A stretch of 40,418 nucleotides of DNA from Promineifilum sp. GTDB lineage: Bacteria; Chloroflexota; Anaerolineae; Promineifilales; Promineifilaceae. Position 1 is the first letter of the stretch. Every line of letters starts with the position of its first letter. The notes under the pieces were generated by a model. It saw nothing but the letters and a program-made list of their open reading frames with translations. It was not told the origin of the DNA and searched no databases. The position numbers and the translations under genes are program-made. Shown one piece after another: positions 1 through 40,418 of the stretch. The stretch covers positions 1-40,418 of the forward strand of contig JAIBAS010000081.1 of the NCBI GenBank assembly GCA_019695075.1, read 5' to 3'.

Positions 1-101
1 TCGCCATTGTCGCCTGCATGCGCAAGTTCCTAACCATTCTCAATGCCATGCTCCGCGACCAGCGCCCTTGGTCAACTGACTTGGCTCTGCCTCGCCCTTG
101 A
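1..101 (+). mobile_element. IS110-family transposase, C-terminal fragment (truncated by window edge)
   Basis: Reading from base 3, the frame gives A-I-V-A-C-M-R-K-F-L-T-I-L-N-A-M-L-R-D and ends ...LALPRP with TGA at 99-101. The 'MRKxLTILNAMLR' ending is typical of the C-terminal catalytic part of IS110/IS116/IS902 transposases, whose elements usually lack terminal inverted repeats. Only about 32 residues lie inside the window; the rest is to the left. It converges on the histidine kinase gene, whose stop is about 50 bases away and is not interrupted. Right after the stop there is a short imperfect tandem duplication (about 119-145, GCGTGAGCGC twice) that may mark the element edge. Identification rests on a short but distinctive stretch. 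Confidence 0.75.
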
Positions 102-151
102 CAAAACTACAGTTGCTTTGCGTGAGCGCCTTCGCGTGAGCGCTTTCAGAG

Positions 152-1585
152 CTACGGTGTCAGCGGCAGCCGCACCAGAAAGGCCGACCCGCTCCCCGGC
201 TCGCTGGACACGCTCACCGCGCCGCCCTGCGCGGCGACAAGCTCCTTGACGATGGCCAGCCCCAGCCCGGAGCCGCGCCGGCCGTCCTCGGCGCGCACGC
301 GCGACTTGTCCAGCCGGTAGAAGCGCTCGAACACGCGCGGCAATTCCTCGGCGGGGATGCCCGGCCCGGTGTCGGTGACGATGCCCTCGACGAAGCCATC
401 GTCGGCGCGCACGGCCAGATGGACGTGGCCGCCGGAGGGGGTGTAGGTCAGCGCGTTGTCGGCCAGGTTGGTGAAAACCTGCGCCAGCCGGTCGGCGTCG
501 CCCAACACCGGCGGCACGGGCGGCGCGTCGAGGGTGAGTTCGATCTGCCGGGCGCGGGCGCGCGGCACTTGCCCGCGGTGGACATCGGCCATCACGGCGC
601 TCACGTCGATGGGGCGCAAGGTGAGGTTGAGTTGGCCCGACTCGATGCGGGCCAGGTCGAGCAGTTCGTTAACCATCCGCGCCATGCGGCCGGCCTCGTT
701 GTAGATGGTCTCGGCGGCGCGCTGGCGGTCTTCGGGTGTGTCGGCCGCGCCATCGAGCAGCGCCTGGCTCCAACCGGAAATGGCCGTCAGCGGTGTCTTC
801 AGGTCGTGGGAGACGTTAGCCACCAGGTCGCGCTGGGCCGTCTGCGTGGCGTCCACCTGCGCGGCCATGCGGTTGAAGCTCTCGGCCACGCCGCGCACCT
901 CGTCCGGCCCCTCCGGCGGCACGCGCTGCTTATAGTCGCCGCGGGCGATAGCCCCGGCGGCGGCGGCCAGGTGTTGTAGCGGCTGGCTGACGGAGCGGCT
1001 CAGCCACGCCGCCAGCAGGATGGCCAGCAGGAAGGCCATCGCGCCGGCATAGAGTAGCGGACGCAGGAAGAAGTCGCTGAAGAATTCGCCCGGCGTTGGC
1101 TCCGGCTCGGCGTAGAAGATGAGCACTGGGTCGAAGGCGGGGTTTGGCTCGGCGAAGACCAGCCAGCGCTCGCCGTTGCTGTGGACGAAGGTGCCGAAGA
1201 TGCTGCCCCGGCCGACGTTGGCCATCGTCAGGCTTTGCGGGCGCTCGACCTGGGTCAACGGGTCGCCGACCCAGTCATCTTCCTCCACGGAATCGAAGAT
1301 GATCTTCTGCGCGCCGCTATCGACGACGAGGATGCGCACGTTGGCGCTCTCCGCCGTTGAAAAGAGCAGGCTCTGCAACTCCTCACCGCCCGCGCCTGTC
1401 TGCCAGAGGCTCAGCAGTTCGCGCTGGTTGGTGCGGCTGATGGCCGAGAGGCGCTCCAGCGCCGGCAGCAGGCGCGCGTCGGACACGCCGGCGAAGCCGA
1501 ACAGCGCCAACGCGACCAGCAGCAGGCCGGCGAGGATGACGGCGACGTAGGACAGCAGCAGGCGGGCGCGCAGAGTGCGGGGCAT
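152..1585 (-). CDS. Membrane sensor histidine kinase (HAMP-HisKA-HATPase)
   Basis: This 477-aa sensor kinase would autophosphorylate on His and pass phosphate to a response regulator. Visible parts are an N-terminal membrane segment (about 9-32), an extracytoplasmic sensor domain (about 33-172), a second membrane segment (about 177-195), HAMP (about 196-248), the H-box NVSHDLKTPLTA with phospho-acceptor His260, the N-box NLADNALTYTP (about 373), the G1 box DTGPGIP (about 405), the F-box FERFYRLDKSR and the G2 box GSGLGLAIVKEL (about 438). All ATP-binding boxes are intact, so it should be active. It begins 10 nt after the phnE fusion stop codon, so it is probably the last gene of the phnD-phnC-phnE operon. 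No regulator gene is adjacent; the nearest is the OmpR-type gene at 6768-7463. The ligand is unknown; operon position suggests a phosphorus-compound signal, which is inference. Confidence 0.93.
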   Translation of the reverse strand: MPRTLRARLLLSYVAVILAGLLLVALALFGFAGVSDARLLPALERLSAISRTNQRELLSLWQTGAGGEELQSLLFSTAESANVRILVVDSGAQKIIFDSVEEDDWVGDPLTQVERPQSLTMANVGRGSIFGTFVHSNGERWLVFAEPNPAFDPVLIFYAEPEPTPGEFFSDFFLRPLLYAGAMAFLLAILLAAWLSRSVSQPLQHLAAAAGAIARGDYKQRVPPEGPDEVRGVAESFNRMAAQVDATQTAQRDLVANVSHDLKTPLTAISGWSQALLDGAADTPEDRQRAAETIYNEAGRMARMVNELLDLARIESGQLNLTLRPIDVSAVMADVHRGQVPRARARQIELTLDAPPVPPVLGDADRLAQVFTNLADNALTYTPSGGHVHLAVRADDGFVEGIVTDTGPGIPAEELPRVFERFYRLDKSRVRAEDGRRGSGLGLAIVKELVAAQGGAVSVSSEPGSGSAFLVRLPLTP

Positions 1586-1595
1586 GACGCGGCTC

Positions 1596-4148
1596 CTAGA
1601 CCAGGCGCTCCCGCGCCTTGGCGCTCAGGTAGTCCATGCTCCAGACCATGATGACGATGGCCCAGATGGCCGTGCCCGCGGCGGCATACTCGCTCAGGCT
1701 GACCCAGACGCGGAACTGCTGGCCGATGCCGCCGCCGCCGACGAAGCCGATGACGGTGGACATGCGGATGTTGATGTCCCACTGGTAGATGATGAAGGCC
1801 AGGAACGGCGGCACAAGCTGGGGGACGACGGCATAGACCAGCGTTTGCAGCCGATTCGCGCCGCTGGTCATGACCGCCTCCACCGGGCCGGTCTCGATCT
1901 CCTCGATGGACTCGGAGAAGAGCTTGCCGAGGTTGGGGATGTTGTTGAGGGCCAGGGCCAGCACGCCGGCGAACGGCCCCGCGCCCACCCACGTCGCCGC
2001 GATGAGCACCAGGATAAGCGGTTCCACCGAGCGGGTAATGTTGAAGATCGTCCGCAGGCCGTAGTAGACCGTCTTGCCCAGCGGGCTATCGCCCATGATG
2101 TTGCGCGCCGCCAGGAAGCTGAGCGGGATGGCGAACAGCGCCCCCAGCGTCGTGGCCACCAGGGCCATCAGCAGCGTCAGGATGGACAGGTTGAAGACGG
2201 TGCGCACGGTGTCGCTGAGTTGCCGGCGGCCGGCCACGTCCTCGTAGGTGATCTCCACGCGGCCGGCGGCGGGTTGCCCTTCCTGGGAGGCGACGACGGG
2301 GTTGATCGTCGTTTCGACGGTCAGCGTACCCTCCGGCGTCGTCGTGCAGCAGCCGGCGCGGACGCGCAGGAAGGCCCCGTCGGGCAACACCCAGCGCACC
2401 GACACCTGCCGGTTGGGCGGCAGGCCACTGCCGGTGATGACCAGCGGATCGCCGGGGTTGCCGCATTCGGCCGAGAGGGCGATGCCCTCGTCGGCCGGCT
2501 CGCCGGCGTCCACCGCGCCGCAAGGCACGGGCAGGGGCGCGCTGATGGTCTGGGTTGTCGTCGGCTGGGTGAAGATTTCCGGCACAGCGAACTCGCGGGC
2601 CAACGCCAGCCCTTGTGGCGCGCCGCGAATCAATTCCATCGGCTCGATCTGGGCGATGCGCCACGACCAAACGAAGGCGGCCACGAAGGCGGCCACGAGG
2701 AGCAGGCGCAGGGCGCTGCGCACCGGCGGGCTGCCGCGGCTGATGATCGGCCGGCCGGCGATGATGCGCTCGCGCAGCCAGCCGGACACAAAGTCCAGCG
2801 TGGCGACGACGAGGATGATGGCGATGATGGCCGTGGCCATGGCCGAGAAGCGATTGAGCCGCACCCACTGGATGACTAGGAAGCCCAGGCCGGCGTCGCT
2901 GACCAGGCCGATGACCGTCGAGAGGCGCACGTTGATGTCGAAGCGGTAGAGGGTGAACGACGTGAACGTCGGCAAAATCTGGGGCAGCACGGCGTAGATG
3001 ACCATCTGCGCCCAGCTCGCGCCGGTGGCCCGCACCGCCTCGATGGGGCCGGGGTCGATGCTCTCGATGGACTCGGAGTAGAGCTTGGCCAGGGCGGCGA
3101 CGGTGTGGAACCACAGCGCCAGCGTGCCCGCGAACGGCCCCAGGCCGACCCAGACGGCGAAGACGATGGCCCACATCAGCGTCTCGATGGAGCGGATGAT
3201 GTTGAGCAGCGTACGGACGACGTAGTAGATGGCCAGCGTCAGGCGGTTGGCCCCCATCAGGTTGCGCGCCGCCAGGAAGCTGACCGGCACGGCGAAGACG
3301 ACGCCCAGCACCGTGGACAGGAAAGCCAGGGCCAGTGTCTCGCCGATCTTCTCAATGACCAGCGACAGCGTTTGCGTCGGTTGCAGGTCGCCGGTGGGAA
3401 TGGCCTGCACGGCGCGGACGGCGTGGGTCAGCGTCTGGCCGGGGTCGGGCTGGGCCGTCAGGGGCACGGCCTGGGGCACGAGCAGTGTGGCCGTGAAGCG
3501 CCCGTCGGCGTCGGCGACGAAGGTGACAACCTCGCCATTGAGCGTCGCCCGGCGCGGGCTGCCCAACGGATCGACCCACTGCACCTGGCCGGTGGCGTTC
3601 GGCTCGAAGCCCTCGCCGCTGATCGTCAGCACGTCGCCTACCTCAGTGCAGGGCAGGGTGATGACGCGCGGCGAGACAGTCGCCTCACGGTTCGGCTCCG
3701 GCAATGGATCGACGCAGGGAACCATGATCGGCGCGACGCCGATCAGGTCTTCGGTCGGGTACTCGAACAGTTCCGGGCTAAGCAGCGAGCGCAGATAGGG
3801 TTGGACGTTGGGCAGGCCGGTGATCAGCCGCACCGGCCGCACCTCGGTGACGAATGTCGCCGCGCCATAGAGCACCAGGCCGATGAGCAGCAAGGCCGCG
3901 CCCCAACGCGGCTGCTTGCCCCGCGCGATCTGGTAGGCGTCGCGGGCGATCCACAGCAGGAACAGGGCCAGCGGGGCCAGCAGGGCGTAGGTCTTCGTCC
4001 ACAACACGAGACCCAGCAGCGCGAAGAAGGTCAGGAAAAGAGTAATGCCCCGCGAGCGTTCACGCAGAAGAAACTGGCCGCTGCCGGGAATGATGAGCGA
4101 GAGCAGGGCCGGCAACCAGGGGTTGGCGGGGCGGCGTTCAGGAGGCAT
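1596..4148 (-). CDS. phnE: PhnE-PhnE fusion: phosphonate-type ABC transporter permease
   Basis: Two complete PhnE-type permease domains in one 850-aa chain, forming the membrane channel for the PhnD/PhnC importer. After an N-terminal set of membrane helices (about 12-100; a P-G-S-G-Q turn near 21), permease 1 spans about 265-465 and permease 2 about 650-850. Each carries an EAA loop for contact with the ATPase (ESIESIDPGPIEAV at about 359 and ESIEEIETGPVEAV at about 746). Each permease is preceded by a predicted extracytoplasmic Ig/IPT-like segment (about 160-230 and 545-635) with the pattern [L/V]-x-I-[S/T]-G-x-G. PhnE is normally about 260-280 aa and homodimerises, so the fusion would supply both halves. 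I chose ATG 4148 (11-nt overlap with phnC); an upstream in-frame ATG at 4187 would add 13 basic residues and a 50-nt overlap. The substrate could be phosphonate, phosphite or a phosphate ester. Confidence 0.9.
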   Translation of the reverse strand: MPPERRPANPWLPALLSLIIPGSGQFLLRERSRGITLFLTFFALLGLVLWTKTYALLAPLALFLLWIARDAYQIARGKQPRWGAALLLIGLVLYGAATFVTEVRPVRLITGLPNVQPYLRSLLSPELFEYPTEDLIGVAPIMVPCVDPLPEPNREATVSPRVITLPCTEVGDVLTISGEGFEPNATGQVQWVDPLGSPRRATLNGEVVTFVADADGRFTATLLVPQAVPLTAQPDPGQTLTHAVRAVQAIPTGDLQPTQTLSLVIEKIGETLALAFLSTVLGVVFAVPVSFLAARNLMGANRLTLAIYYVVRTLLNIIRSIETLMWAIVFAVWVGLGPFAGTLALWFHTVAALAKLYSESIESIDPGPIEAVRATGASWAQMVIYAVLPQILPTFTSFTLYRFDINVRLSTVIGLVSDAGLGFLVIQWVRLNRFSAMATAIIAIILVVATLDFVSGWLRERIIAGRPIISRGSPPVRSALRLLLVAAFVAAFVWSWRIAQIEPMELIRGAPQGLALAREFAVPEIFTQPTTTQTISAPLPVPCGAVDAGEPADEGIALSAECGNPGDPLVITGSGLPPNRQVSVRWVLPDGAFLRVRAGCCTTTPEGTLTVETTINPVVASQEGQPAAGRVEITYEDVAGRRQLSDTVRTVFNLSILTLLMALVATTLGALFAIPLSFLAARNIMGDSPLGKTVYYGLRTIFNITRSVEPLILVLIAATWVGAGPFAGVLALALNNIPNLGKLFSESIEEIETGPVEAVMTSGANRLQTLVYAVVPQLVPPFLAFIIYQWDINIRMSTVIGFVGGGGIGQQFRVWVSLSEYAAAGTAIWAIVIMVWSMDYLSAKARERLV

Positions 4149-4911
4149 TCTGTGGCGTGACCGAGACCATTTCCGCCTCTTCGCCATAGACTTCTTTGAA
4201 CTTCGCGGGCGTCAGCTCCGACGGCAGGCCATCGAAGACGAGTTCGCCCGCCTTCAGGCCCACGACGCGCGTGGCATAGCGATGCACGAGGTCAAGAAAG
4301 TGCAAGCTGCACAGAACGGTGATGTGGTCTTGTTGATTGAGTAGTTCGAGATAACGCAGGATGGAATGCGACAGCACCGGGTCGAGGCTGGCCACCGGCT
4401 CGTCGGCCAGGAGCAATTTCGGCTCCTGCATCAGGGCGCGGGCGATGCCGACGCGCTGCTGCTGACCGCCGGAGAGCTGGTCGGCGCGGTTGTCGGCCTT
4501 GTCCTCGATGCCAACGCGGGCCAGGGCCGCCCGCGCGCGCTGGCGATCCTCGGCCGAAAAGCGGCCGAGCAGGCTCCAGAAGGGATTGACGTAGCCCAGC
4601 CGCCCGGTCAGCACGTTGGTGGTCACGCTGCTGCGCTTGACCAGGTTGAAGTGCTGGAAAACCATGCCGATCTGCCGGCGAATCTCGCGCAGTTCCGACG
4701 GATTGGCGGCGGTGATGTTCTGGCCGTTCCAGATGACCGCGCCGGCCGTCGGCTCGATCAGCCGGTTGATGCACCGTAGCAGGGTCGATTTGCCGGAGCC
4801 GGACAGGCCGATGATGGCCAGGAACTCGCCGTCCGCGACGCGAAAGCTGACGTCCTTGAGGGCTACGGTTCCGTCGGGGAAGACCTTCGTCAGGTTCTGG
4901 ATTTCGAGCAC
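4138..4911 (-). CDS. phnC: Phosphonate-type ABC transporter ATP-binding protein PhnC
   Basis: ATPase subunit that powers the PhnDE importer from the cytoplasmic face. It has Walker A GLSGSGKST, Q-loop VFQHFNLV, ABC signature LSGGQQQR, Walker B LLLADEP and the H-loop in CSLHFLD. The sequence VLEIQNLTKVFPDGT matches the usual PhnC amino terminus. I take GTG at 4911 as the start because GGAGAA sits three bases upstream; an ATG at 4962 would add 17 residues with no family counterpart. From GTG it is 257 aa, the normal PhnC length. It follows phnD by about 100 nt and overlaps the phnE fusion by 11 nt, so translational coupling is likely. Confidence 0.93.
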   Translation of the reverse strand: MLEIQNLTKVFPDGTVALKDVSFRVADGEFLAIIGLSGSGKSTLLRCINRLIEPTAGAVIWNGQNITAANPSELREIRRQIGMVFQHFNLVKRSSVTTNVLTGRLGYVNPFWSLLGRFSAEDRQRARAALARVGIEDKADNRADQLSGGQQQRVGIARALMQEPKLLLADEPVASLDPVLSHSILRYLELLNQQDHITVLCSLHFLDLVHRYATRVVGLKAGELVFDGLPSELTPAKFKEVYGEEAEMVSVTPQNAS

Positions 4912-5011
4912 GGCTTCTCCTTCGCCGGCGAGGCGGCCACGAAGCGACCGCAAAGCGACCACGGGCCAGTGTGCCGACCCGTGGCCGCTCTGGTTCGTTA
5001 CACGGCGGTGG

Positions 5012-5998
5012 CTACTGGGCCAACTCCTCGATGTTGATGCCCGCGCGGCTCAAGTCGGCGCGGAACGTGTCATAGAAGGCGTCGCTGGACGCTTGCAGCC
5101 CCTCAATGTTATAGAGGGTATTCAGCGCTTCCTGCCCCTCCGGCGTGCCGGCGATGTCGAGCAGGGCGGTGACGATCTGCTCGCGCATGTCCGCCGGGAA
5201 GTCGGCGATGAAGGCCACGCTGTCGTTGGGGATGTCGCTGGTGTTGGCCAGGACAATGACCTTCTCCAGCACATCCGGGAACTCCTCTTCGATGCCCGTG
5301 CGGGCGTCGGAGAAGGTCGCGCCGGCGTCGCAGTCACCGTTGTAGACCTGGGTGACGACGTTGTTGTGCGAACCCGCCTCGATGGTCTCGGCGAAGTCGG
5401 TGTCGGGGTCGATGCCCTCGGCGGCCAGCATGATGCGCGGGATGATGTAGCCGGAGGTCGAGGCCGGGTCAACCCAGCACATGACCTTGCCCTTCAGGTC
5501 TTGCAGCGTCTCGATGCCGCTGTCGGCGCGGACGATGATCTGGCCGGCGTAGGTCGTCGCGCCGAAGCGGGACGTGACCAGGGCGGCATCAACGCCGCAT
5601 TGCTCGGCGGCCATGACGTAGTTGAACGTATTCAGCCAACCGATCTGGGCTTGGCCGGCGCACATGGCCTCGCGCACGGACGAGAAGTCGGTGCCGACGG
5701 TGGACTGCACCGTCAGGCCGGTGGCGTCGGTGAGCATCTGCGCCAGGGTGTCGCCGCTGGCGATGATGTCCTGGGTGTCGCCCGAGGGAACGAAGGACAT
5801 GATGATGGGGTTCTCGGCCGTGCCCAGGTCGCCGGCGGCCGGTTCTTCGGCAGCGGGTTCCTCCGGGGCGGCGGTTGGCTCCTCGACAACGGGCGCTTCC
5901 GTCGGCGTGACTTCGGCCGCGCCGCCGCTACAGGCAGCCAGGGCAAGCATCAATAATGCTGCCACTACCAATAGAAGGGAAAACTTACGGACGTTCAT
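5012..5998 (-). CDS. phnD: Phosphonate-type substrate-binding lipoprotein PhnD
   Basis: Solute-binding protein that captures the substrate outside the membrane and delivers it to the PhnE channel. The amino end is a lipoprotein signal (hydrophobic 7-19, lipobox L-A-A-C with Cys23), followed by a linker rich in Glu, Pro and Ala (about 29-57) and then a PhnD/periplasmic-binding fold beginning TAENPIIMSFVPSGD. The family pattern is visible in ESTV-like STVGTDFSSVREAM, the AQIGWL stretch and DLKGKVMCWVDPASTSGY. I chose ATG 5998 because GGAGG stands seven bases upstream; an ATG at 6028 would precede that Shine-Dalgarno. Length is 328 aa. First gene of the phn operon. The substrate (phosphonate, phosphite or other) cannot be read from sequence; no C-P lyase genes are in the window. 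Confidence 0.9.
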   Translation of the reverse strand: MNVRKFSLLLVVAALLMLALAACSGGAAEVTPTEAPVVEEPTAAPEEPAAEEPAAGDLGTAENPIIMSFVPSGDTQDIIASGDTLAQMLTDATGLTVQSTVGTDFSSVREAMCAGQAQIGWLNTFNYVMAAEQCGVDAALVTSRFGATTYAGQIIVRADSGIETLQDLKGKVMCWVDPASTSGYIIPRIMLAAEGIDPDTDFAETIEAGSHNNVVTQVYNGDCDAGATFSDARTGIEEEFPDVLEKVIVLANTSDIPNDSVAFIADFPADMREQIVTALLDIAGTPEGQEALNTLYNIEGLQASSDAFYDTFRADLSRAGINIEELAQ

Positions 5999-6097
5999 TC
6001 TTTCCTCCAGGAACTTAAAGTAAGCCACAATTAGCCTACTCTTGCTGGCCGCCAGGGCGTTCAGGCGACCGCCCGCGGCCGTTGAACCATAGTTGCA

Positions 6098-6126
6098 TGT
6101 TAACTTCGTTGCCAGTGGTTGACAAC
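6098..6126 (-). promoter_or_regulatory. Candidate promoter of the phn operon with overlapping palindrome
   Basis: On the minus strand TTGTCA (6121-6126) and TAACAT (6098-6103) are separated by 17 bases, about 100 bases before the phnD start. A perfect 5-1-5 palindrome, GGTTGACAACC (6118-6128), overlaps the -35 box and could be an operator half. This is pattern matching only. Confidence 0.4.
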
Positions 6127-6150
6127 CGTAATATGACCCATTGGCGGCCC

Positions 6151-6771
6151 CTACTTGTCGTCGTGTGGACAGTGATAGCGGTACTCGATCAGCGCGCCGT
6201 CCGCGTCGAAGCGGAAGGTGGAGAGGGACGCGGGCGCGGGGTAGAGGTCATCGACGCCGCAGTCGATCAGTTCGCGCTTGGCCGCGCCCGTGGCCGGGCG
6301 GCCGAAGGCCCACAGAATGGCGAAGGCGATCAGGTCGCCGTGGCTGACGGCGACGATGTGCCGGCCGGGGTACTCGGCCCGCGCATGGGCGAAGAAGGCC
6401 AGCACCCGCGCCAGGATGTCGGCCGGCGTCTCGTAGGGCGGCGCGATCTCGCCGTAGAAGTCCCAATTGCGCTGTTCCATTGCGGCTATCGTCTGGCCGT
6501 CATACGGCGAATAGATCTCGGTCAGCAGGTCGCAGGCGATCAGAGGCGCGGGCGCGGACAGTTGCGCGGCGACCAACCCGGCCGTCTGCTCGGCGCGTAG
6601 CAGCGGGCTGTGGTAAATGGCGCTGATATTGGCGTCGGCCAGATAGCGTCCAGCCGCAATTGCCTGGGCGCGCCCCCGCGCGGCCAGCCCAAAGTGGGGC
6701 AGGCGGCCATAGTAGACGGCCTCCGGGTTCTCCACCAGGCCGTGGCGCAGCAGCGAGATCGTCGTGGTCAT
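6151..6771 (-). CDS. Histidine phosphatase family protein (phosphoglycerate mutase-like)
   Basis: A 206-aa protein of the histidine phosphatase superfamily, which forms a phospho-histidine intermediate. The RHG signature is at 9-11 (LLRHGLVENP, His10 catalytic); YHSPLLRAEQTA supplies the family Arg, and VSHGD holds the second catalytic His. The substrate cannot be inferred, since members act on phospho-sugars, phospho-proteins and cobalamin intermediates. Its start overlaps the stop of the response regulator by four bases (ATGA), so the two are translationally coupled. In this context a role as a phospho-histidine phosphatase (SixA-like) acting on a signalling pathway is possible but speculative, because SixA proteins are usually shorter. 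Confidence 0.85.
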   Translation of the reverse strand: MTTTISLLRHGLVENPEAVYYGRLPHFGLAARGRAQAIAAGRYLADANISAIYHSPLLRAEQTAGLVAAQLSAPAPLIACDLLTEIYSPYDGQTIAAMEQRNWDFYGEIAPPYETPADILARVLAFFAHARAEYPGRHIVAVSHGDLIAFAILWAFGRPATGAAKRELIDCGVDDLYPAPASLSTFRFDADGALIEYRYHCPHDDK

Positions 6772-7463
6772 GTCGCCGGGCCGGCCTCCAGGACGCTCAG
6801 CTTGTAGCCCCGCCCCCAGACCGTCTCGATCTCCACGCCGCTGCCCTCCAGCCGGTCGCGCAGGTGGGCCACGTGGACATCGACGGTGCGCGTCTGGCCG
6901 TGGTACTCGTAGCCCCAGACGAGGTCGAGCAGTTGGTCGCGCGAGAGCACCTGGTTGGCGTGGTCGGCCAGCGTCAGCAGCAGGTCGAACTCCCTGGCCC
7001 GCAGGGCGATGGCCGTGTCATCGAGCAGCACCTCGCGGCTGGTGGGATCGACGGTGAGGCGGCCGAGGCGGCGCGGGCGGTCGGCGGCCGGCTTGTCGAC
7101 CGTCGTCCGCCGCAGGATGGCGCGCACGCGGGCCACCAGTTCGCGCGGGTTAAACGGCTTGGTCAGATAGTCGTCGGCGCCCATCTCCAGGCCGACGATC
7201 TTATCGATGTCCTCGTCGCGGGCGGTCAGCATCAGGATGGGTAGGTTGCCCTCGGCGCGAACGCGGCGGCAGACCTCCCAGCCGTCCATGCGCGGCATCA
7301 TCAGGTCGAGGACGAGCAGCGCCGGCGGGTCGCGGCGCACTTCTTCCAGCGCCGCCGCGCCGTCCACGGCCGTGCGCACGCGAAAGCCCTCCTTTTCCAG
7401 GTAGAGCCGGGCCAGGTCGCGGATGTTGGCCTCGTCGTCGGCGATCAGGATCGTTTCGGGCAT
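6768..7463 (-). CDS. OmpR/PhoB-family response regulator
   Basis: A 231-aa response regulator with an N-terminal receiver (1-118) and a C-terminal winged-helix DNA-binding domain (about 130-228). The acidic pair is D9-D10, the phospho-acceptor is D53 in VLDLMMPRMDGW, the switch Thr lies in LMLTARD (T80) and the conserved Lys in TKPFNPREL (K102). The winged helix shows the usual VWGYEYHGQTRTVDVHVAHL pattern. The start at 7463 (M-P-E-T-I-L-I-A-D-D) is where the family begins; an upstream extension would run into ridA. It sits seven bases after ridA and overlaps the histidine phosphatase by ATGA. The only sensor kinase in the window (152-1585) is about 5 kb away at the end of the phn operon and is the best candidate partner. 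Confidence 0.93.
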   Translation of the reverse strand: MPETILIADDEANIRDLARLYLEKEGFRVRTAVDGAAALEEVRRDPPALLVLDLMMPRMDGWEVCRRVRAEGNLPILMLTARDEDIDKIVGLEMGADDYLTKPFNPRELVARVRAILRRTTVDKPAADRPRRLGRLTVDPTSREVLLDDTAIALRAREFDLLLTLADHANQVLSRDQLLDLVWGYEYHGQTRTVDVHVAHLRDRLEGSGVEIETVWGRGYKLSVLEAGPAT

Positions 7464-7470
7464 GGGGCAC

Positions 7471-7857
7471 TCAGCCGGCGAGGAGGGCCACGCACTCGAT
7501 CTCCACCAGGCCGCCCTTGGGTAGCGCGCCGACCTCGACCGTGGAGCGGGCGGGGAACGGCTCCGGGAAGTGGCGGGCATAGACGGCGTTCATGGCGGCG
7601 AAGTCGCTCATGCTTTGCAGGAAGACGGTCGTCTTGATGACGTGGGCGAAGTCCGTGCCCGCGGCGGCCAGCACGGCCCGCAGATTGCGCAACACCTGCT
7701 CCGTCTGCGCCGCCACGTCTGTGCCCACCAACTCGCCCGTGGCCGGGTCGAGGGCGACCTGCCCGGCGGTGAAAAGCAGGTTGCCGGTCCGGATCGCCTG
7801 CGAATAGGGGCCAACCGCCGCCGGGGCGTCGTTGGTATGGATGCGCTGCTTGTCCAT
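7471..7857 (-). CDS. ridA: RidA/YjgF-family enamine/imine deaminase
   Basis: A 128-aa member of the RidA (YjgF/YER057c/UK114) family. RidA hydrolyses reactive enamine/imine intermediates such as 2-aminoacrylate released by PLP enzymes. The protein has the family start (VGPYSQAI), the central AGQVALDP stretch and the signature FPARSTVEVGALPKGG followed by VEIECVA; Arg104 is the substrate-carboxylate-binding residue. Length is typical for the trimeric family. It is the first gene of a compact ridA - response regulator - phosphatase set. A functional link with the regulator is not obvious and may only be shared transcription. Confidence 0.93.
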   Translation of the reverse strand: MDKQRIHTNDAPAAVGPYSQAIRTGNLLFTAGQVALDPATGELVGTDVAAQTEQVLRNLRAVLAAAGTDFAHVIKTTVFLQSMSDFAAMNAVYARHFPEPFPARSTVEVGALPKGGLVEIECVALLAG

Positions 7858-7940
7858 GGCTACTCCTTGCGTCCGCTCATCTCAGGATAGGCGGGCATTG
7901 TTTAGAAAGTGTGAAGGATGTGTTATGCCGCTGTAACGGC

Positions 7941-8525
7941 TTAGAGGCCCTTGATGAGCAGCGACCACTCGTCGCCGTCGCGCCGCGCCGGCAGCAGCCA
8001 GAGCGCCTCGCTGTCGAGCCGCAGGTCGTATTTGAGTTTCTCCATCCAGTCGCGCCGCCCGGCCTCGATGCTGACGATGACCAGGTCTACCAGCTTGCGG
8101 CCGTCCTCCGGGGCCAGGGCGACGGGCGGGAACGTGGCCCCTTCCGGCGGCGAGACGGCCATCAGCAGCGGCTGCTTCTCCAGCAGCTTGGTGGCCAGCA
8201 CGCGCGCCTCGGCCAGTTCGCACGACCAGGCGGGGATGTAGACGAAGCGCGTCTTGGCCCAGAAGGCGCGGGCCTCATCCTGGGCCGAGTGGCCGCCCTG
8301 TGTCTCGCGCACCTGGATGGTCACCTCGCCGCGATAGACCCAGAACGGCAGCCACGCTTCCGGCCGCGGCTGGATGGGCGTGACGTACTGCACCGGCAGC
8401 AGTCGCAGGCCGCCCTCGTCCAGGCTGACGGCCTCGTGGCAGTTGGGGCACTGAATGACCCTGTCGTCCTGGCCGGGGGACAGGGCCTGATTGCACTTGG
8501 GACAGCGAAGCAGTAAGAGTTTCAT
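7941..8525 (-). CDS. Zinc-ribbon protein, uncharacterised (third of three related genes)
   Basis: A 194-aa protein starting with a two-knuckle zinc ribbon: C8-x2-C11 (RCPKCNQ) and C26-x2-C29 (QCPNCHE). The rest is soluble-looking, with no membrane segment and an aromatic-rich central part (VTPIQPRPEAWLPFWVYRGEV) that recalls the 'LPFWRVEA' and 'LFPLWQVR' segments of its two upstream neighbours. Function unknown. Its start lies six bases from the stop of the upstream zinc-ribbon gene, so the three form an operon. Confidence 0.75.
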   Translation of the reverse strand: MKLLLLRCPKCNQALSPGQDDRVIQCPNCHEAVSLDEGGLRLLPVQYVTPIQPRPEAWLPFWVYRGEVTIQVRETQGGHSAQDEARAFWAKTRFVYIPAWSCELAEARVLATKLLEKQPLLMAVSPPEGATFPPVALAPEDGRKLVDLVIVSIEAGRRDWMEKLKYDLRLDSEALWLLPARRDGDEWSLLIKGL

Positions 8526-8531
8526 GGCTCA

Positions 8532-9662
8532 TCAATCGCGGCGCGCCTCGCGGCTCATCTTCTCCAGGTCAACCAGAACGCTCTGGCCGGTTTTCATCAT
8601 CTCCGAGAGGCTGCCCGTCGTCGGCAGGAACGAACCCAGCAGGCCGCCCGCGCTGCCCGCCTTCTGGAACTCTTTGGGCCGATCCTCGACTTCCTCGCCA
8701 TAGCGGAACTGGCGGTAGCCGTTGAGGATGAGGCCGATGCCGACGATGATGGGCAGCAGCAGCAGACCCAGGCTGTCGTCATCGGAAGCCGCGCGGGCGG
8801 CCAACAGCGTGCCGTTGACCAACACGAGGTTGCCCGTGGCCAGCCCGACGACCAGGGCCATGGCCCGGTAGAGGACGTTGCCCGGCGCTTTGCCATACAT
8901 CACCCGCCCGCTGACGCCGTCGATGACGACCTGGTAGGTGCGGCTGCGGTAGGAGTAGCGGCCGATCCACACCGGGTAGTAGACCAGCGAGAACTCCGGC
9001 CGCAACAGTTGCACGTTCTCATAGCTGGTCGAGCGCTGGCCGGCGGCGTTGCGCGCCTGGCCCAGGAAGTAGCCGCGCGCCTCGTCCAGCGCGTCGGTGC
9101 GCGACTCCGTCGGCTCGAAGACCATCGCCTCGGCATGGAGGTTCTGGCTCTCGAAGGGCTGCAAGTCGGCCCGCGCGACGACGATGCGATGGACGCCGAA
9201 CTCGGAGACATCGACGGCGGCGTCATTCCAGTTCATCAGCTCGAAGACCTCGTGCTCGTCGGGCCGGGTCTCGTCTTTATCCTTGCGCACGCGGCCGAAG
9301 AGCCAGCCGGCGACGGTGGCCTCGACGCGCCAGAAGGGCAGATAGGCCAGCATCAGTTCGTCAATCGTGGCCGACCGGCTCAGGTCGCGGGCCTTGCGCA
9401 TGCCGGTCAGGAAGCCGCGCACGCCCGCCTCGGCTCGCGCCCGGTCGACCTGGCGCGGCACTTGCCAGCGGCGCACGCCGCGCTCGCCCTGCACCAGCGA
9501 GTGGAGATTGCAGTAGGGGCACTGGACGATGCGCGCGCCTTCGGCCACGGGCACCGTGCCGCTGCAATTGGGACAGACAAGGCCCTGCGAGCGCTCCGGG
9601 ACGCGGCCGCGCGCGCCGGCAGGAACCGGCGCAGGGGGAACAGGAGTGGTCTCAGTCGTCAT
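8532..9662 (-). CDS. Zinc-ribbon membrane protein, uncharacterised (second of three)
   Basis: A 376-aa protein with a TFIIB-like zinc ribbon near its amino end (C30-x2-C33 ... C48-x2-C51), then a long soluble region with LAYLPFWRVEAT, VYYPVWIGRYSYRSRTYQVVIDG and a GxV-like turn, and two membrane segments toward the carboxyl end (about 270-292 and 300-322). The region after the ribbon resembles proteins that carry repeated 'YxPxW' modules. Start chosen at ATG 9662 because GAGG lies seven bases upstream; an alternative TTG at 9683 overlaps the previous stop. No enzymatic motif is visible. It may be a membrane scaffold or stress-related protein; function not assigned. Confidence 0.75.
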   Translation of the reverse strand: MTTETTPVPPAPVPAGARGRVPERSQGLVCPNCSGTVPVAEGARIVQCPYCNLHSLVQGERGVRRWQVPRQVDRARAEAGVRGFLTGMRKARDLSRSATIDELMLAYLPFWRVEATVAGWLFGRVRKDKDETRPDEHEVFELMNWNDAAVDVSEFGVHRIVVARADLQPFESQNLHAEAMVFEPTESRTDALDEARGYFLGQARNAAGQRSTSYENVQLLRPEFSLVYYPVWIGRYSYRSRTYQVVIDGVSGRVMYGKAPGNVLYRAMALVVGLATGNLVLVNGTLLAARAASDDDSLGLLLLPIIVGIGLILNGYRQFRYGEEVEDRPKEFQKAGSAGGLLGSFLPTTGSLSEMMKTGQSVLVDLEKMSREARRD

Positions 9663-9679
9663 AGGCGATCCTCGAGCGA

Positions 9680-10492
9680 TCAATAACGACGCGAAATGGA
9701 CGCGGCGACCATGAAGATGGGCATGGCCAGGACGACGGCCACGCCCAGGTAGATGAGCACGCCCAACCCCAGAGCGATGTTGCTGTTGGACACCGCCAGG
9801 GTGATGGCCGGGATGAGCGCGGCCAGGAAGTAGGCCAGGCAGCCGAAGCCGCCGATGGACACGTAGGGCAGCTCGAACTTCTCCGGGTAGATGGCGGCGA
9901 AGACCTGCCCGGCGGCGGCGTCGACGAGGGCGGTGTAAGACTGCTCCTTGTAGCGGTACTTGAACTGGTAGATGGGCGCGTGGACGAGCGATAGCTCCTC
10001 AATGCTGCCGGCGGCGATGCCTTCGTTGCTGGCCAGCCAGCTATGCACGGCCGTCACCGGCACAGTCGGCTTCACGGCCACGGCGTCGAGCGTGTCGTCA
10101 TAGGCCACCAGGTCGGACGCGGGCACAGTCAGCTTGCCCAATTCGACGATCGACAGCGCCGCGGCGGGCTTGAAGACGACCTTCTCCTTGTCGCCGCTGA
10201 CGGTGCGCACCTGCCAGAGCGGGAAGAGTTGGTAGGTCTGCGACTCGATCTGCGCCGCCTGGTCTAGCCCCTTGACGGTCTGATTGCCGGCCATCCAACG
10301 GCGCAGGGCGGCCGCGGCCCCTTGCTCGTCCAACGTCGGCGTGACGGTGTAGTGCAGCACGGCCTGGCTTTTATCAACGAAGTTGACCGTGTTGCAGAAC
10401 TCGCAGGTGACGAACTTGGCCCCCAACTCAACCGACAGCGGGGCCGAGCATTGCTTGCAGAGCAACTGGGTACTGACATAGGCATCAGACAT
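9680..10492 (-). CDS. Zinc-ribbon membrane protein, uncharacterised (first of three)
   Basis: A 270-aa protein beginning M-S-D-A-Y-V with a zinc ribbon (C12-x2-C15, C30-x2-C33), a soluble middle containing QLFPLWQVRTV and a YKYR-like KEQSYTALVDAAAGQVF module, and two carboxyl-terminal membrane segments (about 212-235 and 240-263). ATG 10492 is preferred over upstream in-frame codons because GAGGTG lies seven bases before it. It shares layout and the 'L-x-PxW' signature with the next two genes, suggesting duplication. Divergent from efp. Function unknown. Confidence 0.75.
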   Translation of the reverse strand: MSDAYVSTQLLCKQCSAPLSVELGAKFVTCEFCNTVNFVDKSQAVLHYTVTPTLDEQGAAAALRRWMAGNQTVKGLDQAAQIESQTYQLFPLWQVRTVSGDKEKVVFKPAAALSIVELGKLTVPASDLVAYDDTLDAVAVKPTVPVTAVHSWLASNEGIAAGSIEELSLVHAPIYQFKYRYKEQSYTALVDAAAGQVFAAIYPEKFELPYVSIGGFGCLAYFLAALIPAITLAVSNSNIALGLGVLIYLGVAVVLAMPIFMVAASISRRY

Positions 10493-10559
10493 ACCGGCGC
10501 ACCTCGATGTCATTGTAGCACGGGCGCGGCCAAAGGAAAGTGCCGCGCCCGGTCGATCA

Positions 10560-10589
10560 TTGCACTGTAAGGCAGACCTATGGTACACT
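10560..10589 (+). promoter_or_regulatory. Candidate efp promoter
   Basis: TTGCAC (10560-10565) and TACACT (10584-10589) are separated by 18 bases, about 50 bases before the efp start, in the divergent spacer between efp and the zinc-ribbon operon. Confidence 0.35.
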
Positions 10590-10638
10590 GTGGTCTAATT
10601 GACATTATGTCTTGTGCGTTAGGAGTAGAATTGCAGCG

Positions 10639-11196
10639 ATGATCGACGTCAATCAGCTGCGCCGCGGGGTGACATTTGTCCACGACGGCGCGCTTCTCAA
10701 AGTCAACGAGTATTCCCACAGCAAGCCCGGCCGCGGCAAGGCGACCATCCGCGTGCGCGTGCGCGACCTGCGCACGGGCACGAATCGCGAAGTTACCTTC
10801 ACCTCCGGCGACCGGGTGGAGGATGTCCGTCTCGACAAGAGCACCTACCAGTACCTCTACGACGACGGCAGCTTTTACGTCTTCATGGATCAGGCCACTT
10901 ACGAGCAGAGGCAGGTCGCCCACAACGTGTTGGAAGGCGACAGGGCTTTCCTGCGCGACAATATGGAGCTTGAGCTTCTGTCCTACGAAGGCGAGGTGAT
11001 CGACTACGAGCTTCCCAAGACGATGGAGTTCGACGTGGTCGAGGCGGAAAACGCCCTGGCGGGCGACACGGCCACGGGCGCGACCAAAGAGGTTGTAACG
11101 GAGACAGGCCTGCGGGTAAAGACGCCGCTGTTTGTCCAGGTGGGCGACCGGATTCGCGTCAATACCGAGACGCGCGAATATCTGACCCGCGTCTAG
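10639..11196 (+). CDS. efp: Translation elongation factor P
   Basis: EF-P binds between the P and E sites of the ribosome and relieves stalling at polyproline stretches. The 185-aa length and three-beta-barrel plan are normal: KOW-like domain I (1-65), OB-type domain II (66-128) and domain III with GLRVKTPLFVQVGDRIRVNTE near the end. ATG 10639 is the family start (M-I-D-V-N-Q-L-R-R-G), with AGGAG 13 bases upstream. The tip loop that reaches the P-site tRNA reads KPGRGKA, with Arg32 at the position that is Lys34 in E. coli EF-P. Arg-type tips are rhamnosylated by EarP in some proteobacteria; no modifying enzyme is in this window. The polyproline linker of the downstream LysM protein is an obvious kind of client. 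Confidence 0.96.
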   Translation: MIDVNQLRRGVTFVHDGALLKVNEYSHSKPGRGKATIRVRVRDLRTGTNREVTFTSGDRVEDVRLDKSTYQYLYDDGSFYVFMDQATYEQRQVAHNVLEGDRAFLRDNMELELLSYEGEVIDYELPKTMEFDVVEAENALAGDTATGATKEVVTETGLRVKTPLFVQVGDRIRVNTETREYLTRV

Positions 11197-11256
11197 CACC
11201 CACGCGCGACTTCTCCCGGTGGGCTTTTCTCTAATCGGTTTCGTGTGGAGGGTACA

Positions 11257-11730
11257 ATGAGTTGGGTAGTGTCTAGAGAGAAGTCGGCCGGCCGTCTGGT
11301 TTTCCTGGCGGCCCTGGTGGTGGTCCTGTCCCTGTTCTTCCTGGCGGCGCGGCCGGCGGAGGCGCAGGGCACGGGCGTGAACCACATTGTCCAACCGGGC
11401 GAGTACCTGGCGGTGATCGCCCGCAATTACGGCACCACGGTTCAGAACATCCTGTGGGCCAACCCGCAGATCACCAATCCGAACCGCATCTATCCGGGGC
11501 AGGTGATTTTCGTCCCGCTCGGCGTGGTGACGCCGCCGACGCCCCAGCCGCCGCCAACGCCCCAGCCGCCAACGCAACCAGCCTGCCGCACGTGGCACTA
11601 CGTCACGCCGGGCCAGACACTCTTGCAGATCAGCCGCTGGTATGGCGTTGACCCGTTCACCATCGCCCGGGCCAACAACATCTTCAACCTGAACCTGATC
11701 TTCTGGGGTACGAATCTGTGCATCCCCTAG
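11257..11730 (+). CDS. Secreted or membrane-anchored protein with two LysM domains
   Basis: A 157-aa exported protein. A signal or anchor helix (about 12-31) ends at A-R-P-A-E-A-Q, followed by LysM 1 (about 43-88, VQPGEYLAVIARNYGTT), a Pro-Thr linker (92-107) and LysM 2 (about 114-156, VTPGQTLLQISRWYGV). LysM binds N-acetylglucosamine-containing glycans such as peptidoglycan. No catalytic domain is attached, so it probably binds the cell wall or acts as a targeting protein. ATG 11257 follows GGAGGG by a few bases; a GTG at 11245 overlaps that Shine-Dalgarno. It follows efp by 60 bases and ends at a strong terminator. Confidence 0.85.
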   Translation: MSWVVSREKSAGRLVFLAALVVVLSLFFLAARPAEAQGTGVNHIVQPGEYLAVIARNYGTTVQNILWANPQITNPNRIYPGQVIFVPLGVVTPPTPQPPPTPQPPTQPACRTWHYVTPGQTLLQISRWYGVDPFTIARANNIFNLNLIFWGTNLCIP

Positions 11731-11739
11731 CGACCTGTA

Positions 11740-11763
11740 GGGGCGGGCCTACATGCCCGCCCC
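11740..11763. repeat. GC-rich intergenic palindrome (GGGGCGGGC stem)
   Basis: GGGGCGGGC and GCCCGCCCC form a perfect nine-base stem around the six-base loop CTACAT, preceded by GTA. It lies just after the LysM stop. It resembles the palindromes at 15301-15353 and 17989-18017 in its GTAG(R)GRC-type edge, suggesting a family of intergenic repeats. Confidence 0.6.
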
Positions 11764-11785
11764 CAACGACCGGCGCATGATCATC

Positions 11786-11814
11786 GGGCGGGTGCGAACC
11801 CGCCCCTTTCTTTT
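11786..11814 (+). terminator. Rho-independent terminator after the LysM gene
   Basis: GGGCGGGT, loop GCGA, ACCCGCCC, then CTTTCTTTT. It ends transcription from efp-lysM before the convergent leuS stop codon at 11813. Confidence 0.75.
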
Positions 11815-14269
11815 ATGTGGTTACCACATTCACCAGCCGCCCGGCGACGATGACGTCGCGCACGGCGCGGCCGTCGATAGCCGCCTGCACCCGGCTGTTG
11901 GCCAGGGCCAGCGCCCGCAGCGCCGCGGCGTCGCTGTCGGCGGCGGTTGTCAGCCGGTCGCGCAGCTTGCCGTTGACCTGGACGACGACCGTCACCTGCT
12001 CCTCGACGGTCATGGCCTCGTCCCACACCGGCCAGGCCGCCCGATGAATCGACTCCGGCTCGCCCAGCACCTCGCGCCAGATTTCCTCGGTGATGAACGG
12101 GGCGATGGGGGCCAGCAGCAGCGTCAGTGAGCGGATGGCCGCGCGCCACTGCGCGGCGGCGACCGGCTGCCGGCGCGCGGCGAACAGCGCGTTGGTGTAT
12201 TCCATCAGCGCCGCTACGGCCGTATTGAAGCGGAAGCGCTCCATGTCGGCCGTGACGCGGGCGATGGCGGCATGGCGGGCGCGCTCGAAGGCGACGCTGA
12301 ACGGGCCGTCGGGCAGCGTGGCGAACTCGTGGGCCAGCCGCCAGTAGCGCTCCAGGAAGCGATCGACGCCGACGATGCCGCGGTCGTCCCACAGGGCGTT
12401 GGCGTCGAACGGCCCCAGGAACAGCACGTAGGCGCGCAGCGCGTCGGCCCCGTGGGCGGCCACGACCTCGTCGGGCGTGACGACGTTGCGGCGCGACTTG
12501 GACATCTTCTGCCCGTCCACCGGCGACAGCAGCATGCCCTGGTTGCGCAGTTGCGTGAATGGCTCGTCGAAGTCGATCAGCCCGGCGTCGTGGAAGACCT
12601 TCGTCCAGAAGCGGGCATACAGCAGGTGCATGACGGCGTGCTCCGCGCCGCCGACGTAGACATCGACCGGCAGCCAGGCGGCCACGGCGGCGGGGTCAAA
12701 CGGCCGCGCCGCCTCGTGCGGGCTGGCGTAGCGCAGGAAGTACCACGACGAGCAGGCGAAGCCGTCCATCGTGTCCGTCTCGCGCCGGGCGGGGCCGCCG
12801 CAGTCGGGGCAGGTCGTGTTGACCCACGATGCGATGCCGGCCAGCGGCGAGCGGCCGTCGCCCGTCGGCCGCGGCCGGTCGTCGGGCAGCCGCACGGGCA
12901 GCTGCTCCTCCGGCACGGGCACGATGCCGCAGGCGTCGCAGTAGACGATGGGGATGGGCGCGCCCCAGTAGCGCTGGCGGGAGATCAGCCAGTCGTGGAA
13001 GCGATAGCTCACCGTGGCTTGGCCCTGCCCGCGGGCGGCCAGGTCGGCGGCGATGCGCGCCGCGGCTTCGGCCGAGGGCAGGCCGCTGTAGGGGCCGGAG
13101 TTGATCACCGTGCCCGGGTCCTCGAAGGGCGCGTCCGGGCCGGCCGGAGCGTTATCGCCGGCGGGCGCGACCACCGCCACCACCGGCAGGCCATAGCGCC
13201 GGGCGAAGGCGAAGTCGCGGGCGTCGTGGGCGGGCACGGCCATGATCGCGCCGGCGCCGTAGCCGGCGAGCACGTAGTCGGCCACCCAGACGGGCACGGG
13301 CGCGCCGGTCAGCGGGTGGGTGGCGTAGGTGCCGGTGAAGACGCCGGTCTTCTCGCGGTCGGCCGCGGCGCGGTCGATCTCGGTCATGCGCCGGGCGGCG
13401 GTGACGGTGGCGGCGACCGCGCCGGCCTGCTCCGCGGTGGTAATGCGCGCCACCAGCGGGTGCTCCGGGGCCAGGGCCAGGAAGGTCGCGCCATACAGCG
13501 TGTCGGCCCGCGTGGTGAAGACGGGCAGCGGCCGGCCGGCGACGGTGAAAACCACCTCGGCCCCCTCGGAGCGGCCGATCCATTGCCGCTGCATCGTCTT
13601 GATGCGCTCCGGCCAATCGACCGTATCCAGCCCGGCCAGCAGCCTCTCGGCGTAGTCGGTGATGCGGAAGTACCACTGCTCCAGCTCGACGCGCGTAACG
13701 ACCGAATCGCAGCGCCAGCAGTGGCCGTCCTCGACCTGCTCGTTGGCCAGGATGGTGCGGCACTGGGGACACCACCATTGGTTGCCCACGCCGCGGTAGG
13801 CCAGCCCGCGCCGGTACAGCAGCAGGAAGAACCACTGCGTCCAGCGATAGTAATCGGGGTCGCTGGAGTTGATCTCGCGGCTCCAGTCGTAGGAACACTC
13901 GACCAGTTGCAGCTGGCGCTTGTAGTTGGCGGCGAAGCGACGGGTGGTCTCGGCCGGGTGGATGCCGTGGGCGATGGCGTAGTTCTCGGCCGGCAGGCCG
14001 AAGGCGTCCCAGCCCATGGGGTGCAGCACGTTATAGCCGCGCATCCGGTGGAAGCGGGCGCTGACGCAGGTGGGCACGTAGTTGCGGCAGTGGCCGACCG
14101 ACAGGCCGTCGCCGGAGGGGTAGGGGAAGTAGTCCAGGATGGTGATGTTGGGCCTGGCCGGGTCATCGCCGGTGCGATACAGGTCTTCGGCCTGCCAGCG
14201 CGGCCGCCACTTGGCCTCCAGTTCGGCAAAGGGAACGCGCGCCGCGCGGGTCTTCACATTGGTGCTCAT
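11813..14269 (-). CDS. leuS: Leucyl-tRNA synthetase
   Basis: Class I aminoacyl-tRNA synthetase that charges tRNA-Leu. The 818-aa chain has the HIGH-type motif in PYPSGDGLSVGH (49-60), the GYNVLHPMGWDAFGLPAENYAI segment typical of LeuRS, a zinc-binding-type region (CPQCRTI ... CWRC near 165-190), the CP1 editing domain (about 220-420, with the Thr-rich FTTRADTLYGATF) and KMSKS at 588-592, then the anticodon-binding domain. ATG 14269 is chosen because AGGAG lies about eight bases upstream; an ATG at 14287 has no ribosome site. The 250-base leader carries a leucine attenuator (see the leader peptide and terminator entries), so expression should rise when charged tRNA-Leu is short. Confidence 0.97.
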   Translation of the reverse strand: MSTNVKTRAARVPFAELEAKWRPRWQAEDLYRTGDDPARPNITILDYFPYPSGDGLSVGHCRNYVPTCVSARFHRMRGYNVLHPMGWDAFGLPAENYAIAHGIHPAETTRRFAANYKRQLQLVECSYDWSREINSSDPDYYRWTQWFFLLLYRRGLAYRGVGNQWWCPQCRTILANEQVEDGHCWRCDSVVTRVELEQWYFRITDYAERLLAGLDTVDWPERIKTMQRQWIGRSEGAEVVFTVAGRPLPVFTTRADTLYGATFLALAPEHPLVARITTAEQAGAVAATVTAARRMTEIDRAAADREKTGVFTGTYATHPLTGAPVPVWVADYVLAGYGAGAIMAVPAHDARDFAFARRYGLPVVAVVAPAGDNAPAGPDAPFEDPGTVINSGPYSGLPSAEAAARIAADLAARGQGQATVSYRFHDWLISRQRYWGAPIPIVYCDACGIVPVPEEQLPVRLPDDRPRPTGDGRSPLAGIASWVNTTCPDCGGPARRETDTMDGFACSSWYFLRYASPHEAARPFDPAAVAAWLPVDVYVGGAEHAVMHLLYARFWTKVFHDAGLIDFDEPFTQLRNQGMLLSPVDGQKMSKSRRNVVTPDEVVAAHGADALRAYVLFLGPFDANALWDDRGIVGVDRFLERYWRLAHEFATLPDGPFSVAFERARHAAIARVTADMERFRFNTAVAALMEYTNALFAARRQPVAAAQWRAAIRSLTLLLAPIAPFITEEIWREVLGEPESIHRAAWPVWDEAMTVEEQVTVVVQVNGKLRDRLTTAADSDAAALRALALANSRVQAAIDGRAVRDVIVAGRLVNVVTT

Positions 14270-14360
14270 GTTGTCTCTCCTAATCAATCAGCGCATACAG
14301 AGGAACAGCCACTGCGCCCCGCGACCACCGTACCGTGCGACTGACGGCGACGTGACAAAT

Positions 14361-14388
14361 AAAAAGGCCGCAGGGAGCGCCTGCGGCC
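14361..14388 (-). terminator. Attenuator terminator in the leuS leader
   Basis: On the minus strand the nine-base stem GGCCGCAGG / CCTGCGGCC with a five-base loop is followed by TTTTTATTT. It lies between the leader-peptide stop and leuS, 92 bases before the leuS start. The 5' arm and loop contain GCAGGCGC, which is exactly complementary to GCGCCTGC (14433-14440) inside the leader peptide gene, giving a competing antiterminator. Confidence 0.8.
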
Positions 14389-14419
14389 GAAACGATAAAG
14401 AGAAGGATCGGGGAACGGG

Positions 14420-14506
14420 TTAAGCTCGTCCGGCAGGCGCGGGTAATCGGGCAATGATGTTGCCAAGTAACAAGCCGCGCAGTCGGAAGGAGACGATCTC
14501 GTTCAT
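14420..14506 (-). CDS. Leucine leader peptide of leuS (28 aa)
   Basis: ATG at 14506, TAA at 14420-14422. The peptide reads M-N-E-I-V-S-F-R-L-R-G-L-L-L-G-N-I-I-A-R-L and ends P-A-P-A-G-R-A. Five of its 28 codons are Leu: CTG at codon 9, then TTG, TTA and CTT at 12-14, and TTA at 21. TTA and CTT should be rare in this GC-rich genome. A stalled ribosome at codons 12-14 would leave codons 23-26 (GCGCCTGCCGG) free to pair with the terminator's 5' arm; a ribosome reaching the stop codon would cover that segment and let the terminator form. The predicted promoter starts transcription about 10 bases upstream of the ATG, leaving no room for a normal ribosome-binding site, so the peptide may be translated from an almost leaderless mRNA. 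Confidence 0.75.
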   Translation of the reverse strand: MNEIVSFRLRGLLLGNIIARLPAPAGRA

Positions 14507-14521
14507 GCGATCACTGCCGAC

Positions 14522-14551
14522 AGAGTAGCATAGGGGCCGGGCCACTGTCAA
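14522..14551 (-). promoter_or_regulatory. leuS promoter
   Basis: Minus strand: a perfect TTGACA (-35, 14546-14551), 18-base spacer, TACTCT (-10, 14522-14527) preceded by an extended TGC. The start point would fall only about 10 bases before the leucine leader peptide. Confidence 0.6.
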
Positions 14552-14557
14552 GCGGCA

Positions 14558-15214
14558 TTAGCGCCCGCCCTTCAAGCTGTCCTGCATCCGCTGCAAGTCG
14601 TCCCACAGGCCGGCGGCGGCCAGGCGGGCCTGCTCCGGCCAGGTGGTCGGGTCGCCGAAGGAGCCGCGCAGCTCGGCGGCGACGAGGATTTCGCGCAGCC
14701 GCTCAACGCTGGTCAGGCTCAGCGCCTCGAAGGTGGTGATGCCGGCGGCGTTGAGGATGCCGGCGATGCGCGGGCCGATGCCCTCGATGCGCTTCAGATC
14801 ATCCGGCTCCATGAAGCTCGGTTCCGGCTCCATGAAGGCCGGCTCCGGCTCAGCCATCAAGGGCACTTCCGGCATGGCCGCGCGCGTGGGCGGCTCATAG
14901 GTGGGCGCGGGCGGCACGACGGGCGTGGCCGGTGTCATCGGCGCGGCGGGCGGCTCATAAGTGGCGCTGCGGCGCGGTGGCTCCGGCGGCGGCGGCACAG
15001 GCTTGCGGCGGAGGAACAGCCACCACAGCAAGAACAGCAGCAGCAGGATCAAGACGACCCACAGCCACCACGACAGGCCGAGCGGCCCGCCGGTCTGCGC
15101 TGCGGCGTCGGCCACGGGCGTAGGCGTCTGCTGGGCGCTGACGGCGGCCACGCCCACGCTGAGTGAGCCGAAAGCCGCCAGCAGCGCGCTTCCCTTTCTC
15201 AATTGACGGTTCAT
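14558..15214 (-). CDS. Membrane-anchored helix-hairpin-helix protein
   Basis: A 218-aa protein. A signal-like helix (about 8-27, ending SAQQTPTP) is followed by a strong membrane segment (about 47-68), a basic R-R-K stop, a long linker rich in Pro, Glu and Ala with repeated TYEPP and EPEPxFMEP units (72-137), and a C-terminal helix-hairpin-helix module (138-185) with KRIEGIGPRIAGILNAAG. Such HhH modules bind DNA or proteins nonspecifically; with this topology it would face the cytoplasm if residues 47-68 are the only retained membrane helix. ATG 15214 has AGGAAGGG just upstream; earlier in-frame codons are not supported. Function unknown. Confidence 0.75.
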   Translation of the reverse strand: MNRQLRKGSALLAAFGSLSVGVAAVSAQQTPTPVADAAAQTGGPLGLSWWLWVVLILLLLFLLWWLFLRRKPVPPPPEPPRRSATYEPPAAPMTPATPVVPPAPTYEPPTRAAMPEVPLMAEPEPAFMEPEPSFMEPDDLKRIEGIGPRIAGILNAAGITTFEALSLTSVERLREILVAAELRGSFGDPTTWPEQARLAAAGLWDDLQRMQDSLKGGR

Positions 15215-15272
15215 TTTTCCCTTCCTGCTTATGTGCGTCTCCATTCGGAGAGCGCTCGATAGACCTGATGCT

Positions 15273-15301
15273 ACTCTAAAAGAGGATGGGGGTGATGTCA
15301 A
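15273..15301 (-). promoter_or_regulatory. Promoter of the helix-hairpin-helix gene
   Basis: Minus strand: perfect TTGACA (15296-15301), 17-base spacer, TAGAGT (15273-15278), about 60 bases before the start at 15214. Confidence 0.55.
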
Positions 15302-15353
15302 GGGTTGGGGCAGACACGCAGACAGGGCAGACACGCAGGTCTGCCCCTACCCT
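15301..15353. repeat. Long intergenic inverted repeat (AGGGT/GGGGCAGAC stem)
   Basis: AGGGT-T-GGGGCAGAC (15301-15315) pairs with GTCTGCCCC-T-ACCCT (15339-15353), a 15-base stem with one mismatch. The loop side also holds a direct duplication of GGGCAGACACGCAG (15308-15321 and 15325-15338). It lies between the GH3 stop and the divergent promoter and may act as a transcription barrier; it is similar in style to the palindromes at 11740 and 17989. Confidence 0.6.
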
Positions 15354-15364
15354 TGATACCGTCG

Positions 15365-17845
15365 TTACCGGCCGGTCGCTTTGACCCAATCGGCCGCCAG
15401 CGTGAACTGGGCGCGGGCGCGGATGTCGGCCGACGACGCGCCGACCAGCACCTCGAACACGCCCGCCTCGGCCACCCAGGCGGCTTTGGCGTCGTCGTAG
15501 TAGGCCAGGGCGCGCATGTCGAGTGGCAGGCTGACCGTGCGGCGCTCGCCCGGTTCCAGTATCACCCTGACGAAGCCCTTTAACTCCTTCTCCGGCCGGG
15601 CCAGGGCCGCCTGCGGGTCGCCCACGTAGAGCTGCACCACGTCCGCGCCGGCCCGCTCGCCGGTGTTGGTCACGTCGATGCCGACCGTCAGCGTCTCGCC
15701 CGGCGCGAGCGTGTCGCTGCTCAGGCGCAGGTTGTCCCAGGCGAAGGTTGTGTACGACAGACCGTAGCCGAAGGGGAAGAGCGGGGCGATGCCTTTCTTG
15801 TCGTAGTAGCGGTAGCCGACGAACAGCCCTTCGCCATAGAGGACGTGGCCGTTCTCGCCGGGATAGTTGACGTAAGCCGGATTATCCTCCAGCCGCAGCG
15901 GGAACGTCTGCGGCAGCCGCCCGCTGGGATTGACCCGGCCGGTTAGCACGTCGGCGATGGCGTTGCCGCACTCCTGACCGGGGTACCACGCTTGCAGCAC
16001 GGCGGCAACGCGGTCGAGCCAGGGCATGCGCACCGGCCCGCCGCTCTGCACGACGACGACCGTGTTGGGGTTGGCCGCGGCGACGCGCTCGATGAGTTCG
16101 TTCTGCCGGCCGACGAGGTCGATGTGCGGCCGGTCGCGCCCCTCGGTGTCCCACTCGCCGTTCTGGCCCACGAACAGGATGGCCACGTCGGCCTGCACCG
16201 CGGCACGCAGGGCGCTTTCGATGGCCTCGTCGCCCAGGGGGCGGGTGACGCCGACGCGCAGGGCCTTCATGAACATGCCGCCGGGGGCGGGGAAGGTGTA
16301 CTCGACGCGGACGTCGTAGGTATGGCCGGCCTGCAACTCGGCCGCGCCGATGATCTCGTCGCTGCCGAAGCCGAAGAAGCTGTCGCCGACCTTCCAGTCG
16401 CTCCAGTTATCGACCAGCAGGACATCGTCGAGGTAGAGGCGGCTCAGCCCGGCGCTGACCAGGCTAAACAGGTGCTCGCCGTCGGCCTCGGCCGTGTAGC
16501 GGGCCGTCAGGCGGGCGCTGAACTTCCACGGATCGACGCCGGGCAGCACGTCCAGGAACCACATCATTTCGGCCTGGTTCATCTCTTGCCGGGCGGCAAC
16601 CTCGCCGCTGAGGTCGGAAGAGTTGAAGAACTCCACCGCCAGCGGGCCGGTCAGGAGCGGTAGCTGCTTGTAGTTGGCGCAGCCGGTGTCGCAGCCGATT
16701 TCGACCGCCGGGCCGGCCTGGGCCAGCAGCCCTTCCAGCGGCGTGACGCGGTAGTGGGCGTTGACCTGGGCGCTGCCGCCGCCCATGATCTGCGCCGTCT
16801 GCGCGTTCGGGCCGATGAGGGCGATGCGCTGCCGGGCGTTCATGTCCAGCGGCAGCAGGCCATTGTTCTTCAGCAGGACGGTGCCCTCGGCCCCGGCCTG
16901 GCGAATGAGGGCGCGGTGTTCCGGCCGGTCGATAGCCTGCTCGTCGGGAATGGTCGGGTCATCGAACGCGCCGACGCGCGTCATCAGGCGTAGCAGCCGG
17001 CGGGCGCTGTCGGCGATGGCTTCGGCGGGGACGCGGCCTTCCTGCACGGCCCGCACCAGCTTCGGCCCGCGCAACTGGGCCGGGCCGGGCATCTCCAGGT
17101 CGAGACCGGCGCTGGCCGCCTCGGCCGTGCTATAGGTGCCGGTCCAGTCGGACATGACCACGCCGTCATAACCCCACTCACCCTTGAGAATGTCGCGCAG
17201 CAGGCGCGGGTTCTCGCTGACGTACGTGCCGTTGACCTTGTTGTAGGACGACATGAGCGCCCACGTGCCCGCCTCGCGGACGGCGGCCTCGAAGGGCGGC
17301 AGGTAGATCTCGCGCAGGGCGCGCTCGCCGATGTCGGAACTGATCGAATTGCGCTGGAATTCGGAGTCGTTGCCGACGTAGTGCTTGACCGTAGCGGCGA
17401 CGCCGTGGCTTTGCAGGCCGCGGATGTAGGCCACGACCGCGCGGGCGGAGAGATGGGGGTCTTCGGAGTAGCACTCGAAGTTGCGGCCGTTGAGGGGCGA
17501 GCGGTGGATGTTGACCGTCGGGCCGAGCAGCGCGCGTGCGCCCTTCGACAGGGCTTCTTCGGCCAGGGCCGCGCCGATCTGCTCAATGAGGTCGGTGTTC
17601 CACGTGGACGCCAGGGAGATGCCGACGGGGAAGCAGGCCGCGGTGACGCCGCCGACGAGCGAGCCGCCGCCGCGCGCGCCATTGGGGCCGTCGCTGACCT
17701 TGATGGCCGGCACGCCGACGCGCTCGACGGGCACGGTCGTCCAGAAGTCGGCCCCGGCCAGCAGGGAGACTTGCTCTTCGAGCGTCATCTCGGCCACAAG
17801 CTGATCGATGTGGGCTTCTTGTTCGGGGGTGAGGGGGGTAGGCAT
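15365..17845 (-). CDS. Glycoside hydrolase family 3 beta-glucosidase with inserted PA14 domain
   Basis: An 826-aa GH3 enzyme, expected to release terminal beta-linked glucose or related sugars by a retaining mechanism. The N-terminal barrel (about 1-300) includes KVSDGPNGAR, LLGPTVNIHRSPLNGRNFE, KHYVGNDSE and the nucleophile motif VVMSDWTGT with Asp233. The second domain carries the acid/base region E-W-D-T-E-G-R-D-R (about 564-572). A PA14 carbohydrate-binding insert occupies about 401-535 and a fibronectin III-like domain the last 120 residues, as in PA14-containing beta-glucosidases. No signal peptide is visible, so it should act in the cytoplasm on imported oligosaccharides. ATG 17845 has ACGGAG upstream. 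It is a single-gene unit; no sugar transporter is beside it. Confidence 0.95.
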   Translation of the reverse strand: MPTPLTPEQEAHIDQLVAEMTLEEQVSLLAGADFWTTVPVERVGVPAIKVSDGPNGARGGGSLVGGVTAACFPVGISLASTWNTDLIEQIGAALAEEALSKGARALLGPTVNIHRSPLNGRNFECYSEDPHLSARAVVAYIRGLQSHGVAATVKHYVGNDSEFQRNSISSDIGERALREIYLPPFEAAVREAGTWALMSSYNKVNGTYVSENPRLLRDILKGEWGYDGVVMSDWTGTYSTAEAASAGLDLEMPGPAQLRGPKLVRAVQEGRVPAEAIADSARRLLRLMTRVGAFDDPTIPDEQAIDRPEHRALIRQAGAEGTVLLKNNGLLPLDMNARQRIALIGPNAQTAQIMGGGSAQVNAHYRVTPLEGLLAQAGPAVEIGCDTGCANYKQLPLLTGPLAVEFFNSSDLSGEVAARQEMNQAEMMWFLDVLPGVDPWKFSARLTARYTAEADGEHLFSLVSAGLSRLYLDDVLLVDNWSDWKVGDSFFGFGSDEIIGAAELQAGHTYDVRVEYTFPAPGGMFMKALRVGVTRPLGDEAIESALRAAVQADVAILFVGQNGEWDTEGRDRPHIDLVGRQNELIERVAAANPNTVVVVQSGGPVRMPWLDRVAAVLQAWYPGQECGNAIADVLTGRVNPSGRLPQTFPLRLEDNPAYVNYPGENGHVLYGEGLFVGYRYYDKKGIAPLFPFGYGLSYTTFAWDNLRLSSDTLAPGETLTVGIDVTNTGERAGADVVQLYVGDPQAALARPEKELKGFVRVILEPGERRTVSLPLDMRALAYYDDAKAAWVAEAGVFEVLVGASSADIRARAQFTLAADWVKATGR

Positions 17846-17988
17846 GGATGTTTGCTCCGTTGGGTTGGGTTAGGCTGGGGCGCAGGGCGAACGCGGACGG
17901 AGGGCGGGCAGGTGCGGCCGCAGCAATGAGGGAGTGTAGCCGAATGGTTGGCGCGGGCCAAATGGACTGGATGCAGGGCATCGACGCT

Positions 17989-18017
17989 GTAGAGACGGGT
18001 CGCCGACCCGTCTCTAC
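17989..18017. repeat. Perfect intergenic palindrome overlapping the cas6 stop codon
   Basis: GTAGAGACGGGT, loop CGCCG, ACCCGTCTCTAC: a 12-base perfect stem. The cas6 stop codon (18014-18016) lies inside one arm, so the element marks the end of the CRISPR operon. No U-tract follows. Confidence 0.7.
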
Positions 18018-18778
18018 GAGTTCGTGGGGAACCGTTCGACCGCGCCCATGCCCATCGTCGTCTTGTGGCCAACGCCGGAGTAGGCGGCCAGGCGGGCCAA
18101 CGCTTGAAGCAAGCCCATTTGCCCCGCGCCGCCGTCCAGCGCCTCGAAGACCACCTCGCCCACGAAGCCGGTGAACGACTTGTCCTTGCTGATGGGCACG
18201 GTCACAGTCTCGATCTGGTGCTGGACAACAAAAACCTCCTGGGCGCACCAGTCAAGCCAGTCATCCGGCAGTCCGAAGTCGGGCGCGAACGCCTGCCAGA
18301 CCCGCCACGGCCAGTGGAAGACGTTGTAGGGCACGGGTAGTGGTGAGTGGCCTGGCCCCTGCCGAAAGGCCGTCGGCGAGAGGAAGCGCAGGCCCACGCG
18401 CGGCTCAGGTGGGCATTGGGCCAGGTCGAGCCAGCGCGGGCCGGGATCGCACTGCACATCGGTCACGACGCAGACATTTGGCCCTAGTTGTAACGAGCCA
18501 CCCTGTTCCCGGTGCCAGTTCCACGCCCGCACGAACAGTTCCGCCGCCCACTCTGCTACCACCCCTAGGCGGATGCCCAGCAGCAGCCCGCCGGCCGAGT
18601 AGAGGGGCGACAGCGAAAACGGCTTGGGCGCGGGGTGCTCGTGCAGCCAGTTCGTCTCTCGGGGGTCAGCCTCGCTGATGGCCTTGAAGAGCATGCCATG
18701 CAGCCCACGGGCCGTTACCGTATGGCCATGCAGCGGGCCGCGGCGGGGCTGGAGGGTGACGGTAAGTTGGTGGAGCAT
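18014..18778 (-). CDS. cas6: CRISPR endoribonuclease Cas6
   Basis: Cas6 cuts precursor crRNA within each repeat, leaving the 8-nt 5' handle. The 254-aa protein has a ferredoxin-like layout and the diagnostic carboxyl-terminal glycine-rich loop AYSGVGHKTTMGMGAVE (about 232-248), preceded by FTGFVGEVVFEA (202-213), as in the Cas_6 family. A candidate general base is one of the His residues H20, H27 or H46/H48; I cannot decide which. ATG 18778 follows the upstream stop by one base (TGAC-ATG), so translation is coupled to the membrane-protein gene. It is the last gene of the type III operon, ending at a palindrome. The repeats it would process are present only as two solitary copies at 34561 and 39485. 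Confidence 0.85.
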   Translation of the reverse strand: MLHQLTVTLQPRRGPLHGHTVTARGLHGMLFKAISEADPRETNWLHEHPAPKPFSLSPLYSAGGLLLGIRLGVVAEWAAELFVRAWNWHREQGGSLQLGPNVCVVTDVQCDPGPRWLDLAQCPPEPRVGLRFLSPTAFRQGPGHSPLPVPYNVFHWPWRVWQAFAPDFGLPDDWLDWCAQEVFVVQHQIETVTVPISKDKSFTGFVGEVVFEALDGGAGQMGLLQALARLAAYSGVGHKTTMGMGAVERFPTNS

Positions 18779-18779
18779 G

Positions 18780-19229
18780 TCAGCGTGTGGGGGCTTCCGC
18801 GTCGGTCGAGCGTAGGGTGATCTTGGGCGAGCGAGCGTAGATGACAAAACGCCGGTTGACGACATCCCTGGCGATCACAGGCGATTTGCCGGATTCCAGT
18901 TCCGTTACCAGATCACAGTTGACGTTGGCAAAGGGACTGATCCGGCCCTTGAGATAGATATCCAACTCCGTCTGATCGTAGAGGATGCGCTGCGCCGTAT
19001 CAGCGCTGAGCTGCCGTTGCAGCAAGGGGTGGCTACTATCTTTGGTCGTATCCTCGGTTGTGATCTCTTCGTCTGGCAACGGCTCGCCGGAATAGAGGAT
19101 CACCTGCCAGCCACCGTAGCGCTGCTGCTTGATACGCCGCTGGACGAAATTAGCGAAAAGCACGCCGGCTACCACGACGATGAACTCGGTCAGTAAGTTG
19201 GCGAAGACAGAGTCAAAAAGGGCGTCCAT
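18780..19229 (-). CDS. Small membrane protein of unknown function in the type III operon
   Basis: A 149-aa protein with one membrane helix near the amino end (about 8-27, LLTEFIVVVAGVLFANFV) followed by a basic R-R-I-K-Q-Q-R stretch and a soluble carboxyl domain (about 38-149) with no motif I recognise. It lies between csx15 and cas6, one base before cas6, so it is a true operon member. Because some type III systems use membrane effectors that respond to cOA, a membrane-disrupting or anchoring role is possible, but no CARF or SAVED fold can be read by eye. Confidence 0.7.
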   Translation of the reverse strand: MDALFDSVFANLLTEFIVVVAGVLFANFVQRRIKQQRYGGWQVILYSGEPLPDEEITTEDTTKDSSHPLLQRQLSADTAQRILYDQTELDIYLKGRISPFANVNCDLVTELESGKSPVIARDVVNRRFVIYARSPKITLRSTDAEAPTR

Positions 19230-19283
19230 TGATTGTCTCTCCGGCGAGGCCGTGAATGGTGCGTCGCCACGTCACATACAGGC

Positions 19284-19664
19284 CTAACGGCTCTCTCTGG
19301 CCGCGTCGCGCACGGCCTGCAAGTTGATGATCTCGGCCACCTCGTACTCCTGTAGCACGCTGCCGGCCACCGGCCGGACGCGAACGATGGCCGGAAAGTA
19401 ACCCATCCGGCCGTGTAGTTCGGCAATCACCACCGCAGCAACGGGGGCGAAGGCTGGCGGATTGACCAGGATCGCCTCTGTTTGCCACTGCGCGGGCGTC
19501 AGCCCCACGGCATCGACCAGTTCGACCACCTGTGCGGCAAACGGCCGGTCGTGGTCGAACTGGGCCATGTGCTCGCGCACCTCGTCGATCGCCCGCCCGG
19601 CCATGTCGGCCAGGCGGGTGAGTTGGGAGGAGGGGAGGGGGTGGGTGAAGGTTAGGAGGAGCAT
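19284..19664 (-). CDS. csx15: CRISPR-associated protein, Csx15-like
   Basis: A 126-aa protein starting L-L-L-T-F-T-H-P-L, with a Rossmann-like alternation and the block AELHGRMGYFPAIVRVRP (82-99). The size, the 'LLL-FxHPL' opening and the 'HGRxGxxPxIVRxRP' block match what I recall of the Csx15 family, found in type III loci. I recall reports placing Csx15 with proteins that bind or remove cyclic tetra-adenylate; I cannot verify that from sequence. It stands eight bases after the PLD-like gene and 54 before the small membrane protein. If the call is right it would limit the cOA response. Confidence 0.55.
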   Translation of the reverse strand: MLLLTFTHPLPSSQLTRLADMAGRAIDEVREHMAQFDHDRPFAAQVVELVDAVGLTPAQWQTEAILVNPPAFAPVAAVVIAELHGRMGYFPAIVRVRPVAGSVLQEYEVAEIINLQAVRDAARESR

Positions 19665-19672
19665 GGGACAGG

Positions 19673-20671
19673 TTAGCCCTCTACTCGTGGTAACATGTCG
19701 AGCTTGCTTATGGTACTGCGCCTCATTGCGAAGGGCTCGATATTTATCTTAGTCTCTCTCACCGCCGAGTCTGGAGAGTCGTCGCTTAGGAGATCGAAAC
19801 CTCGGCCAATTGATAAGGCAATCTGGTCCGTAAACAGGTAGCGATCATGGGGTATCTCCAGAGCGCCTTGCTGACGAATGAAGCGAAAATCGAGCTTAAA
19901 GTGGAAATCGTGTTCTTTCGCAAGCTCGTCACCCCACCGTTTCCAAATCCCATAAGCAGTTTCGGCATTAACGTTGGAGCATTGAGTGTAGATGGTTACC
20001 CTCTCAAGATGCTTTCCCGAGTCATTGGCCGCCGGAAGTAGCCACGCCAGCGTGCGCTCGTAATTCTTTCTAGGAGAGTATTGCTTGCGGTTATTGGAAC
20101 CGCCAATGTTACGATCTACAAATTCGGCCTCCTTGGCGTAGCGAAAGATCGGGTTCCAAACCTTTTCAAGAAACCTTTCCTTTTCCCAGGCAAGGGCAGG
20201 AATAATGACTGATTCTGCTTTCTTGCGTTCTATGCGGAAGGTCGAATAAGAATACTCTGGCAGGCGTATTGCGTTTGGTAAAGTGTGGCAGCAAGCACAT
20301 TTATCGGGGACAAGTACTAACTTCACGGTACTTATCTCCAGTTCGTTACACTTGATACAGTTAGGGTCATCAAGACACATGGTCACGAAAGGCACCGCGG
20401 CACGTTTCGAGGTACGCACGAATCTACCTGCCTGCCACAATGATGCATATAGCTCACGTGCTCTTGGGCCAAAGTTATGCTTAATCGGCCAATTTGCCAG
20501 GGCGGTCAGCATTGCGTGACGAAGGTCCTCTTGCTCGTCGACCAGCAGTACGCAGTTGGTCAAACTTTCCTCAAGTATGCTGATAAGCCGTTCACAGTAA
20601 AGCCACTTGGCCTCATCGTCCGCCGGCAAGGTGGCATAGATCTTCGGCAAATGCAAGGTCTCGAAGAGCAT
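19673..20671 (-). CDS. Putative PLD-like nuclease with Cys cluster, partner of the DUF3696-type ATPase
   Basis: A 332-aa protein of markedly lower GC than the cas genes. It has a Cys cluster that could bind zinc (C99, C105, C108, then C125, C127, C128, H129) and a C-terminal region with E-F-V-D-R-N-I (about 183), a long helix, IPHDRYLFTD (about 273-282) and SIGRGFDLL (287-295). The last two resemble the 'HDRY ... GxGFD' pattern of phospholipase-D-like phosphodiesterase domains in defence proteins; only one HxD-type motif is visible, so dimerisation would be needed. It starts 29 bases after the ATPase stop with GGAG eight bases before ATG. Together they form a two-gene cassette inside the CRISPR operon, best read as an accessory defence module; the exact system is not recognised. 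Confidence 0.55.
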   Translation of the reverse strand: MLFETLHLPKIYATLPADDEAKWLYCERLISILEESLTNCVLLVDEQEDLRHAMLTALANWPIKHNFGPRARELYASLWQAGRFVRTSKRAAVPFVTMCLDDPNCIKCNELEISTVKLVLVPDKCACCHTLPNAIRLPEYSYSTFRIERKKAESVIIPALAWEKERFLEKVWNPIFRYAKEAEFVDRNIGGSNNRKQYSPRKNYERTLAWLLPAANDSGKHLERVTIYTQCSNVNAETAYGIWKRWGDELAKEHDFHFKLDFRFIRQQGALEIPHDRYLFTDQIALSIGRGFDLLSDDSPDSAVRETKINIEPFAMRRSTISKLDMLPRVEG

Positions 20672-20700
20672 AAGACTATCTCCGTGAGAGGTCTCTGCTA

Positions 20701-22191
20701 CTAAAACAACTCAGCAAAACGCTCTGGGAAGAAGCCTTCGGGCCAATCTTTTGTAAAATCCCCCTCAGCATCCATCTCCCGTCGGTGGATAAATGACCAA
20801 CCATTATCATGGCGCGTAGCGTAGAAGACTATCGTTTGATTAGTGTCTAGCTTCTGTTCCCGAACCCTTTTCATCACTCGCAGGATCAGATGTTCGCTGT
20901 GCGTCTCGATAAGGAAACACACGCCATCTTTGGCATTTTCGATGAACAAATCACCGAGCTCTGCCTGAGCCTTAGGATGCAAATGTAGCTCCGGTTGCTC
21001 AATGAGCGTTAGAGTATTCTCTCTAGCGAGGACACTCTGGACGATCACTGGAATCACTTGCCCCGCGCCGTAGCCAACATCTTCCAGATTGATCTCGTTG
21101 CCACTCTGTTCCACAACTGTTACTTGCGAAGCAACAGCCGCTAGTCTTATACCAGACTCAGCCCCTGTGGGTCTTAAGAGATTGTCGCCCTTTACCGTCG
21201 TCCCAAGTTCCAGCCTGCTAAGCCATAAGTTTAAGGAACTTACTGCTTCAGAAGGAAGTTCGTCACGTAGCAGCTGAAGGTAAGCACTCCTTCCCTGTTG
21301 CCTCCATTCTTCCTGCTCGGTTTCATCCAGCAAAAAGATACGCTTTGGCTCAGGACGCAGGGGGCGGACGTGTTCGATGGAACTCAAAAAGTCCCTGATT
21401 TCACCGGCAATTGACTCCAACAAGCGGTGAACGAACCGGACGTCTGCGTTTGCATGACGCTCAGTTCCCAACCTGGGGAAGGTAAGTTGAGGGAGGAAGC
21501 CTGGTTTGTCGGCTTCCGGCGAGAGGATATCCCACAAATCGGCGTTGGCTACATCTTCACTCTGCTCCGACAAATCACCAATGAGTCTGTCTCCCTCATG
21601 AAGACGGAGGGCGCTGCTGCCGAAATACCACTGACTTGGGCCAATCGCTTCCGGGTCATTCCTCAGTCTTTCTATCTCAAAAAGGTCAACTTTGTTGTTG
21701 CCGATGCTAATGGAAGCACTCATGAGTCCGGCGCGTGGCGGCGACTCGTCAGCAAGCCAGCCATAGGCGAGTTTCACAGTGAGCTCTGTTACATCAGGCG
21801 AGAATTGAAGATCAGGCAAAGCATAACCTAGGCTGGCATCGGGCAAAGTCACACGAAAATCGAACCCGACCCGCCGCTTGTTCGTCAGCCAACTCTCATC
21901 ACTTTGACGATAAACGTAGGCGTCCTTGGGCATAGCTGGTTCCTTATGGGCCAGGGTCAGAAACCCGCCTACGTCTACCCCATTCCGCGCCGAGTAGACA
22001 AACGGCGATCCGTCCGAGCCACCATCAAGGCTCTGTTGCAGGAAACGTAAGCCGCGCAGGATGACGCTCTTGCCGCTGGAATTGCGGCCGAACAGGAGGG
22101 TGATCGGCCGCAGCTCAATCCACCCATCGCTCTCGTTGGGCCATTCGCCAAAGGCCATGAAGTTCGTCAACCGGAATGCCCTGACTGCCAT
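20701..22191 (-). CDS. DUF3696-type AAA ATPase (SMC/OLD-like)
   Basis: A 496-aa ATP-binding protein of the SMC/RecF-like group with a carboxyl-terminal DUF3696-type tail. Walker A is LFGRNSSGKS (33-42); the ABC-type Walker B region is IEQPELHLHPKAQAEL (about 400); the H-loop is in LIETHSEHLILR. The ending DWPEGFFPERFAELF is the hallmark of DUF3696 proteins. There is no nuclease (TOPRIM) domain in it. The coding DNA is AT-richer than neighbouring cas genes and uses many codons such as AAA, TTA and CTT. A 95-base spacer with a hairpin separates it from the upstream RAMP gene. Similar ATPases form two-gene anti-phage systems with nuclease partners; here the partner is the PLD-like gene. Confidence 0.85.
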   Translation of the reverse strand: MAVRAFRLTNFMAFGEWPNESDGWIELRPITLLFGRNSSGKSVILRGLRFLQQSLDGGSDGSPFVYSARNGVDVGGFLTLAHKEPAMPKDAYVYRQSDESWLTNKRRVGFDFRVTLPDASLGYALPDLQFSPDVTELTVKLAYGWLADESPPRAGLMSASISIGNNKVDLFEIERLRNDPEAIGPSQWYFGSSALRLHEGDRLIGDLSEQSEDVANADLWDILSPEADKPGFLPQLTFPRLGTERHANADVRFVHRLLESIAGEIRDFLSSIEHVRPLRPEPKRIFLLDETEQEEWRQQGRSAYLQLLRDELPSEAVSSLNLWLSRLELGTTVKGDNLLRPTGAESGIRLAAVASQVTVVEQSGNEINLEDVGYGAGQVIPVIVQSVLARENTLTLIEQPELHLHPKAQAELGDLFIENAKDGVCFLIETHSEHLILRVMKRVREQKLDTNQTIVFYATRHDNGWSFIHRREMDAEGDFTKDWPEGFFPERFAELF

Positions 22192-22231
22192 CTCCTATGC
22201 TCCATTGTGACGGTGCAATGCCCCGGCAGGA

Positions 22232-22267
22232 GACGGATCATCGAACAGCGATGCCCTTCGATCCGTC
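22232..22267. repeat. Hairpin at the left border of the ATPase cassette
   Basis: GACGGA...TCGAA pairs with TTCGA-TCCGTC, 11 base pairs with a three-base bulge and an 11-base loop, in the 95-base spacer between the RAMP-CSD gene and the ATPase gene. No U-tract; it could weaken read-through or mark the junction of the inserted cassette. Confidence 0.4.
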
Positions 22268-22286
22268 CCTCCCGTGCGATTGCGAG

Positions 22287-24563
22287 TTAGCCAACCACTT
22301 TGACGTCCTGCGCTTCCAGCCCTTTCATGCCAGGCCCGATGCGGAACGTCACGATCTGCCCTGGCTCCAGTGTGCGCCGCCCGCCGGCTAGCTGGTTGCG
22401 ATGGACGAAGACGTGCTTGCCGCCGCCATCTGGTTGGATATAGCCGTAGCTCGGCCCGAACTCTACGACGCGCCCGCGTTGGTAGCCGGGCGGCAGTGGG
22501 CCGGACGGCGCTTGCTTGTCGGGTGAGGCCGGCTCACTGGTCGGGGGCCGGCTGGTTCCACTGCCCTGTGGGCTGCGCTTACTGGCCACAACCAGCGGCG
22601 GCGGCAACACCGGCCGGTCGCGGTACTCATTGACCTTCCGGCGATCGTCCCAATGCTCGATCTCCAGATAGCGCGTCTGCGCCGGGTCCGGCCCCGGCCA
22701 GCTGAGCATGGCCAGCACCTCCTGAATCCGCTCCAGTTCGTGCAAGCGTCTCAGTGCGGGCTGCTTCAGTTCGCTAAGAATGAAGCGCTCAAACTCGGCC
22801 ACAGCCCGATCGCCCGCGGCCCGATCTTCGGCCGTCGCTTCTGCCCAGCCCTCTCCATCGAACAACCTCTGATAGCGGGTAACCCGGTCTGATAGCTGCA
22901 AGCGGGGCACAATCTTGACCGCGCCCATACCCAACGGCTTGCCCATGCCGAGCTTCAGCCGGTAGGCCGGAGCGGCCGCGATTCGCAAGACCCAGAGCAG
23001 CGCTCCCAACTCGGCCGGCCGCAGGTTTTCGAAGTCGATTTGAAAGGTAAACTGGACGTCCGGCCGCACCGGTTGGATGCGCGTGTGCTGCTTGTCGCCT
23101 TCCTTAATTGCCTCAGACTCGCGAATATCTTTGAGCGTCGCCGCCCCCTTATGCCAGTAGAGCTTGTGGCCGCGAATCACGGTTTGGCCCGGTGTTGGAG
23201 CTTCATAGTCAGCTAACTCGACAATGTACTTGGGTCGCCCGTCGCGCGTCTGGCCAACCTGCTTTTTGTTGGGCCGCGTCTGCACCAGGTAGTGTTGAAA
23301 GGTTGTCGGCTTGGGGCTGCCCAGGATGCGCGGTATAACGATGCGGCCATCCGCCAACCACGGTGATTCCTGCCCACTCTGCAAGGTGGCATCGGAGAAG
23401 TACACGCGCCCTGCATAGGCGCGATCCTTGCCCTCGCCTTTACTCTTGGTGTAGCCGAAGATGGCCTCGGCCAGGTCGATATCCTCATCGCGCCGCAACT
23501 TTTCTGGCACCAGGTCGCATAGCTTGCGTAGGTACGGCAGGCGTAGCATGCGGCAATGGCCAAAAAAGACAAGCTCGCCCTGTTCCATGAGGTAGAACAC
23601 AGGTTGCCCGTCCCTCAACACACCATCCTTGTGGCCCAGGATCTTCTCCTGACCGTCCGATATCTGTTCTCTATACATCTCGACCAAAGTGTCGTCGATC
23701 GGAATCGGCTTTTCCGCAGGGTCACGTTCATAGACAACGGCCTCAGAGCGCTTGCTGCCCATCGGGCCGCTCTGGGCCATGATAGTGCCCGCCAGCATGC
23801 CCGGCTTAGATGTCGCCGCCCAATCGAGGGCCGGCGTATACTTGATACGCAGAAATCCGCCGCGTACGTTTTGATAGCCATACGTACCAGGGCGAATATA
23901 GATCGTGCGCGCGTTCTTAAAGCCGTCAACCGTGGAGAGACCTGCTATTTCGCGGTCATCGATGTAGCAATGAGCATAGGTGGCGCCGCCGATTTCCCGC
24001 GCCGGTTCGATGGTCCAGTCGCTACCGTTGCGCTTCATGTAGCCGGCGCGCATCAGCGGGGTATAGTGCTTCTTGCGGTCGCGTTCGCCGTCGAAGTGCA
24101 TCAGCCGGTTGCGATAGGAATCACCGTGGCTGGTCGTGTCGCCAACAGCGCGGTAGACCAGGGGCCGGTCGGAGACTGGGCCTACTTTGCTGTAGGAAAT
24201 GATCTCCACCATACCGCGCAGTAGCCCACGCAGAGAACTGCCGGGAATGACCGGCTGGTCTTGGTTAAGCACATAGAAAAAGGCTGATTCGTCCTTCGAC
24301 TTCACCCCACGTCCGTAGTTATCAGGCGTTATCGCCGCGCGCGTATAGACTGGCGATTCGGTCGTTAGTTGGCACAAGATCTTGCCCGTCAGACGACCCG
24401 GTGGCGCGTCGCTGGGTTGATTCTCGGCGAGCGGTGGCCAGTAACGATCCTGATCGGGTAGCTCTTGTGCCTTGACGATCTCCTCAGGCAAGCTGATGAA
24501 GTTGTACGGCGCAAGCGCCTGCCGATCCGGTTCAATCTGATTTGGCTGCTTGGGGAATGCCAT
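22287..24563 (-). CDS. TIGR03986-like RAMP (Cas7-group) protein with C-terminal cold-shock domain
   Basis: A 758-aa CRISPR RAMP protein. The motif QPVIPGSSLRGLLRGMVEI (about 104-122) and the late glycine-rich GMGKPLGMGAVKI (about 537-549) are Cas7/RAMP signatures; size and gaps fit the TIGR03986 family of type III RAMP proteins. After a Pro/Ser-rich linker (about 650-690) there is a cold-shock/S1-like OB domain (about 693-758) with RNP1-like SYGYIQPD and RNP2-like HVFVHRNQL. I propose it as an RNA-backbone subunit with an added RNA-binding module. ATG 24563 lies seven bases after GGAGG, overlapping the csx19 stop (TGATG); the GTG at 24566 is possible. It is the last core effector gene before the ATPase cassette. 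Confidence 0.8.
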   Translation of the reverse strand: MAFPKQPNQIEPDRQALAPYNFISLPEEIVKAQELPDQDRYWPPLAENQPSDAPPGRLTGKILCQLTTESPVYTRAAITPDNYGRGVKSKDESAFFYVLNQDQPVIPGSSLRGLLRGMVEIISYSKVGPVSDRPLVYRAVGDTTSHGDSYRNRLMHFDGERDRKKHYTPLMRAGYMKRNGSDWTIEPAREIGGATYAHCYIDDREIAGLSTVDGFKNARTIYIRPGTYGYQNVRGGFLRIKYTPALDWAATSKPGMLAGTIMAQSGPMGSKRSEAVVYERDPAEKPIPIDDTLVEMYREQISDGQEKILGHKDGVLRDGQPVFYLMEQGELVFFGHCRMLRLPYLRKLCDLVPEKLRRDEDIDLAEAIFGYTKSKGEGKDRAYAGRVYFSDATLQSGQESPWLADGRIVIPRILGSPKPTTFQHYLVQTRPNKKQVGQTRDGRPKYIVELADYEAPTPGQTVIRGHKLYWHKGAATLKDIRESEAIKEGDKQHTRIQPVRPDVQFTFQIDFENLRPAELGALLWVLRIAAAPAYRLKLGMGKPLGMGAVKIVPRLQLSDRVTRYQRLFDGEGWAEATAEDRAAGDRAVAEFERFILSELKQPALRRLHELERIQEVLAMLSWPGPDPAQTRYLEIEHWDDRRKVNEYRDRPVLPPPLVVASKRSPQGSGTSRPPTSEPASPDKQAPSGPLPPGYQRGRVVEFGPSYGYIQPDGGGKHVFVHRNQLAGGRRTLEPGQIVTFRIGPGMKGLEAQDVKVVG

Positions 24564-25165
24564 CACCTCACCTCCTCTTCAGCCCTACGGCCGACCCTCA
24601 CCTCAACCAACCGGCTGACGCTGATGCGCGCCTCGCCGCTCTCCTCGTAGTCGATGGAGTGGCGCACGAGCAACCGCGGCCCGCGCCCCGCCGCCACGTC
24701 CTGATGGCTCAGTTCTACGGGCGCGATGTGGTCGATGCCCTGCTGAATCCGGTCGCGCACATGGGTGAACGCGCCGTAGTTGGCCACCACCTCATCGCCG
24801 ACGAGTAGTTGCGACTCGTTGATGAAATCCGGCCCATCGGTGATGCGCCGCGCCTGCCACCGCCCCAATTCGTCGCGGAACAGGCGCACCTCGTCGGCCG
24901 GGCCGAATAGCGACGCCTGTTGCAGTGTCTCGCTCCGCAAGGAGGGCGAGATGTCGCGCGAGCGGTCAGCCGACGGCCCCTCTACCGCGTCAGCGGATGT
25001 AACCAACTGGTCGTTCGCCCACTGACCCCAGATGACGCCGTCGTCGGCGAAGGCCAACAGAAAGCGTCGTTCAGCTGTGGCTTTGCCGGCCAGCCAGACG
25101 GGAACTTCAGCATCACTTCCCGGCGCGTCTTCTATTGCCACATTGTCTAGCGTTTGCGTACTCAT
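24563..25165 (-). CDS. csx19: Type III-D CRISPR protein, Csx19-like
   Basis: A 200-aa soluble protein. The middle holds LLAFADDGVIWGQW, followed by ASLFGPADEVRLFRDELG (about 84-101), R-W-Q-A-R-R-I, and later LLVRHSIDYEESGEARISVSRL. The W-G-x-W / 'E-[VL]-R-L-F' spacing, length and position between csx10/cas7 genes and a TIGR03986 RAMP gene match Csx19 (TIGR03984), which is confined to type III-D loci and whose precise role is unknown. It begins two bases after the tandem Cas7 gene and ends overlapping the next start. Assignment leans on context. Confidence 0.6.
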   Translation of the reverse strand: MSTQTLDNVAIEDAPGSDAEVPVWLAGKATAERRFLLAFADDGVIWGQWANDQLVTSADAVEGPSADRSRDISPSLRSETLQQASLFGPADEVRLFRDELGRWQARRITDGPDFINESQLLVGDEVVANYGAFTHVRDRIQQGIDHIAPVELSHQDVAAGRGPRLLVRHSIDYEESGEARISVSRLVEVRVGRRAEEEVR

Positions 25166-25167
25166 CC

Positions 25168-26826
25168 CTATTCCACCTTCTTGACTAGGGCATCGACGTA
25201 GCCCTGCAGAACCTTGCGGTCGCCTTCGACCACAAGCTTGCCCGCCTCATCGGTGAAGCGGTAGGTCTCGCCGCCGACAGTCAACACGGCCGAGCGACCG
25301 CTCAGCACACCACGGCCGACGCTGGCTTCGCCGCCCACACGTAAGTCACCGGTCCACAAGTCTTTCAGCAGCAGCAACAGCAGACCAACCTCCGCAGCGG
25401 GCACAACCGGCTTGTCGTCCTCTCGAAGCGACTGGGGCGCCGGGGAGCGGATCTCGATGGATAGCTCCACCGCTGCTTCACCCGCGCCGAAGTGGGGCTG
25501 TTCGTCAAACAGGCCGGTATCGAGCGCGCCCCCCGTGAAGCGGTCAATGCGCACCCGCGTCTGTACCAGTTCTCTCCCGCCGGTGACGGTCGATTCATGC
25601 ACACTCAGACGGCTGGCGCGGGCCGATTTGTCTTCCTTCTTGATCTCGGCTGGGCCGAAGAGACAGTCAATCAGCGATTTGACGCGGTCGTCAGCTTCCG
25701 GGCCGCCCAGCGTCTTGGCGATCTTCACCGCGCGATGACGGAGCACGCCGGCCCAACTCGTTCCGGCAACGATGGGAACGGAATGGCCATCGCGCCAGGA
25801 GTGCAGGTGTACCATGTCGGGCGCGTCCTGATCCTCCTGACCCATGCCGGCCCGGATGAGTAGCGACGATTCGACGGCGAAGTTGGCCTGCAAGGATACT
25901 CGGCGACGGTTGTCGTCCATGGCCAGTTCCGCCGCGGGGATGCCGCTCAGCGCGGCGATGGCGTCGGCGACACGTGCCTCCTGCTTGGCCGTCACACGAG
26001 GGGCATTCGGGTAATCCCGCTCGCGCGCCAACCAGGCCAGCAGCCCGTCCCGCGTTGTCAGGTCATAGCGCCGGACGGCCCACTCTTTTACCAGGCATTG
26101 CCCAAAGCCGCGCCGTTTGCGCGCTCCCAGGGTGATCTCCCCGCGCTCCAGCGCGCCCAGCGTCGTCGCCAACGCCCGCAGCAGTTCGTGGCGATGGTCG
26201 CTGAAGCGGGCATTGTGGTTCGACGACGCACTATCTCCGTTTGGCCCGGTGTAGGGCACACTGACTATCAACTCGAAGCCCAGGTCAAAGGTTGTCCCGG
26301 CAGCCAGCAGTTCCATGTCAAACTTTTTGCCGCGCTCCTTCTTGGCTTCGTCCGGCGACACAGCCGCCGTGCGCGTCTTGCCGTCGATAGCCACCCCGTC
26401 ACGCAACTCAAAACGGTCGCCACGCGCCGGCGCGCGGCCGGGCGCGTCCTCGACGATGAGCGGACTTTGGTGGCCCTCATCGTCATCATCACCCTGATAG
26501 AAGCCAAACAAGCGGGTGCTCATCAGGCGGCGTTCTTCCTGTTGCTCAGCTTTGTGGTCATCTTTCGGCAGCGGCGTGCCGTCGCCGAGTTGCCGTTCGC
26601 GTAGCGCGTTGCGCAGCGCTCCGGCAATGGACGTGCCCGGCAACAGCGGCTGTCCTCGCTCGTCTAGCAGCAGGGGCATGTCGGTGTAGTCGCCCGCCTC
26701 GCCGGCGCCGAAGTGGGCCGCGGTCTGGAGCACAAGTTGCCCACGAATGACCCAGCGTTCGACAATGGCGCGGTGTGTGCGCCGGCCATCCCCTTGCAGT
26801 AGTTCAGCCAATCTCATTTCGTTCAT
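25168..26826 (-). CDS. Tandem Cas7-Cas7 (RAMP) fusion protein
   Basis: A 552-aa protein made of two Cas7/Csm3-like RAMP units. Unit 1 (about 20-260) has FGAGEAG, PLLPGTSIAGALRNALRER (about 61-79) and ITLGARKRRGFGQ; unit 2 (about 315-550) has VPIVAGTSWAGVLRHRAVK (350-368), the HFGAGEAAVEL segment and LRVGGEASVGRGVLSG. The G-T-S-x-A-G-x-L-R motif and the glycine-rich loop occur in both, so this is a head-to-tail fusion, providing two backbone subunits that line crRNA. In type III complexes such subunits also cut target RNA. ATG 26826 overlaps the csx10 stop by one base; GTG 26829 is an alternative. Confidence 0.85.
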   Translation of the reverse strand: MNEMRLAELLQGDGRRTHRAIVERWVIRGQLVLQTAAHFGAGEAGDYTDMPLLLDERGQPLLPGTSIAGALRNALRERQLGDGTPLPKDDHKAEQQEERRLMSTRLFGFYQGDDDDEGHQSPLIVEDAPGRAPARGDRFELRDGVAIDGKTRTAAVSPDEAKKERGKKFDMELLAAGTTFDLGFELIVSVPYTGPNGDSASSNHNARFSDHRHELLRALATTLGALERGEITLGARKRRGFGQCLVKEWAVRRYDLTTRDGLLAWLARERDYPNAPRVTAKQEARVADAIAALSGIPAAELAMDDNRRRVSLQANFAVESSLLIRAGMGQEDQDAPDMVHLHSWRDGHSVPIVAGTSWAGVLRHRAVKIAKTLGGPEADDRVKSLIDCLFGPAEIKKEDKSARASRLSVHESTVTGGRELVQTRVRIDRFTGGALDTGLFDEQPHFGAGEAAVELSIEIRSPAPQSLREDDKPVVPAAEVGLLLLLLKDLWTGDLRVGGEASVGRGVLSGRSAVLTVGGETYRFTDEAGKLVVEGDRKVLQGYVDALVKKVE

Positions 26827-28508
26827 CACCGGTTGACCTCCGTCGCCGCGTCGCGCACATTGCGCAACACCGCATCGATCAGCCGCAGCGTATATTCAAC
26901 GCGCATCGATTCGTCGGCCTCAAAGACGGTATTCCCAAGTGTCATCTTGGGTGACTTTTTCTCGTAAATCACCGCCCAGATGGAGCGCTTGCCGTTGAGC
27001 AGTTCATCTAACCAGTCCGTCAGGCGTGGGCCGGGGCTGGCGCCCTCTCTCAGCCGGGCGCGGTTCATCTTCTGCCAGGCGCGGCTGTTGCGGTCGCGCT
27101 CGCGCTGGGCGAATGTGGCGACTTTGGCCAGTTCCTGGGCCGCCAGGCTCTTGTCGCCGGCAACCGTGGCCAGCGCGTTGCGGACGAGCACTTGCCAGCG
27201 GCTGACCTGACTCGGACTGGGCGCTGTCTCCCTATGGCGCAGTTGCAGATGTTGCCCCGTTGCGATCAGCCCCTCATCCAGTTGGCGACGCAGCATCCGG
27301 CCAAGCATTAGTTGCGCCAGGCGTTGATCCTCCTCCGCCAGCGCAGCCTCATCAACGTCGAACGATTCATCACCGTGTTTCGATACCTCCCACTCAGCCA
27401 CGCCCTGCCACTCAACCGCCACCCGGCCGAACCCCTCGCCGCGGCGCTCGCCCAAACCTGTCTCGCTCAGCGCCACCAGCGTTGCCCACTCGACCGGCGT
27501 CGTTGTCACGCACTGGAACACGGATCCGGCGGCGGCGGCCACGGCCTGCGGCAGATACGTACCCCAGCGCCGGTTGAAGCCGCCCACAATCTCGCCGCGA
27601 CGGAAAGCGCGCTCAACGGTCACGGGCGTGCCGAGGCGCGCCGACAGCGCTTGCGTCGGGTCTGGCCCGGGCTGCCCGCTGGCGTCGCGCGCTAACAGTG
27701 GGCTGAGGCACACGAGCCAGAACTGGCTGAGTGTCTCAGGAGGCTCGATCTCCTGAGGCGGGTTATCGTCTTCTAGCTCTTCCTCCTCCGTGGTCGTTGT
27801 CCATATGTCACTTCGGGGGCGCTCGCGCCAGTTCTCATCTAGCGAGGCCGCTTCCAGCCGCGCACGACCATAGCCGGCTGTGCGCGCCTTTCCGACCGAC
27901 AGATAGCCTGGGTCGGTTAGCAGCTTCAGTAGCGTCTTGGCATCGTCGGCCGTTTCGGTCAGGATCACGCCCCGCCAACGCGTTCCGGCCGGCAGGCTTT
28001 CGTAGCGGTAGACGGCGCCGCGACCGCGCGCCGCCCGACCCAGGACGGCATCGCGCTGGGTGTGGATGTGGACCTGGCGGCCTGTATCGAAGTAATCTGC
28101 CCGACCAGCAGCTACGCTGTGATAGAACTTAAACTTGGCCAGGCGCAGGTCGTCCATTGGCTCGCCGTTCTCTCCCACAGGCTCCCCGAAAGCCCGGTCA
28201 TAAACATTATCATCGGGCTTGTTCTTCTTTTGATGCCATGAGAGCGGCGTGGGCAAAGCGCGCTGTTCGCCATTGGCCGGATAGGCATGTAAATAGCGCG
28301 TCACTGGCTGCACAAATAGCCGCCGGAAAGTTGCCTCATCGGGGCTATTTGCCTCAAGCGTCTTGCCGCCCAGCCACTTCGACGCCAGCGCGCCGCGGAC
28401 CAGGCCGCCAGGAATGTAGGGCAGGGATTGCGCGCTATTAGCATCGCCCGCCAGGCTGTTGGCCAGCACCGGCTCCAACAGGTGCAGAGTGTAAATGACT
28501 CCGTTCAT
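26826..28508 (-). CDS. csx10: Csx10 (Cas5-group subunit of type III-D), with long helical tail
   Basis: A 560-aa RAMP protein. The start LPYIPGGLVRGALASKWL (29-46), the KARTAGYGRARLE loop (about 205-217) and GERRGEGFGRVAVEW (about 353-367) fit Csx10, the Cas5-like subunit that holds the crRNA 5' handle in type III-D. After about residue 385 the chain is strongly helical and charged (EEDQRLAQLMLGRMLRRQLDE, given in part), with no RAMP motif. No separate small-subunit (Cas11) gene is present in this operon, so the tail might stand in for it. Start and stop overlap neighbours by four bases (ATGA upstream) and one base downstream. Confidence 0.8.
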   Translation of the reverse strand: MNGVIYTLHLLEPVLANSLAGDANSAQSLPYIPGGLVRGALASKWLGGKTLEANSPDEATFRRLFVQPVTRYLHAYPANGEQRALPTPLSWHQKKNKPDDNVYDRAFGEPVGENGEPMDDLRLAKFKFYHSVAAGRADYFDTGRQVHIHTQRDAVLGRAARGRGAVYRYESLPAGTRWRGVILTETADDAKTLLKLLTDPGYLSVGKARTAGYGRARLEAASLDENWRERPRSDIWTTTTEEEELEDDNPPQEIEPPETLSQFWLVCLSPLLARDASGQPGPDPTQALSARLGTPVTVERAFRRGEIVGGFNRRWGTYLPQAVAAAAGSVFQCVTTTPVEWATLVALSETGLGERRGEGFGRVAVEWQGVAEWEVSKHGDESFDVDEAALAEEDQRLAQLMLGRMLRRQLDEGLIATGQHLQLRHRETAPSPSQVSRWQVLVRNALATVAGDKSLAAQELAKVATFAQRERDRNSRAWQKMNRARLREGASPGPRLTDWLDELLNGKRSIWAVIYEKKSPKMTLGNTVFEADESMRVEYTLRLIDAVLRNVRDAATEVNR

Positions 28509-29167
28509 GGCGCGATCTCCTTGGCAAACGAGTCGTACAGACCCTTGGTCGTCGCCTCGTCGTCGATCACCGCTGACAGGCAGCCACGGCCACGGTTGCG
28601 TCCCGTTCCCCCGCGCCGCCAGTCCAACACAGCCGCGGCCAGAAACGCCAGTTGCTGGTCATTGGGCGTCATTCTGAAATGCAACGGCGCTTCCAGGGTA
28701 ACATAGGGTAGCAGGACGCGCATCGACCGCAGCGTCCCGCGCAGCGGCCCCCCTTCGGGGTTCATGGCCGTCTGTCGCCGGATGGCCGTCAGGCTTTCCA
28801 GCACCGACGCGGCGCTGAACTGCACCGGATCGGCGTCGCGCGCCTTCAAGAGTTGCGCGCGCAGGGCCTGTGGCAGCTGGGCGTCGCCTATCCCCAGAGT
28901 GCCCTGCTCGGCCATCCCCCGGCCGGGCCGGCCGAAGAGGGTGTCCTTCACGTCGCGCCATTGGGGTTGATCCTGCAATGCCAGAGCAAAGACGAGGCTC
29001 TCGGCCGACTCCGCCAGCAGCCCCTTCAGTGTGCGCCCGCGGACATAGGGGAAACCATTGGCGTCATGCTCTACCTCCCGGTCGACCAGACCGGGAGCGC
29101 CCTGGCCGCTGCTGAAGGTCGCGGCTGTCCGAATTGTCAAACGCAGTTTCCGTTCATAGATGCTCAT
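28505..29167 (-). CDS. Cas7-group RAMP protein (Csm3-like)
   Basis: A 220-aa single-unit RAMP protein, the type III backbone subunit. It has YVRGRTLKGLLAE (about 41-53), TLFGRPGRG, GIGDAQLP and a C-terminal glycine-rich GGTGRNRGRGCLSA loop. The Asp residues that would cleave target RNA cannot be pinned down by eye. ATG 29167 lies seven bases after GGAGG and overlaps the cas10 stop (TGATG); a GTG at 29170 is the alternative. It overlaps csx10 by ATGA. Confidence 0.8.
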   Translation of the reverse strand: MSIYERKLRLTIRTAATFSSGQGAPGLVDREVEHDANGFPYVRGRTLKGLLAESAESLVFALALQDQPQWRDVKDTLFGRPGRGMAEQGTLGIGDAQLPQALRAQLLKARDADPVQFSAASVLESLTAIRRQTAMNPEGGPLRGTLRSMRVLLPYVTLEAPLHFRMTPNDQQLAFLAAAVLDWRRGGTGRNRGRGCLSAVIDDEATTKGLYDSFAKEIAP

Positions 29168-30873
29168 CACGCCACCTCCAGCAAGCGCAAGGGCACGTAG
29201 TGATCGAGCAGCTCCAGCGCATCAAAGTAGGCGCACGTGTCACCCGTCGTCCAGCCCTTCATCTGTGCTCCGGGGTCGCCGGGCACAAGCGCCGGCAACA
29301 GGGGCAGGTCATAGGTTCGGCGGTAGGCTTCGGCCACGCGGCCCCCGCCGCGGAGCGCTTCCATAAGCCCCTTCACCTTGTTGCGCCGAGCGCGCCAGGC
29401 CGGCCCACTCTGCAACTCCCTGACTACACGTTCGAGGCCGTCGAACCAGTAGCGGCCGTCCTGCTGCATTTCGGTCGCGCGCAGACGCAACGGCCGCATC
29501 AACAGCGAACTCTTGCCATACTCGCGCTTGCGAATGGAACCCAAATCGCCAAACAACCCGGTCAGGGCGAAATGCCAGTCGAGAGCCGATTGGTCGCCCT
29601 CGGCCTGGTCGCGCACAAGCTTCTTGGCGCTGTGTGTCAACTCTTCGCTCAGAGCATAGGCGCGGCTGAAAGGGTAGTGGCTCTTGACGATGGCCACGCC
29701 GGCGCTGGCGTACATGGCCGGCAAGGCGGGGTCTTTGCTGGTCTCTTCCTCGAAGGCTTGCAAGTAAGCTGCGGCAACGCTCAGACCCAACTGACCCGCG
29801 GCCAGCAAGGTCACGTCATCGCCGCCGAAGACCAGCGGCCGGAAGGGCAGGTAGTCCTCGACAATGGGAATAGGTTCGCCCCACTCGCGCTGGATCTCAT
29901 AGGAACCGTCGTCGTTCCGACTCAGCGACGCGGTAACTTGATCGACCACCCGTTTCAGCGCCGCCAGCGAAGCCTTGTTGACGGCTTCCGAAAATGCTCT
30001 TAGCCGCTTAACGTACTCCCGGTTAGCAGAGCGAGGGGCATTAGAGTGTAGGCCATCGCTCACGCGCTTGACGTGTTGGCCCATGCCATTGCCGTCAGCA
30101 TGCACAACGGCCACGAAGCTCTCTTCGCCGCGCGCCCGGCCCAGTCGGTCGATGTCAGCCGGGAACTCAAATACGTCCTTAACCTTGTCACCGACCTCGT
30201 ACATCAGGCGGGCATTGCCCAGGTCGCGCCAGCCTAGCTTGTATAGTGTCTCGCGCGAGATGCTTCGCGGCGGTTCCTGCGCTTGGTCGCCCACGCGCAA
30301 TGGTCGCCACTTGTCTTCTACCCGGACTGAGGTCTCGTCTGTCCGCACGGCCGCCAGCCCGGTGGAATCGCACGGCTCCGTGACTGCCAGCCCCAGCAGG
30401 GGGGCCGAGAGCGGCCGCGCCAACTTGTGCGTGGCCAGTTTGCGGAGCGACTCCGTCTGGGCCATCCACAGGGGTTCCGCGTCCCAGTCAAACGGACGGT
30501 GGCGCACGACGAGGCCAAGCCCCGGCGCTTCGGCCAGCACGCGGCGAGTGAGCCGTTTTGTGAAGGCTATGGCCGCCTTTTCAGCACGAAAGACGATGAA
30601 GGTGTTGCCGCCGCCCGCGTACACGACCTCGGCGTCGATGCTGTCGTCTGCCTCGATGCCCGACGTGTTCGTGTATTCCCACTGGCCGTTCTCGCGGTCG
30701 GTGATGTGGACGTTGGCACGCAAATGCTCGTCGTCCAGCGCCTGGATCGCCCACTGCGTTGTCACGCGATAGACGATCTCCGACGCGCCGATGTTCTCTT
30801 GCAGCCGGTTGCTGCGAAAGACGTAGTCCTGGATGCCGGTGGTATCCAGCATCGTAAGGGTGAATGGGGACAT
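29167..30873 (-). CDS. cas10: Cas10, large subunit with intact GGDD palm, without HD domain
   Basis: Cas10 is the type III large subunit that makes cyclic oligoadenylates from ATP when target RNA binds. The 568-aa chain starts directly with a palm-like domain (TMLDTTGIQDYVFRSNRL). A first degenerate palm shows YAGGGNTF (85-92); the second has HADGNGMG (258-265) and the catalytic LVFGGDDVTLLAAG with GGDD at 350-353. No HD motif for DNase activity is present before residue 85, and no room exists for one. So cOA synthesis should be active and ssDNA cleavage absent. ATG 30873 is preferred because the longer frame upstream has no family similarity; AGGAGG stands 12 bases before it. It follows the CARF-nuclease gene by 46 bases. 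Confidence 0.9.
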   Translation of the reverse strand: MSPFTLTMLDTTGIQDYVFRSNRLQENIGASEIVYRVTTQWAIQALDDEHLRANVHITDRENGQWEYTNTSGIEADDSIDAEVVYAGGGNTFIVFRAEKAAIAFTKRLTRRVLAEAPGLGLVVRHRPFDWDAEPLWMAQTESLRKLATHKLARPLSAPLLGLAVTEPCDSTGLAAVRTDETSVRVEDKWRPLRVGDQAQEPPRSISRETLYKLGWRDLGNARLMYEVGDKVKDVFEFPADIDRLGRARGEESFVAVVHADGNGMGQHVKRVSDGLHSNAPRSANREYVKRLRAFSEAVNKASLAALKRVVDQVTASLSRNDDGSYEIQREWGEPIPIVEDYLPFRPLVFGGDDVTLLAAGQLGLSVAAAYLQAFEEETSKDPALPAMYASAGVAIVKSHYPFSRAYALSEELTHSAKKLVRDQAEGDQSALDWHFALTGLFGDLGSIRKREYGKSSLLMRPLRLRATEMQQDGRYWFDGLERVVRELQSGPAWRARRNKVKGLMEALRGGGRVAEAYRRTYDLPLLPALVPGDPGAQMKGWTTGDTCAYFDALELLDHYVPLRLLEVA

Positions 30874-30919
30874 TGTCAGATGTAACCTCCTGATCTGGCG
30901 TCCGGCCGCGGCCGAGCGC

Positions 30920-32164
30920 CTACTGGGGCATGCACTTGCGAATCCACTGATGCAGCTTGTCGGCCAGCTGCGGAAAGTCCGGTTGCCCAAAGACCCGTAT
31001 GCGGTCTTCGCTGGCGGCGATGCGGACATCGTCCTCGATGGCCGACGGGGTAAGGGACATGCACACCAGCGCCGCGCCCGCTTCGTCGCCGCCCACCTGC
31101 CGGGCGCGAACGGCGGCCTCCATGAGCTTGAAGGTGGCTGTGTTTGTGCTACTGCCGCTGTAACACGAGATGAATAATAGCTGATAGCCGCGGGTGATAG
31201 CTACGTCAGCTTGGATCGCATATTGCCTGAACTGGGCCTTTACGTCTTGAGCAGCGTCTGTCAATGCCAACGGCTCGCGTAGCTGTCGGGCCAGGTCATA
31301 GACGTAGCTCTCCAGCCATGCGCCATCGAGCCAGGCGGTGAGATCGCTGACCGACTTGAACGGCCAGACTTTGGCTTGTATCAGTTCCGCCCACGTGGTG
31401 GCCGGCGCGCGCCCGGCCAGCAGGGCCTGGCCGACAGCGTCGTGTGGCGCGGGCCACTCGCCAATCGCTTCGTTCGTCAGGTCTTTATCTCGACGTAGTT
31501 TTTGGGATAACTCTCGCCATTTCGCCGTTCCAGCGGCAGTGGCATGCAACGCGGCAATCGCCTGCGCCACCGGCAGCGCCGGGGGGTTGGGAGCCATGCC
31601 CTGAAAGCTGGTCCTCTCAGAGAGCTCGCGGGGATCATGGAAGTCGAATAGCTGTTTGATGCTCAGGCTGGCCAGCGCGGCGCGGCCGACGAAGATCGGC
31701 GCAGCGCCATCGCGGAGATGGGCTGACTGATCGAAGCGCATCAGCAGTCGTTCCGGGTCGAGGTAGCTGAAGATCGGCCCGTCCACCCCGCGTCGGAGTT
31801 GACGCTCCATGGCTCGATAGGCATGGAGGGCCATGACTTTGGTGCCGCCGGTGTAGTTCAGGCCGACGCTGCCGGCGTTGATGGCTTCCAGATGGGCGGC
31901 CATGTCGTTGTCGATGCCGCGCGATTCGTAGGCAGGGATGCGGACATAGATGGGTTGCTCCCCACCTCGTTCGCGCCACCGGCGCGCGAAATGCTCAACC
32001 AGCAGCCGCATCTTCGGCGAATGGACCAGATAGAGTTGCCCATTCTCCTGTAGCAGCAGCCGCGCCGCAACCCACACCGGCAATGGGTTGCGCCCCACGA
32101 GCACAAAGAGGTGGCTGCTGCGCAGTTCCTCCGGAATCGGATTGCTTTCGCTTGAATCCCTCAT
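30920..32164 (-). CDS. CARF-domain nuclease, Can2/Card1-like (DUF1887-type)
   Basis: A 414-aa two-domain effector. The N-terminal CARF domain (about 15-160) has LFVLVGRNPLPV, and GLNYTGGTKVMALHAYRAM with TGGTK at 105-109, the ligand-loop motif of Can2/Card1 proteins that bind cyclic tetra-adenylate. The C-terminal part (about 275-400) looks like a PD-(D/E)xK fold: GAWLESYVYDLA (E285), QADVAITRGYQLLFISCYSG (D320), and KLMEAAVRARQVGGDEA (K346). Canonical 'E-x-K' is replaced by S-C-Y (333-335). This nuclease would degrade RNA and/or nicked DNA once cOA binds. First gene of the core operon, 46 bases before cas10. Confidence 0.8.
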   Translation of the reverse strand: MRDSSESNPIPEELRSSHLFVLVGRNPLPVWVAARLLLQENGQLYLVHSPKMRLLVEHFARRWRERGGEQPIYVRIPAYESRGIDNDMAAHLEAINAGSVGLNYTGGTKVMALHAYRAMERQLRRGVDGPIFSYLDPERLLMRFDQSAHLRDGAAPIFVGRAALASLSIKQLFDFHDPRELSERTSFQGMAPNPPALPVAQAIAALHATAAGTAKWRELSQKLRRDKDLTNEAIGEWPAPHDAVGQALLAGRAPATTWAELIQAKVWPFKSVSDLTAWLDGAWLESYVYDLARQLREPLALTDAAQDVKAQFRQYAIQADVAITRGYQLLFISCYSGSSTNTATFKLMEAAVRARQVGGDEAGAALVCMSLTPSAIEDDVRIAASEDRIRVFGQPDFPQLADKLHQWIRKCMPQ

Positions 32165-32167
32165 GGC

Positions 32168-32190
32168 GCCTCACTTGCCTCGCAAGAGGC
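32168..32190 (-). promoter_or_regulatory. Hairpin that may hide the ribosome site of the CARF nuclease
   Basis: Minus strand: GCCTC-TTGC, loop GAG, GCAA-gt-GAGGC. The second arm GAGGC is the Shine-Dalgarno of the CARF-nuclease ATG (GAGGC-GCC-ATG). An alternative pairing, GCCTC-TTGC-GAGGC, leaves it free. Nine base pairs with a two-base bulge. Confidence 0.4.
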
Positions 32191-32220
32191 CAAACGTTTT
32201 TGCCCCGCCAAACCCTCCAC

Positions 32221-32250
32221 GGTGCAGGGCATACCCCTGTACCCTGCACC
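32221..32250. repeat. Hairpin between the CARF-HTH and CARF-nuclease genes
   Basis: GGTGCAGGG and CCCTGCACC (nine base pairs) enclose a 12-base loop with an inner TAC/GTA pairing. It lies in the 182-base spacer downstream of the CARF-HTH stop; no U-tract, so attenuation or an mRNA-end role are only possibilities. Confidence 0.45.
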
Positions 32251-32346
32251 AGCCCTCTTGTCCGGCACATCTCTAGCGTAGCATGGGGCGACCGCCAGCG
32301 CGTTCCCGAAAAGGACGGAATCTCTCTCCCAGCTTCTAGGAATTTC

Positions 32347-33228
32347 CTATAGCCCCTCCCTCTCAAAATACATCTCAAACCGTTCCTGCAAAAATCGATA
32401 GTCCAGCCAGACCTCATCCGGCAAGGCCCATTCGTTGCGGCACTCGGCCAGGATGACCGTCTTGTGCGAGTCGACGGTGCTCGGCTCGATCGACAACGCC
32501 TCGGCCGCCGCTCTGGGGTGCAGGCCGCCGGCCAGCAGGCGCAGAACGTCCTGCTGCCGCGGCGTCAGCCGTTCGACCACGGCCCGGCAGCGCGCCCGCT
32601 CCACGGCGTCCAGCAGCCGTCGCGGCCGGGCCAGCACATCGCCATCGGCTATGGGGTGAACGAAGTCGCGCAGGCCGGGCAGGTAGCGCCCCCAGGCCAT
32701 CATTGGCACCTGGATCATCTGGAAGCCGCTGTCAGCGGGAAGGTGCATCAACGCACCATCGTGTGCCTCGGCCTGCCACTCTGGCGGCGTGTACATATGC
32801 CACAACCGGTCTTGGTGTCCAAAGTGGAGCATGGCGGCAGAGAGGGTCAGCAGGCCGAGGATGCGCCGGCCGCCGCTGATGCAAACATGGAGCATTCGCC
32901 CCTCGGCCTTTAGCTGGACGATGAGACTATAGACAAACTGGAAGACAGCATCGGCATCGGACTCGTCGTAGATGTCAGCCAGCGGCTGATGGCCCGCGCC
33001 GATGGGCAGCGCTTGAAAGGGAATGGAGTAGCCGCGATAGTGGTTGCCCTTGAACTCGGCCGCCAGCTTGCCCAACGCCCGTACCATTCGCTCATCTGAT
33101 GAGGCCAGGTACAACACGATCATCTCTTTGATCGTGTAGTCCTGTAGAAGAGCATCCAGGGCGAAAGTAACGACCTGAGGCTGGCCGCCGAGAGTGGCGA
33201 CAACAGTGATGGGCTTCGAAGCGGCCAC
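32347..33228 (-). CDS. CARF-LuxR-type HTH fusion: probable cOA-responsive transcription regulator
   Basis: A 293-aa protein. Residues 1-150 resemble the NE0113/Csm6-type CARF family: VVATLGGQPQVVTFALDALL at 9-28, the DESDADAVFQFVYSLI helix, and MLHVCISGGRRILGLLTLSAAM (112-133, core S-G-G-R-R). Residues about 218-262 form a LuxR/GerE helix-turn-helix (LTPRQQDVLRLLAGGLHPRAA...STVDSHKTVI). This pairing means ligand binding in the CARF domain could switch DNA binding. GTG 33228 is the best start, four bases after GGAG; the longer frame to 33381 would overlap the divergent promoter and gene. It is transcribed divergently from the Csx3-AAA gene with a 103-base shared control region, and it precedes the core operon. 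Confidence 0.75.
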   Translation of the reverse strand: MAASKPITVVATLGGQPQVVTFALDALLQDYTIKEMIVLYLASSDERMVRALGKLAAEFKGNHYRGYSIPFQALPIGAGHQPLADIYDESDADAVFQFVYSLIVQLKAEGRMLHVCISGGRRILGLLTLSAAMLHFGHQDRLWHMYTPPEWQAEAHDGALMHLPADSGFQMIQVPMMAWGRYLPGLRDFVHPIADGDVLARPRRLLDAVERARCRAVVERLTPRQQDVLRLLAGGLHPRAAAEALSIEPSTVDSHKTVILAECRNEWALPDEVWLDYRFLQERFEMYFEREGL

Positions 33229-33270
33229 GCAACTCCACCCTTTGCCGGCAGAAATGAGGTGAGACCGGCA

Positions 33271-33299
33271 ACTGAAAAACGAAACGGTACGCGTATAAT
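33271..33299 (+). promoter_or_regulatory. Promoter of the Csx3-AAA gene
   Basis: A perfect TATAAT (33294-33299) lies 33 bases before ATG 33332; 17 bases upstream, ACTGAA (33271-33276) is a weak -35. GGGAAG provides the ribosome site. The palindromic ACGCGT (33290-33295) touches the -10 and could be a regulator contact. Confidence 0.5.
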
Positions 33300-33331
33300 A
33301 ATGGGAATCCGACCAAAAGGGAAGATGACAA

Positions 33332-34510
33332 ATGTCACTGTTTCCAGCAGTTCTAATCGGCGGCCCGCCCCATTCCGGCAAATCCGTCCTCGTCTATAGC
33401 CTGACCCAGGCCCTGCGCGCCCGCGGCGTGGCCCACTATGCGTTGCGCGCCTGCCCCGATGGTGAAGGGGATTTCAGCAACGAGACCGACCAGGCCGTCA
33501 TTCGTCTCATTCGCCGCAGGGGACAGTTCAGCACGGCATTCACATCTTACGTCAGTGCTTACCTGCGCGAGCGCCGGCTGCCCCTGCTTGTGGATGTGGG
33601 CGGCCGGCCGACCGATGATCAGATCGCCGTTTTCAGCCTGTGCACGGGCGCGGTTCTGCTTGTCGGCGAACGCCCTGACGACCCGGCTGCCTATGCCCGC
33701 GACCACACCCACTGGCTGGACATCCTCGACCGCGCCGGCCTGACACTGCTGGCCGATCTGCGCTCCGACCTCCACGGCAATAACTACCTGGCGGCGACAA
33801 CGCCTGTGGTTGTGGGTACGCTGTCCGGGCTGGAGCGTGGCCAATCGGCTGCCGGCCCTGCCTTCGAGGCGCTCGTTGACCGCCTTGCCCAGGCACTGGC
33901 TGGGGCCGATATCGCCTCGGCGCATCTCCATCGCGCCGCTGCGCCGCCCCATATGCGTCTGGTGGTGGTTGAAGCGCCCGCACCATCTCTGGGCGCACCG
34001 GATGCGCGCTGGAGCCGTGAAAGCCTGCCAGCCTTGGCCGCGGCCGTTGTGTCGGGCGAACCGGTGGCCATCTACGGCCGTGCGCCAAATTGGGTCTATG
34101 CCCACCTGGCGCTCCATGCCGCGCCGGCCGAGGTGTGGCTGTTCGATGCCCGCCAGGGCTGGATGACCCCACCGCCGCTGCCCCGCCACGACGATCCCAA
34201 CCTGCCCCCGCCCCAGCTCGGCTGGCAGCCCGAGGCCGAGGCGCGCCCCGGCTATGCCTGGCTTGACCTCATTACTAACTCGCAGTACATCGACCCCAAC
34301 CAGGCCGAGGGCCTGCCCCTGCCGGTTCCGCCGCCCGCCAGCGGCCTTATCATCAGTGGACGTGTGCCCTATTGGCTGCTCCTCGGCGCGGCCCGCCAAC
34401 TGGCCGCGTCGTATGCCTGGCTGGCCGTCTATCATCCTCCCCTTAACGGCGCGGTAGTTGTCTGGTCGCCCGGCGGCGACCCACCCTTGGGGCACTTGCT
34501 ACCCGTATAA
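33332..34510 (+). CDS. csx3: P-loop ATPase fused to Csx3-like ring-nuclease domains
   Basis: A 392-aa protein with an N-terminal P-loop domain (about 1-190; Walker A GGPPHSGKS at 10-18, Walker B-like LPLLVDVGG at 83-91) and a C-terminal Csx3-type region. Two related segments are visible: PVAIYGRAPNWVYAHLALHA (about 244-263) and GLIISGRVPYWLLLGAAR (338-355), each followed by a W-L-x-x-x-[D/H] strand. Csx3 degrades cyclic tetra-adenylate; Csx3-AAA fusions occur in type III loci. So this is probably the off-switch for the cOA signal made by Cas10. ATG 33332 has AAGGGAAG upstream. It is transcribed away from the CARF-HTH gene and converges on the cas2-side repeat. Confidence 0.8.
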   Translation: MSLFPAVLIGGPPHSGKSVLVYSLTQALRARGVAHYALRACPDGEGDFSNETDQAVIRLIRRRGQFSTAFTSYVSAYLRERRLPLLVDVGGRPTDDQIAVFSLCTGAVLLVGERPDDPAAYARDHTHWLDILDRAGLTLLADLRSDLHGNNYLAATTPVVVGTLSGLERGQSAAGPAFEALVDRLAQALAGADIASAHLHRAAAPPHMRLVVVEAPAPSLGAPDARWSRESLPALAAAVVSGEPVAIYGRAPNWVYAHLALHAAPAEVWLFDARQGWMTPPPLPRHDDPNLPPPQLGWQPEAEARPGYAWLDLITNSQYIDPNQAEGLPLPVPPPASGLIISGRVPYWLLLGAARQLAASYAWLAVYHPPLNGAVVVWSPGGDPPLGHLLPV

Positions 34511-34560
34511 GCCATACCTACACGCCGGCGATCGATAGCGTCGTTGAGGCCTACGCCTGG

Positions 34561-34609
34561 GTTTCAATCCCTCATAAGGAAAGCGGGGCACGGCCGACAG
34601 TACTTATCC
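34561..34609 (-). CRISPR. Solitary CRISPR repeat with leader end (copy 1)
   Basis: On the minus strand this reads GGATAAGTACT (leader end) then GTCGGCCGTGCCCCGCTTTC... ending GAGGGATTGAAAC. The ATTGAAAC end is the 5' handle typical of type I/III crRNAs, so the repeat proper is about 37-38 bases and would be followed by a spacer at lower coordinates. No second repeat follows. It matches copy 2 at 39485-39532 except for one extra base (TTAT versus TTT). It lies downstream of cas2 and its embedded promoter, the normal leader position. Confidence 0.7.
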
Positions 34610-34691
34610 ACAGTGGGACGGCGCTTCTTCCGTGCGGCTCCACGCCGCTTCCATTCTCGCTCATTGTCCCACATCCCACTTATTCAGCCAC

Positions 34692-34720
34692 ATTATACCC
34701 ACTCACCGCCCCACACACAA
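34692..34720 (-). promoter_or_regulatory. Candidate CRISPR leader promoter inside the 3' end of cas2
   Basis: Minus strand: TTGTGT (34715-34720), exactly 17 bases, perfect TATAAT (34692-34697). It points toward repeat copy 1, which starts about 80 bases downstream. Confidence 0.5.
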
Positions 34721-35049
34721 GCGTCTATCGTACCCCCGCAGCGCCCCGGCGAACATCTCCCCACGCGCCCCGGCTCAGACGATCTCCACTGGCCCCAACT
34801 GCCGCGCCATATCCTAATGACCAGCACCCGCTCGGCCGATTCGACCACCGGCGGATAGAAACGCACACTCTCCAGCAATTCCGACCGCACCATCCGGCGC
34901 AGTTCCCGCTGCAGTTTCAGGTATTGCCGCTGGTCCACCTCACACTCGAAAACGCTGAACTGCACCCGGTAGCCATAACCCTCCAACGCCCGAGCGATCT
35001 TGTTGCGCCGCCGATCGTCACTAATATCGTAACTGATTACCATGCGCAT
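34693..35049 (-). CDS. cas2: Cas2 (orphan, extended C-terminus)
   Basis: Cas2 is the non-catalytic bridge of the Cas1-Cas2 integrase. The protein starts M-R-M-V-I-S-Y-D-I-S-D-D-R-R-R-N-K-I-A, then YGYRVQFSVFECEVD and ESVRFYP, all Cas2 signatures. Cas2 is normally 85-100 aa; here the frame continues about 25-30 residues after the usual end with a Cys/Gly-rich tail over the leader promoter, giving 118 aa from ATG 35049 (or 116 from ATG 35043, which has AGGA five bases before it). No cas1 or cas4 gene is in the window, so adaptation would need a Cas1 from elsewhere, or has been lost. Divergent from the PA14 gene. Confidence 0.85.
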   Translation of the reverse strand: MRMVISYDISDDRRRNKIARALEGYGYRVQFSVFECEVDQRQYLKLQRELRRMVRSELLESVRFYPPVVESAERVLVIRIWRGSWGQWRSSEPGRVGRCSPGRCGGTIDACVWGGEWV

Positions 35050-35271
35050 CCTATCAGCCCACGGCAAGAAACCGGTCGATAGGCTTCTACACATCTCCCA
35101 GGCTATCGGACGCCACTTCCCAGCTTTCTCGGACGCGGCCGGGCGGGCGGGCGATTACACTGCACAGTAACGCCCGTGGTGGCGCACACGGGGATGGGCC
35201 GGAGTGTGGTTCCCTGACCACGGCTTCGGCCCCCCCCACCCCTGATTGGCCGCGCGGGCGGGAGGATGAGC

Positions 35272-38200
35272 ATGAACGCGTATCGGGATCGGATGAATCG
35301 ATTCGTGCGGCGCGCCGTCGCGGCCGCACTCTGGCTGCTCTGCATGGCAGCACTTGCGAGCGGTGGGCCTGCCGCGCAGGCCCAGGATACGACGCCAATC
35401 ATTGTCACGCCCCCGCTCGAGGGCATTAATCCCCCCCATAACCCGGCCGCGCCCTCGGCAGTGAGCACAGTACATGACATCCGCCTCAACCCGGTCGATG
35501 GCGGCTTTCGCCTCTCCTGGGTGACCGACCAGGCGGCCGTGGGCGAGGTCGCCTATGGTTCCTTGCCCGACGCTCTGACAGAACGAGCGCCGGCCGGGAA
35601 CGGTTCGCCGGCGGTCTTCCACCAGGTTACGCTTGTCGCGCCCGCGCCGGGCGCGCCGCTCTACTTTGCGCTGGTCGTGGATGGCGCGACGGTCTATGCC
35701 GGGCCTGACCCCGCCGGCAATTGGCCGTTCAAGGTCTATGCCGGCGACCCGGGCAGGACGCTGGCGGCGGCCATCCCCGTGGCCGAGGAGACAAAGCATG
35801 GCCCTGTGCTGGGCGACCCGGTTTCCGGGCCGGTTCCAGGCGGGCCGCCGGCCGAGTCGATCCCACTCGCCCCCGATTCGCCCACGGCCTGCCCACCGGC
35901 GAGCTGCGTCGCCGGCAGGGATGTCAATCGCGACTTCTTCGTCCAGGTCGTGGAGCGGTTGAACAATGTGCCGTTTAACAATTTCGCCGTCGATGCGCTG
36001 CAAGCGTGGGAGCCACACGAAAACACCTCGGCGTGTTGGAACCCGCTGGCAACGACATTGCGAATGGAAGAGATTTGCGACTTTAATGACGCGCACGTTC
36101 AGCATTATCAGAGCCAGGATATGGGCGTGCGCGCAACCGCCAATACCCTGAACCTGGGCTACTACGACGCCATTCGGCGCATGCTCAAGCTGGAGGCATT
36201 TGACCGCGAGGCGGTTCGGACATCCCTGGATACCTGGGGCACGTGTAGCGGCGCGTCGTGTAACGCGTTGCTCGACACCTGGCAGACCTTGTGGAACAGC
36301 TATACGAGTGATCCCGATGACAACCGCGCCATCGGCGGCGGCCAGACGTTGAACGGGACGATCAATCCCACCAACGATACCGACACCTACACGTTCGATG
36401 CCGTGCAAGGCCAGCAGGCGACGCTGCGCATGAACAAGAACAACAGTGGGTTGGACAGTTACCTGATCCTGTACGCGCCCAACGGCGCGGAAGTGGCCCG
36501 CAACGACGATGGCGGCGGCGACCTGAACGCGCTCATCAACGGCGCGACCTTGCCGCAGACAGGCCGCTATCGGATCGTCGCCAGCAGCTACGGGGCATAT
36601 TCCAGCGGCGCCTACACGCTGCGACTGGATATCGGCGGCGGTTGCGCCGACGGCCAATTTCGCGGCGAGTACTTCAATAACCGCAGCCTCTCCGGCAGCC
36701 CGACCTTCGCCCGCTGCGACGGGAGCGTCAACTTTGACTGGGGCAGCGGTGGGCCGGGCAATGGCCTTGGCAGCGACAACTTCTCCGTACGCTGGGTTGG
36801 CCGCCACAACTTCGCCGCCGGCACGTGGCGCTTCATCGCGCGCGCCGATGATGGTGTGCGCGTCTGGCTCGATGGAACGCTGATCATCGACGGCTGGCGC
36901 GACCAGGCGCCGACGGAATACCGGGCCGAACGTAGCCTGTCTGCCGGACTGCACGAAGTGAAGATGGAGTTCTATGAGAACGGCGGCGGAGCGGTAGCCC
37001 AGTTGCGCTGGGAAAGCGCGGGGCTGACCTGCTCCGGCCAGTATAAGGCCGAGTACTGGAACAACCGCAGCCTGAGCGGCAACGCGGTGTTGACCCGCTG
37101 CGAGAACTGGCCGCTGAGCTGGGACTGGGGCGGCGGCAGCCCCGGCGGCGGTGTGCCGGCCGACAACTTCTCCGCTCGCTGGACGGGCCAGGCCAATTTC
37201 AATGCCGGCAGCTACGTCTTCATCGCGCGCGCCGACGATGGCGTGCGCGTCTGGCTCGATGGAACGCTGATCATCGACGGCTGGCGCGACCAGGCGCCGA
37301 CGGAATACCGGGCCGAACGCAGCCTGTCTGCCGGACTGCACGAAGTGAAGATGGAGTTCTATGAGAACGGCGGCGGAGCGGTAGCCCAGTTGCGTTGGGA
37401 GAGCGCGGGGCTGACCTGTTCCGGCCAGTATAAGGCCGAGTACTGGAACAATCGCAGTCTGAGCGGCAACGCGGTGTTGACCCGCTGCGAGAACTGGCCG
37501 CTGAGCTGGGACTGGGGCGGCGGCAGCCCCGGCGGCGGTGTGCCGGCCGACAACTTCTCCGCTCGCTGGACGGGCCAGGCCAGCATCAATGTCGGCAGCT
37601 ACGTCTTCATCGCGCGCGCCGACGATGGCGTGCGCGTCTGGCTCGACGGGTCGCTGATCATCGACGCCTGGCGCGACCAGGCGCCGACGGAGTACCGGAC
37701 GACGCGCAGTGTCAGTGGCGGCCAACACACGATCCGCGTCGAGTATTATGAGAATGGCGGCGGGGCGGTGGCCCAATTCCACTGGGAGGCGAGCAGCGGT
37801 GGGGGCGGTGGGGGCAACCTGGTGCTCAACCGGCCGGCGTCGGCCTGGTCGCAGGAGAGCAGCAACTACACCCCCGGCCGCGGCAACGACGGCAACAACA
37901 GCACGCGCTGGTCGTCGATGATCAGTTCGTCGCTGGGTGAGCAGCGCTGGTGGGCCGATCTGGGCAGCCGGCAGACGTTTAGCCGGGTGAAGATCAATTG
38001 GGAGACGGCTTATGCGGCCCGCTATCGCATCCTGTTCAGCGACGACGGTAGCACATGGTACTGCTACTGCGACACGTACTATACCCGCAGCGGATCGGGG
38101 TGGGCCGAACACTCCTTCACGGCGGTGACCTTCCGCTACGTGGGCGTGCAGATGCTGAACCGCGCGCCGCAGATGAACAACTACTCGTTCTATGAGTTTG

Positions 38201-38286
38201 AGGTTTACAACGGGGCCGGCCTGATGATGGGCGCGGGCGAGGAGACTACCGGTCCAGTCACGGTGCTCCCGCTGCCGCAGGAGTAG
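35272..38286 (+). CDS. Large secreted protein: Fn3/PAP-like, lysozyme-like?, PPC, three PA14, F5/8-type
   Basis: A 1004-aa exported protein. Signal peptide about 1-37 (ends AAQAQD), then an Fn3/purple-acid-phosphatase-like module (about 63-160), a domain with QAWEPHENTSACWNPLATT, DFNDAHVQHYQS and GVRATANTL (about 221-345) that recalls phage-type lysozyme-like proteins, a bacterial pre-peptidase PPC domain (about 351-457, TDTYTFDAVQGQQATLRM), three PA14 domains (460-840) and a C-terminal discoidin/F5-8C domain (about 848-985). The PA14 units repeat at 387-nt intervals with almost identical DNA (for example GDDGVRVWLDG blocks). It probably binds cell-surface or polymer carbohydrates. Start 35272 lies six bases after GGAGG; ATG 35266 is in frame but overlaps that site. 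The long antisense frame over it is a composition artefact. Confidence 0.85.
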   Translation: MNAYRDRMNRFVRRAVAAALWLLCMAALASGGPAAQAQDTTPIIVTPPLEGINPPHNPAAPSAVSTVHDIRLNPVDGGFRLSWVTDQAAVGEVAYGSLPDALTERAPAGNGSPAVFHQVTLVAPAPGAPLYFALVVDGATVYAGPDPAGNWPFKVYAGDPGRTLAAAIPVAEETKHGPVLGDPVSGPVPGGPPAESIPLAPDSPTACPPASCVAGRDVNRDFFVQVVERLNNVPFNNFAVDALQAWEPHENTSACWNPLATTLRMEEICDFNDAHVQHYQSQDMGVRATANTLNLGYYDAIRRMLKLEAFDREAVRTSLDTWGTCSGASCNALLDTWQTLWNSYTSDPDDNRAIGGGQTLNGTINPTNDTDTYTFDAVQGQQATLRMNKNNSGLDSYLILYAPNGAEVARNDDGGGDLNALINGATLPQTGRYRIVASSYGAYSSGAYTLRLDIGGGCADGQFRGEYFNNRSLSGSPTFARCDGSVNFDWGSGGPGNGLGSDNFSVRWVGRHNFAAGTWRFIARADDGVRVWLDGTLIIDGWRDQAPTEYRAERSLSAGLHEVKMEFYENGGGAVAQLRWESAGLTCSGQYKAEYWNNRSLSGNAVLTRCENWPLSWDWGGGSPGGGVPADNFSARWTGQANFNAGSYVFIARADDGVRVWLDGTLIIDGWRDQAPTEYRAERSLSAGLHEVKMEFYENGGGAVAQLRWESAGLTCSGQYKAEYWNNRSLSGNAVLTRCENWPLSWDWGGGSPGGGVPADNFSARWTGQASINVGSYVFIARADDGVRVWLDGSLIIDAWRDQAPTEYRTTRSVSGGQHTIRVEYYENGGGAVAQFHWEASSGGGGGGNLVLNRPASAWSQESSNYTPGRGNDGNNSTRWSSMISSSLGEQRWWADLGSRQTFSRVKINWETAYAARYRILFSDDGSTWYCYCDTYYTRSGSGWAEHSFTAVTFRYVGVQMLNRAPQMNNYSFYEFEVYNGAGLMMGAGEETTGPVTVLPLPQE
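36829..37710. repeat. 387-bp tandem repeats in the PA14 gene
   Basis: The block starting CTTCATCGCGCGCGCCGA occurs near 36831, 37218 and 37605, a regular 387-base (129-codon) period. Copies 1 and 2 are nearly identical through the W-E-S-A-G-L-T-C junction and the following PA14 unit, with only scattered silent changes; copy 3 diverges at its end (YRTTRSVSGGQH). Confidence 0.9.
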
Positions 38287-38312
38287 CCGGCGACTCGTTG
38301 CTCGTGCCAACC

Positions 38313-38350
38313 CGCCGGCGGGCGGCAGCAGCGGCTGTCGCCCGCCGGCG
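38313..38350. terminator. Strong hairpin between the PA14 gene and the WYL remnant
   Basis: CGCCGGCGGGCG (38313-38324) and CGCCCGCCGGCG (38339-38350) form a perfect 12-base stem with a 14-base loop, in the 79-base gap between two convergent genes. There is no U-run, so a bidirectional hairpin-only stop is a guess. Confidence 0.5.
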
Positions 38351-38365
38351 CGGCCTGCCGGGGGC

Positions 38366-39263
38366 TTATTCCACGGCGGTCACACGGTCGAGCCGGAAGG
38401 TCAGTTCCGCCTCGGCCAGATAGCAGTAGGCGCGCAGGTAGGTGAGGTCGCCGCGCGCTTCCAGGGCCAGAGGGCGGGCGCGGCGGCGGCGCGGCTCACG
38501 GTCGCCGAGGGCCTGGTAGGCCAGTGTTAGAGGGTGGCTGTCGCGCACGGCGGCGCGGATGGCGGCCAGGTGTTCATCTTGCGCTGTTTCCAGCAAGTAG
38601 ACGGCGCGTAGCCGGTAGGCGCGTCAGGGCCAGCCGGCCACCGTTGCGGGTCAGGGCTTGCCAGTGGCCGGCTTGCACCAGGTCGAAGAGCGGCCCTGTG
38701 GGCGAATCTGGGAACAGCCGGACGCGCCAGGCGTCATTGCCGACGCGCAGGCGGGCGGCTCGGGCCGTTGGGGGAGGCTCGGCGGTCAGGCGGGTGACGT
38801 ATTGGCCCGCCCAGGCCAGCAGGTCGGGGGTTAGAACGGCGCCCAGCTGGAAGCGCCGGCTAAGCGCGGCCCAGGCGGCGGCGGCATCAAAGGCCCACCG
38901 CAGTATCCGCGCCTGTTCGTTGAAGGGGGCGCGCAGCCAACGCGCGGCTGTGGGTGTTATTCGGAGGAGGGGCGCGGTCAGGTCGATGAACCCGGCGATA
39001 TGGAGGAGGCCGAGGTGGAGAGCCAGCGCTCGGCGGCGGCCCAATGGCGTCGAGCCGCGCGGCGGCTGTAAAGCGTGCCAGGCGGTCAGGCGGTTGAGGT
39101 GGGCCTGGGGCAAGCCGCGATTTCGCGACAGGGAGGTGGGGGTATAATAGTGGCCGTAGCCGAGCGAGAGAGCCAGGCTGAAGGGTCGCAACAGGCGTGG
39201 CGCGGCGGCCAGTAGGGCATAACGGATGGTCGGCAGGGATGCGGGCGCGGGTTGGTTGGTCAT
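38366..39263 (-). pseudogene. WYL-domain regulator split by a frameshift
   Basis: Two overlapping frames make one gene. The first (39263 to 38574) gives an N-terminal helical/winged-helix region (PTIRYALLAAAPRLLRPFSL ...) and breaks at GRLALTR. The second frame continues A-Y-R-L-R-A-V-Y-L-L-E-T-A-Q-D-E-H and then a WYL domain (HPLTLAYQALG, RRRARPLALEARG, LTYLRAYCYLAEAELTFRLDRV) to 38366. The shift lies near 38618, where one extra C interrupts the frame (CGC-C-TAC). WYL proteins often regulate CRISPR and other defence genes by sensing nucleic-acid ligands. It stands divergent from leader-repeat copy 2. Either a true inactivating mutation or a sequencing error. ATG 39263. Confidence 0.7.
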
Positions 39264-39687
39264 GGCCAGAGTGAATGATCGAGCTTTTGTCCAATTATAG
39301 CCCAGGAAAGCGGTGTAGAAAATCGGACGGAAAAACGGGAAAAAGGGGGCGAGGCTCGCGCAGGGCGAAAAGAGGTCGATTGGAGGTGAACGAAGGCGAA
39401 AAAGGTGCGAATCGATCGCCGGGGCAAGATGAGAGCCAGATGAGATAGGGGGCTTTTTGGCGTTATCGACGGCGAGGCTCGGAAGGATAAGTACTGTCGG
39501 CCGTGCCCCGCTTTCCTTTGAGGGATTGAAACCGGGAATCTCGCGCTTATAACGGCCGCGTGCTTGAACTTCTCGCTGAAGTGACGTTTTAGTGGCCGCG
39601 TAACTTCCTGGTCATCTCTTCTTCCGTTCTGTCTGGCATTCGGGAGAAGCTCGCCTCCACATTAGTTCCCGGCATTCCCCAGGAACC
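39264..39687 (+). other. CRISPR leader region and flank without genes
   Basis: No credible gene. From about 39300 to 39484 the plus strand is purine-rich (runs such as GGAAAAACGGGAAAAAGGGGG), as in CRISPR leaders, and leads into repeat copy 2 at 39485. After the repeat (39533-39687) the DNA shows no second repeat or ORF, although GGCCGCGT recurs twice about 50 bases apart. Confidence 0.5.
39485..39532 (+). CRISPR. Solitary CRISPR repeat with leader end (copy 2)
   Basis: Plus strand: GGATAAGTACT then GTCGGCCGTGCCCCGCTTTC..., ending GAGGGATTGAAAC at 39532. It equals copy 1 (minus strand, 34561-34609) apart from one base in the TT(A)TGAGGG part. The shared 11 bases upstream of the repeat are the leader border. 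No further repeat follows. Confidence 0.7.
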
Positions 39688-39718
39688 AAAAAGAGGTTGT
39701 ATTCGACAACCTCTTTTT
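39688..39718 (-). terminator. Bidirectional terminator downstream of tRNA-Lys
   Basis: AAAAAGAGGTTGT, loop ATTCG, ACAACCTCTTTTT: an eight-base GC-containing stem with A and T runs on both sides. It follows the minus-strand tRNA by 23 bases and could also stop plus-strand transcription of the CRISPR leader. Confidence 0.8.
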
Positions 39719-39740
39719 CACTGACCGGACTATGATGGAG

Positions 39741-39813
39741 TGCCCCCGACAGGATTTGAACCTGTGACCTTGGCATTAAGAGTGCCCTGCTCTGCCAGTT
39801 GAGCTACGGAGGC
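39741..39813 (-). tRNA. tRNA-Lys (anticodon CTT)
   Basis: The 73-base minus-strand sequence folds as a cloverleaf: acceptor GCCTCCG with CGGGGGC, D-arm GCTC-AACTGGCAG-AGC, anticodon arm GGGCA-CTCTTAA-TGCCA with anticodon CTT (reads AAG), T-arm ACAGG-TTCAAAT-CCTGT, discriminator A. CCA is not encoded. Conserved T8, GG in the D-loop and TTCAAAT are present. It is followed by a terminator. tRNA genes often border genomic islands; the CRISPR region lies on its 3' side. Confidence 0.95.
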
Positions 39814-39903
39814 GAGCCGCCGCTCCGGGTGGGAGGCGACGCGAAGGATATTCTACCCAGACGACGGGCAGAAAGCAAACGGAAACGCCGGCGACCCGGT
39901 TCC

Positions 39904-40296
39904 CTACCGGCCGATGCCCGCCGCCGCCAGCACGGTGATCAACTGCCCGCCCAGCCGGCGCAGCGGCTCCAGTGGCGCGGTCTCGGCGTCGGCCAGCGTC
40001 ATCTGGTAGCCGTCACGCAGCGGATAGGTCAGTAGCAGCCGGGCCGTGCCGCGCAGGGGCACGGGCATATACTGGATGCGTAGCGTCTGCCCCGCGTCGC
40101 GCCAGCCCTCGGCCACGAAAACGGCCACCTCGCCCGCCTCGTCGGCGCTCAGCGCGCCGCGGTAGGCCAGCACCTGCGGCCCGCGCGTAATGAGCACCGT
40201 CTGCGTGACGGTCAGCGGCACGTGTTGCAGCAGCCGGCGCACGACGTTGGGGTCGGCGCGCCCGCTGCCGGGATCGTTGGCGGCGCGCGTGGTCAT
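39904..40296 (-). CDS. Small protein of unknown function (possible roadblock/LC7-like)
   Basis: A 130-aa protein. ATG 40296 has GAGGGAAG just upstream, and codon use fits the genome, so it is likely real. The middle has T-V-L-I-T-R-G-P-Q-V-L-A-Y-R-G-A-L-S, an acidic helix, then LRIQYMPVPLRGTARLLLTYPLRDGYQMTL as alternating strands, ending in a helix GQLITVLAA. The strand-helix-strand order is compatible with a roadblock/LC7 or longin-like fold, but no diagnostic motif is visible. It follows the partial gene at the window end and precedes tRNA-Lys. Confidence 0.6.
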   Translation of the reverse strand: MTTRAANDPGSGRADPNVVRRLLQHVPLTVTQTVLITRGPQVLAYRGALSADEAGEVAVFVAEGWRDAGQTLRIQYMPVPLRGTARLLLTYPLRDGYQMTLADAETAPLEPLRRLGGQLITVLAAAGIGR

Positions 40297-40354
40297 CTTC
40301 CCTCTATCCTACCCCGCCTCGCGCCCCGCGCCATGCAGGAAGCGTAAAAGCGGC

Positions 40355-40418
40355 CTAGCGCCGGCCGCGCCGCAGGGCCAGCAGCCCGACGAGGGCGATG
40401 AGCGCCATGGTGGCGACG
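40355..40418 (-). CDS. C-terminal end of a membrane-anchored protein (cut by window edge)
   Basis: The last 20 codons read V-A-T-M-A-L-I-A-L-V-G-L-L-A-L-R-R-G-R-R then TAG. A short hydrophobic helix followed by a basic R-R-G-R-R tail is the layout of cell-surface anchor signals (LPXTG/PEP-CTERM-like); the sorting motif would be outside the window. Its stop lies 58 bases before the next start. Confidence 0.55.
   Translation of the reverse strand, partial: VATMALIALVGLLALRRGRR

Follow-up and report, generated by a model that had tools for sequence, protein, structure and literature searches.

Streptomyces trpRS1 encodes an auxiliary, indolmycin-resistant tryptophanyl-tRNA synthetase (TrpRS) and is regulated by attenuation. 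Leader-peptide attenuators of leuS, the gene for leucyl-tRNA synthetase (LeuRS), were predicted in 2005 for Streptomyces avermitilis and S. coelicolor (Seliverstov et al., PMC1262725). The original prediction for the DNA described here had proposed a leucine attenuator before a leuS gene and considered a synthetase an unusual target; the leader does appear to control leuS, a target already predicted in Streptomyces. In the open-access literature, no paper was found on leader-peptide attenuation of leuS in Chloroflexota.

The window, i.e. the whole analysed stretch of 40,418 nucleotides from Promineifilum sp., contains on its minus strand the following features:

14546..14551 (-): -35 element TTGACA, with TTGAC kept at the same place in relatives
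14522..14527 (-): -10 element TACTCT with TGC in front (extended -10 type); TGCTAyyCT is kept across genera
14420..14506 (-): leader peptide ORF of 28 codons, MNEIVSFRLRGLLLGNIIARLPAPAGRA, with a homologous Leu-rich ORF in 32 leaders and the strict run in 29
14475..14480 (-): strand 1 (protector), GCGCGG, partner of 14437-14442, with compensatory changes in the genus
14465..14473 (-): control codons Leu12-Leu13-Leu14 (TTG TTA CTT), with TTACTTGGC invariant in six genus members
14437..14442 (-): strand 2, CCGCGC, partner of strand 1
14433..14440 (-): strand 2, GCGCCTGC, antiterminator partner of strand 3
14377..14384 (-): strand 3, GCAGGCGC, in the 5' arm and loop of the terminator, antiterminator partner
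14366..14388 (-): terminator hairpin (3:4) GGCCGCAGGCGCTCCCTGCGGCC, 9 pairs and a loop of 5, conserved in the genus
14361..14365 (-): T-run TTTTT of the terminator
14277..14281 (-): Shine-Dalgarno sequence AGGAG of leuS
11813..14269 (-): leuS, the regulated gene, encoding an accessory ('A-type') LeuRS with SVGH instead of HIGH

Promoter, 28-codon ORF, Leu positions (codons 9, 12, 13, 14 and 21 of MNEIVSFRLRGLLLGNIIARLPAPAGRA) and terminator with its T-run had all been named in the original prediction and were recovered base for base on the minus strand. The spacer between TTGACA and TACTCT is 18, and the TTGAC...TGCTAyyCT block is conserved in the leaders of relatives. A sigma-70 scan did not report this promoter, because TACTCT fits only three of the six consensus bases. 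About 15 nt separate the end of the -10 element from the leader ATG downstream; the predicted 5' UTR is only about 9 nt long and lacks an obvious Shine-Dalgarno sequence, which counts against reading the leader as an attenuator. TTA and CTT, which had been expected to be rare, each account for 1 of 175 Leu codons in the three neighbouring genes counted; together they provide three of the five Leu codons of the leader ORF, as against 2 of 175 in these three genes. The hairpin at 14388-14366, which lies between the ORF and leuS, is the best match of the terminator scan, with a fold z of -4.2. Leu14 ends at 14465, strand 2 spans 14442-14433 and the stop codon is at 14422, a geometry that is predicted to keep strand 2 ahead of a ribosome stalled on the control codons and to place it underneath one that has reached the stop. 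A plasmid search with the 28-residue leader peptide returned nothing useful.

For comparison, regions upstream of A-type leuS genes were collected within the family, across its order and in further families of the class, mostly from fragmented and probably metagenome-derived assemblies; the order-level sampling around the other families covered 48 genomes. Genes were assigned to the A-type at an identity of at least 58% over the N-terminal 250 residues, canonical copies reaching about 50-53%, and the comparison set consists of the 32 Anaerolineae leaders with a measurable terminator. A short Leu-containing ORF precedes the terminator in all 32. A strict test, which asked for an ORF of 10-60 codons that opens with ATG or GTG, has three Leu within five codons and stops in the interval from 70 nt upstream to 12 nt downstream of the point where the terminator begins, was passed by 29 leaders versus 3.6 expected from dinucleotide shuffles, a figure that counts sequences sharing descent and not independent events. 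The leaders of G069, G036 and G363 fail the Leu-triple criterion, and their peptides hold Leu pairs. The original prediction had hinged on relatives keeping the Leu run, which they do. The distance from stop codon to terminator is 22-39 nt in all leaders except that of G001 (53).

The excess over shuffles also argues against the suggestion that the hairpin merely terminates transcription of the upstream gene (14558-15334), with the Leu-rich ORF arising by chance. Encoded on the minus strand as well, this gene stops at 14558, close ahead of the promoter, as expected if the hairpin served it. However, the ORF-terminator pair stays with leuS although the upstream gene varies (a different gene is present in G007), and the terminator is separated from that gene by a conserved promoter, which makes this explanation highly improbable. 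Between genera, the peptide sequence varies except for the Leu run, and what is kept are the Leu codons and the alternatively pairing RNA strands. This pattern speaks against a functional small protein. The ORF might instead be a platform for reinitiation, through which short leader genes can boost downstream expression (PMC4833913), but here a strong terminator separates it from the gene; it is very unlikely that the ORF fulfils either of these roles instead of sensing leucine. The leaders combine a short ORF carrying a run of cognate codons, for which translation is predicted, with an intrinsic terminator before the gene.

Three mutually exclusive helices can be formed in the leader, 1:2, 2:3 and 3:4, the last being the terminator. 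The competition between 2:3 and 3:4 had been recognized at the outset, and the proposed 8-base pairing holds: GCGCCTGC (14440-14433) is complementary to GCAGGCGC (14384-14377), and RNAduplex gives a duplex of 10 pairs with one bulge. Overlooked at that stage was the third pairing, 1:2, which joins strand 2 to the beginning of the Leu region in the six sequences of the genus alignment and completes the classical arrangement. The antiterminator excludes the terminator and, at the genus level, the protector 1:2 excludes 2:3.

In the 32 leaders, strand 2 is located within the last peptide codons, and its partner is formed by the 5' arm and loop of the terminator; in every one of them, the 2:3 helix begins 9-35 nt ahead of the last base of the stop codon. 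Its RNAduplex energy has a mean z of -1.7 relative to shuffles, with 24 of the 32 leaders below -1 and a weak duplex in G006. Cognate strands pair at -18.8 kcal/mol versus -14.9 kcal/mol for swapped ones (p = 5e-5, for all 32 leaders and for 19 genus-level representatives alike). The pairing is kept with different bases depending on the lineage: GCGCCTGC/GCAGGCGC, GCTTGGG/CCCAAGC, GTTTGGG/CCCAAAC, GTCTGGG/CCCAGAC and GGCTGG/CCAGCC. In nine leaders outside the window's family, one 2:3 pair is UA, GC or CG and another is CG, UA or UG, and a third lineage group shows 2:3 as variants of GCTGGAGC/GCTCCGGC; these two alignments were built by hand from RNAduplex output and their percentages lean towards structure, the swap test being independent of them. 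Within the genus alignment, which comprises six sequences, pairing in the 1:2 helix reaches 97%; two of its pairs show double changes (GC/AU in one, CG/GC in the other), and its covariation is equalled by 6 of 500 shuffles. The 2:3 helix is 92% paired there and shows two changes from CG to UA, its covariation within these six sequences alone not exceeding that of shuffles. As judged from these alignments, 1:2 covaries clearly within the genus and 2:3 mainly between lineages. The compensatory changes expected for the antiterminator are therefore present between lineages, but the covariation is weak within the genus alone.

When folded as a whole and untranslated, the window leader adopts 1:2 plus the terminator. 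RNA that begins at 14453, i.e. after a ribosome stalled at Leu14, and has not yet passed 14375 folds as the antiterminator. With the terminator 3' arm present, the completed terminator beats the antiterminator at equilibrium, and antitermination must therefore be kinetic. Kinetic antitermination is usual for attenuators.

The accessory leuS is thus very probably controlled by its leader, which would act as a ribosome-mediated transcription attenuator responding to charged tRNA-Leu. The comparative evidence supports the leucine attenuator of the original prediction, and its coupling to translation would proceed as follows. Leader RNA would start from the promoter that precedes the leader ATG. 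As long as Leu-tRNA is plentiful, the ribosome would pass Leu12-14, reach the stop and cover strand 2 (14442-14433), allowing the terminator 3:4 (14388-14366) to form and transcription to end before leuS. If charged tRNA-Leu runs short, the ribosome would stall at Leu12-14 and block strand 1; strand 2 would be left free to pair with strand 3 (14384-14377), no terminator would form and leuS would be transcribed. Without translation, both 1:2 and 3:4 would form, keeping leuS off.

A covariance model built on the genus leader detects the element once, with a strong score (142-153 bits), in each of six members of the genus, the same genomes that supplied its source sequences, and all six copies are located directly before an A-type leuS. 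It finds no copy in two further members of the genus, G002 and G004, where no A-type leuS was found either. Weaker matches elsewhere in the family, in genomes not included in the model, are mostly leaders of A-type leuS. Matches in G031 and G066 have no Leu-run ORF and were set aside, as was a match on contig 39 of G009, which lies before an ABC transporter gene and has a peptide without Leu run. At the latter locus (L188), the short ORF MSKYRITPIAFDDASARGLAKGAVRAVDLP and then a strong terminator precede the transporter gene, possibly representing another attenuator. The attenuator is absent from L087 and L088, both deeper relatives of the A-type clade.

T-boxes are common on synthetase genes, and the canonical leuS of this genome has one, which would make a divergent T-box or another riboswitch a natural candidate for the leader as well. 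Yet the window leader contains neither a specifier (Stem I) nor a T-box antiterminator motif, no Rfam family reaches its gathering score in it and no T-box is detected at a permissive threshold, leaving this possibility with a negligible probability. The Rfam leucine operon leader gives no covariance-model match in the window leader, and a suhB match below threshold corresponds to the terminator hairpin.

The regulated gene is, judging from its sequence, an accessory LeuRS paralogue and not the housekeeping copy. In a tree of 101 LeuRS, the A-type copies group together, apart from the canonical ones (SH-aLRT 99 versus the B group). All 13 A-type copies carry SVGH or SMGH, which otherwise occur in only three relatives (one of them identical to G032); the other LeuRS in the tree have HIGH, HMGH, HVGH or HTGH at this site. 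The KMSKS motif of A-type LeuRS is retained as KMSKS or RMSKS. In G363, contig 175 carries A-type leuS at 4159 and 90438, near both contig ends, inverted and with identical match scores, reflecting either a real duplication or an assembly artefact.

Many genomes of the family encode both LeuRS types, and the window's genome is one of them. Its canonical leuS has a leucine T-box match of 85.9 bits, just under the curated threshold of 93, and the T-boxes of five other canonical leuS genes exceed the curated threshold. Because both types co-occur and the canonical copy has a T-box, A-type leuS is considered an accessory synthetase with its own sensor. The contrast with T-boxes drawn in the original prediction stands insofar as the window leuS has none, but it concerned an accessory paralogue, the canonical leuS of the same genome being under a T-box. 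The natural trigger of the attenuator could tentatively be inhibition or overload of the canonical LeuRS, by an inhibitor or by slow charging, with the accessory LeuRS serving as a backup that is possibly inhibitor-tolerant. This would fit the patchy occurrence of the A-type enzyme as a second copy, its SVGH in place of HIGH and the separate T-box of the canonical gene, and it has a parallel in the auxiliary indolmycin-resistant TrpRS of Streptomyces, which is under ribosome-mediated attenuation. However, no inhibitor is known for these organisms, and both triggers lower charged tRNA-Leu, so that sequence cannot separate them; such a trigger is a variant of the attenuator proposed here and not an exclusive alternative. 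A backup or inhibitor-tolerant function of A-type LeuRS is a guess.

The leader of the canonical leuS has a peculiarity of its own. A complete tRNA-Ala(GGC) gene is located 16-53 nt before the T-box antiterminator motif in all 19 loci examined, including that of the window's own genome:

L046 597-879, contig 320 of the window's own genome (-): tRNA-Ala(GGC) and T-box leader

The other 18 loci are L043, L044, L045, L048, L049, L050, L052, L053, L055, L022, L024, L026, L029, L030, L033, L035, L036 and L037. In the genus, the tRNA-Ala(GGC) gene sits in the Stem III loop inside the T-box (GTGGATGGTA-tRNA-TACCATC-AATCAGAGTGGTACCGCG), and in most canonical leuS loci a tRNA-Ala(CGC) gene is found upstream of Stem I. 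The T-box specifier of L045 looks like the Leu codon CUC. Processing of the tRNA would cut the T-box leader. No paper was found on a tRNA-Ala gene within a leuS T-box leader, and this arrangement is possibly more novel than the leuS attenuator itself.

Five genera of the family (g4, g6, g15, g16 and g22) carry a second, Leu-containing uORF between terminator and leuS (e.g. MIVMIQNGNLLLLSRPAAARPLAV, MTQILVLPKPDNPAGRLPRSG and MIRFTKQLLLLYCPTAGPADAG), accompanied by GC-rich hairpins without T-run; the window's genus has no second uORF at this position. The Leu codons of the second uORF pair with the Shine-Dalgarno region of leuS, as in CAGTTACTCCT/AGGAGTAACTG (G068), CCTCTTGTTGT/ACAATAAGAGG (G030) and CTCGTCTT/AAGACGAG (G028), and cognate pairings are stronger than swapped ones (p = 1.5e-4; p = 0.003 for six genus representatives). 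In G022, the second uORF is present without convincing Shine-Dalgarno pairing. A ribosome stalled on these Leu codons would free the Shine-Dalgarno sequence of leuS. On balance, it is probable that the accessory leuS of several genera is gated twice by Leu codons, by the transcriptional attenuator and then by sequestration of the Shine-Dalgarno sequence, the window's genus having the first gate only. If this is true, the tandem form would compactly combine control of transcription and of translation through the same codons.

Further elements are found in this interval. In genus g22 (L015, L064, L066, L067 and L069), ATTACCGATTACCG repeat units lie between the hairpin of the second uORF and the Shine-Dalgarno sequence of leuS, with a long AGTGCCAGGCACGGGG hairpin among the inserted repeats in L064 and L069; the repeat-bearing loci keep the Leu-codon partner AAGACGAG. 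In four distant genera, a mini-ORF starting ATGGGGCTN (Met-Gly-Leu), with a good Shine-Dalgarno sequence, is located between terminator and leuS (L021 in G036, L020 in G040, L173 in G182 and L180 in G412), and in G036 its stop overlaps the leuS start.

The Chloroflexota leader would represent leader-peptide attenuation of a tRNA synthetase in this phylum, backed by conservation and covariation. Attenuator and T-box, each on one of two paralogues, would provide a single genome with two different means of monitoring how far one tRNA family is charged, and the changed HIGH signature suggests that the switch serves a backup enzyme held in reserve. The leader shares with the enterobacterial trp, his, leu and pheST attenuators the helices 1:2, 2:3 and 3:4, control codons before strand 2 and a stop codon whose position lets the ribosome mask strand 2. 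It differs from them in preceding an accessory synthetase gene of Chloroflexota and in the very short 5' UTR before the leader ORF. As in Streptomyces trpRS1, a second, accessory synthetase is placed under a leader peptide attenuator, although the amino acid is Leu here and Trp there, and the resistance role is that of trpRS1. The likeness to the Streptomyces leuS attenuators (PMC1262725) is one of arrangement, with Leu-codon leader peptide, antiterminator and terminator before leuS; those attenuators belong to another phylum, whereas here the element accompanies an accessory SVGH LeuRS clade in many genera, with covariation and often with a second element. This second element of the relatives resembles the actinobacterial LEU element of leuA (PMC1262725) in its base stem, on which the likeness rests, with a Leu-run uORF whose codons pair with the Shine-Dalgarno sequence. 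As it controls leuS instead of leuA, it is not counted as a member of that family; it also follows a transcriptional attenuator, and the window's genus lacks it. The tandem attenuators of Salmonella mgtCBR (PMC3641672) likewise have two successive leader ORFs within one leader; the signals there are others, and the second device of the Chloroflexota relatives would act on translation initiation.
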